Source: an uncultured Marinifilum sp. (GTDB lineage: Bacteria; Bacteroidota; Bacteroidia; Bacteroidales; Marinifilaceae). Taken from it: a stretch of DNA of 64,000 nucleotides. How positions within the stretch are numbered: the stretch's first letter is position 1; each line of letters begins with the position of its first letter. This document shows positions 1 through 64,000 of this stretch, one piece after another. The DNA lies in contig NZ_OY781918.1 in NCBI RefSeq assembly GCF_963677195.1, forward strand, positions 608,923 to 672,922, in the 5' to 3' direction. The position numbers were made by a program, and so were the translations under genes. The notes below the pieces were generated by a model. That model made no database searches, had not been told where the DNA came from, and saw nothing but the letters and a program-made list of their open reading frames with translations.

Positions 1-99
1 TTTATTTTCGACAAGCAAAAACAACTTGTAAAGCATTTTGAGGGAGCTGTAACGGCTCGTACATTAGTTAAGTATACCCGTTATGCTAAATCCAAATAA
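1..99 (+). CDS. C-terminal fragment of a possible thioredoxin-like protein
   Basis: An open frame runs from the first base to a TAA at 97-99 and encodes 32 residues beginning FIFDKQKQLVKHFEG. The pattern of an aromatic residue, FD, a basic stretch, LVK and FEG followed by a short helix resembles the last strand and helix of thioredoxin or TlpA-like folds. No CxxC active site is inside the window, so this is a family guess from a short tail. The gene starts to the left of the window. Confidence 0.4.
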   Translation, partial: FIFDKQKQLVKHFEGAVTARTLVKYTRYAKSK

Positions 100-182
100 G
101 TATAAATTTTTCTAATGCTAAAAATCCTTTTCAATAAACAATTCTGGCAAGTTTATAAAACCTAGAAGGTTTATTTTTTTTC

Positions 183-190
183 TACCTTTG
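183..190 (+). promoter_or_regulatory. Probable thiL promoter -7 box (TACCTTTG)
   Basis: TACCTTTG matches the Bacteroidota -7 consensus TAnnTTTG exactly and is the same core seen before the tRNA cluster. No TTTG -33 box is found at the expected distance. Transcription would start near 197, giving thiL a leader of about 120 bases that contains the structured repeat at 211-292. Confidence 0.45.
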
Positions 191-210
191 CACACAAATC
201 ACATAGACGA

Positions 211-292
211 TATTATACCGATTATTAAATGAATACAGCCTTGAGTTCATTTCATTCCTTTAGGCTTATCATTTATATATCGGCATACTATC
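211..292 (+). repeat. Structured intergenic repeat, copy 1 (thiL leader)
   Basis: The arms are 218-232 (CCGATTATTAAATGA) and 269-283 (TCATTTATATATCGG). They pair as a 5-bp outer helix CCGAT/ATCGG, a 3x3 internal loop and a 7-bp inner helix TAAATGA/TCATTTA. An apical helix AGCCT/AGGCT is also possible. The 3' flank reads CGGCATACTAT. The same architecture recurs at 8003-8084 and 12433-12515. No TPP riboswitch signature is visible, although the next gene is thiL. Confidence 0.6.
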
Positions 293-319
293 AGAATAAT
301 TTTACCTTAAGGCAATATT

Positions 320-1366
320 ATGCAGGAAAATAAAGCACAGGGAACCGATATTTCATCGATGGGAGAATTCGGTTTAATAAAACATCTTACTAAAAATATC
401 AAATTAAAACATGCAAGCTCCAATGTTGGGATTGGCGACGATGCTGCGGTGCTTGATTACAGCAACAAAAAAACAGTTGTAACTACCGATTTATTGGTAG
501 AAGGAATCCATTTCGATTTAATGTATACCCCTCTAAAACATTTGGGTTACAAGAGCATTGCAGTAAATGTTTCTGATGTTTATGCCATGAATGCTTGTCC
601 AAAACAGGTAACTGTATCTATTGCAATCTCGAAACGATTTACTGTTGAAGCTCTGGATGAAATTTATGATGGCATTCGTTTGGCCTGCGAAAATTACAAT
701 GTCGATTTGGTGGGTGGAGATACTACATCATCTTTAACTGGTTTATGTATTTCTGTAACTGCCATTGGCGAAGCTGAAGAGAGTGAGTTGGCTTACCGAA
801 GTGGTGCAAAAGTTAACGACTTAATCTGCGTAAGCGGAAACTTAGGTGCGGCTTACGCCGGATTACAATTACTAGAGCGCGAAAAACGTGTTTTCGATAG
901 CAACCCAAACATGCAGCCGGATTTATCGGGTCACGATTACATTTTAGAGCGTCAATTAAAACCAGAAGCCAGAAAAGATATCTACGAAAGATTACAGGAA
1001 GCTAAAATTATTCCTTCTTCTATGATTGATATCTCTGATGGATTATCATCGGAATTGATGCATATCTGTGAAAAATCGAAAGTAGGTTGTCAGGTTTATG
1101 AGGAAAAAATTCCTGTCGACTACGAAACCCATAAAATGGCCGAAGAGCTGAACATGAACTACAGCACTTTCTCACTTAATGGTGGAGAAGATTATGAGCT
1201 ATTATTTACAGTTCCATTGGATAAATTCGATGAAATTGAAAAAATGGAAGACGTAAAAGTAATTGGACACATTACCGAAGAATCGAAAGGTCTTTATTTG
1301 GTTACCCGCGATAATGTGGAAATTGAATTACAGGCTCAGGGATGGAATCCGCTGAAGGAGGAGTAA
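320..1366 (+). CDS. thiL: Thiamine-monophosphate kinase
   Basis: This 348-residue protein is ThiL, which phosphorylates thiamine monophosphate to thiamine diphosphate in the cytoplasm. It shows the AIR-synthase-like fold signatures in order: GIGDDAAVL (residues 37-45), the nucleotide and metal segment TTDLLVEGIHFD (55-66), AVNVSD (81-86), GGDT (132-135), a late DISDGL motif and NGGEDYELLF near residue 290. The length is normal for the family. The ATG at 320 lies after a structured leader. The gene stands alone and ends at a strong hairpin terminator. No other thiamine gene is nearby. Confidence 0.93.
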   Translation: MQENKAQGTDISSMGEFGLIKHLTKNIKLKHASSNVGIGDDAAVLDYSNKKTVVTTDLLVEGIHFDLMYTPLKHLGYKSIAVNVSDVYAMNACPKQVTVSIAISKRFTVEALDEIYDGIRLACENYNVDLVGGDTTSSLTGLCISVTAIGEAEESELAYRSGAKVNDLICVSGNLGAAYAGLQLLEREKRVFDSNPNMQPDLSGHDYILERQLKPEARKDIYERLQEAKIIPSSMIDISDGLSSELMHICEKSKVGCQVYEEKIPVDYETHKMAEELNMNYSTFSLNGGEDYELLFTVPLDKFDEIEKMEDVKVIGHITEESKGLYLVTRDNVEIELQAQGWNPLKEE

Positions 1367-1381
1367 TCAACAAACAAACGA

Positions 1382-1423
1382 AAAATAAGAAAACCCGGGG
1401 AATTCCTCGGGTTTTCTTATTTT
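1382..1423. terminator. Bidirectional hairpin terminator after thiL
   Basis: AAAATAAGAAAACCCGGGG pairs with CCTCGGGTTTTCTTATTTT with one mismatch and a loop of about four bases. The A-rich and T-rich flanks make it usable on both strands. Confidence 0.85.
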
Positions 1424-1483
1424 ATAAGGCCTGCAATTTAAGTTGCTCTTTCAGGGCGTATGCTTCTATTCGTTATCAATTAA

Positions 1484-1502
1484 CCCAATGCGTTGCATTG
1501 GG
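1484..1502. repeat. Short perfect hairpin left of the REP-type transposase
   Basis: CCCAATGC-GTT-GCATTGGG is a perfect 8-bp stem with a 3-base loop. It has no T-tract, so it is not a good terminator. It lies just outside the left transposase-associated repeat and may belong to the same element. Confidence 0.4.
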
Positions 1503-1531
1503 CTGAATTAGGCTGCCTTTATTAACCAAGT

Positions 1532-1653
1532 ATTAAATTCTTATAAAGAATGTTTTCTTTCAATTGAAATTCTGTCACGAAGTGATTAAATTTGAGTAAC
1601 CACCTATGAAATAGGTGGTTAATCCCAAAAAACTTTACAATTCCCTGAAGGGG
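1532..1653 (+). repeat. Left copy of the transposase-flanking repeat
   Basis: This ~120-bp stretch is similar to 2198-2310 in direct orientation. Shared blocks include attaaattctt, ttcaattgaaattctgt, ataggtgg, aatcccaaaa and actttacaatt. It contains a perfect hairpin, TAACCACCTAT at 1597-1607 pairing with ATAGGTGGTTA at 1611-1621, and a second small stem TCCC/GGGG near 1643-1653. Hairpins on both sides of a Y1 transposase are typical of REP/BIME or IS200-like ends. Confidence 0.65.
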
Positions 1654-1668
1654 ATAAACAGAGAACTT

Positions 1669-2118
1669 ATGAGTAGCTACAAGCAAATCTATTACCACAT
1701 TATTTTCAGAACTAAAAGAAGTGAAAAGACCATCCCAACAGAACATTCGAAAAAACTATTCGCCTACCTACTCGGAATTATCAAGAATAAACAATGTCAT
1801 CTATATCGAATAAATGGAATGGAAGAACACATACATTTATTAAGCGATCTTCATCCTAGTATAGCTCTTGCTGATTTTTTAAGAGATTTAAAAACATCAT
1901 CTTCAATTTGGTTAAAACAACAACCCGAATTTAAAAATTTTAAAGGATGGGCTGATGGATATGCTGCTCTCACAAAATCATTTCATGAAAAAGAACAAAT
2001 CATTAACTATATCAAAAATCAACAAAACCACCACAAAAAAGAGTCTTTTACTGAAGAATTTCGCAGATTATTAATAGAAGATGGTATAGAAATTAATGAA
2101 AAATATTTCTTAAAATAA
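1669..2118 (+). CDS. REP-associated Y1 (HUH) transposase, IS200/TnpA-REP type
   Basis: The 149-residue protein begins MSSYKQIYYHIIFRTK, the typical start of the Bacteroidota Y1_Tnp family. It carries the HUH motif as HIHLL and a downstream tyrosine helix INYIKNQQNHHKK, the expected layout for single-strand DNA nicking by a one-tyrosine transposase. I chose the ATG at 1669 because a longer frame from GTG at 1615 would translate the hairpin of the flanking repeat. The gene is not in an operon and lies between two related ~110-bp repeats, so it may act on them as a RAYT does on REP sequences. The motifs look intact. Confidence 0.85.
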   Translation: MSSYKQIYYHIIFRTKRSEKTIPTEHSKKLFAYLLGIIKNKQCHLYRINGMEEHIHLLSDLHPSIALADFLRDLKTSSSIWLKQQPEFKNFKGWADGYAALTKSFHEKEQIINYIKNQQNHHKKESFTEEFRRLLIEDGIEINEKYFLK

Positions 2119-2127
2119 TTGAATTTA

Positions 2128-2140
2128 CCCCTTTCAGGGG
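2128..2140. repeat. Small hairpin immediately after the Y1 transposase
   Basis: CCCCT-TTC-AGGGG forms a 5-bp stem ten bases after the stop codon. It is followed by the palindrome ACCACGTGGT at 2163-2172. Both probably belong to the right end of the transposase-associated repeat. Confidence 0.35.
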
Positions 2141-2197
2141 AAATCTTGTACATTGCATACATACCACGTGGTTATATACCTTTTACCTCTCCGAGGC

Positions 2198-2310
2198 ATT
2201 AAATTCTTAAAATAATTTCCTTCAATTGAAATTCTGTACAAAGTGAATAAATCTAAATAACCCCCATTAAATAGGTGGATAATCCCAAAACACTTTACAA
2301 TTTCCTGAAA
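2198..2310 (+). repeat. Right, diverged copy of the transposase-flanking repeat
   Basis: This is the direct-orientation relative of 1532-1653. The hairpin segment here (taacccccattaaataggtgga) is degenerate, so the stem is mostly lost, while the surrounding blocks are retained. Confidence 0.6.
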
Positions 2311-2323
2311 AGAAGCAAACAAA

Positions 2324-2357
2324 AAAAGTGAGACCCTCTCACGAAAATCTCACTTTT
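2324..2357 (-). terminator. Terminator of the lpx operon
   Basis: AAAAGTGAGA (2324-2333) pairs with TCTCACTTTT (2348-2357). On the minus strand the stem is followed by a T-run, placing it about 20 bases after the lpxA stop codon. Confidence 0.8.
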
Positions 2358-2378
2358 ATTTATGCTGTTTGCGATATA

Positions 2379-3161
2379 TCAATCTGGAAAATAACCTCTC
2401 ATGATACCACGCTTAGAATTCTTCACGAACAGAATAATTTCATCACGCTCGGGAGAAGCAGGCATTTCGGCCTCAATCGCTTCTAAAGCTTTAAAGTTAT
2501 TCATTCCTTTTTGGTACAGGTAACGATATACATCCTGAATTTCACGAATTTTTTCGTTTCCAAACTCACGACGACGTAATCCAATTGAGTTCACACCAAT
2601 GTATGAAACCGGTTCGCGACCAGCTTTCACATAAGGAGGAATATCTTTACGAACCAATGATCCACCTGATACCATAACATGAGAACCAATATGTACAAAC
2701 TGGTGAACAGCTACTAATCCACTTAAAATTGCGAAATCATCAATAATAACTTCACCTGCAATTTGCGATGCATTACCAACAATAATATTGTTTCCTAAAA
2801 TACAGTCGTGAGCGATATGAGAATAGGCCATCAGCAAACAATTGTTACCTACAATTGTTTTTCCTTTTGCTGCTGTACCTCTGTTAATGGTTACACACTC
2901 ACGAATGGTTGTATTGTCACCAATTTCGACAGTTGTTGTTTCACCACGAAACTTTAAATCTTGCGGAACTGCTCCAATTACAGCTCCAGGAAAAACAGTA
3001 CAGTTTTTACCAATTCGGGTTCCCTCTAAAATGGTTGCATTAGAACCAATTCGAGTTCCTTCTTCAATCACAACATTTTTATCAATCGTTACGAATGGCT
3101 CAATCACTACATTATCTGCAATTTTTGCCTCTGGATGCACGTATGCTAACGGTTGCTTCAT
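2379..3161 (-). CDS. lpxA: UDP-N-acetylglucosamine O-acyltransferase
   Basis: LpxA transfers a hydroxyacyl chain from ACP to the 3-OH of UDP-GlcNAc, the first step of lipid A synthesis. The 260 residues start with left-handed beta-helix hexapeptide repeats (NVVIEPFVTIDKNVVIEEGT and onward). The catalytic segment SHIAHDC has its second histidine at residue 118, equivalent to E. coli His125. The C-terminal helical domain ends in RGIMRGYFPD. It is the last gene of lpxD-lpxC/fabZ-lpxA, 66 bases after lpxC/fabZ, and is followed by a terminator. Confidence 0.95.
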   Translation of the reverse strand: MKQPLAYVHPEAKIADNVVIEPFVTIDKNVVIEEGTRIGSNATILEGTRIGKNCTVFPGAVIGAVPQDLKFRGETTTVEIGDNTTIRECVTINRGTAAKGKTIVGNNCLLMAYSHIAHDCILGNNIIVGNASQIAGEVIIDDFAILSGLVAVHQFVHIGSHVMVSGGSLVRKDIPPYVKAGREPVSYIGVNSIGLRRREFGNEKIREIQDVYRYLYQKGMNNFKALEAIEAEMPASPERDEIILFVKNSKRGIMRGYFPD

Positions 3162-3227
3162 TTTTATATGTATTACATTTTATGCAAATCCAAAATCCCC
3201 GGATTTAGCACAGTAGTAGTTTAAAAT

Positions 3228-4619
3228 TTATTTATTCTTTGCAATCTGAGCCATAAACTCACCTTCTGCCACAACAGTATCGCCCACAAAAGCTAAACCG
3301 CGCATATTAGCAACTCCCCTACGAATTGGAGATAAAAACTGCAATTTAAAAATAAGAGTATCTCCAGGAACAACTTTTCGTCTAAACTTAATGTTGTTTT
3401 GAGTCAGGAAGTAAGTTGAATAATTTTCAGGATCATCGACCTGATTTAAAACCAAAATACCACCACATTGAGCCATAGCTTCGACCATAAGCACACCTGG
3501 CATTACTGGTTCTCCCGGAAAGTGACCAACAAAGAAAGGCTCATTCATTGTTACATTCTTAACACCTACAATAGAGTCTTCCTTAATATCAATAATTTTG
3601 TCAACCAACAAAAAAGGCGGACGGTGAGGCAATAAACCCATTATTCCATTAATGTCTAAAACTGGCTCTTTATTTGGGTCGTAAGCCGGAACTGAATCTT
3701 TTCCCATTTCTTTTTTAATTCGTTTGATTAATAATTTTGCCATTTCGGTATTGGGTCCGTGACCAGGACAAGATGCAATCACCTTTCCTTTAATGAACTT
3801 ACCACACAGAGCAAGATCACCCATCACATCTAGTAATTTATGACGTGCACATTCATTCTCGAAATAAAGTTCGAGATTACTAAGAATCCCTTCTTTTACT
3901 TCCACATGCTGATGATCGAATAGGTCTGCAATTCGGTTAAGCTCTTTTTGGTCCATAATCTGGTCCATTATTACAATGGCATTATCCAAATCTCCACCTT
4001 TTACCAAATTGTTATTCAATAGAAATTCCAACTCACGTACAAAAACAAAAGTACGACACATCGAAATCTCATCTTTGTAATCTTTTAATGATGTTAATCG
4101 TGCATACTGATTTCTTAACACTTTCGAATCGAAAGAAATCATCGCATCTACACTATATTCATTATCAGGAAGAATTGTTAATTCCGAACCACGGGCTTCA
4201 TCTTTATAGGTAATTGGCTCTTTTACAATGTAATATTCACGATCTGCATCCTGCTCTACAATACCTGCATTCTGAATTCCATCTACATAAAACTTTGCAC
4301 TTCCATCTAAAATTGGAGGCTCAGAAGAATTCATCTCTATCATACAGTTATCCACTTCCATTCCATACAATGCCGAAAGGGCGTGTTCAACTGTTTGTAC
4401 TTTAAACTCTCCTTTTTCCAAAACAGTACCTCGCGAAGTATCTCCAACAAATTCGGCACTTGCCTTTAATGTTGGTTGTCCATCAAGATCTACTCGTTTA
4501 AACTGATATCCATGATTTTCAGGTGCAGGCACAAACTTAATAGACACCTCTAAACCTGTGTGAAGTCCTTTTCCTGTTAATGTAAATTCTTTTGCTAATG
4601 TTCTCTGCTTATCTGCCAT
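3228..4619 (-). CDS. lpxC/fabZ: Fused UDP-3-O-acyl-GlcNAc deacetylase / 3-hydroxyacyl-ACP dehydratase
   Basis: The 463-residue protein joins two enzymes. The N-terminal ~300 residues are LpxC, the zinc deacetylase that commits the cell to lipid A. It has TVEHALSAL (His79) and RHKLLDVMGD, the HxxxD zinc ligands. The C-terminal ~150 residues are FabZ, with the substrate segment LLPHRPPFLLVDKI, the catalytic His in GHFPGEPVMPGV and Glu in MVEAMAQ. This fusion is characteristic of Bacteroidota and links lipid A synthesis with supply of hydroxyacyl-ACP. It lies 50 bases after lpxD and 66 bases before lpxA, clearly one operon. Confidence 0.97.
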   Translation of the reverse strand: MADKQRTLAKEFTLTGKGLHTGLEVSIKFVPAPENHGYQFKRVDLDGQPTLKASAEFVGDTSRGTVLEKGEFKVQTVEHALSALYGMEVDNCMIEMNSSEPPILDGSAKFYVDGIQNAGIVEQDADREYYIVKEPITYKDEARGSELTILPDNEYSVDAMISFDSKVLRNQYARLTSLKDYKDEISMCRTFVFVRELEFLLNNNLVKGGDLDNAIVIMDQIMDQKELNRIADLFDHQHVEVKEGILSNLELYFENECARHKLLDVMGDLALCGKFIKGKVIASCPGHGPNTEMAKLLIKRIKKEMGKDSVPAYDPNKEPVLDINGIMGLLPHRPPFLLVDKIIDIKEDSIVGVKNVTMNEPFFVGHFPGEPVMPGVLMVEAMAQCGGILVLNQVDDPENYSTYFLTQNNIKFRRKVVPGDTLIFKLQFLSPIRRGVANMRGLAFVGDTVVAEGEFMAQIAKNK

Positions 4620-4669
4620 AAAACCGACAATAATGTTTTTGATATACTATTTCGGAAATAGAAATCCCC

Positions 4670-5710
4670 CTATTTCTCTTCTTGAATCTTCTTTACCTGT
4701 TTCTCTAAATCCATAAGCTGTTCTCTCATCTTTGGCAGATTTTTAAACAATACATATGATTTTTGATAAGGTCCAAATTCAAATGCTGGAGACCCCTGAA
4801 CAACAGCACCTTCTTTTTTAATATTTTTACCAATACCCGATTGAGCGGCTATCTTAACCTCATTGGCAACCGATAAATGTCCGGCAAAACCAACTTGTCC
4901 GCCAATCATACAATTTTTACCAATTTTAGTACTCCCGGCAAGACCTGTTTGCGATGCAATTACAGTATTTTCTTGTATTTCTACATTGTGAGCAACCTGA
5001 ATAAGATTATCCAGTTTTACGCCTTTACGAATAATTGTCGATCCCATAGTTGCACGGTCAACACAAGTGTTTGAACCAATCTCAACATAATCTTCAATTA
5101 TTACATTTCCTACCTGAGGCACTTTTTTATAATCATTAGCCGATGAAGGTGCAAAGCCAAATCCATCGCCACCAATTACTACTCCAGAATGAAAAATACA
5201 ATCCGATCCGATCTTACAATTATCATATATTTTCACTCCCGAATTCAAAATGGTATTATCACCAATAATCACATTATCGCCCACATAAGAATGCGGGTAA
5301 ATTTTTACGTTATTGCCCATTTTTACATTGCTTCCGATATAAGCAAAAGCACCAATATAAGGTTTTTCACCAATAGTAGCTGTTTTACTAACATACGACG
5401 GCTCTTCCACTCCAATTTTTTGTGGTTTACTCTGCTCATACATCTCAAGTAATTTTGCTAAAGACTGATAAGCATCATCAACACGAATTAAAGTAGCCGA
5501 AATTTCTTTCTCTGCTTTAAAATCTTTATTAACCAATACAATTGATGAATTGGTAGTGTAGATATAGTGTTCGTATTTCGGGTTTGCTAAAAAAGAAAGA
5601 GTTCCGGGTTTTCCTTCTTCAATTTTGGATACATTGTTTACTGCAACACTCCCGTCGCCATCAACATCTCCATTAAGGAACTCTGCAATATCTTGTGCCG
5701 TAAAGTTCAT
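4670..5710 (-). CDS. lpxD: UDP-3-O-acylglucosamine N-acyltransferase
   Basis: LpxD adds the second, N-linked hydroxyacyl chain in lipid A synthesis. The 346 residues contain an N-terminal uridine-binding domain, a long hexapeptide-repeat beta-helix (for example [20 protein letters not shown]), the glycine-rich segment GGDGFGFAP and the catalytic VAHNVEI histidine near residue 240. A C-terminal helix, [16 protein letters not shown], completes the trimer. It is the first gene of the operon and has a structured ~105-base leader upstream. Confidence 0.95.
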
Positions 5711-5724
5711 TTGTTCTGTTTTTT

Positions 5725-5801
5725 ATCAGATACATTTTATTTTTTCTAAACAGGAAATAGGCCTTTATTATTCTAAAGCCTAATCATCCAATATATCTGA
5801 T
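5725..5801 (-). ncRNA. Structured 5' leader of the lpxD operon
   Basis: On the minus strand, ATCAGATA (5794-5801) can pair with TATCTGAT (5725-5732), closing a ~77-base domain. Inside it an AGGCTTTA / TAAAGGCCT hairpin (5759-5781) has one bulged base. The domain lies between the -7 box at 5822-5829 and the lpxD start. This is a predicted mRNA structure, and no known riboswitch family is recognised. Confidence 0.35.
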
Positions 5802-5821
5802 TAATACGAAAAAAATTTCTG

Positions 5822-5829
5822 CAAATCTA
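5822..5829 (-). promoter_or_regulatory. Probable lpxD operon promoter -7 box (TAGATTTG)
   Basis: CAAATCTA on the plus strand is TAGATTTG on the minus strand, a match to TAnnTTTG. No clear -33 TTTG is at the expected spacing. The start point would be near 5815. Confidence 0.4.
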
Positions 5830-5936
5830 ACAATTATTTAACGCAGATAAAATTTTTTTCCAGATTAAGCCTAGCTGAAAAGAACTTAACACTTGATTAT
5901 CTGTAGAATAAGACAATCACACCTTTGTAATTCTTA

Positions 5937-7193
5937 CTAATATATTTTAGGATAACAGATATAGTATTTTTTCACTGTTTTTGACAATACATCTATATTC
6001 AACATATCCGAAGCTTCGGTAATATCACAACGAGTTTCATCCTTGTTTAATATGCTAATATGATCTTCATCGGAACTATAAGCATTATTACTAATATCAC
6101 CAGATATCACCAAAAAATCCAGCGCATGATCGGAACACCCAAAAAAGCTTCTTATTTCGCTTCGTACTTTCTGAACATAGTCGGCAGTAAATTCTGTTTT
6201 TTGTATTTCTATCTTAAACAAGCGTCTGTCGCGGATACACCTGCTCATGTATGACAATATTTTATCGCTGTGCTTCGACCACACTTTAATGCATACCATA
6301 ATATCATCATCGTCAAGATCTGCAAAAACTTCCAATGCACAAGGACCATTCTCATGCGGTTTTAAACTCTCAAACCTATCAATTCCAACTTTATTGTACA
6401 AAAAATATCGCAATGCTGGCGTTGTAAAAAGATCCTCTCCTCGTTCGGCCAAATATTTTGCCCTTTTTAGCACATAAACCATCATTTCTTCGGCCGCAAT
6501 TACTGTTTTATGCAAATAAACCTGCCAGTACATTAATCTGCGGGCTATTAAAAATTTCTCAATCGAATATATTCCTTTAGCTTCAACCACCAATTTATCC
6601 TTTCGAACATCGAGCATTTTTATAATTCTTGCCGAACCCACCACTCCTTCGGTAACTCCAGAAAAGAAACTATCTCGGCGCAAATAATCCAAACGATCCA
6701 TATCGAGCTGACTAGAAACCAATTGATTTAAAAATCGTTTATGATATTTATTCTTAAAAATTTGAATAGCCATATCGAGCTCTCCATTAAATTGTTTATT
6801 AAGATAATTCATAAATAGCTCCGAAATTTTCTCGTGAGTAATTCCCTCTACAATACTATATTCGAGGGCATGCGAGAAAGGACCATGTCCAATATCGTGC
6901 AGCAAAATAGCAGCACATACTGCTTCTTCCTCTTCATGACTAATCTCATTACCTTTCGATCGCAAAACTTCAATTGCCAAACCCATTAAATAAGTAGCTC
7001 CTAATGCATGCTGAAAACGGTTATGAAATGTGCCAGGAAAAACTAAATAAGTTAATCCCAGCTGTTTTATTCTTCTTAAACGCTGAAAAAAAGGATGCTC
7101 CACTAATTGACTCGAAATTCCATTAGGAATATGAATAAAACCATGAACAGGATCATTAACAATCTTCTTTTTTACTCTATTAATTTCAGACAT
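5937..7193 (-). CDS. HD-domain phosphohydrolase (dGTPase/SAMHD1-like)
   Basis: The 418-residue protein has the HD-family signature of deoxynucleotide triphosphohydrolase-like enzymes: HPFFQRLRRIKQLGLTYLVF, the metal-binding HNRFQHALG, LLHDIGHGPFSHALE near residue 100 and the final aspartate in QLDMDRLDYLRRDSFF. The likely reaction is metal-dependent hydrolysis of a nucleotide, but the substrate cannot be read from sequence. I start at ATG 7193 (MSEINRVKKK) rather than an upstream GTG two codons earlier. It is a single-gene unit with its own possible -7 box at 7219-7226. Confidence 0.88.
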   Translation of the reverse strand: MSEINRVKKKIVNDPVHGFIHIPNGISSQLVEHPFFQRLRRIKQLGLTYLVFPGTFHNRFQHALGATYLMGLAIEVLRSKGNEISHEEEEAVCAAILLHDIGHGPFSHALEYSIVEGITHEKISELFMNYLNKQFNGELDMAIQIFKNKYHKRFLNQLVSSQLDMDRLDYLRRDSFFSGVTEGVVGSARIIKMLDVRKDKLVVEAKGIYSIEKFLIARRLMYWQVYLHKTVIAAEEMMVYVLKRAKYLAERGEDLFTTPALRYFLYNKVGIDRFESLKPHENGPCALEVFADLDDDDIMVCIKVWSKHSDKILSYMSRCIRDRRLFKIEIQKTEFTADYVQKVRSEIRSFFGCSDHALDFLVISGDISNNAYSSDEDHISILNKDETRCDITEASDMLNIDVLSKTVKKYYICYPKIY

Positions 7194-7218
7194 ACACACT
7201 AAGGAATTGAGTTTAAAA

Positions 7219-7226
7219 CAAATGTA
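7219..7226 (-). promoter_or_regulatory. Possible -7 box for the HD-domain gene (TACATTTG)
   Basis: CAAATGTA on the plus strand reads TACATTTG on the minus strand, about 26 bases before the ATG. No -33 box is seen. Confidence 0.35.
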
Positions 7227-7437
7227 TAAAAAGCTGAATAAAATGCCTATGAAAGAAAAAAATCATCACTTATTGAAAAGCAGGATTTATATTAAGCCAA
7301 TTGATCCAAGCAGAGCTAAATATTTATCCAACTGAATATTAAACCAAAAATTATTAAAATTATATCTTAAAAAAATACGTTTTTAGATAAAAAAAAATTC
7401 TTTAGGAGTTAGAATCCAATAATTTAGAGGAATGCCA

Positions 7438-7469
7438 TTTGCTTTTTAAAACATTTATCTCTAATTTTG
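7438..7469 (+). promoter_or_regulatory. rimP-nusA-infB promoter (TTTG-N20-TAATTTTG)
   Basis: TTTG at 7438-7441 and TAATTTTG at 7462-7469 are 20 bases apart, a full match to the Bacteroidota promoter. Transcription would begin near 7476, so an ATG at 7439 that opens the longest frame lies inside the promoter and cannot be the start codon. Confidence 0.7.
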
Positions 7470-7498
7470 CATCGAAAAGTAAGAGTAACGTGTACTTT

Positions 7499-7517
7499 AG
7501 GGGGCAGAAAGTCCCCT
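7499..7517 (+). promoter_or_regulatory. Leader hairpin upstream of rimP
   Basis: AGGGG (7499-7503) pairs with CCCCT (7513-7517) around a 9-base loop. It lies in the ~65-base leader between the promoter and the rimP ATG and may affect translation of the first gene. Confidence 0.35.
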
Positions 7518-7540
7518 ATTTTATTGACATTAACCGATAT

Positions 7541-8005
7541 ATGATTGATAAAAAAAATGTACTTGAAATTGTTGAGAAAGAAATTGCCGAAACAGATCTA
7601 TTTATTGTAGATATAACTGTATCGACGAGTAATGCAATTTCAGTAATGATTGACAGTATGAATGGTGTACCAATTAGCACCTGTATTGAGTTAAGTCGAG
7701 CAATCGAAAAAAACTTTGATCGAGATATTGAAGATTTTGAACTTCAGGTTGCTTCGGCAGGAATCGGTCAGCCATTCCAGGTCATTCAACAATACCATAA
7801 AAACATTGGTAAAGATGTGGAGATTCTTAGTACCGAAGGATTAAAACAAACAGGAAAATTAATCACCGTAGGTGAAAACGAAATAACAGTTGAAGTTGAA
7901 GAGAAAGTAAAAGTTGAAGGAAAAAAGAAAAAACAAGTCATTCTAACCCCTTATACTTTCACTTTTGATCAAATTAAGACAACAAAAGATATCATTACTT
8001 TTTAA
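7541..8005 (+). CDS. rimP: Ribosome maturation factor RimP
   Basis: The 154-residue protein beginning MIDKKNVLEIVEKEIAE is RimP, needed for 30S subunit maturation. It has the N-terminal alpha-beta domain (FIVDITVSTSNAISVMIDS), the conserved VASAGIGQPF turn where other RimPs have SPGLDRP, and a C-terminal SH3-like barrel from about residue 85. I chose ATG 7541 because the longer frame starting at 7439 overlaps the promoter and leader hairpin. It is the first gene of rimP-nusA-infB, the order seen in most bacteria. Confidence 0.9.
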   Translation: MIDKKNVLEIVEKEIAETDLFIVDITVSTSNAISVMIDSMNGVPISTCIELSRAIEKNFDRDIEDFELQVASAGIGQPFQVIQQYHKNIGKDVEILSTEGLKQTGKLITVGENEITVEVEEKVKVEGKKKKQVILTPYTFTFDQIKTTKDIITF

Positions 8006-8084
8006 TAACGATTATTAATTTGAATGAGCTATTTTTGTACTACAATTGATATCTCTAACAAATTATATATCGGCATTATACCGA
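8003..8084 (+). repeat. Structured intergenic repeat, copy 2 (rimP-nusA spacer)
   Basis: The arms are 8009-8022 (CGATTATTAATTTG) and 8059-8072 (CAAATTATATATCG). The outer helix is CGAT/ATCG, then the same 3x3 internal loop, then TAATTTG/CAAATTA. The 3' flank CGGCATTATACCG matches copies 1 and 3. The inner helix has a different sequence from copy 1 but still pairs. Confidence 0.6.
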
Positions 8085-8133
8085 AACAAGTATATATACA
8101 TTAAATGGTATAACAAGTAAACAGCTGAATAAC

Positions 8134-9366
8134 ATGAATCTTATTGAGACTTTTTCAGAATTTAAAGAATTGAAAAACATCGATCGTGCTACCATGATGA
8201 GTGTTTTAGAAGATGTATTTAGAAATCTTCTATTAAAGAACTATGGTACCGATGAAAATTTTGATATTATTATAAACCCAGATAAAGGTGACTTGGAAAT
8301 TTGGAGAAACCGTGAGGTTGTTGCAGATGGAGATGTTGAAGATTCGAATCTTCAAATTTCACTTTCCGAAGCAAAAAAAATTGAAGAGGATTATGAATTA
8401 GGGGAAGAAGTAACCGATGAAGTTAAATTTTTAGATTTCGGAAGACGATCAATTTTAACTTTACGTCAAAATCTTTCAGCCCGAATTTTGGAATTAGAAA
8501 AAGATAATATCTTTAATAACTACAAAGATCGCATTGGTGAAATTATTACTGGTGAGGTTTATCAGATCTGGAAAAAAGAAATTTTAATTTTGGATGATGA
8601 AGGCAATGAATTGATTCTTCCAAAAACAGAACAAATACCATCAGACTATTTCCGTAAAGGAGAGTCGATAAGAGCTGTTGTTATTCGAGTAGAAGTGAAA
8701 AACAATAGTCCATTAATTATTATTTCGAGAACTTCTCCTGTATTCCTAGAGAGATTATTTGAACTAGAAGTTCCTGAAATTTTCGATGGCCTAATAACCA
8801 TTAAAAAAATCGTTCGTATTCCTGGTGAGAGAGCAAAAGTTGCTGTTGAATCGTACGATGAAAGAATTGATCCTGTTGGAGCTTGTGTAGGAATGAAAGG
8901 ATCGAGAATACATGGTATTGTTCGTGAATTAAAGAATGAGAACATTGATGTAATCAATTATACGACCAACAAGCAATTGTTTATTACAAGATCATTAAAT
9001 CCTGCAAAAGTTTCTTCTGTGAAAATATTAGAAGAAGAAGGACGCGCTGATGTATATTTGAATCCTGAAGAGGTTTCGTTAGCAATTGGTAAGGGTGGTT
9101 TAAATATTAAACTAGCTAGTCAGCTTACGGGATACGAAATTGATGTATATCGTGAAAAAGCAGCTGATGAAAGCGAAGAAGATGTTAATCTTTCGGAATT
9201 TGCCGATGAGATTGACAGTTGGATCATTGATGAATTGAAGAAGATTGGTTGTGATACTGCAAGAAGCGTATTGGAACTTTCGGCTGAGGAATTGGAAAAA
9301 AGAACAGATTTGGAAATTGAAACTATTAATGAAATTTTAAACGTTTTTAAATCCGAATTTGAATAA
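8134..9366 (+). CDS. nusA: Transcription termination/antitermination factor NusA
   Basis: NusA binds RNA polymerase and nascent RNA to control pausing, termination and antitermination. The 410 residues comprise the N-terminal RNAP-binding domain, an S1 domain at about 135-205 (IGEIITGEVYQIWKKE), a KH domain with GACVGMKGSRIHGIVREL, a second KH domain with SLAIGKGGLNIKLASQLTG, and a short acidic C-terminal helix-hairpin-helix segment. It is the second gene of rimP-nusA-infB. The 128-base gap before it holds copy 2 of the structured repeat. Confidence 0.96.
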   Translation: MNLIETFSEFKELKNIDRATMMSVLEDVFRNLLLKNYGTDENFDIIINPDKGDLEIWRNREVVADGDVEDSNLQISLSEAKKIEEDYELGEEVTDEVKFLDFGRRSILTLRQNLSARILELEKDNIFNNYKDRIGEIITGEVYQIWKKEILILDDEGNELILPKTEQIPSDYFRKGESIRAVVIRVEVKNNSPLIIISRTSPVFLERLFELEVPEIFDGLITIKKIVRIPGERAKVAVESYDERIDPVGACVGMKGSRIHGIVRELKNENIDVINYTTNKQLFITRSLNPAKVSSVKILEEEGRADVYLNPEEVSLAIGKGGLNIKLASQLTGYEIDVYREKAADESEEDVNLSEFADEIDSWIIDELKKIGCDTARSVLELSAEELEKRTDLEIETINEILNVFKSEFE

Positions 9367-9430
9367 TCCACTTTAGGGAATTCCTCATAAAATTATTGAA
9401 ACGGCACATTTTAACAGTTAACTTATAAAT

Positions 9431-12400
9431 ATGGCAAAAGTCAATAAAAATATAAGACTTAGTAAACTAGCAAGAGAATTCAATGTTGGAATATCTACAA
9501 TTGTTGATTTTCTGAACAAAAAAGGTATTGAGATTGACTCTAATCCAAATACTAAAGTTTCGGGAGATACATATACTATTCTAGCGAAAGAGTATAGTTC
9601 AGATTTAAATCTGAAAAAAGAATCGGAAAAGGTAAACTTGAAGAGTACCCGAGAAAAGAAAGAAACAATTTCCTTGAGTTCCGACTCCGAAGAAACTGCC
9701 AAAGAAGAAACTGTTGAAAAAACGCAGGAGAAAACTCCGGCTGAAAATCCTGTTAAAGTGGTTGGTAAAATCGATTTAGATGCATTAAAGCCAAAATCGA
9801 AACAAGCAAAACCGGAAATTGCCGAAGTAAAAAAAGAAAAGGTTGAAGAAATAAAGCCAAAGGTTGTTAAAGCTGAGAAAAAAGTAGAAAAACCTGCTAA
9901 AGAAGCTAAACCTAAAAAAGCAGAAAGACCTCAACCTGTAAAAGAAGAAGTTACTGAAAAACCATCAGAGCCGGCTGAGAAGCCCGCTAAGGATGACCAA
10001 ACCGTTAAAATGGAAAGCCCGAAGAAAGAGGAAAAAACTCATCCTTCTAAAAAAGATAGTAAGGAAGAACTTAAAGTAGTAGGAAAAATTGATCTGGATT
10101 CTTTAAATCAGAAAACTCGTCCTGCTAAAAAGACAAAAGCTGAAAAAGAAGTAGAGAGAAGAGAAAAGCAAAAAGCTTCGGCTCAACATCAATCTCAAAA
10201 ACAAGAAAATGCTCCTGCCGAAAAAACAGGTGCTAAAGAAGAGATTTTTAAATCTTCTACTCAAAAGCTATCTGGCCCAACTGTTGTTGGTAAAATTGAA
10301 CTTCCTGTAGAGAAAAAATCTAGTAACGGAAACAAAGATAAAGCCGGTAATCAGCAGCGTAAAAAACGCAAAAGAATAAAAAAAGACAGCGAAAAAGTTA
10401 ACGTTGCAAACCAACCAGGACAAGGTAAACAAGGTCAAAATCGCCAACAAGGCAATCAGCAAGGTAACCGTCAGAAGCCAGGTGGAGGTAAATTTAACAA
10501 ACTGAAGAAAAAACGGGTTGTTAAAAAAGAGGTTAGCGAAGAAGATGTACAAAAGCAAATTAAAGATACTCTTGCAAGATTAACTTCGAAAGGTGGTAAA
10601 TCGAAAGGATCGAAGCACCGTAGAGAGAAGCGTGAAATTGCAAGTGCAAAACAAGCTGAATTAGCAGAACAGCAAGCAGCAGAAAAGAATGTTTTGAAGT
10701 TAACAGAGTTTGTTACTGTTAACGAGCTTGCAACAATGATGGAGGTTCCTGTAACCAATATTATTGCAACATGTATGGGATTGGGTTTATTTGTATCAAT
10801 CAACCAACGATTAGATGCTGAAACCATTGCCATTGTAGCAGACGAATTTGATTACAAAGCTGAATTTGTAAGTGTTGAACTTCAGGAATCAATTGAAGAG
10901 GAAGTAGATGCTGAAGAAGATTTGATCGAACGTCCGCCAATTGTGACTGTTATGGGTCACGTTGACCACGGTAAAACATCACTTTTGGATTACATTCGTC
11001 ATGCAAATGTAATTGCCGGTGAGGCCGGAGGTATTACCCAGCACATTGGAGCTTACAATGTAGCTTTAGAAGATGGTAGAAAAATTACTTTCCTTGATAC
11101 TCCGGGTCACGAAGCCTTTACAGCGATGCGTGCTCGTGGTGCTCAGGTAACAGATATCGCAATTATTATTGTAGCAGCTGATGATAACGTGATGCCACAG
11201 ACCATTGAGGCAATTAATCACGCAAGTGCAGCAGGTGTACCAATTGTATTTGCTATTAACAAGATTGACAAACCAGGTGCTGATGTTGACCGCATTAAGA
11301 GTGAGTTGGCCAACATGAATTATATGACTGAAGATTGGGGCGGTAAGTACCAGTGTCAGGAAATATCAGCGAAGAATGGTGTTAATATAGAAGAATTATT
11401 AGAGAAAGTTTTATTGGAAGCAGAAATGCTTGAAGCTAAAGCTAATCCTAACAAACGAGCCATTGGTTCGGTAATTGAATCATCGCTTGATAAAGGTCGT
11501 GGTTACGTTACAACATTATTGGTACAAGCGGGAACGCTTAAAGTTGGTGATGTTTTACTTGCAGGTAGTTATACTGGTCACGTAAAAGCAATGTTTAACG
11601 AACGTGGAAATAAGATCGACGCTGTTGGTCCATCGGAACCAGCATTAATTCTTGGTTTGAATGGTGCTCCTCAGGCAGGTGACAACTTTAATGTAATGGA
11701 GAGTGAAAGAGAAGCTCGTAACATTGCTAATAAGCGTGAGCAGTTACAACGTGAACAAGGTCTTCGTACTCAGAAACACATTACTCTTGATGAGATTGGT
11801 CGTCGTATTGCAATTGGAAACTTCCAGGAATTAAATGTTATTGTGAAAGGTGATGTGGATGGTTCTATCGAAGCACTTTCTGACTCATTAATCAAGCTTT
11901 CTACTGAAGAAATTCAGGTGAATGTTATACACAAAGCTGTTGGTCAGATTTCTGAATCGGATGTTATGCTTGCAACAGCATCTAATGCGATTATTGTTGG
12001 TTTCCAAGTTAGACCTTCAATTGGAGCACGTAGACTTGCAGAGAAGGAAGAAATCGACATCCGACTTTACTCAATTATCTACGATGCTATCGAAGAATTG
12101 AAATCGGCAATGGAAGGTATGCTTTCTCCTGAAATTAAGGAAGAAATTGTGGCAACTGTTGAAGTTCTTGAAACATTCAAGATTTCGAAAGTGGGAACAA
12201 TTGCTGGTTGTATTGTTCGCGAAGGTAAAATTAAGCGTAGCTCTCAAATCCGCTTAATCCGCGATGGTATTGTAATCCACACTGGTACTTTAGGATCCTT
12301 GAAACGATTTAAAGACGATGCCAAAGAGGTTGTTAAAGGATATGAATGTGGTTTAAATATCGAGAAGTACAACGATATTAAAGTTGGCGATATGGTTGAA

Positions 12401-12436
12401 GCATTCGAAGAAACCGAAGTGAAAAAGAAATTGTAA
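9431..12436 (+). CDS. infB: Translation initiation factor IF-2
   Basis: IF-2 is the GTPase that brings initiator tRNA to the 30S subunit. The 1001 residues start with an IF2_N helix domain ([20 protein letters not shown]). A Lys/Glu-rich low-complexity linker of about 350 residues follows, then the G domain with [12 protein letters not shown] (G1), DTPGHEAFT (G3) and NKIDKPG (G4), then domains II, III and the fMet-tRNA-binding IV. The linker carries three copies of a short motif VVGKI(D/E)L near residues 110, 215 and 283. It is the last gene of the operon, followed directly by repeat copy 3 and a terminator. Confidence 0.97.
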
Positions 12437-12515
12437 TACCGATTAGTATTTGATTTGTTCAAAAACTACACAAGTGTGTTTTTGAATATCAAATATCTAT
12501 CGGCACTATAACCGT
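12433..12515 (+). repeat. Structured intergenic repeat, copy 3 (infB 3' end)
   Basis: The arms are 12439-12454 (CCGATTAGTATTTGAT) and 12488-12503 (ATCAAATATCTATCGG). They give outer CCGAT/ATCGG, a 3x3 internal loop and TATTTGAT/ATCAAATA. Above these lies a further helix TTCAAAAAC/GTTTTTGAA (12458-12466 with 12478-12486) and an apical ACAC/GTGT, so this copy is an almost continuous hairpin. The 3' flank CGGCACTATAACCG matches the other copies. It overlaps the infB stop codon by a few bases. Confidence 0.65.
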
Positions 12516-12540
12516 ATAGAATACAATTCTAATATATTTG

Positions 12541-12571
12541 AAAAGCAGTCCAGTTTTGGGCTGCTTTTTTT
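12541..12571 (+). terminator. Terminator of the rimP-nusA-infB operon
   Basis: AAAAGCAGTCC (12541-12551) pairs with GGGCTGCTTTT (from 12558) with one G-T pair, followed by a run of T. The remaining bases to 12801 are AT-rich with no other feature that I can support. Confidence 0.8.
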
Positions 12572-12801
12572 ATACCCTAAAAGTTGAATTTTGTATATAT
12601 AATAAAGTACTCTTAGTAGAAACTAACTACTTCGTAAAGCAGCTTCCTTATTTTATTTAGCAACAACAGTTTTATTTTTTTTTAAGTTTAATGCAGCGTT
12701 TTTAATTACTTATGTATTCTATATGTAAATTAGAAAGATTTAAATTTTATAAAATCATTAATTTATTAGAAAATTTGAGTTAAAGTAACCAAACAGAACT
12801 A

Positions 12802-13341
12802 ATGCTAAACCTCTTTAATAAAAATAAGAAAACAATTTTCAATAAAATTTACGAACAATATTCGGAACGTTTATTCCTATTGATTATTAGATATGTTAAA
12901 TCGCAATTCGATGCTGAAGAGGTTTTGCAAAGAGGATTTATAAAAGTTTATAAGGCTCTGGATAAATTTAAATTTGAAAATGAAAAAGCAAGTATTTCCT
13001 GGCTTACAAAAATCATGGTAAATGAAAGCTTATTATTCTTAAGAGAACAAAAAAGGTTGAATTTATCGGAAGATAGTGATTTTCAAAATTTATCGATTTT
13101 TCAAATACCAGAAGCTGAGGATAATTTAGCACTAGAATCTTGTTTACTACTAATTAGAAATCTGCCCGATGGATATAGAACCGTTTTTAATCTCTACGTT
13201 ATAGAAGGATATTCGCATAAAGAAATAGCCGAAAAATTAAAAATAAGCGAAAGTGCATCTCGCTCGCAACTTAGCAGAGCACGAAATATTTTAAAACAAC
13301 AACTAAAACCAAGCAGCTATGCAACAGAAATCGTTGGATAA
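12802..13341 (+). CDS. ECF-type RNA polymerase sigma factor
   Basis: The 179-residue protein is a sigma-70 family ECF factor. Region 2 is seen in IYEQYSERLFLLIIRYVKSQ and DAEEVLQRGFIKVYKAL. Region 4 has the helix-turn-helix GYSHKEIAEKLKISESASRSQ and ends RARNILKQQLK. There is no region 3, as expected for the ECF class. Its end overlaps the next gene by 23 bases, implying translational coupling to a membrane protein that probably controls it. The signal it answers cannot be read from the sequence. Confidence 0.9.
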   Translation: MLNLFNKNKKTIFNKIYEQYSERLFLLIIRYVKSQFDAEEVLQRGFIKVYKALDKFKFENEKASISWLTKIMVNESLLFLREQKRLNLSEDSDFQNLSIFQIPEAEDNLALESCLLLIRNLPDGYRTVFNLYVIEGYSHKEIAEKLKISESASRSQLSRARNILKQQLKPSSYATEIVG

Positions 13342-13918
13342 CATATTTGCAAAACAACTGAAAAATCAAGATAAAGTCCCTTCTAATGTATCATTTAGAA
13401 AGGATAGTATTTTTGCATCTTTAGAAAATAGATTGGCTAAAAAATCGACTAGAAAATGGAAATTGGCAGTTGCAATTCTAATTTTACTTTTAGGATCATC
13501 AGGATATTTTCATTACCAGCAATATTGCATTATTAGCTCTCAGGGAAATGAGCTAACAAATCAAACGAATTTTATTTCCATGCTTGAGAATGAAAATGAA
13601 AATATTGGAATAAAAAATCAGGCATTACTAGATTCTATCTCGAAATCGAATTTGGTACGATTAGAACAAGTAAAATACGAACCTCTACCTAAGTTACCAA
13701 CTATTGTAATTAATCAGCCCATAGTATTCCAAAATAATGTAGAAGATAAGCTATACATACATATAACCGAACGTGTAAAACTGGAAGAAACAGAAAGCGA
13801 GATTCCGGAACTCGACCTGCCTGTTTACTATGAAAGTGATCGTTTGGCAGATAATACCATGAATCCTTCAAACAAAAAATCTTTTGTGAAAAAGATTAGC
13901 AAATTGTTTCAAAATTAA
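13319..13918 (+). CDS. Membrane protein in the anti-sigma position
   Basis: This 199-residue protein has a ~45-residue cytoplasmic N-terminus (MQQKSLDNIFAKQLKNQDKV), one membrane segment near 49-62 (AVAILILLLGSSGYF), a short coiled-coil-like stretch and an extracytoplasmic C-terminus. It overlaps the sigma gene, and the topology is that of an anti-sigma factor. I see no recognised zinc anti-sigma motif (HxxxCxxC), so this role is inferred from position and topology only. Confidence 0.6.
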   Translation: MQQKSLDNIFAKQLKNQDKVPSNVSFRKDSIFASLENRLAKKSTRKWKLAVAILILLLGSSGYFHYQQYCIISSQGNELTNQTNFISMLENENENIGIKNQALLDSISKSNLVRLEQVKYEPLPKLPTIVINQPIVFQNNVEDKLYIHITERVKLEETESEIPELDLPVYYESDRLADNTMNPSNKKSFVKKISKLFQN

Positions 13919-13928
13919 AAATCGCAAC

Positions 13929-15143
13929 ATGAAAAAAATACTCATAAGTTCATGCTTAGTTTTAATAATGGCATGGCAAGCAAACGCCCAGGGAAGAAGA
14001 TTTAATTCTCCAAATAACTATTTTGGGATTCGTCCTGAATACAAAGACACTCTAATAATTGACTTAAACAAAGGTCAAAAAATTGAATTCATTTACAATT
14101 GGTATGACCTTTTTAGAGATGATGATGAAAAATTTGAAAAATATTTTTGGAAACCGTTTGAAACGAATTTAAACCTATTAAGCGAAAAGATCCATGAACT
14201 TGAATTCGATAATAAAAACAAATATCATATTACCTTAAAAACATGGAGAGATAGAACAAATATTACCAAAAGAATGCAAGAATTTTACTCTCAATATAAA
14301 AAAGAAGATATAGAAGAAAAATCTAAGCAAGAAAGAGACAGTATCCATAAATATAGATTCTCAAAAATGTGGGAATTTGTATATCCTAGAAAATATAATC
14401 TTCATATTAATATTCGGAAGGATATTAACAAAACTAGAGAGTTTCAAATTGAAGATAACAAATTAGTATCACAAACCCAATGGCAACACATTCTAGAAAT
14501 AAATTATAATTCCTGGAAAGTTAGATTTTATGTAAATAATCTAGAAGATTTAAAGACAGTAAGTTCATATAACTTAAAACAACTAATTCGAAATGAAAAA
14601 GATAATTTCATGAAGAAACAATATTATCGATTTCATACCAAATTGAATTACGTTTTAAAAGATGATAAACTTGTTCAACAAAGTTCTTTCGGCGATAGAA
14701 AAAAGATCCGTACTAGACACATGTCTCTAAATTTTTATCCACAAATAGGAACCTCATTAGTGAAGGGAAAGTTCTCTGCTGACATGGGTGCATTGCTTGG
14801 AATGAATTTTAACCACAAGCAAAATGGCGCAATTAGAATAAGTATGCGTTATCAGCTGAAGGCTTTTGGAAAAGGAGATGATAATACTAATTCGGTAAGA
14901 TATAATGGCTTTCTTGACGGAATAATGGACATGAATATTGGGGAAAATTACAAACGAGAACAATGGGTTGGCGCAGGTATTGGATACCTTATCCATCAGG
15001 AAGGAAATATTTATGGAGAAAATACTGCACGAATTTTCTTAAAATATCGATCTTCTCAAATGTGGGGAATTCAACCCGAATTCAATTATTCCTTTAAAGA
15101 AAATAATGGTTTCATCGGTCTTGGTGTATATTTCAGCTTATAA
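13929..15143 (+). CDS. Exported envelope protein, probable outer-membrane barrel at the C-terminus
   Basis: The 404 residues begin with a signal peptide (MKKILISSCLVLIMAWQANAQ). A soluble, charged region follows to about residue 265, then alternating strands ending FIGLGVYFSL, typical of a small outer-membrane beta-barrel. The family is not recognised. It lies 10 bases after the putative anti-sigma gene, so it is the third gene of the sigma operon and possibly a sensor or target of that pathway. Confidence 0.55.
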   Translation: MKKILISSCLVLIMAWQANAQGRRFNSPNNYFGIRPEYKDTLIIDLNKGQKIEFIYNWYDLFRDDDEKFEKYFWKPFETNLNLLSEKIHELEFDNKNKYHITLKTWRDRTNITKRMQEFYSQYKKEDIEEKSKQERDSIHKYRFSKMWEFVYPRKYNLHINIRKDINKTREFQIEDNKLVSQTQWQHILEINYNSWKVRFYVNNLEDLKTVSSYNLKQLIRNEKDNFMKKQYYRFHTKLNYVLKDDKLVQQSSFGDRKKIRTRHMSLNFYPQIGTSLVKGKFSADMGALLGMNFNHKQNGAIRISMRYQLKAFGKGDDNTNSVRYNGFLDGIMDMNIGENYKREQWVGAGIGYLIHQEGNIYGENTARIFLKYRSSQMWGIQPEFNYSFKENNGFIGLGVYFSL

Positions 15144-15163
15144 AACTGAATATATACTATAAC

Positions 15164-15198
15164 AAAAACCCCTTTTATCATTGGTAAAAGGGGTTTTT
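15164..15198. terminator. Bidirectional terminator between convergent genes
   Basis: AAAAACCCCTTTTA (15164-15177) pairs perfectly with TAAAAGGGGTTTTT (15185-15198). It serves the sigma operon on the plus strand and gcvH on the minus strand. Confidence 0.9.
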
Positions 15199-15215
15199 TA
15201 TATTGAGAATTTCTC

Positions 15216-15590
15216 TTATAGCAATGCTTTGTAAGCTTCTGCAGTAAGAAGTTCTTCTAATTCTGCTGTATCGGCCATTTTCACTTTAATAATCCAACCT
15301 TCTCCATAAGGATCCGAGTTAATTAGCTCAGGAGCATCTTCTAACTTCTCGTTAAATTCTAGAACTTCACCACCAACTGGCATAAATAGATCAGAAACGG
15401 TTTTAACAGCTTCGATAGTTCCGAATACTTCTTCTTTATCTAGTTCGTCGCCTTCTGTTTCAACTTCAACAAAAACGATATCGCCAAGTTCACTTTGAGC
15501 AAAATCGGTTACTCCAATAAAAGCTTCTTCACCTTCTACGCGAATCCATTCGTGATCTTTAGTATACTTCAAATTTTCAGGTACATTCAT
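15216..15590 (-). CDS. gcvH: Glycine cleavage system H protein
   Basis: GcvH is the lipoyl carrier of the glycine cleavage complex and in many bacteria also the entry point for lipoate attachment. The 124 residues are of normal length and contain [19 protein letters not shown], the acidic turn and the lipoylation site [12 protein letters not shown], whose lysine carries the cofactor. The C-terminal helix ([19 protein letters not shown]) is complete. No other glycine cleavage genes lie nearby. Confidence 0.96.
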
Positions 15591-15628
15591 GATAGTATGT
15601 TGTTTTAAAAGATTTTGTTAATAGCTCC

Positions 15629-15636
15629 AAATTTAC
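15629..15636 (-). promoter_or_regulatory. Probable gcvH promoter -7 box (TAAATTTG)
   Basis: CAAATTTA on the plus strand reads TAAATTTG on the minus strand, 39 bases before the ATG. No clear -33 box is seen. Confidence 0.4.
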
Positions 15637-15788
15637 AGTTTTTTTTCAATAATGAAATATGATTTAAATCCTTAATTTATGATTTTGCAAAGCTTACGTT
15701 ATAAATTCTATTAATCGTCTAAATTACAATCTTTAATAACTTAATAGACTCATTATAAATAGAATTACTAAATCACAAATATACAAAC

Positions 15789-18700
15789 TTAGTTTGCCAA
15801 TGTAAATCTTATACTGGCACCAAACTCGGTAGTTGTTGTAGGATACGAAAGCGATACATAAGGTGTATTCACAATACGATCATAATACAATCTTAAATTA
15901 AAACGGTTACTTAAAACATAATCGGCACTTAATTTTAGAGTAACTACTTTTTGTCCGGATGTTAACTGATCTACTTCATCAACAATTTTTCGAATAATAG
16001 TACTGTTTTTGCGAATTGATAAATCTCCGCGTAAATTTAAATCGGAATTAAATTTCTTTTGTCTCGATCCGGAACCTATAATCATACCAAAATTATCGAA
16101 ACGATATCCTAAACCAAAAATAACTTCGTTAGAGGCAACTTCGGTAAGTTGAGTGTTCGAAAGACTAAGTATTAAGTTTCGGGTACGTTTAATTTCAAAA
16201 CTGGTTGAAAAATTGTTCTTCCAAATCATATCAACATTAACTAACGGATTAAACTGTTCGTTAATAGATATTGAATTGGCTTCGTAAAGCGGAAGAAAGT
16301 TGTCCGACATATCTCTAATCATACTAAATCCATCCATATCGGATTCGTAAGTTAAATTGGTATTGTAAGATCCTACATCATAAGTTGAGGTATATGCATG
16401 ACTTAAATTAATCGATTTAAAGTATCGTTTTATGAAAGGAAGTTTTGATAATCCTTCAAAAGTAACCCTCCAGTTAGGCATCATTTTATCAATTCCTGGA
16501 AATAGCTTATTATAACCACTTCCGCCACTACCATAAGCTTTTAAGAAAGCTGGGATTAAAACCTCTTGCGATGTTGTTCCATAACCTTCGTAAAAACCTG
16601 TTTCCTCTCCATTCTCATCGAGCAATGCATAAGATTCAACAGATGCTCCGTATCTTTCTTGAGCCAATCGCAAAGATTCCACCTTTCTATTTTCAAGAAA
16701 CTTATCGAAATACTCCGAAGAATAATCTCCTGTATTTCCGATAGTGAAAAATGCTGATTTTAAACTCATAAAACTCATACTGAAGTTTCCTGATTTTACC
16801 AAGTTTTCATTTGAAAAACTAGCATTATCGCTATCATAAACATAGTACTCGCTTCTGTTTCGGGAATAGTTTCTATTGGCTGTTAAATCAATTTTTAATC
16901 CTTTTACAGGTTCAATTGTACTTCGTACCGATAAATTTTCAGTATGAGTCATCACATAAGGCTCATTTAGTGTTTCATCGGTTGTAATCCATCCATTATC
17001 AGCAGCTCGTCGTGCAAAATTCTTATCCTGTCTGCCAACTAAGAAATTAAATCCGGGAGCTTTGGAACCATTAAAAGTTTCGCCACCAAAATAATTTGTT
17101 TCAGGCAAATAACCGTATAAAGTACTCGAATTAATTTCGGAATAGTTAATACTAATATTTCTTACACTCATTAAAGTTCTAAGAAATTTTTCTCCTATTA
17201 CGGTAAATATTCCATCTTTCTCCGACACCTTTCCGGTTACACGAACCCTAACATCTTCTACACTACGCGAAGCTGTAATTTTAGCTCTATTTCCGGTTAC
17301 TGGTTTTACTTTTACTTTTACCTCCTTACCTTGTTTATCGTAAACTTTAACTGCAATATCCTGAGTTAATAATTTATGATATATCGATACGGGAACTCCG
17401 GCTTTTAATTTTTCAAGCTTACCTTCATAATTAACTTTTTTATATGCTTTTGTCTTTGTCTTGTATTTTCGATTCGAGTCGTATTTTCGATTTATTTTTT
17501 TCAGGAAACCTATTTTATTGTATAAGCTCACCATTTTTAGCTGACCATTTAACTGAATATTATTGGAATTACGAATGGTATTTCCTAACTCGATACTATC
17601 GGCTGTAACCGCACCTGCATTCCAATCATAAGCACCGGCATAACGCGCATTAAGCGAAGTCCAGTTAAATAATGGAATCTTATTTATTGGTAATGTATAG
17701 GTAAGATTAAAGTTATGATGATACTTAATATTTCTACCTCCATCCATTAAATTATTCCAAATAGAATCTTTCCAAATATCATAAGCATCTCTATCTCTAT
17801 CTTTATCTACAATTCCATCGGGCTCGTCGATACGAGAAGTATTAGTAGCCGAAAAGTCGAATTTTAATCCTTTTGTAAGATTATATTTTAAGTCGTAGTA
17901 TCTGTACCAAATAAAATCTTTATCGTAAGAAGGATCTATTTTTAACCCTGGTTCCTCGATATTTCTATTTTCAATTTCATGATAATATCTCTGCAAATCG
18001 GATCTAAAAGAAAGTTGTGTTGGCAGATAATAAAAATTAAAATCTTTTAATAATCTAAACACTGGTTTTTGTAGTGTTTTAACTTTCTTAAATGGTTGTA
18101 CAATTTTAGGTCGATTTGTATAATTATAACTTACTACACCACGATAATTTTTCTCTAAATCGCGAACCGTATTTACATCTCTGGCATAAGTTTCATTATA
18201 CGAATAAGTTAAAGACAAATTAGATACATCAAGTAATTTCGATTTACCTTCCTTTTTCTCGATTCTTACATTGGTAAGATTAAAACTTTTACGCTTGGTA
18301 TATTCTTGCGAAATGTGCTTAATAGAATCTCTTTCGGCTTTAGTATCTGCATTATCTAAGGCAACATCAAGTGGAATATCAGGATCTAAAGGATTGTATT
18401 CCGGACTTATTGTTTCTTCTGAAATTGCATAATACAATGGAATTTTTACGCCCGATTTTTCCGGAAAAAACTTACCCAACTCTAAACTTGCTGATAAATC
18501 ATATTGGAATATATCGTCTTCGTAACGTTCATTTACACCATCTTCGATACCTCCAAAGCCCGAAGTTATTTTACTTCCTGCCCAGGTTACGGTTCCTAAA
18601 TCGGCCAATTTAGTTGTTACTCTAAGATTCGCAGCCCAGCCACCATCTTCATCAAAATCGGTTAAACGCAATTCATTCATCCACACCTCTACCGATTTTG

Positions 18701-21700
18701 GTAATTCATCTTCCATTCCTGTAATATCTTCAGTTGGATTTTTAATACCAATCATTACAGTTTTAACATTGGCCAAACTAGGATTACCCTTAATTCTAAC
18801 TCGATGACCATCCTTAATTGGATCAGAATCGCTTGAAAGTTCTTCAACTGTTCTGTCGTAAACCGTTGTATAATCAATTATAGAACCTGAAGCTCTCATG
18901 GCATCATTTCTTAATTGCTTAATGGTTTGAAACAATTTCAATTCAAAATCGAACCTATTCTCATCTGGCCATACTGCCAATCTATCCTCATCGCTATCTC
19001 CATCATATACTCCACCAGGAGTTAACTTTAAAGGAATTTCATATTCGTAATAGTTATCCTGATAATCCGATCCCAAACGAATAAAAGCAGTAAGCTCATT
19101 GTCGTTTAATGGATAAGCATCAATTTCTTCGGCATGCACATCCATTTTAAGTTTACCATACTTTCTAATGTCCATGCTTAAAGTTTTATAAGCAGCTTTA
19201 CCTTTTCCGTTTTCGAGCTCGTTAACTTTTAATAATATAGCTTGTTCGTTTAGCTGAATTAATTGAGGGTTACTTGGATCTACAACTCTATCGATTCCCG
19301 GAGGCAATACATAATTAACAGGTTCTTTTGATGCATTTTCTTCAATATTTATTGCCTGAATATCAAAAGTAGCATCTGAAACAATAACATCATCTGTGTC
19401 GTCATTAATTGCCTGTTCGTACTTTCTCCAATCATCGCGCACCAAATCGAGAGTTGCAAAACGCATTATTACTTCCTCATCAAAATCTTTCAGGAACATT
19501 CTTATGAAACGAATGGATGTAAAATCGCTAATATTACCGAATTGATTTTCAAATTCGTTTACCGGAATCTTAAACTGATACCAGTTAACGCTTCCTTCGG
19601 TACCATTTTCTAAATCGACAGTACTTGTAACTTTATCTGTAATAAAGTTATTTCCAACTTCCATTTCACTAGGTTCAAGATGAACTCTATATTGATAATA
19701 TGCCTCGCTCTCGCTTAATGTATTGTCATGATTAATATCCTCAACATCGGGCAAAGTAGTAGCTGAAGTAGGATAACTTTCTGAAGATAAATCTGATGTT
19801 GGCGAGTTTCCCTCTGGTCCGTTATAATTTTTATATCGATCGAGCACTCCTACTTCATCAGCATCATAATCGCTTCCTCTAAAGTAATGGTAATCATCAC
19901 TAGAAGGGTCGTTTATTGCATTTAAATAAGCACCTGATCCTGTACCTAAATCGGGTGATAAACTAATTGCCTGCACATAATCATTAAAATAAGTAAGCTC
20001 ATCTTCACTCGATAATCCATCTAAACCAACATCCTGATATTTACGGGAATTTGTATTGTTATCGAAAGCATTTACAAGCGACTGTACCAATGGAACACGT
20101 CCCCAAACGGTACTATCTACTAAGGTTACATCTTCATCGGTAGGTAAACCATTTTCAAACGATTTTCGTGAATCTCTAAGCACGTCTTCCGAAACATTAC
20201 CCAGGTTAAAATATAAATCACCACCTTTATGATTTTCGTCGTAAACGAATGGGTCCATCATCCAAAATTCGATATATGCTATATTGGCAGCTTCGAAATC
20301 GTTGGTTTCAATTCTACGCATGATACCTCCCCATCTACTTTCGGGATCTTTTAATGTACCATCGAAATTCATACCTTGAGAAATTCCCGGTTCTCCATCA
20401 ACATCATAATTATACGGACCTTTCTCCTCTGGATAATAAGCAAGGTTTAAAACCGAGATATTGGTGGGAACACCTGAAGCTCTCTCTTTATTAGGCCATA
20501 TTTCCTCTTCGTAAATTTCACGTACAAAATGATTCGATTGCTGATCGTTGTCAGATTTTATATGAGCTGGCGTAGAAGAATTATCTCTTAAAAATAATGG
20601 ATCGATTACATACCAGGCTAATTTTGCACGGTTATATCCGTAAGATAAATCGTTATTTAAATTTCCTTCGGGAAACTGAGTAGAATTATTTTGAGGCGTA
20701 CTTGCCAAAACCCAGGAACTTAAACTTTTCATATCTATAGAAGTTTGGGTTCCCTCAAAATCATCTATATAAGCTGTTCCCGAACTACCAATTGCACTAT
20801 TGTGTCCTGGAGATAATTGTGCAAATTCCCCTTCTACCGAAATTTTAGAAGGCTCTTTGGTTTCAATAAAAGGAAGTTTATCAATCATTCGAGTTAAAAA
20901 CATCGACTCGGTTTGATAGCTACCGTTCAATCCCCAAATTGTATTTGCAATTGGTTCGTCGCCAATATTTACTTTTTGTGTTAGTGGCTGCTCCGAAAGA
21001 TGCATTACCGTAGCACCCAGATTAAAATCGTCGTTTATCTCATAATCCATCTGAAGTCCGAGCAAAGTCTTGGTTTGGATATTGAAAAGTGAATTATTTT
21101 CCGATTCAATTGTAATTGCTGTACTAGATTCCAATAAACTCTGATTAATAATTTTAACTCTACCCAAGGTATAGTCAACAGTATAATCTATATTTTCGGT
21201 TAACTCTATACCTCCTGCTTTTACTGTAACAGAACCTGGTTCAACATTAAGGGCATTTAAAGATATCTCGGAACTAGTTGATGATTTATAAGTACCTTTT
21301 AAAGAGTATTTATTCCTCTCGGCCATTTGTTGTGCCTCGTTCTGCGATAATTCGTATAATTCTTCGAATACATACTTATCGGCAATTGCATTATTTCCAA
21401 TTTTCTCTCGTAAATAAGAACCAAATGGTTCAATTTCGGGAAATATAACTCTACCATTGCTGCTATAAATTGTGACGCCTTCTATAAAATCGAACATACC
21501 ATCGGCACCAACATCTAACTGAGAATTTAAACCATCGAGATTTAAAACTTTTAGTAAGATCTCATTTTTAATATTTCCTTCGGGCAAATAATTAACATTG
21601 GTTCCAGCCTGATCGTTTTGGTAAAGAATATTTAATACAAAATCCTCGGAGTTAACCTGATAAGCTCCAATGTTATATATATTCTTCATCATTAACTTCC

Positions 21701-23318
21701 AGGTAGGCATCTTCGGACTCAGATTGGTTCCTTTTAAAAGTTTCATGATAAGAGTTTGGGGCGCACTTACTCCGTCGGAAGTAAATTCACCAACTCTAAA
21801 CACTTGTCCCCGGTAAGTATACTCGTAGGATACTGCCAAAACTTCATCGGCATTCAAAGCCTGATTTAAGGATATGTATCCTAATTTTTCGTTAATTGCA
21901 TATTCCGAATCGGAAAGTTTACGAGCATTCTCTATTTTCTCATAATCGGTTCCACTGGTAAAGCCTGGGGCTAAACCCGATAAAGTTCCTGTTACCTGAT
22001 TAATATCCCTGATTCCAGCATAAGAAGTTGTCATTTGCTGGTAAACATTATTCAGATCATTACTAGGAAGATTCTCCGATCCTGTTTGCGAAAATAATGC
22101 AGTATTATAAATATTTGTAGCATCTTCTGCTAAATCAACAAAGGCTACTAAATTTCTCGAATCCTGAAAATTTGAGGTTTTATTAGTTACCCAAACCTCA
22201 ACTTTATTAATTGCAATTGCTGAGTTAATTACTGGTAAATTTTCTAAAGCCTCATCATAATGATCGTAAAAATATTTAGAAAGAAAAAAGTGTCGATTTG
22301 CTTCATACTGATCTACAGAAATCTCGTACTCATTTTCTTCTGCACCGTTTTCTAATTCTATTACCGAGGTTTCGCCTTTTTGTTGAGAAAAAACCGAGGT
22401 AACAGATAATTTACCAAACTGCATTTGTGTTTTTACACCAAATAAATTTTGTCCTCCGGTAATTAATGTATTCGAAATTGGCATTGAAACATTACCAGCT
22501 TCTACTTTCTTAATAATTTCATCTTCATCACCAGTATACTCAAGGCGCATTTGGTTTTCGAAATCGAATGTTGCTTCGGTATTGTAGTTAACATCCATTT
22601 TCAGTTTCTCTCCTACCGTACCGGTAACATTCATCTGAATTTTTTCATCGAAATCGAAACTTGTTGTTTTTCTTAAATTCTCTGGTAAAGTTGGGTTATC
22701 TACCTCTGTTGTATTTATACCAAATGTAAGCTCGGCCGATCCCTGAGGCTTTATTTTAATACTATTACTACCAAATATCTTATCTACAAACTGTCCACCA
22801 AATTTCATTTCGGGAACCAATTCATTATTGGAAGAAGCTCCATCGTTTCTGCTTCTTTCCAGCCAATAATTTCTAATTGATGTTTCTGCTACATATTTTT
22901 CATATTCCTCTGCACTCATAGAAATAGGCCTGCGATAATCCATACCTCCCACCGTTTTTACTAAAATATAATTTCCACTTTCCGGATCGTAATGGATAGA
23001 AGTCTGAATATTTTTAGGATCTTTTAAATATAAAGGAGAATGTTGCTGAGAATCATACTCAAGATTATCATTTTCATCATCGAAAGGATATCTTAATGAA
23101 TCATTTTTAGCATTTGGATTATCTCTAAAAAAAGGAGAACGAGGATTAACAATTTTCCGCGATTTATTTTCAGTGCTGTTTAACGTATCTGTCTGCTGAT
23201 AATTCTTTACTAAAATATCATTAGAAAAATTACCTGCATTTGCCGAGTAGTTGCTTTTTAGCACACTACACAGTAATACAAAACAGAGGGCTAGTGTATA
23301 TTTAATCAGTTTTTTCAA
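15789..23318 (-). CDS. sprA: SprA, type IX secretion outer-membrane translocon / gliding motility protein
   Basis: This 2509-residue protein has a signal peptide (MKKLIKYTLALCFVLLCSVL) and a very long beta-strand-rich body ending in a barrel-like terminus (TTTEFGASIRFTLAN). Size, composition and internal segments such as GSAELTFGINTTEVDNPTLP and FDFDEKIQMNVTGTVGEKL are those of SprA. From work on Flavobacterium johnsoniae, SprA forms the 36-strand outer-membrane channel through which type IX substrates leave the cell. It is 46 bases after ruvA, an arrangement common in Bacteroidota. No partner T9SS genes are in the window. Confidence 0.93.
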   Translation of the reverse strand: MKKLIKYTLALCFVLLCSVLKSNYSANAGNFSNDILVKNYQQTDTLNSTENKSRKIVNPRSPFFRDNPNAKNDSLRYPFDDENDNLEYDSQQHSPLYLKDPKNIQTSIHYDPESGNYILVKTVGGMDYRRPISMSAEEYEKYVAETSIRNYWLERSRNDGASSNNELVPEMKFGGQFVDKIFGSNSIKIKPQGSAELTFGINTTEVDNPTLPENLRKTTSFDFDEKIQMNVTGTVGEKLKMDVNYNTEATFDFENQMRLEYTGDEDEIIKKVEAGNVSMPISNTLITGGQNLFGVKTQMQFGKLSVTSVFSQQKGETSVIELENGAEENEYEISVDQYEANRHFFLSKYFYDHYDEALENLPVINSAIAINKVEVWVTNKTSNFQDSRNLVAFVDLAEDATNIYNTALFSQTGSENLPSNDLNNVYQQMTTSYAGIRDINQVTGTLSGLAPGFTSGTDYEKIENARKLSDSEYAINEKLGYISLNQALNADEVLAVSYEYTYRGQVFRVGEFTSDGVSAPQTLIMKLLKGTNLSPKMPTWKLMMKNIYNIGAYQVNSEDFVLNILYQNDQAGTNVNYLPEGNIKNEILLKVLNLDGLNSQLDVGADGMFDFIEGVTIYSSNGRVIFPEIEPFGSYLREKIGNNAIADKYVFEELYELSQNEAQQMAERNKYSLKGTYKSSTSSEISLNALNVEPGSVTVKAGGIELTENIDYTVDYTLGRVKIINQSLLESSTAITIESENNSLFNIQTKTLLGLQMDYEINDDFNLGATVMHLSEQPLTQKVNIGDEPIANTIWGLNGSYQTESMFLTRMIDKLPFIETKEPSKISVEGEFAQLSPGHNSAIGSSGTAYIDDFEGTQTSIDMKSLSSWVLASTPQNNSTQFPEGNLNNDLSYGYNRAKLAWYVIDPLFLRDNSSTPAHIKSDNDQQSNHFVREIYEEEIWPNKERASGVPTNISVLNLAYYPEEKGPYNYDVDGEPGISQGMNFDGTLKDPESRWGGIMRRIETNDFEAANIAYIEFWMMDPFVYDENHKGGDLYFNLGNVSEDVLRDSRKSFENGLPTDEDVTLVDSTVWGRVPLVQSLVNAFDNNTNSRKYQDVGLDGLSSEDELTYFNDYVQAISLSPDLGTGSGAYLNAINDPSSDDYHYFRGSDYDADEVGVLDRYKNYNGPEGNSPTSDLSSESYPTSATTLPDVEDINHDNTLSESEAYYQYRVHLEPSEMEVGNNFITDKVTSTVDLENGTEGSVNWYQFKIPVNEFENQFGNISDFTSIRFIRMFLKDFDEEVIMRFATLDLVRDDWRKYEQAINDDTDDVIVSDATFDIQAINIEENASKEPVNYVLPPGIDRVVDPSNPQLIQLNEQAILLKVNELENGKGKAAYKTLSMDIRKYGKLKMDVHAEEIDAYPLNDNELTAFIRLGSDYQDNYYEYEIPLKLTPGGVYDGDSDEDRLAVWPDENRFDFELKLFQTIKQLRNDAMRASGSIIDYTTVYDRTVEELSSDSDPIKDGHRVRIKGNPSLANVKTVMIGIKNPTEDITGMEDELPKSVEVWMNELRLTDFDEDGGWAANLRVTTKLADLGTVTWAGSKITSGFGGIEDGVNERYEDDIFQYDLSASLELGKFFPEKSGVKIPLYYAISEETISPEYNPLDPDIPLDVALDNADTKAERDSIKHISQEYTKRKSFNLTNVRIEKKEGKSKLLDVSNLSLTYSYNETYARDVNTVRDLEKNYRGVVSYNYTNRPKIVQPFKKVKTLQKPVFRLLKDFNFYYLPTQLSFRSDLQRYYHEIENRNIEEPGLKIDPSYDKDFIWYRYYDLKYNLTKGLKFDFSATNTSRIDEPDGIVDKDRDRDAYDIWKDSIWNNLMDGGRNIKYHHNFNLTYTLPINKIPLFNWTSLNARYAGAYDWNAGAVTADSIELGNTIRNSNNIQLNGQLKMVSLYNKIGFLKKINRKYDSNRKYKTKTKAYKKVNYEGKLEKLKAGVPVSIYHKLLTQDIAVKVYDKQGKEVKVKVKPVTGNRAKITASRSVEDVRVRVTGKVSEKDGIFTVIGEKFLRTLMSVRNISINYSEINSSTLYGYLPETNYFGGETFNGSKAPGFNFLVGRQDKNFARRAADNGWITTDETLNEPYVMTHTENLSVRSTIEPVKGLKIDLTANRNYSRNRSEYYVYDSDNASFSNENLVKSGNFSMSFMSLKSAFFTIGNTGDYSSEYFDKFLENRKVESLRLAQERYGASVESYALLDENGEETGFYEGYGTTSQEVLIPAFLKAYGSGGSGYNKLFPGIDKMMPNWRVTFEGLSKLPFIKRYFKSINLSHAYTSTYDVGSYNTNLTYESDMDGFSMIRDMSDNFLPLYEANSISINEQFNPLVNVDMIWKNNFSTSFEIKRTRNLILSLSNTQLTEVASNEVIFGLGYRFDNFGMIIGSGSRQKKFNSDLNLRGDLSIRKNSTIIRKIVDEVDQLTSGQKVVTLKLSADYVLSNRFNLRLYYDRIVNTPYVSLSYPTTTTEFGASIRFTLAN

Positions 23319-23364
23319 TTATAGCTAGATTACCTTAGGTTAGTAAAGCAATTACGATGATTCT

Positions 23365-23946
23365 TTACAATTGTTTCAACGCAAGTTTTATTAATTCCTC
23401 AACACTTGATTCAGGATTTGCCTTATATATTTTATCGACCACTTTTGTTACAGAATTTTTTGCAAAACCTAACATTACTAATGCTGATAACGCTTCATCC
23501 TTACTTGTATTGTCTTGCTGAAGCGAAATTTCAGATATATCAGAATCTTTTGCCAGCTTATCTTTCAATTCGATTATAATTCGTTGCGCTGATTTGGCAC
23601 CAATTCCTTTTACACCCTGTAATGTTTTTACATTATTTGATAAAATTGCGGTTTGAATTTCTGAAGGACTTAGCGAAGACAGCATCATGCGAGCAGTATT
23701 AGCCCCAACTCCAGATACAGAAATTAAAAGACGAAAAATCTCTCTCTCTTTTACATCTATAAATCCAAATAAAATATGGGCATCATCACGAATTACCTGA
23801 TGAAGGTATAATTGAACCGTTTTATATCCTGATAATTTAGAATAGGTATTCAACGAAATATTAAGATAATAACCAATTCCATTGTTATCGATTACTGCAG
23901 ATGTAGGATTTAGATCAGCAAGATCTCCTTTTATATACTCAAACAT
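23365..23946 (-). CDS. ruvA: Holliday junction helicase subunit RuvA
   Basis: RuvA binds four-way DNA junctions and loads the RuvB motor. The 193 residues show the N-terminal OB fold (MFEYIKGDLADLNPTSAVID), tandem helix-hairpin-helix motifs (LLISVSGVGANTARMMLSSL and LQGVKGIGAKSAQRIIIELK), and a C-terminal RuvB-contact domain after a short acidic linker. It is upstream of sprA in the same direction with a 46-base gap and probably co-transcribed. Confidence 0.95.
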   Translation of the reverse strand: MFEYIKGDLADLNPTSAVIDNNGIGYYLNISLNTYSKLSGYKTVQLYLHQVIRDDAHILFGFIDVKEREIFRLLISVSGVGANTARMMLSSLSPSEIQTAILSNNVKTLQGVKGIGAKSAQRIIIELKDKLAKDSDISEISLQQDNTSKDEALSALVMLGFAKNSVTKVVDKIYKANPESSVEELIKLALKQL

Positions 23947-23990
23947 AAATTATGAATTGTAGATATCAAATTTTAGGAATGTAAATTATG

Positions 23991-23998
23991 CAAATTTA
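23991..23998 (-). promoter_or_regulatory. Probable ruvA-sprA promoter -7 box (TAAATTTG)
   Basis: CAAATTTA on the plus strand is TAAATTTG on the minus strand, 45 bases before the ruvA ATG. A CAAA at 24031 is too far away for a -33 box. Confidence 0.4.
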
Positions 23999-24030
23999 TG
24001 CAATTTTAATAATGAAAATCGGGCTTTTAA

Positions 24031-24069
24031 CAAAAAAAGAAGAGCGATTTACATTTAACCGCTCTTCTT
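24031..24069 (-). terminator. pdxA terminator
   Basis: AAGAAGAGCG (24037-24046) pairs perfectly with CGCTCTTCTT (24060-24069). On the minus strand the stem runs into a T-tract. It separates pdxA from the ruvA promoter. Confidence 0.85.
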
Positions 24070-24086
24070 GTATTAATGTTAATTTT

Positions 24087-25145
24087 TTATTGGAAATTTT
24101 TCACATTCTCAGTTGGCTTCATCGGATTTTTATTTGCTTCCTCGTAAAGGGCTCTGTTTTTATGAATATCTATTGCTAAATACATTGCTTCACGAAAAGA
24201 AGTTTCGGAAGCAACATTAGTTCCTGCAATAGCATAGGCAGTTCCATGAGCCGGCGAAGTTCTTATGCCCGACAACCCTGCAGTAAAGTTAACTCCTGAA
24301 TCGAAAGCAAGAGCTTTAAAAGGTGCTAATCCCTGATCGTGATACATTGCAAGAATGGCATCAAATTTTTTATAATCATCAGATCCAAAAAAGCCATCTG
24401 CAGGAAATGGACCTAAGGCCATAATGCTATTTTTTCTTGCTTCGTCTAATGCCGGATTAATAATTTCTTTCTCTTCCATTCCTATTAAGCCATCGTCTCC
24501 TGCATGCGGATTTAAACTAAGAACTGCTATTTTTGGTCTTTGAATACCAAAATCTTTTAAAAGAGATGTATTTAAAATACTTAGTTTTTCTAAAATTGCT
24601 TCTTTGGTAATCTTTTTCGGAACATCAACAATAGGTACATGACCGGCTACAACTCCAACACGAAGCTTGTCGCTTAACAAAAGCATTAATGATTTTCCAG
24701 ATTCCAATTTGCTTTCTAAATATTCGGTATGACCTGGAAATTCGAAATCTTTAGATTGAATATTTTTTTTGTTAATAGGTGCTGTCACTAAAACATCTAT
24801 AGCACCCTTTTTTAAATCAGCTACGGCAGCCTCTAAAGCTTGAAAAGCTGAATTTCCTGCACTTCGGCTCGATTTTCCTAATTCTACTTTTATATTCTCA
24901 TCAACACAATTAATAATGTTGGCTCTTTTCGGATGAGCTTCTTTTGCCTCTTTAATATTGTTCAAGCTAAAATTATCAATATTAAGAGCCTTACGATGAT
25001 AAGCTGCAACTTTTGGCGATCCGTAAATTATTGGCGTACAAATATCAAAAATACGATTATCTATCAGCGATTTAATAATCACTTCATAACCAATTCCATT
25101 AATATCACCATGCGTTATTCCAACTTTTATTTTAGTATTTTTCAT
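24087..25145 (-). CDS. pdxA: 4-hydroxythreonine-4-phosphate dehydrogenase
   Basis: PdxA oxidises 4-phosphohydroxy-L-threonine in the DXP-dependent pathway to pyridoxal phosphate. The 352 residues include the start GITHGDINGIGYEVIIKSL, the metal-site segment FPGHTEYLE, LSLNPHAGDDGLIGMEE with a conserved histidine, AMYHDQGLAPFKAL with another, and SPAHGTAYAIAG. The length matches the family. Its product pathway uses DXP, the substrate of the dxr gene also in this window, though the two are not in one operon. Confidence 0.94.
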   Translation of the reverse strand: MKNTKIKVGITHGDINGIGYEVIIKSLIDNRIFDICTPIIYGSPKVAAYHRKALNIDNFSLNNIKEAKEAHPKRANIINCVDENIKVELGKSSRSAGNSAFQALEAAVADLKKGAIDVLVTAPINKKNIQSKDFEFPGHTEYLESKLESGKSLMLLLSDKLRVGVVAGHVPIVDVPKKITKEAILEKLSILNTSLLKDFGIQRPKIAVLSLNPHAGDDGLIGMEEKEIINPALDEARKNSIMALGPFPADGFFGSDDYKKFDAILAMYHDQGLAPFKALAFDSGVNFTAGLSGIRTSPAHGTAYAIAGTNVASETSFREAMYLAIDIHKNRALYEEANKNPMKPTENVKNFQ

Positions 25146-25282
25146 AATTAAATCTTTCTTTAATTTGCTTCGAGTTTATAAATAACTCTGTAAGCCTTAG
25201 ATGTAGAGCAATTATTCATTAAATACAACACTCTCATTCAAGATATTGTTATTCAAAAGGAAAAGAACAATGTCTGCGAATA

Positions 25283-25290
25283 CAAAAATA
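25283..25290 (-). promoter_or_regulatory. Possible pdxA promoter -7 box (TATTTTTG)
   Basis: CAAAAATA on the plus strand reads TATTTTTG on the minus strand, giving a leader of about 130 bases. No -33 box is seen. Confidence 0.3.
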
Positions 25291-25330
25291 GAAAGAATCA
25301 TCTAATCACAGGCATGTTTTTAATTATTCC

Positions 25331-26770
25331 TTATGATTGATAATTTTTAATAAAATCGAATAGTAAACGTACACCCGTTCCTGTTCCACCTTTACCTCGG
25401 TAATTATCACAAGCTCCTAAAAATGCAGGTCCAGCAATATCGATATGTACCCAAGGATAATCGGTAAAATGCTCCAAAAATTTTCCTGCTGTTATTGCAC
25501 CTCCATTTCTGCCTCCCATATTTTGAAGATCTGCAATATCCGATTTAATCAATTCACCGTATTCATCCCAAAAAGGGAACTCAACAATACGTTCGTAAAC
25601 ATTATAACCAGATTTTTTAAGACTAGCCATATTTTCTGAGCTTTCCTCGTTACCCATTGCTACCAATCCGTATTTTCCTATTGCCACTTCGGCTGCTCCG
25701 GTAAGAGTAGCCAAATCGATAACAAATTCGGGATTGTATTTTTTGGCATAACTTAAAGCATCTGCCAATATCAAACGCCCTTCGGCATCGGTATTTAATA
25801 CTTCTACTGTTAAGCCATTATGCATTGTAATAATATCGCCAGGAGCGTAAGCATTTCCACTTGGGCGATTATCGGTAGCTGGAATTAAACCAATTACATG
25901 CACAGGTAATTTTGCTTTTGCTATGGCATACAAAGCTCCGGCAACAGAAGCTGCACCTCCCATATCCGATTTCATAAGATCCATGCTATCTTTGGTTGGC
26001 TTTAAACTTAAGCCTCCTGTATCATAAACAATACCTTTACCTACCAATACAATTGGTGCTTTATTACGTGCATTTTCAGGCTTCCATTCTAGAATAGAAA
26101 ATGTAGGATCATCTATACTTCCTTTATTTACAGCAAGCAAGCCTCCCATTTTCAGACTCTGTATTTTATTCATTTCCAACACATCAACATTAAAGCCCGA
26201 TTCTTTACCCATTTCCTGGATCTCTTCGCTTAATTTTTTTGCCGTAAGATAACTTAAAGGTTCATTAACCAGCTCACGAGCATATTTAACGCCTTTACAA
26301 ACAGCATCCAATTCATCTAAATCTTCTTTACAGATATTCTTAGTCTGAATTTGAAGCTTAGTAAGATAATGCTTTACCTTGCTGGTATCCTTTAAATATT
26401 TTATAAACTGATAATTACTTAGCGAAAGTCCTTCAACTAAAGGCAACATAACATCTTTTAAAGCAATATGGTCAACAATAATAAGTTCAGAAATTTTACT
26501 TTCCTGAAGCTTAGCATGAAGACTATATCCGAGCTTACGCATTTTCTCAAATTCTTTATAAGTAGGTTCTTTACAATTCGACACATACACAAATACCTTA
26601 CGGTGATATTGATTAATCTCAACTATGGCATCATTATCGGCAACCTGTTTGGTAAGGTATTGAAGCTCGGCTTTTGCCAAGGGTAAGTTTTTATAATTTT
26701 CGGTGTTTGATAAATAGAGTAAATTATCAGATTCTACTGATATATCGAAATTTATGAGTTCTAATTTCAT
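25331..26770 (-). CDS. Leucyl aminopeptidase, M17 family
   Basis: This 479-residue protein is a cytosolic M17 aminopeptidase that removes N-terminal residues using two metal ions. It has the catalytic segments GKGIVYDTGGLSLKP, MKSDMGGAASVAGALYAIA with metal-binding Asp, and the family signature NTDAEGRLILADAL. The N-terminal ~160 residues are the variable domain of the family. It is a single-gene unit with a hairpin leader (26788-26815) upstream. Confidence 0.92.
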   Translation of the reverse strand: MKLELINFDISVESDNLLYLSNTENYKNLPLAKAELQYLTKQVADNDAIVEINQYHRKVFVYVSNCKEPTYKEFEKMRKLGYSLHAKLQESKISELIIVDHIALKDVMLPLVEGLSLSNYQFIKYLKDTSKVKHYLTKLQIQTKNICKEDLDELDAVCKGVKYARELVNEPLSYLTAKKLSEEIQEMGKESGFNVDVLEMNKIQSLKMGGLLAVNKGSIDDPTFSILEWKPENARNKAPIVLVGKGIVYDTGGLSLKPTKDSMDLMKSDMGGAASVAGALYAIAKAKLPVHVIGLIPATDNRPSGNAYAPGDIITMHNGLTVEVLNTDAEGRLILADALSYAKKYNPEFVIDLATLTGAAEVAIGKYGLVAMGNEESSENMASLKKSGYNVYERIVEFPFWDEYGELIKSDIADLQNMGGRNGGAITAGKFLEHFTDYPWVHIDIAGPAFLGACDNYRGKGGTGTGVRLLFDFIKNYQS

Positions 26771-26787
26771 TGGTATATATTTTTAAG

Positions 26788-26815
26788 ATAAGAAACATGT
26801 AAAAAGGTTTCTTAT
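26788..26815 (-). promoter_or_regulatory. Leader hairpin upstream of the M17 aminopeptidase
   Basis: ATAAGAAAC (26788-26796) pairs perfectly with GTTTCTTAT (26807-26815) around a 10-base loop, 18 bases before the start codon on the minus strand. It may be a terminator remnant or a translational element. There is no strong T-run. Confidence 0.3.
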
Positions 26816-26888
26816 GATAGAATTAATCCTTAAAATTTAGGAGCATAGTAAAAATACTAAAAAAGAATTCTATACTTTCAATTTGGCA

Positions 26889-26929
26889 CAAAAAGAAAAC
26901 CGCAGCGGTATGCTACGGTTTATTCTTTT
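26889..26929 (-). terminator. Terminator after the transglycosylase-DUF4837 gene group
   Basis: AACCGCAGC pairs with GCTACGGTT with one mismatch, flanked by AAAAGAA and TTCTTTTTT. It directly follows the stop codon of the gene at 26930-27310. Confidence 0.75.
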
Positions 26930-27310
26930 TTATAATTTATCAGGATTTTCTTTAAAATAATTCCTGATTAATACTTTTTTAAGTTCCCTAAGAATAACCA
27001 AATCTGCCAACAATTCCGACTTAGGCATATCAGGATATTTTAGCTCTGCATTCAATATTTGTTTCTCACTTAAGTCTATTTGGTATAACAAAAGTACCAA
27101 ACGATGATAATCCCTATCGAGTAAATCACATAAGTGTTCATTTAATTGCAAATATAGCTCTTGATAAGCATTATTAACATTACCCGAAAACTGAACCTCT
27201 AAGCCAAATTGGGCAAAATCTTTTTCTACTTGCGCTGCAACCTGCCTAATAATCTCCTCTTTATTTCGGTATGGCTCTATACTAAGATTTTTATAATCGG
27301 GTAATTGCAT
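26930..27310 (-). CDS. Conserved hypothetical protein, small helical
   Basis: The family is not recognised. The 126 residues lack a signal peptide or membrane segment and look mostly helical, with central HLCDLLDRDYHRLVLLLYQI. It follows the DUF4837 gene by three bases and ends at a terminator, so it is the last gene of a group with the lytic transglycosylase and the DUF4837 lipoprotein. Its composition and context make it a real gene, but the function is unknown. Confidence 0.7.
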   Translation of the reverse strand: MQLPDYKNLSIEPYRNKEEIIRQVAAQVEKDFAQFGLEVQFSGNVNNAYQELYLQLNEHLCDLLDRDYHRLVLLLYQIDLSEKQILNAELKYPDMPKSELLADLVILRELKKVLIRNYFKENPDKL

Positions 27311-27313
27311 AAG

Positions 27314-28309
27314 CTACTTATTCAAATTTTCGAATGAATACATTACCGCCTCTAATTCTCGTAACATTTCGCGCTTATTATTATTTGGATAATAAACGTA
27401 GGAATCCATACATACAATTTTATTGGTTTTTTCGTCGAGATAGGTAATACTAACAAAAGGACCTCCCATAAAATCTCCCTCTACTTTCCACAAACCTCTT
27501 GCTTCGCAGGCATAGTTTCCATCGAATTTAAACTGACGATAAGTAATTGGGTAGTTGCTTTCGGTACTCATGTAGCTATTTGGAGTTGGCCCTGGAACAT
27601 ATTTTCTAAGCAAATTATTTCTTCTCTTTATTACTTCTTCCTTATTAAACATATCTTCCGATGAATAATCAAAAGAATAAATAAACATTCCCTGACTCGA
27701 TGAAGGAGTTTCGTTACTTACCCATAAAAAATCTGTCTCATCTTTATTAATAGTATAACCTCCTGGAAAAGAAAGCGTAAAATTATACTTCTCTTTTACT
27801 TTTTCGAAAATCTCCTGAACAACATTTTTCTTTATGGTTTTTATTTTTCTATTTCGTTCTCCAACAATAAAATAAGCTAAAATTTTATTCCTATTTTCAA
27901 GCATAAAATTTATCATTTCTTTATTATTGTTAGCTTCGATTTTCATGAATGACTGCGTTCTGGCATACAATTCATCCTTTACCGCAATATTATTCTCTTT
28001 TATCTTATTCGAAATCCGCAAGTCAAGAATACTTCGATGCGTTTTAAACATACTACTAAACCCATTATGAGATATATGCAAGATATCCAATAATGGTTCG
28101 TTTTGAGGCAAACCTGCCTGAGAATCAGAAATAATACTTCTTAGGGTATCACCCACAGCTCCATCCCAAAGGGCATCGTTAATTAAAATTAAAAGTTCTC
28201 CTGATTTTCCTGTAACAACAGGGCGCAAACCTTTAGTGGTTTTTTTACAAGATACTGTAGCCGTTAAAACGAGCATACAAACAATTGCTATATGTATTAT
28301 TTTTTTCAT
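27314..28309 (-). CDS. DUF4837 family lipoprotein
   Basis: The 331-residue protein begins MKKIIHIAIVCMLVLTATVSC, a lipoprotein signal ending in a lipobox cysteine. It therefore matures as a membrane-anchored envelope protein. I chose ATG 28309 instead of the longest frame at 28351, which would overlap the upstream gene and hide the signal. The body contains GKSGELLILINDALWDG near the start and GLWKVEGDFMGGPFVSI near the end, as in DUF4837 proteins of Bacteroidota. The function of that family is unknown. It is 25 bases after the transglycosylase gene. Confidence 0.82.
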   Translation of the reverse strand: MKKIIHIAIVCMLVLTATVSCKKTTKGLRPVVTGKSGELLILINDALWDGAVGDTLRSIISDSQAGLPQNEPLLDILHISHNGFSSMFKTHRSILDLRISNKIKENNIAVKDELYARTQSFMKIEANNNKEMINFMLENRNKILAYFIVGERNRKIKTIKKNVVQEIFEKVKEKYNFTLSFPGGYTINKDETDFLWVSNETPSSSQGMFIYSFDYSSEDMFNKEEVIKRRNNLLRKYVPGPTPNSYMSTESNYPITYRQFKFDGNYACEARGLWKVEGDFMGGPFVSITYLDEKTNKIVCMDSYVYYPNNNKREMLRELEAVMYSFENLNK

Positions 28310-28334
28310 ATCTAGATGTTTATTGATGTTTGAA

Positions 28335-29783
28335 CTATTCGTACTGAACAATTTTTAGGATTGTGCCGGGTTCAACCGATGCAGATTGATTAATGCTATT
28401 TATATCTACCAAATCAGTTACCGATTCTACTTCAAAACGATTAGCTATTGATTGCAAACTATCCCCATCCTGAACTTCGTAAAGTAAAAATTTACTTTTC
28501 TTCAATAAAGGTTCTCTATCTGGTTTTTGAGCAATTTCGTCGGAAGGATGTACCCATACTTTTAATCTTTGCCCGACATAAATCTCCTGATTTTTTAGAT
28601 TATTCCAAGCCATAATATTATGGGTAGTACATGAATATTTCATGGCTATTTTATGAAAATACTCACCCGCTTTAACCACATGAACAATACAGTATTTTCC
28701 TTTTGTAGATGAAAGTTCCATCTGAAGTTCCAAATACTTTTTAGGTTTGTTTGTCATGGCATAAATTTGTTCTTCGCTATCGATAAAAGAACCAATTTTA
28801 TTAGTTGGAAGAACAAGTTTTGCTGGCAACTCGCTTACCGGAATAATATCACGTTTATAAATAGGATTTAATTTTCGCAAATCCTCAATAGATACATTTA
28901 TAGCCAATGCAACATTCTTAAAAGAAATCGATTTTTTAATATTTACCGGTGAAATACTATAGTATGGATACTTAAAATGACCCGATATTATGTTGTGTTC
29001 CCGATTATAATTCATAATATAATTGGCCGCAATAAATGCCGGAACGTAATTTCTTGTTTGCTGTGGCAGATACGGCGAAATTTCCCAAAAATCGGTCTTT
29101 CCCCCCGATCGCTGAATAGCATCTCGCACAACTCCAGGACCTCCATTATAAGCAGCGATTGCCAATTGCCAATCGCCAAAAATTCTGTACAGGTATTGCA
29201 GGTATTTACAAGCAGCTTCTGTAGCTTTTTCAGGATCCATTCTTTCATCAACATAAGAAGTTACTCTTAAATCGAACATCTTACATGAATTATACATAAA
29301 CTGCCATAAGCCCAATGCTCCTGATCGAGATTTTGCCTTTGGATCTAATGCCGATTCAATAACCGAAAGGTATTTTAATTCAAGAGGCAAATCGTACTTA
29401 TCTAAGTACTCTTCGAACAATGGAAAATACAAATCGGATCTTTCCATAATGCGTCCGGTTTTCTCACGATGACGCACAGCATAAGCCTCTATATGTCTGC
29501 GAACAATAGGCTTAAAATCGAGACTTATAGGAGTCTGATCATCAAGCTTTTTCATTCTTTCCAGATAAACTGCATCGGAAAAAACAGGGATATAATTGGC
29601 ATCCAGAATTTTATTTTCGGGTAATTCCTCTTTTAATATTTCGTGACTAAAATATCTTAAACGCTGATTAATTTCGAGCAAATTTTCAGGTTTCTTTTTT
29701 TGCTGAATACGAAATGGCGATTGTGCAGCAAGCTGAATACTACCTGCAAAACAAAAAAGGAATAGAAGTAAATAATTCTTCAT
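28335..29783 (-). CDS. Membrane-bound lytic murein transglycosylase with LysM domains (MltD-like)
   Basis: The 482 residues begin with a signal peptide (MKNYLLLFLFCFAGSIQLAAQ). An SLT goose-lysozyme-like domain follows, with the catalytic glutamate in VIESALDPKAKSRSGALGLW and the motif AAYNGGPGVVRDAI. The C-terminus has two LysM modules (HVVKAGEYFHKIAMKYSCTT and EVQDGDSLQSIANRFEVE) that bind peptidoglycan. It cleaves glycan strands in the periplasm. It is the first of three genes ending at the terminator near 26.9 kb. Confidence 0.92.
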   Translation of the reverse strand: MKNYLLLFLFCFAGSIQLAAQSPFRIQQKKKPENLLEINQRLRYFSHEILKEELPENKILDANYIPVFSDAVYLERMKKLDDQTPISLDFKPIVRRHIEAYAVRHREKTGRIMERSDLYFPLFEEYLDKYDLPLELKYLSVIESALDPKAKSRSGALGLWQFMYNSCKMFDLRVTSYVDERMDPEKATEAACKYLQYLYRIFGDWQLAIAAYNGGPGVVRDAIQRSGGKTDFWEISPYLPQQTRNYVPAFIAANYIMNYNREHNIISGHFKYPYYSISPVNIKKSISFKNVALAINVSIEDLRKLNPIYKRDIIPVSELPAKLVLPTNKIGSFIDSEEQIYAMTNKPKKYLELQMELSSTKGKYCIVHVVKAGEYFHKIAMKYSCTTHNIMAWNNLKNQEIYVGQRLKVWVHPSDEIAQKPDREPLLKKSKFLLYEVQDGDSLQSIANRFEVESVTDLVDINSINQSASVEPGTILKIVQYE

Positions 29784-29912
29784 GCAATTAAGTGGTTAAA
29801 TGTTTCGACTAATCGAAATTCGAATTGAAAATAATTAAATTACATGTAGCATCCAAATGAATCTTAATTTTTTAAACTAATTTTTTAGTTATAAAGCAAA
29901 ATTTTCACTTTT

Positions 29913-29956
29913 AAGCATTAAAAAAGCAGGTAAAAATACCTGCTTTTTTAATGCTT
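29913..29956. terminator. Terminator downstream of tatA
   Basis: A perfect 20-bp stem (29913-29932 with 29937-29956) has a 4-base AAAA loop, the core being AAAAAAGCAGGTA and its complement. It overlaps the last base or two of the tatA stop codon. Confidence 0.9.
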
Positions 29957-30146
29957 ATTTTATCGAGTCATTTTCTTTTTTCTCTTCTTCCTCGTCTCCG
30001 GTAGCTTTCTTAAATTCTTTCATTCCCTGACCTAATCCTTTCATAAGTTCCGGAATTTTTTTTCCACCAAATAATAGTATGATTGCAAAAATAATAATAA
30101 CTACTTGCCAAACACCAGGAATTCCTGCTAATACAAAAAGGTACAT
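29955..30146 (-). CDS. tatA: Sec-independent protein translocase TatA
   Basis: The 63-residue protein has an N-terminal membrane helix ([21 protein letters not shown]), the FGxxKxPEL-type hinge and an amphipathic helix ([20 protein letters not shown]) followed by an acidic tail. That is the complete TatA architecture, which forms the pore for folded proteins. TatB and TatC are not in the window. It is 49 bases after rseP. The transcription terminator overlaps its stop codon. Confidence 0.9.
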
Positions 30147-30195
30147 ATCTTTTAGTTTTATTTATTATAACGCTAAGTTAATATTTTTTAATTAT

Positions 30196-31551
30196 TTATT
30201 TCCAACCTGAAATCCATTTTACTACATCATTAGCATTAGCAAAAATCAATAGCCCAAATAAAAGTATCATTCCAGTTACCTGAGCATACTCCATAAATTT
30301 GTCGCCAGGTTTTCTTCCAGTAATAATTTCATAAAATAGAAACAATACATGCCCACCATCTAAAGCTGGAATAGGCAGAATATTCATAATTGCTAAAATA
30401 ATAGATAAAAATGCTGTAAGATTCCAGAAAGCATGCCAGTCCCATACTGGAGGAAAAATACTACCAATTGTTCCAAATCCTCCAATAGATTTATATCCTT
30501 TAACCTCTTTGTCGAAAATAAGGCCAAACTGTTTAAGATAATCGGTTAACTTACTAACTCCTTTACTAATTCCGGCAGGAATAGCCTGAGCAAGACTATA
30601 TTTAATGGTTTCGTACTCAAAATGGTTAATATCAGATCCACCTCTAACACCCATATATCCTTCATCTGTAAGAATCATTTTTAAGGATAATTCTTTACTA
30701 TCTCTTAGCACAGATACATTAACTTCTTTACCTGCCTTTGTTTTCATGTAATCCTGAAATTCATCAAAGAATTCAAAATCTAGACCATCTATTTTAGTGA
30801 CCTCATCGTTTTTTTGTAATCCGGCTATTTTTGCAGGCAAGTCTTTTTCCACCTTAGCTATTTTATATGGGTGGAATGGTCGTCGCAATTGTATAGATGG
30901 ATCTACCGAAAACTTCTTACTGCTTCGTTCCAATAGTGCTGGCACAAAAGAAGAAGGTATTTGGATATTTGTTTGACTACCATTTCGAATTACTTGCATG
31001 GTAGATGGACGATCAAGAATAATATTTGGTACAATTTGAGTGAATTTCTCAAGCTTCTTATTGTCTAATGCTACAATAATATCACCATTCTGTAAACCAA
31101 TACTTTTAGAAAGAGAATCACAAACCACACCATACTTAGCATTTTCGGCTGGTAAATACTGTTCGCCCCAGGCAAACAATACGGCAATATAAATTACAAA
31201 TGCCAATATAAAGTTAACTAAAACTCCACCTACCATAATTAACAAACGCTGCCAAGCTGGTTTTGCTCTAAATTCGTATGGCTTAGGTGGCAAGGCCATT
31301 TGTTCCTTATCCATCGATTCATCAATCATACCCGATATTTTCACATATCCTCCCAATGGAATCCAACCAATTCCATATTCTGTTTCGCCTTTTTTAAACT
31401 TAAAAAGCGAAAATCCAGGATTAAAGAACATATAGAATTTCTCAACTCTGGTTTTAAAAAGTTTGGCAAATGTAAAATGTCCTAACTCGTGCAAGACAAC
31501 AAGAATAGACAAACTCAATAAAAATTGTCCTATTTTAACTAATACTTCCAT
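30196..31551 (-). CDS. rseP: RIP metalloprotease RseP (site-2 protease)
   Basis: RseP cleaves transmembrane anti-sigma factors and remnant signal peptides within the inner membrane. The 451 residues contain the zinc motif HELGH at 21-25 inside the first membrane helix, two PDZ-like regions (for example PAKIAGLQKNDEVTKIDGLD), and the C-terminal MNILPIPALDGGHVLFLFYE with the metal-binding aspartate. It follows dxr by 79 bases, a widespread pairing. A possible client is the anti-sigma-like protein at 13319-13918, which is inference only. Confidence 0.94.
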   Translation of the reverse strand: MEVLVKIGQFLLSLSILVVLHELGHFTFAKLFKTRVEKFYMFFNPGFSLFKFKKGETEYGIGWIPLGGYVKISGMIDESMDKEQMALPPKPYEFRAKPAWQRLLIMVGGVLVNFILAFVIYIAVLFAWGEQYLPAENAKYGVVCDSLSKSIGLQNGDIIVALDNKKLEKFTQIVPNIILDRPSTMQVIRNGSQTNIQIPSSFVPALLERSSKKFSVDPSIQLRRPFHPYKIAKVEKDLPAKIAGLQKNDEVTKIDGLDFEFFDEFQDYMKTKAGKEVNVSVLRDSKELSLKMILTDEGYMGVRGGSDINHFEYETIKYSLAQAIPAGISKGVSKLTDYLKQFGLIFDKEVKGYKSIGGFGTIGSIFPPVWDWHAFWNLTAFLSIILAIMNILPIPALDGGHVLFLFYEIITGRKPGDKFMEYAQVTGMILLFGLLIFANANDVVKWISGWK

Positions 31552-31630
31552 TCAAATTTGATTAAATTATTTTTTCTAGATTTATTTTACAAATCCAGAG
31601 TATTTCAAAGCTGCCTAAGATAACTATTTT

Positions 31631-32779
31631 TTACAACATAGATTGAGCTAATTTTCTAGCTTCTATATCAGTAAGTACATAATCATCGTAAGATGGATTT
31701 TTAATAAATTCAGACTTTTGCATGCATTTTTCAATAATATCACTCATCTGCAAAAATCCTACCCTATCTTTTAGGAATGCATCAACAACAATTTCGTTGG
31801 CCGCATTAATAATGCATGGCAAATTTCCACCCTTATTCATTGCTTCGTAAGCCAAAGCCAAATTTCTAAAGTTCTCTGAGTCGGCAGCAGAAAAACTTAG
31901 CTCTGGATATTCCATAAAATTAAAACGAGGAAAATCAGTTTTTAATCTCTTTGGAAAAGTTAAAGCAAACTGAATTGGTAATTTCATATCGGGTAAACCC
32001 ATTTGTGCTTTCATGGATCCATCCTGAAATTGCACCAGAGAATGAACAATAGATTGATGATGTACAATAACATCAATTTGATCGGCACGTAAATCGAACA
32101 ACCACTTCGCTTCTATTGCCTCAAAACCTTTGTTCATCATGCTTGCAGAATCGATTGTAATTTTAGCTCCCATATCCCAATTGGGGTGTTTAAGCGCCTG
32201 TTTGGATGTTACCGATTCTAAAAACTTTTTATCCTTACCTCTAAATGGTCCTCCCGATGCGGTGAGATAAATTTTTTCGATAGGATTATCGAATTCTCCC
32301 ATTAAACACTGAAAAATTGCAGAATGTTCCGAATCTACCGGATAAATACTAACACCATATTCCAATGCAAGTTTTTGAATAATTTCACCAGCAACCACCA
32401 AAGTCTCTTTATTAGCTAAAGCGATATTTTTTCTAGCTTTTATTGCATTAATAGTTGGTAGCAAACCCGAATATCCTACCATGGCAGTTACTACAACATC
32501 AATAGCTCCCATTTGTACAACTTGTGCAATGGCATCCTTACCTGCATAAACCTTTATGGGTTCTTCTTTTAAAGCTTCCGATAATTGGGAATATTTTTCT
32601 TCGCAAGCTACAACTACTACATCTGGTTTAAATTTCTTAGCCTGTTTAATTAATAATTCTACATTATTATTCGCAGTTAAAACATCTACTGTAAATTCTT
32701 CCGGATTCGCATCAACCACTTCTAATGTTTGAGTCCCAATGGAACCTGTCGATCCCAGAATAGCAATATGTTTACTCAT
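31631..32779 (-). CDS. dxr: 1-deoxy-D-xylulose-5-phosphate reductoisomerase
   Basis: Dxr makes methylerythritol phosphate, the committed step of the MEP isoprenoid pathway. The 382 residues show the NADPH-binding LGSTGSIGTQTLEVV, the metal-binding VDSEHSAIFQCL, the substrate loop SGGPFR and the segment HPNWDMGAKITIDSASMMNKG. The length and motifs are complete. It lies between the M23 peptidase gene (20 bases upstream) and rseP. Confidence 0.96.
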   Translation of the reverse strand: MSKHIAILGSTGSIGTQTLEVVDANPEEFTVDVLTANNNVELLIKQAKKFKPDVVVVACEEKYSQLSEALKEEPIKVYAGKDAIAQVVQMGAIDVVVTAMVGYSGLLPTINAIKARKNIALANKETLVVAGEIIQKLALEYGVSIYPVDSEHSAIFQCLMGEFDNPIEKIYLTASGGPFRGKDKKFLESVTSKQALKHPNWDMGAKITIDSASMMNKGFEAIEAKWLFDLRADQIDVIVHHQSIVHSLVQFQDGSMKAQMGLPDMKLPIQFALTFPKRLKTDFPRFNFMEYPELSFSAADSENFRNLALAYEAMNKGGNLPCIINAANEIVVDAFLKDRVGFLQMSDIIEKCMQKSEFIKNPSYDDYVLTDIEARKLAQSML

Positions 32780-32798
32780 TAATGTCTAGAGTTTAATT

Positions 32799-33671
32799 TT
32801 AAAATTTGATATAATCTTCAGGATTTAAGGGCCTACCATTGTGCCATAATTCGAAATGCAAATGCGGACCAGTAGTAAATTCTCCCGAATTTCCGAGTAA
32901 AGCAATTGCCTCACCAGCTTTAACACGTTCGCCAGCTTTTTTCAGCAACTCTGAATTGTGCTTGTAAACCGACAATAAATCATTAGAATGTTGTATTTGA
33001 ATAACATAGCCTGTATTCAAGGTCCACTCCGAAAAAATAACCGTTCCTTCTAAAACAGAAGAGATTCTTTCATTTACACCACCAACAACATCAGTACCAT
33101 AATGTTCCGATCTGGCATCGTAATGATTTGATACCATTCCCTTTATAGGAGCAAAAAAATGTATGTTCGACAAACCTTTTGCCTTAGGTGCATCTTCTAA
33201 TGTTAAATTATATTTTTCATCCTCTTCATGCTCTTTTCTAAATAACGAATCGGATTCGGATTTTGTAAATTCCAAGTTTTTATACTTAGGATCGACAAGA
33301 GTATCGGTAGCATTTTGAGAAACATTATCGAAATCATTACCCGAAACTACGTTCCTTATTCCCTGAAAAAACTGATCTCTTTTATTAAGCTCAATTATTA
33401 AAGAATCAACTAAAACTGAGTTTTGTTCTATATTCCTTCTCATTTCACCATCGGGATAACCTGGAATGTACTCTTTTAATGGGGTAAAGGCAATTAACAG
33501 TGTTACTAAAGCTATTAATAGAATAGAGAATACACCGGTTACTGTAAATACATTTAAACGAGACAAACGAATAGATAACACTTCGTCGAAAGTTGCTTCG
33601 TTAGAAATAGTTAAACGGTATTTATTCTTTAATTTCTCTAGTAAAGGAGTTTTTTCTTTTAATTGACTCAT
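32799..33671 (-). CDS. M23 family metallopeptidase (LytM domain)
   Basis: The 290-residue protein has a cytoplasmic N-terminus, one membrane helix at about 39-60 (TGVFSILLIALVTLLIAF), a linker and a C-terminal LytM domain. The zinc ligands are present as HYGTD and HLHFE, with the usual YKHN segment before them, so it should be catalytically competent for peptidoglycan cross-links. It heads the group M23-dxr-rseP-tatA and has its own TACCTTTG box upstream. Confidence 0.9.
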   Translation of the reverse strand: MSQLKEKTPLLEKLKNKYRLTISNEATFDEVLSIRLSRLNVFTVTGVFSILLIALVTLLIAFTPLKEYIPGYPDGEMRRNIEQNSVLVDSLIIELNKRDQFFQGIRNVVSGNDFDNVSQNATDTLVDPKYKNLEFTKSESDSLFRKEHEEDEKYNLTLEDAPKAKGLSNIHFFAPIKGMVSNHYDARSEHYGTDVVGGVNERISSVLEGTVIFSEWTLNTGYVIQIQHSNDLLSVYKHNSELLKKAGERVKAGEAIALLGNSGEFTTGPHLHFELWHNGRPLNPEDYIKF

Positions 33672-33697
33672 AATGAAAGAATCTTAAAATATTTACG

Positions 33698-33705
33698 CAA
33701 AGGTA
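33698..33705 (-). promoter_or_regulatory. Probable promoter -7 box for the M23-dxr-rseP-tatA group (TACCTTTG)
   Basis: CAAAGGTA on the plus strand reads TACCTTTG on the minus strand, 27 bases before the start codon. No -33 box is seen. Confidence 0.45.
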
Positions 33706-33739
33706 ACAGAAATCGCTTAATTAAGGATGTGGGAAATAA

Positions 33740-33771
33740 AAAAAGGCTTTGGAATAAACCAAAGCCTTTTT
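33740..33771 (-). terminator. Terminator of the tRNA cluster
   Basis: AAAAAGGCTTTGG (33740-33752) pairs perfectly with CCAAAGCCTTTTT (33759-33771), eight bases past the last tRNA. Confidence 0.88.
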
Positions 33772-33778
33772 AGGATAG

Positions 33779-34161
<383 letters not shown>

Positions 34162-34198
34162 ATATATCTTAAGACTTATATCTTTCTTTTTGCGGTTG

Positions 34199-34229
34199 CA
34201 AAGGTAGAAGCCTTTTATTCGAAAACAAA
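34199..34229 (-). promoter_or_regulatory. Promoter of the tRNA-fMet cluster (TTTG-N19-TACCTTTG)
   Basis: On the minus strand a TTTG box (34226-34229) is 19 bases from TACCTTTG (34199-34206). Both boxes match the Bacteroidota consensus. Confidence 0.75.
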
Positions 34230-34325
34230 ACTTTCGACATAAATTTTTAATAAAATCCTTTCAAACAACTGCACACGCTCTTATTAATATTTGAAAATCA
34301 AGATTCTATCTATTTTTATTTTTTT

Positions 34326-34775
34326 CTAAAAATTTTGCACAACCTCTTTTACATCTAAAAATGCCGCTTCTAATTTGGTCATTCCCTCAAATAAAAACTC
34401 ATAATATTTTTCCCATTCTTCTTTATTAAAAACTGATGCTTCTTTCAATTGAAAATAAATTAGACTAACATCTTTAAAACCTTTAATATGATAATCTTTT
34501 TCCCAAATTAAATTATCTCCACAGGTTTCCATTATTACAGGCTTATATTTTTCAAAGCTTTTAAATACCAAATTGCGTTTAGATTCGAACTTACTATCAA
34601 TTTGAAGCATCACAAAAGCACCATTTTCACTCAAATCAAACTTTAATTGAGCTTCTTTTATCTGCGTTCCTTTTAACACCCAGGAAGTCATTTTTCGACC
34701 TCTTTTTTTTGAATATCTTTTAAACCCATCCCAAAATTGAATTCGAATTTCTCTTTTTTCTTCTTTTGTATACAT
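34326..34775 (-). CDS. DUF4268-like protein
   Basis: The 149-residue soluble protein has an N-terminal EIRIQFWDGFKRYSKKRGRK segment and a regular alpha-beta pattern (AFVMLQIDSKFESKRNLVF), which I associate with DUF4268. Its function is unknown. Members are sometimes fused to nuclease-like domains, which are absent here. It is a single gene with a possible -7 box TATTTTTG (minus strand, 34794-34801). Confidence 0.55.
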   Translation of the reverse strand: MYTKEEKREIRIQFWDGFKRYSKKRGRKMTSWVLKGTQIKEAQLKFDLSENGAFVMLQIDSKFESKRNLVFKSFEKYKPVIMETCGDNLIWEKDYHIKGFKDVSLIYFQLKEASVFNKEEWEKYYEFLFEGMTKLEAAFLDVKEVVQNF

Positions 34776-34902
34776 CTTTTATTTATTTGGAAACAAAAAT
34801 AAGTGTTCTTAGTCATGTATTTTCATTCCTCCGTAATTTTATGCTATAATGAGATAAAAATAATTCTATCTTTAACTACTCTAAATAAAAACAAGCTAAT
34901 TA

Positions 34903-36051
34903 ATGAATCTTAATTTTGTTTATCTACTTCTTACATGTTTTATGTGTTTACCCATTGTAAACAGTCAAACCCATGCTCAGAATTTAAACGCAAAACAAGA
35001 TACATTAACTGTTTCTTCTTATGTTGAGGGACCTCACATCAGACAAATATCAAACAGTAGGGTTACTGTTTTTTATATAAAACATGATAGTTTAAACAAT
35101 ACAACCCAAAAAATCTCAAAATCGTTTCGATACAAAAACGACACCTTAGTTTTTAAAGGGTTTGTAGAAAAAGATACTTTAACTTACATAATCCCTAAAA
35201 AAATAAGGCCGCAAACAGGTATTAATAATCCTACAAATAAAATTATTGTACTGGGCGATATACATGGTCAATTTAAATCTCTAATCGAAATATTAAGAAA
35301 CAATGATGTAATTGATAAAAACAACCATTGGATTTTTGGCGATGGACATCTTGTTTTTACAGGAGATGTTTTTGATAGAGGAGAACAGGTAACAGAATGT
35401 TTATGGCTTATTTTTCAATTAGAAATTCAGGCAAAAAAAGCTGGTGGCAATGTTCATTATATAATAGGAAATCATGAAATGATGGCACTTTTGTTTGATG
35501 ACAGATATGTAGCTGACAAATACAAACATGCAGCAAATTATTTGCATTCTCATTATTCTAATTTCTTTAACAGACACTCGGTACTTGGCAATTGGTTAAG
35601 ATCAAAAAACACATTAATTCGCATAGGCGATCAATTATTTGTTCATGCTGGTATTTCACCCCAATTTTTAGAAAAAAAATTTAAAATTGACATGGTTAAT
35701 ATGAAAATGAGATATCATTTAAACAATTATACCCAACTTAAAGATACTAGTTTAGTCGATTTATTTTTATATTCATATAGTCCGATATGGTATAGGGGAT
35801 ATTTATCGAGAACCCCAAGTTACGACCGTATTTCCTTAGCCGATGTAATAAAAACTCTGGAATTTTACGATTCTATTGTTATTATTTTTGGCCACACTCC
35901 TGTTGCTAGAGTTTACCCATTTTATTCGTTTAAACTTATAGCAATGGATGTACCCATAGGTGATCCGAACTATATCGATCAGGCCTTATTGATTGAGAAT
36001 CAAAAATATTATCGGATATTTGCACATAAAGAAAAGGAACGATTACGTTAA
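34903..36051 (+). CDS. Exported calcineurin-like metallophosphoesterase
   Basis: The 382 residues begin with a signal peptide (MNLNFVYLLLTCFMCLPIVNSQ). The phosphoesterase motifs follow in order: GDIHGQF, FTGDVFDRG, IIGNHEMM, FVHAGISPQF and FGHTPV. The arrangement resembles PPP/Shewanella-type serine/threonine phosphatases acting outside the cytoplasm. It is the first of three genes with 11- and 20-base gaps (DUF4956, CotH-like), so its substrate may be a phosphorylated product of the CotH-like protein. That link is inferred from context only. Confidence 0.85.
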   Translation: MNLNFVYLLLTCFMCLPIVNSQTHAQNLNAKQDTLTVSSYVEGPHIRQISNSRVTVFYIKHDSLNNTTQKISKSFRYKNDTLVFKGFVEKDTLTYIIPKKIRPQTGINNPTNKIIVLGDIHGQFKSLIEILRNNDVIDKNNHWIFGDGHLVFTGDVFDRGEQVTECLWLIFQLEIQAKKAGGNVHYIIGNHEMMALLFDDRYVADKYKHAANYLHSHYSNFFNRHSVLGNWLRSKNTLIRIGDQLFVHAGISPQFLEKKFKIDMVNMKMRYHLNNYTQLKDTSLVDLFLYSYSPIWYRGYLSRTPSYDRISLADVIKTLEFYDSIVIIFGHTPVARVYPFYSFKLIAMDVPIGDPNYIDQALLIENQKYYRIFAHKEKERLR

Positions 36052-36062
36052 AACAAAAAAGA

Positions 36063-36743
36063 ATGGAACTACTTACTAATCTGATAAATATACCCGAAAT
36101 ATCGACAACAATTATGAATGCAAATAATATACTTGAGTTGATTTTAAGATTTGGATTAAATCTGCTTGTAACTGTATTTGTTATTAATTACGTTTATTTC
36201 AAAGCCACAGGTAAAAGAACTTATGTGTTTACATATATCATGATAAGTACTACAGTTTTCTTTCTTTGCTATCTTTTAGGAAGCATTGATTTACAACTGG
36301 GCTTTGCTCTGGGACTTTTTGCAATTTTTGGTATTATTCGATACAGAACCGATACAATTCCAATTCGGGAAATGACTTATTTATTTTTAGTAATTACTAT
36401 TTCGGTAATTAATGCGCTTGCTCGCAACGACGTAAGTCTGGGAGAAATTTTGCTTACCAACTCTGCTTTTATGATTACAACTTGGGTTATGGAAAGAGTT
36501 TGGATGAAACGTCATTTGGCCAGAAGAACAATTATATATGACAGAATGGATCTTATTCATCCTAACAAACACCGTTTACTTATCGAAGATGTTAAAGCAC
36601 GAACTGGCATGGAAGTAAATCGTTTTAAAATTGGGCAAATAGATTTAGCAAAAAACAATATCAGACTAACTATATTCTACAAAGAAAATCCTGATATTAA
36701 CATACTTACCGATGCAGAATTAAGTGATAAAGGTATAGAATAA
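36063..36743 (+). CDS. DUF4956 membrane protein
   Basis: The 226-residue protein has about four membrane helices in its first 145 residues (FGLNLLVTVFVINYVYF, YIMISTTVFFLCYLLGSI, LGFALGLFAIFGIIRYRTD, EMTYLFLVITISVINALA) and a soluble C-terminal domain of ~75 residues. The motif GLFAIFGIIRYRT is typical of DUF4956. In many bacteria DUF4956 genes stand next to VTC-type polyphosphate polymerases and CotH proteins. Here a CotH-like gene follows, but no VTC gene is present. Confidence 0.82.
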   Translation: MELLTNLINIPEISTTIMNANNILELILRFGLNLLVTVFVINYVYFKATGKRTYVFTYIMISTTVFFLCYLLGSIDLQLGFALGLFAIFGIIRYRTDTIPIREMTYLFLVITISVINALARNDVSLGEILLTNSAFMITTWVMERVWMKRHLARRTIIYDRMDLIHPNKHRLLIEDVKARTGMEVNRFKIGQIDLAKNNIRLTIFYKENPDINILTDAELSDKGIE

Positions 36744-36763
36744 TTTTCTTTTTAAATTAAAAT

Positions 36764-37855
36764 GTGAATGACTTTATGATGACAATAAAAAACATAATTA
36801 TCTCTTTTACATTCATTTTATTCTCTGTTTTTAGTACATTTGCATCCAAGAAAGTATACAGCGAAAATGATACTATTTTTCGTATTCCTTATTTATTCGA
36901 ATCAGATACTATAATTGAACTTTCCATAACTACCAACCTTAAAGCTTTAATTAAAGATACAGGAAACAAAAGTAAATATCATAAAGCACGATTATCATAT
37001 CATCTTGGCGATTCAATTGTTTCTATGTCTGTAGATATGAAAACCAGAGGAAATTTTCGAAAAGACAGATCGATATGCCCTTTTCCTCCCATGAGAATTA
37101 AATTTAATAAATCTCAGGCCAGCTATTCTCTTTTTCACAATCAGAAAAAGCTTAAAATGGTAACTCATTGCCAAAATAGAAATCGCCGTTACGAACAAAT
37201 GTTAATTCAAGAATATTTAATTTACAAAGCATACAATTTATTTACACCAGAAAGCTTTAAAGTACGATTGGTAAAAATCACCTATAAAGACAGTAAAAAC
37301 CAAATAGCAACACTCTCAAAATATGCCTTTTTTATTGAAGATTTTGAAAAAATGGCTGAACGCAATGGCAAAATTGCTCGTTACGATGAAAAAATTCACC
37401 AAGACCATACTCTTATAGGAAAAGTAACAAAACTTGCCGTTTTTCAATATATGATCGGAAATACCGATTGGGGTGTTCCTACTCTTCACAATATAAAACT
37501 AATAGCAAAAACACCTAATTCACGGCCAGTACCGGTTCCCTACGATTTCGATTGGGCTAGCCTTGTTAATGCACCTTACGCTGTTCCAAATAAAAAATTA
37601 GATATCAAGTCGATTCACGTTAGGTTGTATCGTGGTTACAAAAGAACTGCAAAAGATTTTGAATATATTTTTCGCGAATTTCGCATGAAAAAAGAGGCTC
37701 TATATAATCTATATATTCAATGCGAATATTTAAACGACAAAGAGAAAGAGAGAGTTCTGAATTACTTCGACGAATTCTATGAAATTATTGATAATCCTAA
37801 AAAAGTTAAATCTGAGTTTATCGACCAATCGAGAACAATTAAGTACAAAAAATGA
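36764..37855 (+). CDS. Exported CotH-kinase-like protein
   Basis: The 363 residues start with a signal peptide (MTIKNIIISFTFILFSVFSTFA). The middle has VDMKTRGNFRKDRSICPFPP, matching the ribose/phosphate-facing region of CotH-like atypical kinases. The pair GNTDWGVPTLHNIKL and PVPYDFDWASLVNA resembles their catalytic DxxxxN and D motifs. It would phosphorylate or otherwise modify an exported protein. The assignment rests on motif spacing, so moderate confidence is due. It is the third gene of the phosphoesterase-DUF4956 operon. Starts at 36764, 36776 or 36779 are all possible. Confidence 0.6.
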   Translation: MNDFMMTIKNIIISFTFILFSVFSTFASKKVYSENDTIFRIPYLFESDTIIELSITTNLKALIKDTGNKSKYHKARLSYHLGDSIVSMSVDMKTRGNFRKDRSICPFPPMRIKFNKSQASYSLFHNQKKLKMVTHCQNRNRRYEQMLIQEYLIYKAYNLFTPESFKVRLVKITYKDSKNQIATLSKYAFFIEDFEKMAERNGKIARYDEKIHQDHTLIGKVTKLAVFQYMIGNTDWGVPTLHNIKLIAKTPNSRPVPVPYDFDWASLVNAPYAVPNKKLDIKSIHVRLYRGYKRTAKDFEYIFREFRMKKEALYNLYIQCEYLNDKEKERVLNYFDEFYEIIDNPKKVKSEFIDQSRTIKYKK

Positions 37856-37887
37856 ATTAAATTATTGTTTCATATTTCACAAAACAA

Positions 37888-37921
37888 TTTGTTTCTGTAC
37901 CCTTCAAATCTGTTATATTTG
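37888..37921 (+). promoter_or_regulatory. rnhB promoter (TTTG-N22-TATATTTG)
   Basis: TTTG at 37888-37891 and TATATTTG at 37914-37921 match the Bacteroidota consensus, 16 bases before the rnhB ATG. Confidence 0.6.
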
Positions 37922-37937
37922 CCAAAATTTTTATTAG

Positions 37938-38543
37938 ATGAGTAATTTAGCACCATATTTACAAAAAGGTAGAATCGAAGCCGGTTGCGATGAAGCAGGA
38001 AGAGGATGTTTGGCAGGTCCGGTATTTGCAGCTGCAGTAATTCTTCCTGATACTTTCTCTAACGATATACTTAACGATTCAAAAAAGCTATCTGAAAAAA
38101 AAAGATATTTACTTCGTGAAATCATTGAAAAAGAAGCAATTGCTTGGTCTATTGGAATAGTTGACCACAAAGAAATAGATGAAATTAACATTTTAAACGC
38201 ATCATTTTTAGCAATGCACAGGGCTATTAATCAGCTAAAAACAAAACCCGAACATCTGCTTATCGACGGTAACAGGTTTAATGTGTACAATGGAATAGAA
38301 CATTCCTGTATTATTAAAGGAGATGGAAAATTCTTATCTATTGCTGCAGCTTCGATTTTAGCCAAAACTTATCGTGATGATTTTATGCTTTCTATTCACG
38401 AAAAATATCCCAACTTTGATTGGAACAAGAATAAAGGATACCCTACAAAAAAGCACCGCTTGGCAATTCAAAAATATGGTATTACACCCTATCACCGCAA
38501 AAGTTTTGGCTTATTAGCAGATCAAATGAAACTCAAATTTTAA
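37938..38543 (+). CDS. rnhB: Ribonuclease HII
   Basis: RNase HII cuts at ribonucleotides embedded in DNA. The 201 residues contain the signature [20 protein letters not shown] with the DEAGRG metal site, [18 protein letters not shown] and the later VGIVDH-like and [16 protein letters not shown] segments. The C-terminal [12 protein letters not shown] is complete. It is a single gene behind its own promoter. A second RNase H gene (rnhA) lies 2.5 kb downstream. Confidence 0.95.
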
Positions 38544-38594
38544 CAAAAAGCTTACTAACAGTAAATTAAGCTCCATTTTTATCGAGAAAATTAA

Positions 38595-38614
38595 GGTGTT
38601 TATCTAAAAACACC
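38595..38614 (+). terminator. Possible terminator after rnhB
   Basis: GGTGTTT (38595-38601) pairs with AAACACC (38608-38614). There is no T-run on the plus strand, so termination would be weak. The rest of the gap to 38798 is AT-rich and holds only a possible -7 box. Confidence 0.35.
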
Positions 38615-38709
38615 AAGACAAAAAAACAAATACAAGCTGATTACTAGAATATTACAAAACAGTATCTAATTGCAATTTTATTATACAAACAGAATAAAGA
38701 GAATAATAT

Positions 38710-38717
38710 TAACTTTG
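38710..38717 (+). promoter_or_regulatory. Probable -7 box for the S46 peptidase (TAACTTTG)
   Basis: TAACTTTG matches TAnnTTTG. The leader to the ATG would be about 75 bases. No -33 box is found at the right distance. Confidence 0.4.
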
Positions 38718-38797
38718 TTTTTCAACGGAATACTTACAAATAGTAAATACTTTCCATTATTAATAATGGAGAACTTTTTAAAAATTAAACTACACAA

Positions 38798-40975
38798 ATG
38801 AGAAAATTAGCATCGTTAGTACTGGGATTAAGCCTTTTGCTTAGCTTTTCGAATGTGAAAGCTGACGAGGGAATGTGGCTTTTATCCCTACTGAAAAAAA
38901 ATGCTGCAGAAATGCAGGAAATGGGATTAAAATTATCTCCTGAAGATATTTACGACATCAACAATTCAAGCTTAAAAGATGCAATTGTAGGGATGGGAAG
39001 CGAAGGAAGACCATTTCGTCACTTTTGTACTGGTGAAATTATTTCCGATCAAGGATTATTCCTAACCAATCACCACTGCGGTTTTAACGCAATTCAATCT
39101 CACTCTACAACAGAGCACGATTATCTTTCAGACGGTTTTTGGGCTTATGACAAAAAAGAGGAGCTAACCAATCCAGGTATTACTGCTTCTATTTTAATAA
39201 GCATGAAAGATGTTACTAAGAAAGTTCTTGCCAATGTAAAAGATGACATGACAGAGGAGGAGCGTTACAAAGCGATTGAAGAAGCTGCCGTTAAACTTGA
39301 AAAAGAATCTGTAGAAGGAACTCACTATAAAGCAAACATCAAAAGTATGTTTAAAGGAAACCAATATTTCCTTTTTATATATGAAATTTTTAAAGATGTT
39401 CGTTTAGTTGGTGCTCCTCCACAATCGATGGGTAAATTTGGTGGTGATACTGATAACTGGATGTGGCCTCGTCATACAGCCGATTTCTCGATGTTTAGAA
39501 TCTATACTGCTCCTGATGGAAAACCAGCTGCTTATTCAGAAGAAAATATTCCTTTAAAGCCTAAACATCACCTGCCTATTTCTATTAAAGGAGTTCAGGA
39601 GAAAGATTTCGCTATGATTATGGGATTCCCTGGAACTACAAACCGTTACCTTACATCTTTTGGCCTTGAAGAAACCATGAAAATTACCAACCAAAACCGT
39701 TACGATATTCGTACCGTAAAGTTGGATATCATGAAAAAAGACATGCTTAAAGATGCAAAGGTACGCATTCAATATGCATCGAAACATGCAGGTAGCGCAA
39801 ACTATTGGAAATACTCGAACGAGCAAAACAAAGCTTTAAAAAAGCTAAACACCATGGCTCATAAAAAAGAAATTGAAAAAAAATTTCTTGAATGGGCAAA
39901 TGAAAAACCAAAACGTGCAGCTAAATATGGCGAAGCCTTAAATATGATTAAAAAAGCTTTTGCTGATAGAAAAGATGCAAAATTTGCAGGTTCTTATATT
40001 GGTGAAGCCCTTGCACAAGGAGCCGAAGCTCCTATGTTCGCAACTAAAGCTAACAAACTAAAAAGCTTATTAGCTGCCGAAGAACAAGATGCTGAAGCAA
40101 TTGAAAAAACAATTACTGCATTAAAAGCTGCTGCAAAAAAATTCTATAAAGATTATAACGCACCAACCGATGAGAAATTAATGGCTTCTTTATATAAAAT
40201 GTATGCCGATGCAATTTCTACAGAAGAAAGACCTTCAATCTTTAAAACTATAGCCGAAGAATACAACAACGACTTTACCAAATTTGCCAAAGAAGTATAT
40301 TCAACTTCAGTTTTTGCAAACGAAGATAAATTTAATAAGTTTCTTTCAGCTCCAGAATTGGAAGTATTAGAAAACGATTTGCTTCTTAAAGCAGGCCTTT
40401 CTATTGGTAAAGCCTATGGTGCTGTTTATGGAAAAATGAATGCAGGTAGCGATGAGCTAGGAAAAGGAATGCGCCTTTTCGTTGATGGTTTATTACAAAT
40501 TAACAAAAAGAAAAATTTTGCTCCTGATGCAAACTCTACTCTTCGTTTAACTTACGGTAGCGTTGGAGGATATCAGCCTAAAGATGGTGTTTACTATTAC
40601 CATTACACAACTCTAAAGGGTGTGATGGAAAAAGAAGATCCTACAAATCCAGAATTTGTGGTTCCTGCTAAACTAAAAGACCTTTACGCTGCTAAAGATT
40701 TCGGTAGATATGCCGATAAGAACGGATATTTACCTGCTTGTTTCCTAACTAACAACGATATTACAGGTGGTAACTCAGGTTCTCCTGTAATTAATGGTAA
40801 TGGTGAATTAATTGGTACTGCTTTCGATGGTAACTCAGAAGCTATGTCGGGCGATATCGATTTTGAAGAAAACCTTCAAAGATGTATTAATCTTGATGTT
40901 CGCTACACACTTTTCATTATTGATAAGTTTGCTGGTGCTCAAAACCTGATTGATGAAATGACAATTGTGGAGTAA
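38798..40975 (+). CDS. S46 family dipeptidyl peptidase, DPP7-like
   Basis: The 725-residue exported protein begins with a signal peptide (MRKLASLVLGLSLLLSFSNVKA). Its chymotrypsin-fold catalytic groups are the histidine in FLTNHHCGFNAIQ and the serine of GGNSGSPV (residue 660). It removes dipeptides from the N-terminus of peptides in the periplasm, supplying nutrients. The residue 18 positions after the catalytic serine is Gly (FDGN). In S46 enzymes Gly here goes with DPP7 and Arg with DPP11, so a preference for hydrophobic rather than acidic P1 residues is expected. It is a single-gene unit. Confidence 0.92.
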   Translation: MRKLASLVLGLSLLLSFSNVKADEGMWLLSLLKKNAAEMQEMGLKLSPEDIYDINNSSLKDAIVGMGSEGRPFRHFCTGEIISDQGLFLTNHHCGFNAIQSHSTTEHDYLSDGFWAYDKKEELTNPGITASILISMKDVTKKVLANVKDDMTEEERYKAIEEAAVKLEKESVEGTHYKANIKSMFKGNQYFLFIYEIFKDVRLVGAPPQSMGKFGGDTDNWMWPRHTADFSMFRIYTAPDGKPAAYSEENIPLKPKHHLPISIKGVQEKDFAMIMGFPGTTNRYLTSFGLEETMKITNQNRYDIRTVKLDIMKKDMLKDAKVRIQYASKHAGSANYWKYSNEQNKALKKLNTMAHKKEIEKKFLEWANEKPKRAAKYGEALNMIKKAFADRKDAKFAGSYIGEALAQGAEAPMFATKANKLKSLLAAEEQDAEAIEKTITALKAAAKKFYKDYNAPTDEKLMASLYKMYADAISTEERPSIFKTIAEEYNNDFTKFAKEVYSTSVFANEDKFNKFLSAPELEVLENDLLLKAGLSIGKAYGAVYGKMNAGSDELGKGMRLFVDGLLQINKKKNFAPDANSTLRLTYGSVGGYQPKDGVYYYHYTTLKGVMEKEDPTNPEFVVPAKLKDLYAAKDFGRYADKNGYLPACFLTNNDITGGNSGSPVINGNGELIGTAFDGNSEAMSGDIDFEENLQRCINLDVRYTLFIIDKFAGAQNLIDEMTIVE

Positions 40976-40998
40976 TTAAGCACTCACAAAATAATATC

Positions 40999-41032
40999 AA
41001 AGGATGTTCGATTTTTTTCGGACATCCTTTTT
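40999..41032 (+). terminator. Terminator after the S46 peptidase gene
   Basis: AAAGGATGTTCG (40999-41010) pairs with CGGACATCCTTT (41019-41030) with one mismatch, followed by T residues. Confidence 0.85.
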
Positions 41033-41070
41033 CTATGTATATAAATCGAGTAATCGAAAATAAATTTTCT

Positions 41071-41078
41071 TACTTTTG
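41071..41078 (+). promoter_or_regulatory. Probable rnhA promoter -7 box (TACTTTTG)
   Basis: TACTTTTG matches TAnnTTTG and is 24 bases before the rnhA ATG. No -33 TTTG is visible. Confidence 0.45.
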
Positions 41079-41102
41079 ATTTGAAAACTGCAAATTAAAA
41101 AG

Positions 41103-41561
41103 ATGTCAGCAAAAATTACAATGTTTACCGATGGAGCAGCAAGTGGAAATCCTGGGCCGGGAGGCTATGGAATTGTTTTAATATCGGGCAAGCACCGCAA
41201 AGATTTAAATCAGGGATATAAATTAACCACCAACAATAGAATGGAATTGCTGGCCGTAATTGTAGGTTTAGAAACACTAAAAAATCCAGGCTGCGATGTT
41301 ACCATTTATTCCGACTCGAAATATGTGATCGACTCGGTAGAAAAAAAATGGGTGTTTGCTTGGGTGAAAAAACGTTTTAAAGGCAAAAAAAATGCCGATT
41401 TATGGATGCGTTTTCTGCAAATTTACCCAAAACACAATGTAAAATTTGTGTGGGTAAAAGGGCATGCCAACATTCCCGGCAACGAACGTGCCGACGAATT
41501 GGCTGTTATGGCATCGAAAGCACCTAATTTACCTGAAGATGTTGGTTATCAAGCAGAATAA
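41103..41561 (+). CDS. rnhA: Ribonuclease HI
   Basis: RNase HI degrades the RNA strand of RNA-DNA hybrids. The 152 residues have all catalytic carboxylates: FTDGAASGNPGPGGYG, NNRMELLAVIVGLE, YSDSKYVIDSVEK and GHANIPGNERADELA. The basic handle WVFAWVKKRFKGKKNADLW is present. It is a single gene facing the minus-strand potassium channel gene. The 82 bases between them show no clear terminator. Confidence 0.96.
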   Translation: MSAKITMFTDGAASGNPGPGGYGIVLISGKHRKDLNQGYKLTTNNRMELLAVIVGLETLKNPGCDVTIYSDSKYVIDSVEKKWVFAWVKKRFKGKKNADLWMRFLQIYPKHNVKFVWVKGHANIPGNERADELAVMASKAPNLPEDVGYQAE

Positions 41562-41643
41562 AAAAATCTGATAAAGCTATTGGTTAATTTATTTTAATAA
41601 TAAATTACTCTCCCATATTAAGGAGGGAATTTCACAAATTATT

Positions 41644-42669
41644 TTACTCTCCCTCTTTTACACCAAAAAACTTCTCCAATTTTCCCTTGCTGTCTCCAGT
41701 TGAGATTAAAATGAGATAATTTCCAGATTTAATTGTAGTTCCTTTAATCGGATTTTTAATGATCTTACCTTCTCTTACCAAACCAATAAGGATAGAATTG
41801 TAATCCAATTTTAGTTTCATAAAAGCATTCATATAATCCGATTCGGCAAAATCGCACTCTTCGGTGATTAAGTATTGCTGAATATCTGAATCCTCATCGG
41901 CAACACTGGTCGCAATTAAATCTTCGGTATAAGTTGCAACATGAGGTTCGAATAAATAGGAAGCAACCAGTTTCGATGCTACCTCATTTTGAGCAATCAC
42001 ATGGTCGATTCCTGCATTCTGAAAGGTTTCTTTCAAACTCGGATTAGTACAACGCACAATTACATTGCTTTCGGGATATCGTTTCTTTAAATTGATAACG
42101 AAAACCAGGGTTTCCGAATCACTCTCGAAATTTACAAAAACCCGTTTCGATTGTTCAATATTAACCTTTTGAAATGCTTCGATATTAGAATAATCAGCAA
42201 ACAGCGAAAAAACCTCTTTAGATGAGAATAAATCTGATATCAAATCCAGATCGGCTTTTACATTGGTAACTACTGCCACTTTTTGTCCGGCGCGAATAAT
42301 TTGGTTTGCAACTTTTTGCGCAAACTCGTTCCAACCAATAATCACATAATGATTCTTGAACTGGGTTCCCCAAAATCCACTTTTTTTCTTCTCCATATAC
42401 TGATTGTATCTTACTGTTATTTCTCCAATTAAAAATCCTAAAATTCCAAGGCTTCCAATAATTACGACTAAGCCAATAATTTTACCGGGCAATGTTACGG
42501 GGTAAAAATCACCATATCCGACTGTTGTTAGCGTTACAATAGCATACCAAAATGCATCGCCAATGGTTTTTATGTTCGAATCATGCGATTGACTCTCGAA
42601 CCATTGAATAGACAATATTGCCAATACATAAGCTACAAAAGCCGATAAGTAAATGAGTTTTTTACGCAT
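41644..42669 (-). CDS. Two-pore-type potassium channel subunit with RCK (TrkA-N/TrkA-C) domains
   Basis: The 341-residue protein has an N-terminal membrane helix, a pore loop with the potassium selectivity filter TTVGYGD (48-54) and a second helix (GKIIGLVVIIGSLGILGFLI). A cytoplasmic RCK domain follows (HYVIIGWNEFAQKVANQII, a variant of the usual GxGxxG), then a C-terminal TrkA-C domain (LKLDYNSILIGLVREGKII). It is a ligand-gated K+ channel of the MthK/GsuK type. It is the last gene of the nine-gene PspA/polyamine cluster, which suggests control of ion flow during membrane stress. Confidence 0.9.
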   Translation of the reverse strand: MRKKLIYLSAFVAYVLAILSIQWFESQSHDSNIKTIGDAFWYAIVTLTTVGYGDFYPVTLPGKIIGLVVIIGSLGILGFLIGEITVRYNQYMEKKKSGFWGTQFKNHYVIIGWNEFAQKVANQIIRAGQKVAVVTNVKADLDLISDLFSSKEVFSLFADYSNIEAFQKVNIEQSKRVFVNFESDSETLVFVINLKKRYPESNVIVRCTNPSLKETFQNAGIDHVIAQNEVASKLVASYLFEPHVATYTEDLIATSVADEDSDIQQYLITEECDFAESDYMNAFMKLKLDYNSILIGLVREGKIIKNPIKGTTIKSGNYLILISTGDSKGKLEKFFGVKEGE

Positions 42670-42702
42670 ATTTTCCAGATATAAAACATTAAATTTGCAT
42701 TG

Positions 42703-43467
42703 CTAATGATTGGGTTTATTATACTCTATACCATATTTATCAAACATATTTGTCAAGTATTTAATGCCTCCTATCACAGCCATATTTCCTTCTTGACCGG
42801 AAACAATACCTACCAAATACCCATTTTTATCGATTACAGGAGAACCGCTTGTTCCTTTAGGGTGAGTATCAATCTTAATTGTATGAGCATAGAAATAATC
42901 ACCTAAGTTCTTATAACATTGCAATTTTCTTACTAAAGGTTTGCTATTATCTTTCTGTTCTCTCCCCCATCCAACAGCATATACAACTTCATTTTTCTGT
43001 ATTGTTTTATATCTGATTTTTAAGGGATAAAGTTGATTGTTCTGCTTTTCTAACTCAAAAAGAATCCAATCACGCACCTTTATTGTATTGTACTGTCCTA
43101 TCTGTTCTTTTGGATTTTTATTTATTAATTTTTTTGTAGCAACTCTTCTGTCTTTTCGATTCTTAGGATACATATACCAGGAATCAAAACCATCTCCCAA
43201 ATCAATACTGCTTAATCCCAATTGTTCTTCAAAAAGAAAAAACATATGCTTACACGAAACTCCTATTGTATCCACTCCTGTATTTACCAGAAATGCGTTG
43301 GCCATATCACGATAAGTGGTATCGGAAAAACTAATTTCATTGGTCAAAGCAAAATCAGGCCAAAGAGAAACAGGTTTCTCTGTCCAGGATTCTTTAATGA
43401 TTTGAGGTGATTTCCGGCAAGCAAACATTAAAAAAATGCCAATTAGGATTAAAGCTACTTTCTTCAT
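42703..43467 (-). CDS. Trypsin-like serine protease, lipoprotein
   Basis: The 254-residue protein begins MKKVALILIGIFLMFAC, a lipoprotein signal with a lipobox cysteine. I start at ATG 43467 for this reason rather than the longer frame at 43506. Catalytic residues of the chymotrypsin fold can be assigned as His in VSCKHMFFLF, Asp in VRDWILFELE and Ser in GTSGSPVIDKNGYLVGIVSG. It is anchored in the envelope between speD and the potassium channel gene. Its substrate is unknown. Such a protease inside a PspA cluster is unusual. Confidence 0.8.
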   Translation of the reverse strand: MKKVALILIGIFLMFACRKSPQIIKESWTEKPVSLWPDFALTNEISFSDTTYRDMANAFLVNTGVDTIGVSCKHMFFLFEEQLGLSSIDLGDGFDSWYMYPKNRKDRRVATKKLINKNPKEQIGQYNTIKVRDWILFELEKQNNQLYPLKIRYKTIQKNEVVYAVGWGREQKDNSKPLVRKLQCYKNLGDYFYAHTIKIDTHPKGTSGSPVIDKNGYLVGIVSGQEGNMAVIGGIKYLTNMFDKYGIEYNKPNH

Positions 43468-43541
43468 TGTTTTTGAGGTTTTATTTAAAAAAATCACTTC
43501 AGACATAAACTCCTATCTAATAGCTAATTATTTAACAATTG

Positions 43542-43898
43542 CTAATTTTCTTCAGGACTACAAATCTCTATTCCTTCTCCATTCCAGTTCACCTGCAAAT
43601 CGCTCTCTTCAACAAGTTTCTTAAAACCTTCTGCTTTTCCATGGTTACATGAACTAAGCTCCACGTAACTGTACCCTTTATCCGGAAAAGTATGAATAGC
43701 TAAATGCGATTCGGCCAGCAACCAAAAAGCTGTATATCCTTGCGTTGGAAAATGATGATCGGAGCAATTCAAAATCACAAAATCAACCTTTTCCAGATAG
43801 GATTGAAACTTTTCTTTCAAGATTTCAGGAATGCATTCGCTTACCCAAAAGCGAAGACTGTGAATTTTAGCTGCTAATATTTTTGTTTCTGCCTCCAT
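43542..43898 (-). CDS. speD: S-adenosylmethionine decarboxylase proenzyme
   Basis: SpeD makes decarboxylated AdoMet, the aminopropyl donor for spermidine. The 118 residues carry the self-cleavage and active-site set AESHLAIHTFP with Ser64 (pyruvoyl precursor) and His69, and Cys84 in ELSSCNHG. These match Thermotoga Ser63, His68 and Cys83. It is 62 bases after the aminopropyltransferase gene, so donor and transferase are encoded together within the PspA cluster. Confidence 0.93.
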   Translation of the reverse strand: MEAETKILAAKIHSLRFWVSECIPEILKEKFQSYLEKVDFVILNCSDHHFPTQGYTAFWLLAESHLAIHTFPDKGYSYVELSSCNHGKAEGFKKLVEESDLQVNWNGEGIEICSPEEN

Positions 43899-43960
43899 TT
43901 AGACATTTTTAATGTATTCTTTCCATATCCCTAAAAGGGAAATTCTTTACAAATTAATTA

Positions 43961-45499
43961 TTAATACAAATCCCAATTCCCCTTCAAATAGTACTTATGC
44001 AAGACAGGATCGTGAATCCTGTTCACTTTAACTGAGTCGATTTTACATGGATAAAAATCTTTTCCAAAAGAGGTAATCAGAGCCATAGCCTCATTATTAA
44101 CCCATTGGGTTGGCACATCAAACTCCAGTTTTTGCAGTTTTTCCTTTACATTTACATTTTTATGTTTCACGCCTAAACTCCAACCCCATTCGCCTAAGGT
44201 TATTACCTGATTATGCATAGGAACCGTTTCAAAACCAGCACTTTTCATGGTTTCCAGAATACAGAGAAAAGCCTGAGTTGCAAAATACGGACTTCCTGCT
44301 TGAGTAACAATTATACCTTCTGGGCGCAAATGCCGATAGCAGGTTTTATAAAACTCGTGCGAATATAATCTCCCTAGTTCAATCGACCTAGGATCGGGTA
44401 AATCTACAATAATCACATCGTAATATTCATCGGTAGATTGTAAATATTTGTATCCGTCATTGTTTAGTACTTTAACCTTATCGTTACTCAGGGAGTTTTG
44501 GTTCAAATTGGTTAAAATCGAATTTGTTCTTCCTAAATTTGTCATTGCTGGATCTAAATCTACCAAAGTAATTTGCTCGACTTTTGGATATTTCAGAATC
44601 TCCCGAACTGCGCAACCATCGCCTCCGCCTAAAACCAAAATATGAGTTGGATTTGGGTGCAATGTCATTGCCGGATGCACCAATGGTTCATGGTACATCA
44701 TCTCATCGCGGGTACACAATTGCTGATTACCATTTAAATACAACCAATAATCGTTTTTCCACTGAGTCATTACAATTCTCTGATATTTTGTTTGTTCAGC
44801 ATAGATCACTTTATCGGCATATTTTTGCTGTTCGCCATAACGAATTACAGGATCGGTAACAAACAAGCCAACACTTAAAGTAATAACAATAAAACTTCCT
44901 ATGCTAACCAAAATTTTTCTTTCCCCGGGTTTTAACAAATCCCATAGAAAAATTAAAACAACAATTGAAACCGAAAAATTTACAAATCCAAGAATAAAAG
45001 GAGTATAAATTAACCCAAATACAGGCAAACCTATAAATGCAAAAAATATACCTCCCAACAAACTACCGTAATAGTCATTTTCCAATATATTGGAAATATT
45101 AAAACGCAATTTTTCGTAATCATCATTAATGCGAATTACAAGAGGAATCTCCATTCCAATAAGCAATCCAACACATATTGCAAGCGAATATATCAATATT
45201 CCAATTGCCTGTGTATAAACCGATGCTGTATACACCAACAAAGGAGAAAACGACACAATAAGCGACAATGCAAATTCGGTTAGCAAAAATAACTTAAGTA
45301 AGTTAAGTTCGAAATTTTTAGTGATACGGCTACCTAATCCCATAGAAAATAACATGAGAGAAATAATCATCACCCAATGAACCACCGAATTTCCCAAAAA
45401 ATATTGTGCCAATGTTGACAAAATATATTCTGCTACCACTCCTGAAAATCCGGTAGCAAATATTGCTGCTTTTAATAATGTAGATTTACTCTTAAACAC
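43961..45499 (-). CDS. Membrane-fused polyamine aminopropyltransferase (spermidine synthase family)
   Basis: The 512-residue protein starts with about seven membrane helices (residues ~8-215, for example LLIGMEIPLVIR and FVNFSVSIVVLIFLWDLL). A spermidine-synthase-like domain follows, with the AdoMet-binding HILVLGGGDGCAVREI, the acidic TLVDLDPAMT and the catalytic VDLPDPRSIELGRLYSHEFY. The fusion places polyamine synthesis at the inner membrane. With SpeD next to it, it should transfer the aminopropyl group to putrescine or a related amine. The membrane part may sense or transport, which is not shown by sequence. Confidence 0.88.
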   Translation of the reverse strand: MFKSKSTLLKAAIFATGFSGVVAEYILSTLAQYFLGNSVVHWVMIISLMLFSMGLGSRITKNFELNLLKLFLLTEFALSLIVSFSPLLVYTASVYTQAIGILIYSLAICVGLLIGMEIPLVIRINDDYEKLRFNISNILENDYYGSLLGGIFFAFIGLPVFGLIYTPFILGFVNFSVSIVVLIFLWDLLKPGERKILVSIGSFIVITLSVGLFVTDPVIRYGEQQKYADKVIYAEQTKYQRIVMTQWKNDYWLYLNGNQQLCTRDEMMYHEPLVHPAMTLHPNPTHILVLGGGDGCAVREILKYPKVEQITLVDLDPAMTNLGRTNSILTNLNQNSLSNDKVKVLNNDGYKYLQSTDEYYDVIIVDLPDPRSIELGRLYSHEFYKTCYRHLRPEGIIVTQAGSPYFATQAFLCILETMKSAGFETVPMHNQVITLGEWGWSLGVKHKNVNVKEKLQKLEFDVPTQWVNNEAMALITSFGKDFYPCKIDSVKVNRIHDPVLHKYYLKGNWDLY

Positions 45500-45578
45500 G
45501 CTAAGCTAGTTGTAAACTATGAATTCAGATATTTTTAAAATCATCTGTCCATAATTCAATATTTATAATTCATATTTC

Positions 45579-46451
45579 CTAAAGGCACCAAGTAATCAAT
45601 ACCGATCCTCCAATATAAGCGAAAGCCTCGACCAAAGCAGCTCCAATATTTGGACGCTCCTGATTAATTATCTCGTCGGTTAAGCGTTCACCCGGAAGTA
45701 AAATTTTATCCGTAATTAAACGCATTACTGGCAACAGAATTAAACCAACCACAAGTTCAAATCCTGCTTCTGTAAAGCTTGGCATCCAACCTTCAAAATC
45801 GCCAGCTAATCCAAACCGTATAAGGTTTGCTATGGCAATAATAGCTCCCGCAAAACCAACACCAACAGCCACATTATCTTTTTCGATGTGTTCATGAAGA
45901 TTATAAGGGGTAATCCAATTGTAAAAACGCGTTGTTAAAATCAAAGCAATCTGACCAAATGCCCAAAATACAACTGCTGTTAAAATACCAAAAAGCAAAC
46001 CACCACTTTCTCCGGAAACAGCTCCAAAAATTATTAAACCCGATGCTACCGAAACAGCTCCTTCAACAATTCCAGTTCCTGCATTCTGATCTTCTATAAT
46101 CTCTTTACGGATTGAAAAATTTCTAAGCATCAGGTAATCTGAAATAAATATGGAACAGTTTAGCAGAACAATTGCTAACAAGCCATAAACCGAGATATCA
46201 ATAATATCGGCAATTAATCCGTTCGACGGACCAACTATTGCACTACCAATTGCCAGCAACAAACCCACATAGTATCCTACATGAGCAATTGCAAAAGCAA
46301 AATTATCTTTCTTAACCAATTCTTCTTTCACCTTAAACGATGGGTGAAGCATTTGATAAACGAATTTCCCAATCAGGAAAATAGCAAAAGCCACGGCTAT
46401 ATACACCACAGCATCATAAATGATAAACGAAATTTCTGATAATGACATCAT
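45579..46451 (-). CDS. DUF350 membrane protein (YjfL-like), double repeat
   Basis: The 290-residue protein has about eight membrane helices arranged as two DUF350 repeats. Each repeat has a lysine/glutamate-aspartate-asparagine entry before a glycine-rich helix (KKDNFAFAIAHVGYYVGLLL and EKDNVAVGVGFAGAIIAIAN). E. coli YjfL is one repeat. Its neighbours are also YjfI-K-like. The family has no known function, and a role as channel or membrane-stress component is inferred from its constant association with PspA clusters. Confidence 0.85.
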   Translation of the reverse strand: MMSLSEISFIIYDAVVYIAVAFAIFLIGKFVYQMLHPSFKVKEELVKKDNFAFAIAHVGYYVGLLLAIGSAIVGPSNGLIADIIDISVYGLLAIVLLNCSIFISDYLMLRNFSIRKEIIEDQNAGTGIVEGAVSVASGLIIFGAVSGESGGLLFGILTAVVFWAFGQIALILTTRFYNWITPYNLHEHIEKDNVAVGVGFAGAIIAIANLIRFGLAGDFEGWMPSFTEAGFELVVGLILLPVMRLITDKILLPGERLTDEIINQERPNIGAALVEAFAYIGGSVLITWCL

Positions 46452-46560
46452 AATTGTGTGTTTTTATTTTACCACAAAAATCAACTTATACAATAAGCAA
46501 TTTATTTTGATCGTTTTGAAAAAAGCTTTTAGCTAACAGCTATTAGCCAATAGCTTAAAA

Positions 46561-47385
46561 CTATTTTCCGAATCCACCACTACGTGAGCGAGTCGATCGA
46601 CTTGAACTGTATCGGGATGAACTTCTCTTGGTTCGGGTAGTGCTTCGTTGCTTCGAGAATTTCGAACTACTTGTGGACGATGAACGACTCACCTTGCTAC
46701 GAACTTTATCTTTAAAAGTAGATGGCTTGCTTGCCCATTTACTTTTGCTTCCAGATGTTGAAGAGGTATAGCTTTTGGTACCATAAACCGGATTGCTTCC
46801 ACGAGGTCCGTAATAGCCACGAGATCCTCCATAATATCCGCCACGATTGTAATCATCCCAGTAGGAACGACGATAAGTCATCATATTAAACATTGACGAC
46901 ATAAAAGCATATTGTCCGTAAAATGCCCAAAAAGAAGAGCCACCGCGATTTTCCCATCGACCATACTTCTCATTACCAACGTAATGATTGTATCCGGCAG
47001 GAACAGCCTGTTTGGTTACTTTACCATTCTTTTTCGAAACAATTTCCATTCCCATATTATTCATATTCTGAGAGAAAAATGCTTCGCTTACATTTTTCCA
47101 GGCTGTTTTGCTTTCCAAAACCGTATCAGGACGTTGAATAATAGTTTGATATTGATGGCGATAGGAATTTCCATTCTCATCTGCATCCATATCAAAAAGA
47201 ATAATTGAATAATTTTGCTCTCCGTTTAAGTCTCTTATCAGATCATCGACAGGAGATTTTTGCCATGTGTTTGCTGTTTGAGATGATGATTCATAACGCG
47301 AACTCGACGATTTATCTTTGCTACAAGTTCTGGCAATTAGAAACACCACAATAATCCCAAGAACAATTTTTGCTGCAGTATTCAT
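46561..47385 (-). CDS. Membrane-anchored protein with an Arg/Ser-rich C-terminus
   Basis: The family is not recognised. The 274 residues start with one membrane helix (AAKIVLGIIVVFLIARTC). A folded segment of ~110 residues follows (SIILFDMDADENGNSYRHQY), then a Gly/Tyr-rich stretch (DDYNRGGYYGGSRGYYGPRG), and the last ~65 residues are almost only Ser, Arg, Lys and Thr. The position equals that of YjfM (DUF1190) in the E. coli cluster, which also has a Gly/Tyr-rich tail, but homology is not established. The basic tail could bind anionic lipid or peptidoglycan, which is inference. Confidence 0.75.
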   Translation of the reverse strand: MNTAAKIVLGIIVVFLIARTCSKDKSSSSRYESSSQTANTWQKSPVDDLIRDLNGEQNYSIILFDMDADENGNSYRHQYQTIIQRPDTVLESKTAWKNVSEAFFSQNMNNMGMEIVSKKNGKVTKQAVPAGYNHYVGNEKYGRWENRGGSSFWAFYGQYAFMSSMFNMMTYRRSYWDDYNRGGYYGGSRGYYGPRGSNPVYGTKSYTSSTSGSKSKWASKPSTFKDKVRSKVSRSSSTSSSKFSKQRSTTRTKRSSSRYSSSRSTRSRSGGFGK

Positions 47386-47407
47386 GTTTTTAAATTTTGG
47401 ATTATAA

Positions 47408-47455
47408 TCCCGATAGCCATCGGGAATAAGTTATGAATTAAAGCAATTCATAACT
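47408..47455. repeat. Two consecutive hairpins between cluster genes
   Basis: TCCCGAT-AGCC-ATCGGGA (47408-47425) is followed by AGTTATGAATT-AAAGC-AATTCATAACT (47429-47455), both perfect. There is no T-run, so they are more likely mRNA-stability or processing elements in the operon than terminators. Confidence 0.5.
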
Positions 47456-47467
47456 CTTTATTCTTCA

Positions 47468-48007
47468 TTATTTAGGTAGTATATTCGATATTTCGAACTC
47501 CTTAATCACTTTTCCGGCCGAGGCTTCGAATTCTTTCTCATCCCATTGCTCAATGGTAACAATGAATTCCCCACTTTCATCTTCGAAATCCCAGGACATA
47601 AATTCCAACCATTCTTCGCCTTTGGCAACATCGTTAAAATAACCTGGTGCTTCTTTTTCGAAAAAGTACTTTCTACCATCATATTCAAACGAGGCAGGTG
47701 CTTTTTGATTGTTCAATAAATCTTCGTGAACATGCGCTCCCAGCTGACGGGTTTTTATTTTTGAAGATACAGAAAGTGATAGTTCATCATCATCTTCAAC
47801 AGATAAAAACAAGGTCTTACTTCCATTGAATATCTTGAATTCCTGAGTAAAAAAATTATCACCCCAATCGTACTCGTAACAAGCCTGTACCACCCAACTC
47901 TCCAAATCGTATTCAAAAACAAAACCAATATCCAGGTCGCTTACCCGGATATTGGTGCTATCGTACTTAGGCTGTTTTTTTCTTTTAAAAAAATCGGCTA
48001 ATCCCAT
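47468..48007 (-). CDS. DUF4178 protein
   Basis: The 179-residue soluble, acidic protein begins MGLADFFKRKK and has DLDIGFVFEYDLESWVVQAC and YDWGDNFFTQEFKIFNGSKT, the pattern of DUF4178 proteins, which accompany PspA in many operons. It takes the place of YjfK (DUF2491) in the E. coli cluster. It follows pspA by 35 bases. Biochemical function is unknown. Confidence 0.75.
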   Translation of the reverse strand: MGLADFFKRKKQPKYDSTNIRVSDLDIGFVFEYDLESWVVQACYEYDWGDNFFTQEFKIFNGSKTLFLSVEDDDELSLSVSSKIKTRQLGAHVHEDLLNNQKAPASFEYDGRKYFFEKEAPGYFNDVAKGEEWLEFMSWDFEDESGEFIVTIEQWDEKEFEASAGKVIKEFEISNILPK

Positions 48008-48042
48008 TTTTATTATCGTTCAAATTTGTTACAAACAGCTAT

Positions 48043-48747
48043 TTATTCTTTGTTCTTCATTTTTGCCTTTAATTCTTCCAGGGCATTCGAAGCTTTCACA
48101 TTGGTTTCGCTTAAAGTGGCATCTATTTCATCGTCTAAACTTCTATTTTCAACCGAAATTTCACCATAAGCTTCGGCCATTGCTTCCTGCTGCGCAACTT
48201 TATCTTTCATTTTCTCAAGCATAGAAACAGTTCCCGAACTATCGATACCAGACAATTGCTTGTTAATTTTCTGAGTCGCTGAACTTACACGAGCACGGGC
48301 TTTTAAAGTTCTCAACTCATTTTCATAACGAGTAATGGTCGATTTCAGTTTCTTCACATTGGCATCAAGTTGGCTGATATTGGTATCAAATCTTGCAACT
48401 TCTTCCTGTGCACGAGCGGCACTTGCTGTAGCTTCTTCTTTCCTTGTAAGTGCTTCGGTTGCTAAACGCTCTGCCTCCGACATCTCCAAGTCACCTTTCT
48501 CAGCCTTCTGCAACAATAAAATTGCTTTCTGCTCATAGTTTTTAGCTACTGATTTTTGTTCGTTCAATTCTCTCTTACTGCGAATAGCTAAAGCCTTAAC
48601 TTCTGCTAATGCCTGTAAGCTTTTATCCAAATCTTTTTTAAGATCTCTGATTCCCTGTTCGGTCATCTTAATCGGATCTTCCAATTTATCTATAGCGGCG
48701 TGAGCTTCTGCTTTACCCACGTTAAAAAGTCTACTAAAAATTCCCAT
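48043..48747 (-). CDS. pspA: PspA/IM30 family membrane-stress protein
   Basis: The 234 residues are a PspA/Vipp1-type coiled-coil. The N-terminal amphipathic helix is MGIFSRLFNVGKAEAHAAID, followed by the conserved LEDPIKMTEQGIRDLKKDLD and long heptad-rich helices (VKKLKSTITRYENELRTLKA). PspA binds stressed inner membrane and polymerises to preserve the proton gradient. Sequence and neighbours fit the YjfJ-like branch rather than the pspF-regulated one, since no pspB, pspC or pspF is present. Confidence 0.9.
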   Translation of the reverse strand: MGIFSRLFNVGKAEAHAAIDKLEDPIKMTEQGIRDLKKDLDKSLQALAEVKALAIRSKRELNEQKSVAKNYEQKAILLLQKAEKGDLEMSEAERLATEALTRKEEATASAARAQEEVARFDTNISQLDANVKKLKSTITRYENELRTLKARARVSSATQKINKQLSGIDSSGTVSMLEKMKDKVAQQEAMAEAYGEISVENRSLDDEIDATLSETNVKASNALEELKAKMKNKE

Positions 48748-48767
48748 TTTTATTTCTGTTTATTCGT

Positions 48768-49163
48768 TTACAATTTAGAAAATGAAATAATCTCCTCAGA
48801 ATATTCGCTTAACAACATTTCTAATGAATTTAATGTTGCTTCCAATTCATTCTGATCCAGATTCTCTAACTGAAGAGTATCACGGAAAATAATTTTCTTT
48901 CCAGTTTCATCTATGGTAAAAGCTCCGTGAATAATCTCACGATTCTTCATTAGCAGAGATTTGTAGATTTCAGTATTCTCATCAGATAATTCAAAAAGTA
49001 ATCCTTCAATAATTAGGATAGGATCTTCACAATCTACTACCAAATTAGCAATGCCTCCATCTGGATTTTCTACTATAAAAAGTTCTTCCGCTTTATCCTC
49101 CTGAACAATATTGTATTCTAAATTCAATAGGTAATCTTTTACCTTGTTAAAATATGTACTCAT
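48768..49163 (-). CDS. DUF2170/YbjN-like small protein (YjfI position)
   Basis: The 131-residue protein has an alpha-beta pattern reminiscent of YbjN/T3SS-chaperone-like folds: EELFIVENPDGGIANLVVDC, IIEGLLFELSDENTEIYKSLL, GAFTIDETGKKIIFRDTLQL and a final helix NELEATLNSLEMLLSEY. DUF2170 (YjfI) is the usual first gene of these PspA clusters and this one is also first, 20 bases before pspA. The assignment is from pattern and position and is not certain. Confidence 0.65.
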   Translation of the reverse strand: MSTYFNKVKDYLLNLEYNIVQEDKAEELFIVENPDGGIANLVVDCEDPILIIEGLLFELSDENTEIYKSLLMKNREIIHGAFTIDETGKKIIFRDTLQLENLDQNELEATLNSLEMLLSEYSEEIISFSKL

Positions 49164-49185
49164 TTTTTTATGTTTTAAAATTGAA

Positions 49186-49398
49186 TCAATTAAAATTAGA
49201 ACAATTTATTGGCTTAGAGAAATATTTATCTGTTATGGCCATTAAAAACAAATCCATATTCTCCTTATCTATTTTCTTTGAGTTTGAAATTACTAAATCC
49301 GAAGCATACTGTTCATATTTAATCTGAAGAATATTAAAAAAAATCGATAAAAAGGAGTTTTTACATGTTTTTCTCACTTCCCAGAAAAACGAAAGCAA
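49186..49398 (-). CDS. Possible small open reading frame upstream of the PspA cluster
   Basis: A 70-codon frame ends 22 bases before the first cluster gene. Its second half (KIDKENMDLFLMAITDKYFS) looks protein-like, but the first part is rich in Phe and Lys as expected by chance in AT-rich DNA. No family is recognised and no promoter or ribosome site decides the matter. Confidence 0.2.
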   Translation of the reverse strand: MLSFFWEVRKTCKNSFLSIFFNILQIKYEQYASDLVISNSKKIDKENMDLFLMAITDKYFSKPINCSNFN

Positions 49399-49685
49399 AC
49401 TTTTATCTTATTGACAAAGCCTATAAGCTAATAGATAAAGAAAAATACAACACAATCATCTGTATGCATGCAACTTAACACTCATTTAGTTTTAAAGGTA
49501 AAGGTATCTTTAAATTTAGCATGAATGTACTTTTTATTTAATACAGATATTTATATATTTAGGTTAATATAAAAATTAACTAATTAAATATTAATGCTTA
49601 CCGACTTGCTTAGCTGTTAAAATCAAGATAAACAATAAACACAGGAACCGCAGGTCTTTTCCAAGCCTAACAAAAAACATACAGA
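49399..49685. other. Divergent intergenic region between the PspA cluster and sucC
   Basis: These 287 bases are AT-rich and should hold the promoters of both flanking units. I see TATCTTTA near 49507-49514, a near match to the -7 box for sucC, but no full promoter and no stable hairpin. Confidence 0.4.
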
Positions 49686-50855
49686 ATGAAGATTCACGAA
49701 TATCAAGCAAAAGAAATTTTACGCTCGTTTGGTGTTCCTGTTCCGGAAAGCAAAATTGCATTTTCGGTTAAGGAAGCTGAAGAAGCCGCAACAGCAATTG
49801 GCCTGCCTGTAGTTGTAAAAGCACAAATTCATGCAGGTGGTCGCGGTAAAGGCGGAGGTGTTAAATTTGCACCTACAGCACAAGATGTTTCCAAATACGC
49901 CAAGGACATTTTAGGAATGACTCTGGTAACACATCAAACCGGACCAGAGGGTAAGCTGGTAAAGAAAGTATTAATCGAAGCAGCCTCGAATATCGATCGT
50001 GAACTATACGCGGGTATTGTTTTCGACCGGGCAAGTTCCATGGTTACTTTTATGGTATCAACCGAAGGAGGAATGGAAATTGAGAAAGTTGCAGAAGAAA
50101 CTCCCGAAAAAATTCTAAAAGTTGCTATCGATCCTGCTGTTGGATTACAAGCATTTCAGGCCAGACAAATGGCATTTGCTCTAAACTTAACTGGAGATGC
50201 CTTTAAGAATGGTGTTAAATTTCTAATGGCTCTTTATAAAGCTTATATGGGAACTGATGCTTCCATTTTTGAAATTAACCCTTTGGTTGTAACTAAAGAA
50301 GGAGATGTTTTAGCTCTCGATGCCAAAGCCAATTTCGACGACAATGCAATGTATCGTCATAAAGAGATTACTGCTTTGCGCGATTTAGATGAAGAAGAAC
50401 CTTTAGAAATAGAAGCTGGTAGATCGGGACTAAACTATATTAAACTAGAAGGAAATATTGGTTGTATGGTAAACGGTGCTGGTCTTGCAATGGGAACCAT
50501 GGATATAATTAAACTCACCGGAGGAGAGCCTGCTAACTTCCTTGATGTGGGAGGAGGAGCTTCGGCCGAAACAGTTGAAAAAGGCTTTCGAATTATCTTA
50601 TCGGATAAGAATGTAAAAGCAGTTTTAATAAATATTTTCGGGGGAATTGTGCGTTGCGATCGTGTTGCAAAAGGTGTTATTGAAGCAATAAACAATATCG
50701 ACACTAAAGTACCTATTGTAGTACGTTTACAGGGAACCAATGCCGAAGAAGGAAAAAAACTTCTAGAGGAATCAGGCATGAATATTATTGCAGCAACCGA
50801 ATTGAGAGATGCTGCCGAAAAAGTTGTATCCACACTTAAAACCATTAAAGCATAA
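49686..50855 (+). CDS. sucC: Succinyl-CoA synthetase beta subunit (ADP-forming)
   Basis: SucC is the ATP-grasp subunit of the TCA-cycle enzyme that converts succinyl-CoA to succinate with ATP formation. The 389 residues start [20 protein letters not shown] and include [42 protein letters not shown] and [19 protein letters not shown]. Its TAA stop overlaps the sucD ATG by one base, giving translational coupling. Confidence 0.97.
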
Positions 50856-51730
50856 TGAGTGTACTAGTTAATAAAAATACAAAACTGGTGGTTCAGGGAA
50901 TTACTGGATCCGAAGGGGCTTTTCATACCCAACAAATGATTGATTACGGAACAAATGTAGTTGCTGGTGTTACTCCAGGTAAGGGCGGACAACTTTTTAT
51001 GGATAAAATTCCTATTCACAATACCATGCGAGAAGCTGTAGCAAAAACAGGAGCAAATGCCTCTGTAATTTTTGTTCCACCTCCATTTGCTGCCGATGCT
51101 ATTATGGAAGCTGCCGAATCTGGTATTGAACTGGTAATCTGTATTACCGAGGGTATTCCTACTTTAGATATGCTTAAGGTTCATGAATTTTTAAAGAAAT
51201 ATCCAGAAACTACCTTGGTTGGACCAAACTGTCCTGGTGTTATTACTCCTGGCGAAGCTAAAATTGGTATCATGCCTGGATTTATTCACAAACCCGGAAA
51301 TATCGGTATTGTTTCCCGTTCGGGCACATTAACCTACGAAGCAGTTCATCAATTAGGAGAAGCTGGATTTGGTCAATCAACAGCTATTGGAATTGGTGGC
51401 GACCCTATTATTGGTACCAAGCACATTGATGCAGTTAAACTTTTAAATGATGATCCTAAAACCGAAGCTATTGTTTTAATTGGCGAAATTGGCGGTTCTG
51501 ATGAAGAAACTGCAGCTGAATATATTGCCAAAAACGTTAAAAAGCCAGTTGTAGCTTTTATTGCCGGACAAACCGCACCTCCAGGTAAAAGAATGGGACA
51601 TGCTGGAGCAATTATTGCAGGCGGAAAAGGTACTGCTGAAGAAAAAATGAAAGCTTTAGCTGCTGCTGGTATTCACGTAGTAAGTTCTCCTGCCGATATT
51701 GGCAAAAAAATGAAAGAAGTTATGGGATAA
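50855..51730 (+). CDS. sucD: Succinyl-CoA synthetase alpha subunit
   Basis: SucD carries the phosphohistidine and the CoA site. The 291 residues have [49 protein letters not shown] and the active-site histidine in [18 protein letters not shown]. It is coupled to sucC through the overlapping TAATG and followed by a strong terminator. Confidence 0.97.
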
Positions 51731-51794
51731 AAAGCAACTACAATAAAAAGAAAGAGCCGAACATTGAATAAGGCTCTAAAAAAATAACTTATTA

Positions 51795-51840
51795 TAAAGC
51801 ATCAAACTAAAGAATTATTCTTTAGTTTGATGCTTTATTA
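51795..51840. terminator. Terminator after sucCD
   Basis: A 21-bp perfect inverted repeat (51795-51815 with 51817-51837), core GCATCAAACTAAAGAAT, is flanked by TTATTAAT. A smaller AGAGCC/GGCTCT hairpin at 51753-51777 precedes it. On the minus strand the long hairpin lies downstream of the Fic gene and may serve both. Confidence 0.75.
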
Positions 51841-51959
51841 ATATTTTATAACCTGTTATAAAATAACATATTATCCTTTAGGGATAGATATGAAATTTAA
51901 GTTCTTCCTAAATTGTCTCGTCAATAAAATGCAATAAAGCAGTAATAGTATAAAAAAAT

Positions 51960-53114
51960 TTACAGTTCGAACAACTGTAAATATTCCCATAAATAAAAAA
52001 CTCTGTTTCTGCGCGCGCCAACTAGTTCTTTAATTATTCCTGTTAATTCAAATTCTTTTATTAACTGATTTGCTGATTGAAAACTAAGGTTTAGTTTGGT
52101 TTTTACCTCATTAACCGTTAAAAAAGGGCAGGAATAAAATTCAGCTAAAAGTAATTTAGCAGACTGGTGTCGCTTCTTACCCATATTTGTTTCGATAAGC
52201 AAATTGTAGCTATTTTTTAACTTACTTAATTTATTCAATATTTCTTTACTGTATGATGCCGATTCTTTAATACCAGTTAAAAAGAACTTAATCCATTGTT
52301 CTATATCGTTTCTAGATCGTATCAAATTTAATCGATGGTAATATTCCAATCGGTTTTTCTCAAAAAATACCGAAAGACAAAATATTGGATTTTGTACAAA
52401 TTTAAGCTCAAGAATTTCGAATAATATAAGTGTACGTGCGGTTCGTCCATTCCCATCTAAAAAAGGAAGTATATTCTCGAACTGATATAATGAAATGGCC
52501 ATTTTTATAAGTTGTGGCAATTCAAGATTAGAATTTCGCCAGAACTTTTTACCATCATTAATTAAAATTTTTAGCTCATGCTTATTTGGAGGTATATACT
52601 CGAAACCAGGTTCAAATTTACTATCGTTAGAATCGAAGAAAGGTCTTATTTTTCCCCCAAAATCTTCTTTTTGAGGTAAATTTGAACACAATATTTTATG
52701 AGCCTCTTTAACTAATCGTACCGAAAGAGGAAACTGCTTTAATTCTTTTACTCCCCAGTTAATTGCCTCAATATGATTTGTAATTTCTTTTTGCTCGTAA
52801 ATTCGTTTAAAACTTCTTGAAGTTTCGGGAACAAATGCCTGATTAATAGTACTTTTACTTCCTTCTATCATATTTGAAGCAACAGCTTCCTGGGCAACAA
52901 ACAAAGGAATATGCAAGTTAATTTGCGGAAAAAATTTAGAGTAAGCATTTAGCTCTCCCATTTCCAGCATTGCCGATTCTAATAAAATATTTATCTGCTT
53001 ATCCTGCCATTCAAAAGAACGATTAATTAAGGAAGGTGTTACACTTCGATATCCTTCTTTAAAACTTTGGTATACAAAACTCCCTCGAATATTCTTATTC
53101 AACTTTTTGCCCAT
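51960..53114 (-). CDS. Fic family protein with a substituted catalytic histidine
   Basis: From ATG 53114 (MGKKLNKNIRGSFVYQSFKE) the protein has 384 residues, the usual size for Fic proteins with an N-terminal Fic_N domain. It has the SxxIEG segment ASNMIEGSKSTINQAF and a C-terminal winged helix (PFLTVNEVKTKLNLSFQSAN). The core motif reads ILPFLDGNGRTAR where active enzymes have HPFxDGNGR. The codon at 52467-52469 is CTT, so Leu replaces the AMP-transfer histidine. It is probably inactive as an AMPylase. A longer frame from 53231 adds a hydrophobic N-terminus that I consider doubtful. Confidence 0.85.
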   Translation of the reverse strand: MGKKLNKNIRGSFVYQSFKEGYRSVTPSLINRSFEWQDKQINILLESAMLEMGELNAYSKFFPQINLHIPLFVAQEAVASNMIEGSKSTINQAFVPETSRSFKRIYEQKEITNHIEAINWGVKELKQFPLSVRLVKEAHKILCSNLPQKEDFGGKIRPFFDSNDSKFEPGFEYIPPNKHELKILINDGKKFWRNSNLELPQLIKMAISLYQFENILPFLDGNGRTARTLILFEILELKFVQNPIFCLSVFFEKNRLEYYHRLNLIRSRNDIEQWIKFFLTGIKESASYSKEILNKLSKLKNSYNLLIETNMGKKRHQSAKLLLAEFYSCPFLTVNEVKTKLNLSFQSANQLIKEFELTGIIKELVGARRNRVFYLWEYLQLFEL

Positions 53115-53334
53115 ACAACTGAATAAAGGTTCCTTATTCAGAGCAAATTTATTAAAATTTAATAAGAATGAAGATATCCAGATCATAAAAAGAATCGTAA
53201 CAACAAATATAAATAAGTGCATATTTTTCATTTACAGATATTTAGAGCAAGAACATAACAAGTATTCAAATTTTAAAACTTGCATGCAATAGAATTTCAT
53301 TTATATTCAGATCGAATTTATAAAACATCAACTT

Positions 53335-54600
53335 ATGATAAAGAAGATTTGTTTAGCAATTGCAGTTATTGCAATGGCATACAATGTAAAAGCAGAAGGT
53401 TTCGCTGTAAACCTTCAGGGAAATAAGCAAACAGGTATGGGGCACGTTGGTACTGCATTAAATTTTGATGCAAGTAGCATGCAGTGGAATCCCGGTGCTT
53501 TAGCAACACTAAAAAATAAATATAGCTTCGCTTTAGGAACATCAGTTACCTTTACAAGTGCAGAATACACAGGAATTGGCGGTAAATTTGAAACAGATAA
53601 TGATCACAGAACGCCTTTCTATTTTTATGGATCAATGAAAGTTACTGACAAATTAGCTGTTGGTTTAGGTGCTTACACTCCATTTGGAAATACAATGAAT
53701 TGGGGAGATGAGTGGTCTGGAAGATATCTAATTCAGGATATCAGCTTAAAAGCAATATATATTCAACCTACTGTATCTTATCAGTTAGCCGATTGGATTA
53801 GTGTAGGTGCTGGTTTAAATATCGTTTATGGAGATGTCGACCTAAACAGAGCTGTACCTTTACAAAATCCTGCTGATGGCTCACAGCTCCCTGATGGAAA
53901 AGTAAATATCAATGGAAACAAAATCCAATATGGATATAATCTTGGTGTATTTTTACAACCAACAGAAAAATTAAATATTGGTATTTCCTATAGGTCTCAG
54001 GTCGATGTTGAACTTGAATATAGTGATGCAAAAGTAGATTTTACAGCACCTGATGCATTCAACACATTTTTACCAGATGGAAATGTAGCAGCTTCATTGC
54101 CACTTCCTGCAAGTTTTAACTTAGGTTTGGCCTATCAGATAAATGAAAAATGGTTAGTATCAGCAGATGTAAACTTTATTAACTGGAGCGAATACAAATC
54201 ATTAGATTTTGATTTCGAAACAAACACCCCTGCACTTAACGATTCTAACAGCGCAAGAGACTGGGATAATACAACAACCTGGCGATTTGGAACCAGATAT
54301 ACAGCTAATGAAAAATTAGATTTATATGCAGGTTTGTATTTTGATAAAACACCTACCAATAAAATGTACTATTCACCTGAAACTCCGGGATCAGATAAAG
54401 TTGGTATATCATTGGGCTTTTCTTATAAATTGACTAGTAAGTTAAGTCTTGATGCTTCTCTTTTATACAATGAAGGAGAAAAAATAACAGCTACAGAAGC
54501 AAATCCAACAGCCAAAGCCATTTACGGAGCTCAAGGTTTTGCTGGTGAATATAAATACAGCGCTTGGTTGCCAGGAATTGGAATTACATACAATTTCTAA
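53335..54600 (+). CDS. OmpP1/FadL family outer-membrane transporter
   Basis: The 421-residue protein has a signal peptide (MIKKICLAIAVIAMAYNVKA). The FadL-type N-terminus is GFAVNLQGNKQTGMGHVGTA, then the hallmark SSMQWNPGALATL. Beta strands run to the end YSAWLPGIGITYNF. FadL-like barrels take up long-chain fatty acids or other hydrophobic compounds. It is a single-gene unit with its own terminator. Confidence 0.92.
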   Translation: MIKKICLAIAVIAMAYNVKAEGFAVNLQGNKQTGMGHVGTALNFDASSMQWNPGALATLKNKYSFALGTSVTFTSAEYTGIGGKFETDNDHRTPFYFYGSMKVTDKLAVGLGAYTPFGNTMNWGDEWSGRYLIQDISLKAIYIQPTVSYQLADWISVGAGLNIVYGDVDLNRAVPLQNPADGSQLPDGKVNINGNKIQYGYNLGVFLQPTEKLNIGISYRSQVDVELEYSDAKVDFTAPDAFNTFLPDGNVAASLPLPASFNLGLAYQINEKWLVSADVNFINWSEYKSLDFDFETNTPALNDSNSARDWDNTTTWRFGTRYTANEKLDLYAGLYFDKTPTNKMYYSPETPGSDKVGISLGFSYKLTSKLSLDASLLYNEGEKITATEANPTAKAIYGAQGFAGEYKYSAWLPGIGITYNF

Positions 54601-54623
54601 ACTCTCAAACAATTTTAAACATT

Positions 54624-54652
54624 AGCCTGATTTTACAATCAGGCTTTTTTTA
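54624..54652 (+). terminator. Terminator after the FadL-like gene
   Basis: AGCCTGATT (54624-54632) pairs with AATCAGGCT (54637-54645), followed by seven T. Confidence 0.88.
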
Positions 54653-54741
54653 TGTCTATTTTAAAAAATCTGAAAAATGAATTAGATTTTATCCTAAATA
54701 TTTATATTTTGTGCTCTGTTTAAAACCTCTTATAACTGATC

Positions 54742-56649
54742 ATGAAACAATTACTTTTTATCATAATAACTCTTCTGTTTGAAATAAATATTTGCATAGC
54801 AAATACATCCGATAATAATAAAGAAACAATACATCCAGAGGTTCAAAAATTAATAACATTATCAACACAACTAAGAGATTCATCCTATAAAAAAAGTATT
54901 GAAATAGGGCGAAAAGCCATTTCTATAGCAAAAACAGATGGGAGTGTTAGAGATCTTGCATTAACTTATAAATTGCAAGGTGTTACCTATTTTTATCAGG
55001 GAGTATTCGACTCTTCGCAATATTACTACGAGAAAGCACTTCATGAATTTGAAAATGTTAAGGACTCGCTTAATATAGGAAAGGTAATAGGAAATGTAGG
55101 GGTTATTTATCGTCGAAAAGGTAAATATACACAGGCTATTCAACAATACTTAAAAGCCATTAAAATTTACGAATCGTTAGATTACGAAGAAGGAATTGCG
55201 GGAGCATTTATGAATATTGGTGGCATTTATCATATGAGTGGTAATTTTGATAAAGCTTTAAAATTTTATATTAAATCGAATGCAGTTTTTACCAAGCTTA
55301 AAAACAACGATAAATTATCTCGTAATTTAACTAATATTGGAGTAATTAAATTTTCTAAAAATTTATACAACGAATCTTTAAAATATCAGCTTAAAGCACT
55401 CGAATTAAATAAAAAAGGAGGTATGATTCAGCAAAAAACAATCATTCTTTTTAATATTGGTCAATCTTACGAAAAATTAAAACAATTAGAAAAAGCACTT
55501 GACTATTACAATCAGTGTGAAGAACTGCGCTTAAAACTAAATGATTATTGGGGCTTAGGGAAAATATTCACATCTAAAGCTGTTATATATAACAAGTTAA
55601 ATAAAATAAAATTAGCCGAAGAATATTTTCTTAATGCCGAATATTTAAATAAAACCAATAAGCTATCGGAAGATTTGATGGATACTTACTTATTTTATTC
55701 AAAATTTCTTGAAAAGCAGAACAGAAATAAAGAAGCATTAGATACTTATAAAAAACATACTCATTTAAAAGATTCATTATTCGAAATTTATCATGACGAA
55801 AAACTAGCTGAGATTACAACTCAATATGAATCGAAACAACAAAAGAAAGATTTTCAGCTTCTGGAGCAAAAAGCTCAAATTCAGAAATTAGAAATTGGAG
55901 AAAAAAATGCACTACTTATAATTCTTACAGTTGTACTTATATTAGGCATAGTAGCCATAGTTGTTTCGCTTCGCATAAACCGTTTGCGTGCCGATCATAA
56001 AATAATGGACTTACGCCAAAAAGTATTGCTCACACAAATGAATCCACACTTTCTGTTTAACTCCTTAACAGCAATTCAAAGCTTTATATTGGATGATAAA
56101 AATGATGATGCCAATAATTATTTATCAAGATTAGCTAGTCTTGTTCGATCAATACTTGAGAACTCTCGCGAAGAATATGTTTCCTTAAAAACAGAATTAG
56201 ATACCCTTGAGGAGTATATTGGATTACAAAAACTACGTTTCGAAAATGATATTTCTTATGAAATAGATGTTGATGAAAATTTAGATCAGGATATTGTAAT
56301 AGTACCACCTATGCTTGCTCAGCCTTTTGTTGAAAATGCATTAGTTCATGGTGGTTTGCGAAATAATCCTGATGCACATATTAAAATCTCGGTTTCAGTT
56401 TCAGACAATAAAAAAGCAATCCATTTTAGTATTAGCGACAATGGAATTGGAATTGATGAAGCTAAAAAACAAGTTTCTCAGAAAAGTCATAAATCATTAG
56501 CCACCTCTATTGCCTTAAACAGAGTGAAAATTTACAATTTTAAGTCTTCTCAAAAAATGAATTTTGAAATTATCGATTTAAAAAATATTAATCCTTCAAT
56601 ACATGGAACAAAAGTTACTTACTCTATTCCACTAACTATTAACGACTAA
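54742..56649 (+). CDS. TPR-containing LytS-type sensor histidine kinase
   Basis: The 635 residues comprise a signal peptide (MKQLLFIIITLLFEINICIA), about six tetratricopeptide repeats in the periplasmic part (for example QYYYEKALHEFENVKDSLN), a membrane helix at about 385-407 (LLIILTVVLILGIVAIVV) and a cytoplasmic His_kinase domain of the LytS/YehU class. The phospho-acceptor is in LLTQMNPHFLFNSLTAIQSF and the ATP-binding motif is ISDNGIGID. Such kinases normally pair with a LytTR regulator encoded next to them, but the next gene is NfeD, so this kinase is an orphan here. Confidence 0.92.
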   Translation: MKQLLFIIITLLFEINICIANTSDNNKETIHPEVQKLITLSTQLRDSSYKKSIEIGRKAISIAKTDGSVRDLALTYKLQGVTYFYQGVFDSSQYYYEKALHEFENVKDSLNIGKVIGNVGVIYRRKGKYTQAIQQYLKAIKIYESLDYEEGIAGAFMNIGGIYHMSGNFDKALKFYIKSNAVFTKLKNNDKLSRNLTNIGVIKFSKNLYNESLKYQLKALELNKKGGMIQQKTIILFNIGQSYEKLKQLEKALDYYNQCEELRLKLNDYWGLGKIFTSKAVIYNKLNKIKLAEEYFLNAEYLNKTNKLSEDLMDTYLFYSKFLEKQNRNKEALDTYKKHTHLKDSLFEIYHDEKLAEITTQYESKQQKKDFQLLEQKAQIQKLEIGEKNALLIILTVVLILGIVAIVVSLRINRLRADHKIMDLRQKVLLTQMNPHFLFNSLTAIQSFILDDKNDDANNYLSRLASLVRSILENSREEYVSLKTELDTLEEYIGLQKLRFENDISYEIDVDENLDQDIVIVPPMLAQPFVENALVHGGLRNNPDAHIKISVSVSDNKKAIHFSISDNGIGIDEAKKQVSQKSHKSLATSIALNRVKIYNFKSSQKMNFEIIDLKNINPSIHGTKVTYSIPLTIND

Positions 56650-56883
56650 GTATTTAAAAAAGCTATTATTTACACTTTAAGTATTTTCATAAACAAAAAA
56701 CACTAAAAAAGGTAACATAATTAAAACGCCTCTCTTATTTTAATTATACAATTGTCTAAAGGTTGCTAAATAGTACCAAATCATTAGCAATTTGTACAAT
56801 GAATTTAACTTGACACATTTGACACTTGGATTATAATATAACTTGTCATAATTTCACAACACCTTAACAAATACATCTAAATT

Positions 56884-57324
56884 ATGACACTGGAAATTTG
56901 GCACTTATGGCTTTTCTTAACCATTAGCTTATTCGTGATCGAAATTATTATTCTAACATTTACCTCACTTTGTTTCGGCGCAGGGGCATTTGTTACAGGA
57001 ATACTCGCCTATTTGGGTTGTGATACCTCTATTCAAATAACATCATTTTTAATGATTAGCATAATAAGCTTACTATTAGTAAAACCCTATTTAAAAAATA
57101 ATATGGTAAGCCATACTGCTCTTAAAATGAATTTTTCGGACAATTTAATTGGGAAAGAAGCTTATGTTATAGAGAAAATTAATCAATCTAAAAATATTGG
57201 AAAAGTAATTATTGGTGGATCTGCCTGGAAAGCTAAATCCTTATATGGAGAAGAAATTAGGAAAGGTGCATTTGTTAGAATTATAAAATTTGACCAATTT
57301 ACAGTAACGGTTAAAGAAAGCTAA
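56884..57324 (+). CDS. NfeD family membrane protein
   Basis: The 146-residue protein has three closely spaced membrane helices (WLFLTISLFVIEIIILTF, GAGAFVTGILAYLG, ITSFLMISIISLLLVKPYL) and a C-terminal OB-fold (LIGKEAYVIEKINQSKNIGKVIIGG). This is the short NfeD form, which normally works with a stomatin/flotillin partner. No stomatin gene follows here. The partner may be elsewhere. Confidence 0.85.
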   Translation: MTLEIWHLWLFLTISLFVIEIIILTFTSLCFGAGAFVTGILAYLGCDTSIQITSFLMISIISLLLVKPYLKNNMVSHTALKMNFSDNLIGKEAYVIEKINQSKNIGKVIIGGSAWKAKSLYGEEIRKGAFVRIIKFDQFTVTVKES

Positions 57325-57363
57325 AAACAAAGTACTCCTAAAACATAAATTTTTAAAGAAATT

Positions 57364-57397
57364 AAAAAGCTCAATAAATAAAATTATTGAGCTTTTT
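57364..57397. terminator. Bidirectional terminator between NfeD and rhodanese genes
   Basis: AAAAAGCTCAATAA (57364-57377) pairs with TTATTGAGCTTTTT (57384-57397) without mismatch. Confidence 0.9.
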
Positions 57398-57402
57398 ATA
57401 TT

Positions 57403-57756
57403 TTAATATTCAGATGCTTTCATTTGTTTTAAATTACGATTCCAGCTATACAAACCACCTTTTAAATGTGCAACATTATAAAATCCAATATTACGAAGGT
57501 AATTTCGAACTTGCTTACTTCTAAATCCTAAATGACAGAAAACAACAATATCCTTATCTTTAGGCAACATTGGAATCTTATTTTGTATTTCTTCCATAGG
57601 AATATGTATAGCATTTTCGATACCATTTTTTGCCAACTGATTAGGTTCACGAATGTCAATTAATAAAATATCATCTCGCTTTTGTAATTCATTCATTAAT
57701 TCTATAGCGGAATAACTTGTTTTAAGGCCGGTATCATTATTTGAAAATATAGTCAT
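57403..57756 (-). CDS. Single-domain rhodanese-like protein
   Basis: The 117-residue cytoplasmic protein contains the rhodanese start ILLIDIREPNQLAKNGIENAIHIPMEEI (in parts) and the active-site loop CHLGFR at 74-79, whose cysteine carries the persulfide. The six-residue loop fits sulfurtransferases rather than phosphatases. It is a single gene with an AT-rich upstream region of 233 bases in which I see no recognised promoter. Confidence 0.88.
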   Translation of the reverse strand: MTIFSNNDTGLKTSYSAIELMNELQKRDDILLIDIREPNQLAKNGIENAIHIPMEEIQNKIPMLPKDKDIVVFCHLGFRSKQVRNYLRNIGFYNVAHLKGGLYSWNRNLKQMKASEY

Positions 57757-57989
57757 ATCTGTTATTTAAATTTAAATACTAAAAAATATCGCTCGTGAAA
57801 ATTTACAATTTTCCAATTAATACATATCAAATATAAAAAATATACCAGTATGCCATTGTCAAAAATTCTAAATAATAACAATAATATATAAAGTTTGTAA
57901 ATAACATATATTTCTGAAAATACAATTAAAAAACACCTTTGTTAAACTTTCCTAAAAATCATATTCTAACACCTTATCTACTATTATTA

Positions 57990-58727
57990 CTAAAGCAAAC
58001 TTAAAATATAAGTTTCCATTTTTTTAAAGTGCGATCCATTCCAATACACTTTATCGCATTTTGAGCAATAGTAAAAAGTATCGTATAGTTTTGCAATATT
58101 AGGCTCTACCTTATCTGCTATAGCAACATTATTCAACTCTGTTAATTGGCTGTTACAACACATACATCGTGTAAAAGATTTAAATTCATTGTACAAATCA
58201 AACTTTTTTACAACTTCAATTAATTGCTCATGTTTTCCAATAGTACGAACAAAATATCCTTGTACTATTCTACTCGATTTTAAGAGTAATTTATCGCGTG
58301 TAAGAATAATTCGATTCTCTCTGATTGCAATATCAATAATTTCATCATCATTCATTCTATTCTTATAAATGGTATCGAAACCCAACATTCGCATATACTT
58401 GGCCAACTTTCCCAAATGGCAATCGAGAATAAATTTTGTTTCACCTAATTCGATCTCCCTTAGTCGGGATATTGAAGAAATATTCAAATTCTCAAATTTT
58501 GGATAAACAGCAATTCGGTCGTCTTCTTTAATTTCATCTGTAATTTTTACCGGACTTCCGTTCACTAAAATTAAATCAATCTCGGCAAAAGGTATCCCTA
58601 AAGATACCAGAGTATCGCCAACACATATAGGAGTTTTAAAAGGCTGAACAAAAGACTTGCTCTTCCTTTGCTCTGGAAGAAAATCATTTAAACTTGCATA
58701 AAACCGAAAAGTAAAAGGTTTTTTCAT
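57990..58727 (-). CDS. Mut7-C RNase domain protein with N-terminal ubiquitin-like domain
   Basis: The 245 residues form two parts. Residues ~1-85 are a ThiS/MoaD-like ubiquitin fold (Ub-Mut7C), with VLVNGSPVKITDEIKEDDRI. The rest is the Mut7-C PIN-like nuclease with FILDCHLGKLAKYMRMLGFD, the acidic IILTRDKLLL and a zinc ribbon (CMCC and CSKC pairs followed by KVYWNGSH). It is predicted to cleave RNA. Its cellular target is not known. It is a single gene. Confidence 0.9.
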   Translation of the reverse strand: MKKPFTFRFYASLNDFLPEQRKSKSFVQPFKTPICVGDTLVSLGIPFAEIDLILVNGSPVKITDEIKEDDRIAVYPKFENLNISSISRLREIELGETKFILDCHLGKLAKYMRMLGFDTIYKNRMNDDEIIDIAIRENRIILTRDKLLLKSSRIVQGYFVRTIGKHEQLIEVVKKFDLYNEFKSFTRCMCCNSQLTELNNVAIADKVEPNIAKLYDTFYYCSKCDKVYWNGSHFKKMETYILSLL

Positions 58728-59012
58728 GTCTATTCTTTGGTAATGATAAGAAGTACTTTTACCAATTTACAAAAGAATAAGGGTTTTAAGATTTGCATTA
58801 TGCTTTTTTATTGTAAAAATTGAATAGTTAAAATTGGTGATGTATTAATGTAATTTGAAGCAAATCTGGAAAATAGAAATGAGTATTGTGTGCAAAATTT
58901 TCCAGATCTCGCATTAAGTCGTTGATAGATGTATAAAGGATCAGTTTCAAAAGTTGGGTCTGCGTACAAAAAGGAATACCTTTGCTGATAGAAAAAACAC
59001 TTTAAATTATAT

Positions 59013-59387
59013 ATGCAAAAGTCACTACTCTCACTATTTTTTCCAGAAGGTCTTTTAGATTATTTTGATATAATAGATTTTAAAGAGGTTTCTAGCGGGA
59101 AAGAAATTTACGAAAGAAGATTAACTATTTATTTAGAAGAAAAGAAGATTATTCCTGAGGAATATAAGGATTATTCTATTAAAGCCAGTGGTTTTATGCC
59201 AGCACGAGAAATAGAAGATTATCCCATTCGAGATATGTTAGTTAAGCTTAATGTCAAGCGTCGTCGTTGGGATGTTGTTGTTGATGGCAAGAGTAAAAAA
59301 GTAAGTAGAGATTGGAATTTGATCATTTCAGGAACTCGCATGTCTGCAGAGTATTCTGCTTTTTTAAAAGAAGTTAGTCGATTTTAA
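59013..59387 (+). CDS. ISAon1-type transposase, N-terminal frame
   Basis: The 124-residue product (MQKSLLSLFFPEGLLDYFDI) resembles the N-terminal region of ISAon1 transposases and includes the DNA-binding segment VKLNVKRRRWDVVVDGKSKK. It ends at 59387, while the frame of the DDE domain opens at 59368, giving a 20-base overlap that includes an A-run (59366-59369). The element most likely makes a fused product by a +1 (or -2) shift in that overlap. Confidence 0.8.
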   Translation: MQKSLLSLFFPEGLLDYFDIIDFKEVSSGKEIYERRLTIYLEEKKIIPEEYKDYSIKASGFMPAREIEDYPIRDMLVKLNVKRRRWDVVVDGKSKKVSRDWNLIISGTRMSAEYSAFLKEVSRF

Positions 59388-60363
59388 TGCGATCAGTATT
59401 AAAAGCCTTGAAATATATTTAGGAATAAATGGTGATAAATTTCGAAGACAGTACAAAACAAATTTAAGTGGTTTTGATCAATGGGATAAAAAGCTACACG
59501 CCAAAGATTACCTGATATTTCCTGAAAACATAGGTTCTAATTTAGCTCTTGATGAAACAGCCTTTTCAAATGGAGAGTTGTATACCATTCTCAGTAACAA
59601 AGATAAAAAAGGAAAGCAAGGTAGCTTGGTTGGTGTGTTTAACGGAACACAAGCTGATTCCATTATAAGTTTAATTCGCGAACACATTTCAGAAGAGTTG
59701 CGCTATACCGTTAAAGAAGTTACTCTTGACATGGCTGGTAGCATGAATAAGATCGTAAGAAAATGTTTTCTAAAAGCTGAAATCACTACAGATCGATTTC
59801 ATGTGCAAAAGCTGGCCAATGATGCCGTACAAGAGCTTAGAATTAAGCATAGGTGGAAGATAATAGATGATGAAAATGCAGAGTATAAGAAAGCGAAATT
59901 AGAAGGAAAATTGTATAAACCTGAAATATTGGAAAATGGTGATACACTGCGACAATTGATGGCTAGAGCTCGTTATGCATTGTATAAATCTCCGGAAAAA
60001 TGGACTACATCTCAAGAAATCAGAGCTCGTTTATTATTTGAAAGATTTCCCGAAATTAAGAAAGCATACAGGCTCTCGGATGGACTTAGAAAAATATACA
60101 ATCAATCTTTAGAACCAAATGTAGCAAGACTTAAACTAGCACAATGGTTCGATGAAATTGAAAGAGCCGGAATGGATTCTTTTAATTCAATAAAAAGAAC
60201 TTTTGAAGTACATCATAAACAAATTGTTAATTATTTCTTGAATAGAAGTACAAACGCTTTTGCCGAATCTTTAAATGCTAAAATTAAAAATTTCAGAAGA
60301 TCTTTAAGAGGGATTGTTGATTTAGATTTCTTCCTTTTTAGGTTATCTAAAATTTTTGCTTAG
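59368..60363 (+). CDS. ISAon1/ISL3-type transposase, DDE catalytic frame
   Basis: This frame is open from 59368 to the TAG at 60361-60363, about 331 codons. It carries an ISL3-like DDE domain: ALDETAFSNGELYTI (first Asp), VTLDMAGSMNKIVRKCF and TTDRFHVQKLANDAVQELR (second Asp and following helix), and a late NRSTNAFAESLNAKIKNFRR containing the glutamate. An independent start (TTG 59578) would lose the first Asp, so expression by frameshift from the upstream frame is more likely. It looks undamaged. Confidence 0.8.
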   Translation, partial: KKLVDFNAISIKSLEIYLGINGDKFRRQYKTNLSGFDQWDKKLHAKDYLIFPENIGSNLALDETAFSNGELYTILSNKDKKGKQGSLVGVFNGTQADSIISLIREHISEELRYTVKEVTLDMAGSMNKIVRKCFLKAEITTDRFHVQKLANDAVQELRIKHRWKIIDDENAEYKKAKLEGKLYKPEILENGDTLRQLMARARYALYKSPEKWTTSQEIRARLLFERFPEIKKAYRLSDGLRKIYNQSLEPNVARLKLAQWFDEIERAGMDSFNSIKRTFEVHHKQIVNYFLNRSTNAFAESLNAKIKNFRRSLRGIVDLDFFLFRLSKIFA

Positions 60364-60414
60364 CTAAAAAAAATTGTGGAGTAGACCCAACTTTTGATGG
60401 TGACCCTGTATAAA

Positions 60415-60735
60415 CAGACATAACAAATATTACATCACTTATAGAATCTCCTCCTATAAATCCGTCAGGCATTCCGTCAGGCATAAAAAACAAAACGCTT
60501 AACTTTTAGCAAGTTAAGCGTTTTTGTAGAGGTCTCTGGCGGACTAGAACCAACAACAGATAAGCCAATAAATACAATGCTTTTATAAGTTTATTATATT
60601 AAGGGGGCGGAATTGGGGGCGGAATTAAATCAATTTACTTACTTTTCCAGCAAAATATAAACCTTACCTTTTTAACCTCAGATTTTTCGATTTTTTTCTT
60701 TTGTTGTAAATACTCACTAAAACCCACATTAAAAC
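60415..60735. other. Candidate element end/attachment region
   Basis: This 321-base non-coding stretch holds two tandem 12-bp direct repeats, TCCGTCAGGCAT at 60461-60484 and GGGGGCGGAATT at 60603-60626. It also has a terminator (60492-60524) and a minus-strand segment GGTTCTAGTCCGCCAGAGACC (60530-60550) that resembles a tRNA T-arm and acceptor end without the rest of the tRNA. It lies at the boundary between chromosomal genes with the IS and the integrase-bearing block, so it may be an att site. Confidence 0.4.
60492..60525. terminator. Strong hairpin terminator at the element boundary
   Basis: AAAACGCTTAACTT (60492-60505) pairs with AAGTTAAGCGTTTT (60511-60524) around TTAGC, with a T-run on the plus strand and an A/T-rich flank on the minus strand. 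Confidence 0.88.
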
Positions 60736-61959
60736 TTAAAACAAACTAAATTGATTATTTAAACCTCTTGCTTTATTTCTTCTTTGCGTATCTCTAATAT
60801 GATGTGCAATTTCTTTTATTTGAATATTTAATTCAGAATCAATCCATTTTCTTGTTAGATGCTTGCGGCTAATCTTATCAAATACTTGTGGCTTATTCTC
60901 TAAATAATATTTTAATCCTGTATGTGATAATAAAATACTATTATCTTTCTGCATGCTAATATCTAAGCCAGTTACTTTACACTTTCTATCATTATCTAAC
61001 TTGTTACGTTTTTTCCCCTTATCTACACTGTAATAGGTTACGTATTTCGGTTTAAATTCCTGATTCAAATCTTTTTCAAAATCATGTAATAGGTTACATG
61101 TTTTTAAATCATCGTTAATCAGCTCGACAAACTTCTTTTCAAGCAAATCGATAATAATTGCGATGTAATCTCGAGTACCATAATTCTCAATAAGCCTTTT
61201 TAATGTTTTCTTTTTATCGTGCCTTTGCTTCTTATTGTACTTTTCCCAATTGTAACCGTTTTTTAACTCATCTAAGGCTTTTGCATCCCTTTTGCTTAAA
61301 TCATTAATGTTTATAGTATCATCAAAACAAACAACCTCTTTAAACTTTTTCATAAGCAATAAGAAGAACACCTTCAATTTCTCAGCATCAGCAATATCAA
61401 TTAAATTATTAATTCCTGTTTCCCGATAAAACACCTTCCTAAGGGGCTTTATCTCAACTCTAAGCCTATTTTCAAAATCTTTCTTATAGATTTTTAACCA
61501 ATAATAATTTTCATGCTTAAACTTGATTCCTTTTTTATCGATTAATGGTTTTCCATTTACCTTACCACCTTGCCAAAGTATTGTATTTAGAAACTGATCG
61601 GCTGGAAATGGCAAATCAATATTTAAACCAAATTCAGGATTTACGACCTGCACCGTAAGAGGATTAATACTAAAAGATTTATTTAACTCTCTCAAGGTCT
61701 CTATTATTTCAGTTCTGCAAAAGTCATTATTGTTATGCTTACCCTGATTGTGGAATTTATGGATACTTCCTCTAAATCCTGTATCTGAAAATTTAATTCC
61801 TTGATATTCTACAAATGTTGTAACCTTTCCAAAATCCTCACCCGATTTACCTTTTCCAGTTATAGTGCTTGTTCTATGCTTTAAACCCTTTAAAAGCGTA
61901 TGATTAAACAAATAGTTATCAGGAAAAGGAATGTTTATTACTCCTATACCATCAACCAT
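60736..61959 (-). CDS. Element protein, possible replication initiator
   Basis: The 407-residue protein is not confidently recognised. Its N-terminal half (DGIGVINIPFPDNYLFNHTL, then FSDTGFRGSIHKFHNQGKHN followed by NNDF) resembles the replication proteins of filamentous-phage gene II type in Bacteroidota elements. The C-terminus has CKVTGLDISMQKDNSILLSH and a basic end. Position and overlap-free spacing of one base after the 118-residue gene indicate co-expression. A canonical HUH motif is not visible, so catalytic activity is open. Confidence 0.5.
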   Translation of the reverse strand: MVDGIGVINIPFPDNYLFNHTLLKGLKHRTSTITGKGKSGEDFGKVTTFVEYQGIKFSDTGFRGSIHKFHNQGKHNNNDFCRTEIIETLRELNKSFSINPLTVQVVNPEFGLNIDLPFPADQFLNTILWQGGKVNGKPLIDKKGIKFKHENYYWLKIYKKDFENRLRVEIKPLRKVFYRETGINNLIDIADAEKLKVFFLLLMKKFKEVVCFDDTININDLSKRDAKALDELKNGYNWEKYNKKQRHDKKKTLKRLIENYGTRDYIAIIIDLLEKKFVELINDDLKTCNLLHDFEKDLNQEFKPKYVTYYSVDKGKKRNKLDNDRKCKVTGLDISMQKDNSILLSHTGLKYYLENKPQVFDKISRKHLTRKWIDSELNIQIKEIAHHIRDTQRRNKARGLNNQFSLF

Positions 61960-61960
61960 A

Positions 61961-62317
61961 CTAGAACATTTTTAATTGCTGAAAATCATTTTTGAATAGT
62001 TGTTCATTAGTAGTATAAACACCTGCCCTATGTTTTGATATTGGACAAAAACTACTTCTAATCTTTTGTATTTTATTCTGCTTTTCCAATTCAGCAACAT
62101 AACGGCACACATTAGCCCTAAGAATACCTGTATAAACAGATACTTGTAACATTGTACTAGGAATATTGAAAGCCTCATAAACTCGCTTAAGCTGATTATT
62201 AATGCGATCTTTAGACTTACTTTGATTACCTTTGTTTTGAACCAATGATATTCGGTTTAGGTTTGAACGCCTTAGGGCTTGTGAGCAATCGCAAGCCCTT
62301 TCTATTTGCTTGCTCAT
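61961..62317 (-). CDS. Small DNA-binding-like element protein
   Basis: The 118-residue basic protein has a central winged-helix-like pattern (FNIPSTMLQVSVYTGILRAN followed by VCRYVAELEKQNKIQKI), which suggests a regulator or replication accessory. Its start overlaps the stop of the upstream HTH gene by four bases, so the two are translationally coupled. No family is recognised. Confidence 0.6.
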   Translation of the reverse strand: MSKQIERACDCSQALRRSNLNRISLVQNKGNQSKSKDRINNQLKRVYEAFNIPSTMLQVSVYTGILRANVCRYVAELEKQNKIQKIRSSFCPISKHRAGVYTTNEQLFKNDFQQLKMF

Positions 62318-62610
62318 GATCTTTTACCTTTAGAGTTAGGAACTACTTTTAACGCCTCCTGAACAGCTTGTTCGGAATATAGTACACGTCTACCAATTCG
62401 CATAGCCTGAATACGTCCTTCTTTGGTGTACTCGTTTAGTGTGGGTAAGGATAATTTTAAAAGACTAGATACCTCACCCCTTGAATAGAATTTAGTTTCT
62501 GTTTTGGTTGGTTCGTCTTTTCTTGTTTGAACTTCTTCTCTGATTACATCCCTGATTAATTCTTTTAGATTCTCAGCAGATAAACTCTCTAATAAAATGC
62601 TTTTTGTCAT
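62314..62610 (-). CDS. Excisionase-like helix-turn-helix protein (MerR/HTH_17 type)
   Basis: The 98-residue protein contains SRGEVSSLLKLSLPTLNEYT and KEGRIQAMRIGRRVLYSEQA, the winged HTH_17 fold of Bacteroidota excisionases and element regulators. It probably controls excision together with the integrase or regulates the downstream operon. It is coupled by a four-base overlap to the 118-residue gene. Confidence 0.82.
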   Translation of the reverse strand: MTKSILLESLSAENLKELIRDVIREEVQTRKDEPTKTETKFYSRGEVSSLLKLSLPTLNEYTKEGRIQAMRIGRRVLYSEQAVQEALKVVPNSKGKRS

Positions 62611-62696
62611 CAGTATAATTTTTAATTATTAACTGATAACAAGGTTTATTTTTATTACATAACAAGCTAAAATACAACACTGTAAGAAAATTGAAG

Positions 62697-62732
62697 TTTT
62701 ACTGAAATTTTACTGAAATAACTGAATTTTAC
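62697..62732. repeat. Tandem 11-bp repeats between HTH gene and upstream gene
   Basis: TTTTACTGAAA occurs twice in tandem (62697-62707, 62708-62718), followed by TAACTGAA and TTTTAC. The array lies upstream of the HTH gene and runs into the stop codon of the gene at 62729. It could bind the HTH protein. Confidence 0.5.
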
Positions 62733-63412
62733 TTTTTCCCTAGAACTTCATTAAAAATGGACGTCATTTTTTCAATTCGCTTTTTAGGAAACGATTCAAT
62801 TCTCGTAAATTTTTCGTCGAATGATCCCTGTATAAACTCTATGTAATCTTTCTTTCTATGAGCCAATAAATATTCATTAGATAAATACCTGCCAATCAAT
62901 CCATATTTAGTAAATGGCTTATCATCTTCATAAGGATATTTTTCATCCAACTTTAAAAATACCCGATACCCTTCGTCTGTGAATACATCAGGACGTGGAT
63001 TTTTTATTGCTTTAGCCTCTCTTTTATAAAATGTTTGGTTAAAAGCTTTTCGAATTAATTCTATATCCTTAATACTTATTAAACAATTATATTTAGTTTG
63101 AAAACCCAAATGAGCAACTGGTCGCTTTACATCTTTAATCGTATCAATACGATGCTTATACATATCTTTACACTCCTGACTTCTTGCCCTTTGTAACCTT
63201 GACTCCAATTTATCCAAATCTCTATAAATTATACTTTCATATCGTTTTATAATATCATTTATAGCATAATCTAAATCATCAAAAAAATTATCTCTTTGAA
63301 TTTCATGTTCAAACTCCAAAGCCTTCGATATAAAATAATTTCTAAGTGCGGTTGTATCAGAACTATTGGTTTTTCTGCAAAAACCTTCAAAAATAAAATC
63401 ATAAAAATCCAT
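62729..63412 (-). CDS. Hypothetical element protein
   Basis: The family is not recognised. The 227-residue soluble protein is mainly helical and charged (YESIIYRDLDKLESRLQRAR, AFNQTFYKREAKAIKNP). It begins eight bases after the integrase stop and so is probably expressed with it. Genes of unknown function at this place next to integrases are common in Bacteroidota elements. It could be cargo or an excision factor, but nothing in the sequence decides. Confidence 0.65.
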   Translation of the reverse strand: MDFYDFIFEGFCRKTNSSDTTALRNYFISKALEFEHEIQRDNFFDDLDYAINDIIKRYESIIYRDLDKLESRLQRARSQECKDMYKHRIDTIKDVKRPVAHLGFQTKYNCLISIKDIELIRKAFNQTFYKREAKAIKNPRPDVFTDEGYRVFLKLDEKYPYEDDKPFTKYGLIGRYLSNEYLLAHRKKDYIEFIQGSFDEKFTRIESFPKKRIEKMTSIFNEVLGKK

Positions 63413-63420
63413 AATATAAA

Positions 63421-63999
63421 CTATTTAGCAATTTTCATTAATGGCTGGTTAAAAAATGGGTGTTCGCTCAGTCTTTCGGCTGCTTCTTCCTTAGTTGTTT
63501 TTATGTATGCAAAAAACTCTGATTCTGTTTTATGTCCTGATATCTTCATAATATCGAAAGGTGGTATTTTTGCGTTATACATGTTGGTACATGCTGAACG
63601 TCTTGCAGTATGACACATTACCAAATCACATTTTGCAAAATTCTTTTTCGTTTTCTTTCCCCCAATGGTCTTTTCAATCTGGACTATTTCCAGAAAGCCC
63701 AAATGCCTAGCAATATCTTTAATGTATTTATTTGTTTTCTGTTCAGTTATTTTAGGGGCTTTCCAATCGTATTTATTTAGTAGTGTTTCCAATTGTGCAG
63801 TAATTGGAACAAGCACTTTTACACCTGTTTTCTGCCTTGAAAGGCTTAAAGCTTTAGCACCATTATTTAAAGTGGTTAAATTGGCTTTAGATAGGTTTAA
63901 TACATCAACAACAGATTGCGCAGTATAATAACACATTAACCATAAATCTCTGGCTAATTCCCAATTTCGTTTTTTAGATAAATCTAATTGAGATATTTT
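63421..63999 (-). CDS. Tyrosine recombinase (integrase), C-terminal part, 5' end beyond the window
   Basis: The frame continues through the right edge, so only the catalytic domain is seen. It has CHTARRSACTNMYNAK with the HxxR pair, GHKTESEFFAYIKTT with the GH pair and the nucleophilic tyrosine. The first box reads DLWLMCYYTAQSVVDVLNL, where canonical enzymes have TGxRxxD. Ser takes the place of Arg I. From the literature as I recall it, IntDOT of CTnDOT also has Ser at that place, so this does not by itself mean inactivity. The element's Rep-like and HTH genes follow. Confidence 0.85.
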   Translation of the reverse strand, partial: KISQLDLSKKRNWELARDLWLMCYYTAQSVVDVLNLSKANLTTLNNGAKALSLSRQKTGVKVLVPITAQLETLLNKYDWKAPKITEQKTNKYIKDIARHLGFLEIVQIEKTIGGKKTKKNFAKCDLVMCHTARRSACTNMYNAKIPPFDIMKISGHKTESEFFAYIKTTKEEAAERLSEHPFFNQPLMKIAK

Positions 64000-64000
64000 G

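Follow-up and report, generated by a model that had tools for sequence, protein, structure and literature searches.

Three copies of one element in the window

The window (the whole 64,000-nucleotide stretch of Marinifilum DNA analysed here) carries three intergenic segments, located in the thiL leader, between rimP and nusA, and directly after infB (Table 1). A Y1_Tnp gene lies at 1615-2118, 1.3 kb from copy 1. The three-copy repeat reported in the initial annotation is real, as the pattern CGATTANTAN{25,50}TATCGGCA occurs three times in the window and not once in 100 shuffles. In the whole genome a wider form of the pattern was found six times and a reversed control pattern not at all. When folding was compared with the copies' own shuffles, z was -4.4, -3.9 and -6.2 for copies 1, 2 and 3. 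The element spans from TACC to GGTA, and the repeat continues beyond the 3' limits first assigned to it, through a second hairpin to 317, 8110 and 12516. Its terminal repeat consists of TACC/GGTA only; some members in the order have a longer one (TACCGATT/TACCAATT). Among 136 copies the median length was 124 bp (range 90-207, with right ends set automatically), and a single copy was spanned by an open reading frame of at least 80 codons, which was 85 codons long.

Table 1. Positions of the element copies, their hairpins, target sites and neighbouring genes in the window.
Feature	Position	Strand	Basis
Copy 1, left target duplication TTA, thiL leader	213..215	+	Empty site in M. caeruleilacunae (L090), GGCGACATTATGCAGG
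Copy 1, 102 bp, TACCGATTAT...GGCAATA	216..317	+	R1, 77.3 bits, E 5.7e-15; borders from empty site
Copy 1, hairpin I, CCGAT...ATCGG with two offset bulges	218..283	+	Folding, alignment
Copy 1, hairpin II, closing stem CATACTATC/AATATTATG, thiL start codon (320-322) inside	284..322	+	Orthologue alignment
Copy 1, right target duplication TTA, its A being base 1 of the thiL ATG	318..320	+	Empty-site comparison
thiL, thiamine-monophosphate kinase (name from the initial annotation), 348-aa ORF downstream of copy 1	320..1366	+	
rimP ORF (name from the initial annotation; listed TTG start may be too early)	7439..8005	+	
rimP stop TAA, left target duplication of copy 2	8003-8005	+	
Copy 2, 105 bp, TAACGATTAT...AAATGGTA	8006..8110	+	R1, 69 bits, E 5.7e-13
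Copy 2, hairpin I	8008..8073	+	Folding, alignment
Copy 2, hairpin II, closed by TTATACC/GGTATAA, final 3 bases being the right TAA duplication	8076..8113	+	Fold, sequence
Copy 2, right target duplication TAA	8111..8113	+	Empty-site comparison
nusA, downstream of copy 2	8134..9366	+	94% identity with M. caeruleilacunae
infB stop TAA, left target triplet of copy 3	12434..12436	+	
Copy 3, 80 bp, hairpin II shrunken (CTATA-ACCG-TATAG)	12437..12516	+	R1, 72.6 bits, E 7.8e-14; empty-site alignment (L090)
Copy 3, hairpin I	12439..12503	+	Folding, alignment
Copy 3, right target triplet TAG, one change from TAA	12517..12519	+	Empty-site alignment

Hairpin structure and covariation

The compensatory changes noted in the inner helix of hairpin I hold in a larger set. 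In 42 copies the covariation of hairpin I was 0.350, compared to 0.097 after shuffling, and in 105 further copies, a set that leans towards the model because it was aligned to it, the values were 0.530 and 0.141; in both sets none of 500 shuffles reached the observed value. Four pattern matches in relatives that lie within open frames (L007, L009, L017 and L018) had been left out before alignment as chance matches. A symmetric 3x3 internal loop had been proposed for this hairpin, but the region is paired in an offset register: all 42 copies pair A13 with T73, and there is covariation between columns 14 and 72 (UA 30, GC 7, UG 2, CG 1, unpaired 2), while the three pairs of the 3x3 register form in 0, 0 and 9 of the 42. 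The offset register leaves one bulged base on each side of the hairpin; T12 is invariant and a base is present opposite it, at column 71, in all 42 copies. The closing stem of hairpin II was 87.7% paired in 87 copies, compared to 83.4% in shuffles (maximum of 500, 85.2%).

Insertion sites and distribution

All three window sites are empty in M. caeruleilacunae (for copy 2, TTTTTAA is joined there to CAAGTAAATAGC), and therefore the borders of the element are known exactly. Each window copy has a duplicated TWA triplet at its two ends, with one change in copy 3. Two more exact pairs of filled and empty sites were found (L227/L184 and L184/L039). Two other pairs were not clean, with TAG opposite the TAA of the filled site (L184/L227) or extra bases at the junction in the alignment (L040/L004). 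The triplets on the left and right were TAA/TAA in 73 and TTA/TTA in 10 of the 136 copies. Their right ends were chosen for resembling the consensus, a choice that favours TWA. In the set of 102 independent insertions, a right TTA accompanied a left TTA in 8 of 16 cases and a left TAA in 2 of 68 (p = 1.1e-5). Eight of 22 copies with a left TTA have a right TAA, so that decay, or a TAA built into the end, has to be reckoned with. Of 33 eligible insertions, 16 lie within a stop codon, where 8.4 (sd 2.0) were expected. All copies had been described as being in sense to their genes, which is correct for the three in the window but not in general: of the 102 independent insertions, 48 have an upstream gene running in the same direction and 54 one running in the opposite direction, and both neighbours ran along the element in 32 and against it in 35. 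The insertions are thus without orientation bias.

A covariance model of hairpin I, the kind of search for further copies envisaged in the initial annotation, matched 12 times in the genome of the organism (E up to 0.01), in 23 of 56 genomes of the family and in 31 of 295 genomes of the order (about a tenth), representing 27 of 184 genera. At the nusA loci searched with R1 (51 + 29), no match below E 1 was found outside the window. Spread on plasmids or phages was rejected: copy 1, the sole query there, had no match in plasmids, copy 2, likewise the sole query, had none in phages, and the single pattern match among viral_contigs (L317) had no R1 match.

Search for the mobilising enzyme

Taken together, the three segments are probably insertions of one gene-less, non-autonomous mobile DNA element with two hairpins, which is likely to be moved in trans by an enzyme that recognises the folded DNA. 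No gene for such an enzyme was found in the families and genomes searched, and the four transposase families sampled (Y1, DDE_Tnp_1, PF13586 and rve) do not fit.

It is possible, albeit unlikely, that the element is an ordinary MITE of an insertion sequence with a DDE transposase, its hairpins being by-products and their covariation arising when replication copies one hairpin arm onto its partner (quasi-palindrome correction). The element has features that are all usual in MITEs, namely a TWA duplication of 3 bp, short terminal repeats and an AT-rich, intergenic, non-coding sequence, and palindrome correction would yield paired changes without wobble pairs. However, such correction should erase bulges, whereas T12 and a base opposite it are kept in all 42 aligned copies. 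In addition, none of the 40 regions examined, which are part of 133 left-end matches in three genomes, contained a recognisable larger copy that includes a transposase gene: of their 44 left ends, 29 are followed within 200 bp by a site resembling a right end, 9 lie within an ORF and 6 remain, and at five of these the next ORFs encode no transposase domain, one being without any domain. IS5 and PIF-Harbinger-type transposons duplicate a TWA or TNA triplet. The element shares the 3-bp TWA duplication with them, but PF13586, the IS5-type transposase, was present in none of six element-rich genomes. DDE_Tnp_1 (PF01609) was present in five of six and had no match in G018, where R1 matches 62 times; rve was missing from G018, G062, G131 and G103 among eight genomes. 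IS5-type, DDE_Tnp_1 and rve partners were rejected on these absences from element-bearing genomes, all of which are drafts, in which IS copies can be lost.

The neighbouring Y1 gene suggests a REP-like element moved by its product, a RAYT. Y1 genes were present in all three genomes first tested (G000, G004 and G018), and in 24 of 31 element-bearing genomes of the order compared to 155 of 264 others (p = 0.05). Nevertheless, this explanation is improbable and the adjacent RAYT was rejected as mobiliser: its gene has different repeats of its own on its flanks, the element (searched by exact motifs) flanked none of the 13 Y1 loci in the three genomes, where copy 1 was the sole nearby copy, and seven element-bearing genomes had no Y1 match at E 1e-8, including G103, which is 97% complete and has six element matches. 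The element consensus also lacks a GTAG or CGTC tag. A 3-bp duplication is not known as a REP feature.

Selection on DNA or RNA and the thiL leader

Alternatively, the element might be a cis-acting RNA whose hairpins are selected in the transcript, for example by 3'-end protection or translation control, and whose copies spread by helping the host. The very strong covariation of hairpin I and the sense orientation of the window copies would agree with this, as would the thiL-leader copy, which is common to several genera with columns 8, 81 and 116 changing together. Against it, G·T was not in excess over A·C in the mismatched cells (50 and 86, respectively, over 147 copies). After merging of related copies to 12 clusters the counts were 38 and 42 (p = 0.09 for G- versus C-containing mismatches), and the strand asymmetry of the mismatches faded. 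In a wobble control, 19 tRNAs had 15 G·T and no A·C, a result biased by the scoring of ARAGORN itself. The missing orientation bias and the absence of every window copy from M. caeruleilacunae likewise argue against a cis-acting RNA, as does the lack of an Rfam family at gathering score. Rfam membership was therefore rejected (with the limit relaxed to E 5, all matches obtained scored far below gathering, the best, with E 0.32, being near copy 3). Because G·T does not exceed A·C and there is no orientation bias, general selection on the transcript is not supported for the element family as a whole, and a cis-acting RNA is a quite remote explanation of it. Of the earlier proposal of a selected RNA or REP-like element, the dispersed mobile palindrome with covariation stands and the RNA half, taken family-wide, does not. 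Folding of the DNA, sensed by the mobilising enzyme, would fit better than selection on the transcript.

The thiL-leader copy may be an exception. Relatives of thiL were found in 47 of 52 family genomes. As the eight thiL-leader copies compared are one another's nearest relatives, we assume one old insertion followed by several losses, or transfer. On the ThiL tree, the leader-copy label, which missed one carrier (G063, with its R1 match in L320), needs 7 changes compared to 6.9 in shuffles, i.e., not one gain. Going by the alignment of orthologues, the second stem of this copy can cover the start codon. The percentage paired in this start-codon stem was reached by none of 500 column shuffles and its covariation (0.148) was narrowly above that of slid versions (0.145 and 0.136), whereas pair types were fewer than in shuffles (2 compared to 2.9); these statistics rest on few evolutionary events. 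In minimum-energy folds the closing stem of hairpin II formed in L013 and L014 and was absent in copy 1 of the window. The thiL copy has probably been kept as a structured leader, in which the second stem would be able to cover the start codon.

Discussion

Bacterial MITEs such as ERIC/RU-1, Correia/NEMIS, RUP and YPAL are described as non-coding, generally AT-rich intergenic sequences of about 100-200 bp with stem-loops and target duplications, and for YPAL both filled and empty sites are known (PMC2229807, PMC10969869). Our element resembles them, as these accounts present them, in size, composition, location, stem-loops and target duplication. It differs in having two arms rather than one stem joining the ends, in its TWA triplet, very short terminal repeat and strong arm covariation, and in its stop-codon preference, order-wide presence and lack of a parent IS among our findings. 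Two long stem-loop arms with a linker, outside genes, are also described for the partly MITE-like CIR elements of Caulobacter and Brucella, which have a GANTC motif and no terminal repeat (PMC2229807); by description only, the two arms are alike, and the TWA duplication and TACC/GGTA ends set our element apart. The hosts of two further MITEs, BrickBuilt and MITECca01, belong to the same phylum as the host studied here. BrickBuilt of Porphyromonas gingivalis is reported as an intergenic MITE with IS5-like terminal repeats, a minisatellite inside and flanking duplications that vary (PMC4596501). In Cardinium, MITECca01 has terminal repeats tied to IS982 (PMC9769881). Unlike our element, both have, in these reports, terminal repeats linked to an IS family, and other sizes.

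The imperfect palindromes of integron attC sites contain extrahelical bases, and their upper stem is variable. Recognition of a DNA hairpin in its folded single-stranded form is established for attC (PMC6393395) and for REPs, dispersed palindromes of 20-40 bp, mostly GTAG- or CGTC-tagged, that are recognised by TnpA-REP (RAYT) and include one group with a conserved stem bulge (PMC8266576). The element is likewise a dispersed palindrome with a bulged stem, but unlike REPs, as described there, it is at least 80 bp long, duplicates 3 bp and is untagged. Unlike attC, it inserts singly with a triplet duplication, was seen in no cassette array and has no attC boxes by eye.

Since no mobilising gene was found, recognition of the folded DNA is an inference. 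Insertion would involve a 3-bp staggered cut at TWA. Hairpin I would be recognised via its invariant base, i.e., CCGATTA and TATCGGCA with the two offset bulged bases, whereas its upper stem would need only to pair, and an enzyme encoded elsewhere in the genome would act in trans. An element that lands in a stop codon would do no harm, with the left TAA copy still terminating the gene; therefore, copies would build up at the gene junctions within an operon, and most landed copies would subsequently drift. It is tempting to speculate, and we do so tentatively, that the element represents a new class of transposon without genes: it would travel as one folded DNA strand, be recognised through the bulged base of its hairpin instead of terminal repeats, and be delivered to TAA stops by a recombinase that the host encodes and that lies outside the known IS families, one copy having become a thiL leader able to cover the start codon.

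Covariation of this strength is used for declaring new RNA families, whereas the copies have the behaviour of inserted DNA and favour neither strand. Covariation alone would thus mislead, and tests of wobble and orientation are a simple means of distinguishing RNA from mobile DNA that folds. The element is a sign that a transposase or recombinase awaits discovery in a large bacterial order. Its stop-codon bias shows how operons can be filled by a parasite while their genes stay intact, and the thiL leader is a testable case of a mobile element turning regulatory. If the folded-strand transposon is true, a hairpin that spreads itself and is adapted to operon junctions where it does no harm would extend across a bacterial order.

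Results

The shared-end pattern of the three segments was recovered three times from the window, and 100 shuffles yielded no instance; the window's own genome holds six instances of it and none of the reversed pattern. The fold z per window copy is -3.9 to -6.2. Further copies were present in the own genome, where R1, the covariance model of hairpin I, gave 12 matches at E <= 0.01, of which seven have E values no higher than 1.1e-9 (11 under the stricter filters of the family search). R1 matched 23 of the 56 family genomes, with a maximum of 80 matches in one of them. The order sample, own genome counted, had matches at E <= 1e-4 in 31 of its 295 genomes and 27 of its 184 genera. No match below E 1 was obtained in 80 nusA regions of other species.

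Coordinates of the element copies and of other features observed
Feature	Position	Observation
Copy 1	window 216-317	thiL leader
Copy 2	window 8006-8110	rimP-nusA
Copy 3	window 12437-12516	after infB
Y1 transposase gene	window 1615-2118	RAYT-like, Pfam Y1_Tnp 2.9e-23
Repeat of the Y1 gene	window 1536-2330	two imperfect direct copies flanking the gene, unrelated to the element; left one carries a hairpin (CCACCTATGAAATAGGTGG)
tRNA genes	window 33779-34161 (-)	three in tandem, equal score, ~155-base spacing
Tandem nesting	L201:5009-5195	end TAA of one copy is start TAA of the next
Tandem nesting	L038:2011-2257	second copy, with the other kind of hairpin II, closely behind the first

Hairpin I was studied in an alignment of 42 copies, drawn from the own genome and six others (G004, G007, G008, G011, G018, G020), with four coding chance matches left out. 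Its base is near-invariant (CCGATTA and TATCGGCA), and the upper stem varies freely in sequence yet pairs. The compensatory changes reported from the window copies were borne out here: the covariation score reached 0.350 where shuffles averaged 0.097, and 90.9% of cells were paired (32-38% in slid versions). In 105 further copies, which were model-aligned and so biased towards the model, covariation was 0.530 against 0.141 and 92.1% of cells were paired. The proposed 3x3 internal loop is absent; pairing across it is shifted in register and leaves one bulged base per side. In this register A13-T73 is paired in all 42 copies, and columns 14-72 hold UA in 30, GC in seven, UG in two and CG in one, with two unpaired.

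The initial annotation had also drawn the element too short, as a second hairpin stands downstream. The common form of hairpin II is TTATACC...GGTATAA, and sub-families differ in its interior. In 87 copies of the common type, pairing of the closing stem was 0.877 against 0.834 in shuffled sets (maximum of 500 shuffles, 0.852), and 13 of the 67 varied positions listed were compensated, as in TTATACG/CGTATAA and TTATATC/GATATAA. Elsewhere in the order, some members have hairpin II closed by ACCATTGTA/TACAATTGGT, so that the element ends there are TACCGATT and TACCAATT. Loci L252 and L027, from two genera, have similar neighbours and appear orthologous as judged without alignment; the stem of hairpin II is TTATTCG/CGAATAA at the one locus and TTATTTG/CAAATAA at the second, which amounts to an in-place compensatory change. 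A small CCCGAT-n-ATCGGG palindrome lies in the loop of hairpin II (L035, L043) or hairpin I (L291, L295, L297, L299), as though the element had itself been invaded by another, very small repeat.

The element is mobile. The relative M. caeruleilacunae (NusA 94% identical) is without all three window copies. Its rimP-nusA spacer runs from TTTTTAA straight into CAAG, whereas the window carries TTTTTAA-(105 bp)-TAA-CAAG; at thiL the relative has GACATTATGCAGG against ATTA-(102 bp)-TTATGCAGG, and 3' of infB TAAGAAACAATTC against TAA-(80 bp)-TAG-AATACAATTC. Pairs of relatives gave two more exact empty sites (L227/L184 and L184/L039); in the pair L184/L227 the empty site is TAG where the filled site is TAA, and in L040/L004 the junction is not clean. 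Among 136 copies, taken non-randomly from the best-scoring matches, 86 have TAA and 22 have TTA as the left triplet, and the two sides match as TAA/TAA in 73 copies and as TTA/TTA in ten. Across 102 independent insertions TTA stood on the right in 8 of the 16 cases with TTA on the left, but in 2 of the 68 with TAA there (p = 1.1e-5). Such an association marks a 3-bp duplication and not a fixed element end.

Derived forms were also seen. L039, an empty-site partner of L227, carries a solo hairpin II (TAATACC...GGCATAA) where its relative has the full element, which suggests that the left and middle TACC recombined, or that the mobile unit also has a smaller form. L293 and L261 are internally deleted. 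In the draft genome G131, contigs C66, C74, C160, C247, C265 and C268 break off precisely where hairpin I has its 3' foot, which points to recent, nearly identical copies in that genome.

Judged by frames of at least 80 codons, one of the 136 copies is spanned by a frame (85 codons) and two reach 10 bases into the end of the upstream ORF. The remainder lie between ORFs. Where the element had entered a TAA after a co-directional gene with a TAA stop (33 independent insertions), the stop codon itself was used in 16, against 8.4 (sd 2.0) expected under an equal chance for each TAA between the genes; in the mirror case it was used in 2 of 10. Orientation is even, with both neighbours running with the element in 32 cases, both against it in 35 and mixed in 34.

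The thiL leader carries the element in 9 of 25 rows compared (own, G063, G018, G004, G062, G008, G020, G042, G059) and lacks it in the other 16, among them M. caeruleilacunae and two Ancylomarina. Labelling by pattern missed G063, and the remaining eight copies are mutual nearest relatives among 136. Four genomes of a single genus share a joint shift of columns 8, 81 and 116 from T/A/T to C/G/C, and in G059 the A-T of columns 84-113 has become G-C. Counter-evidence is that G042 breaks pairs 8-81 and 81-116 and that pair 82-115 is unpaired in 8/9 and pair 86-111 in 5/9. The stem containing the ATG has 81.5% of cells paired overall. The minimum-energy fold contains it for L013 and L014 and not for the own copy, so control of the thiL start codon by this stem is offered here as a hypothesis.

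Discussion

No gene was found inside the element in any copy examined. Of 133 left-end matches in three element-rich genomes, 44 (in 40 regions) were studied: 29 are followed within 200 bp by a site resembling the right end, nine lie inside an ORF and six fall in neither group. At five of these six the next ORFs encode a glycosyl hydrolase, a radical-SAM protein, a pectinesterase, an FtsX-type permease and one domainless product; at the sixth the contig stops. Four transposase families were sampled as sources of a mobilising enzyme. Y1 transposase genes are common, yet by exact motifs the element is at the flanks of none of 13 Y1 loci in three genomes, and seven element-bearing genomes gave no Y1 match at E 1e-8. 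DDE_Tnp_1 had no matches in G018 despite 62 R1 matches there, PF13586 none in six genomes, and rve none in G018, G062, G131 and G103.

The element resembles a MITE in mode of working, size, place and duplication, but differs in its unusual structure and in having no proven parent IS. The earlier comparison with REP elements holds for the bulged, folded base, but the REP tags were not encountered; such a base is also the likeness to attC sites. No description of the element was found among the titles listed in a literature search of limited scope.

A selected RNA had also been proposed. Selection on the transcript should leave more G·U pairs than A·C mismatches, but 147 copies held 50 G·T against 86 A·C cells (45 against 65 after merging into 59 clusters). 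As G·T is not above A·C, transcript selection is not supported as the general cause. Many mismatches may reflect decay after insertion. Mismatches with C on the element's read strand are about twice those with G (168 against 80), an excess that weakens to p = 0.09 at 12 clusters and would fit folding of the opposite strand. The reading we prefer is that selection would act on the folded DNA during the element's movement.
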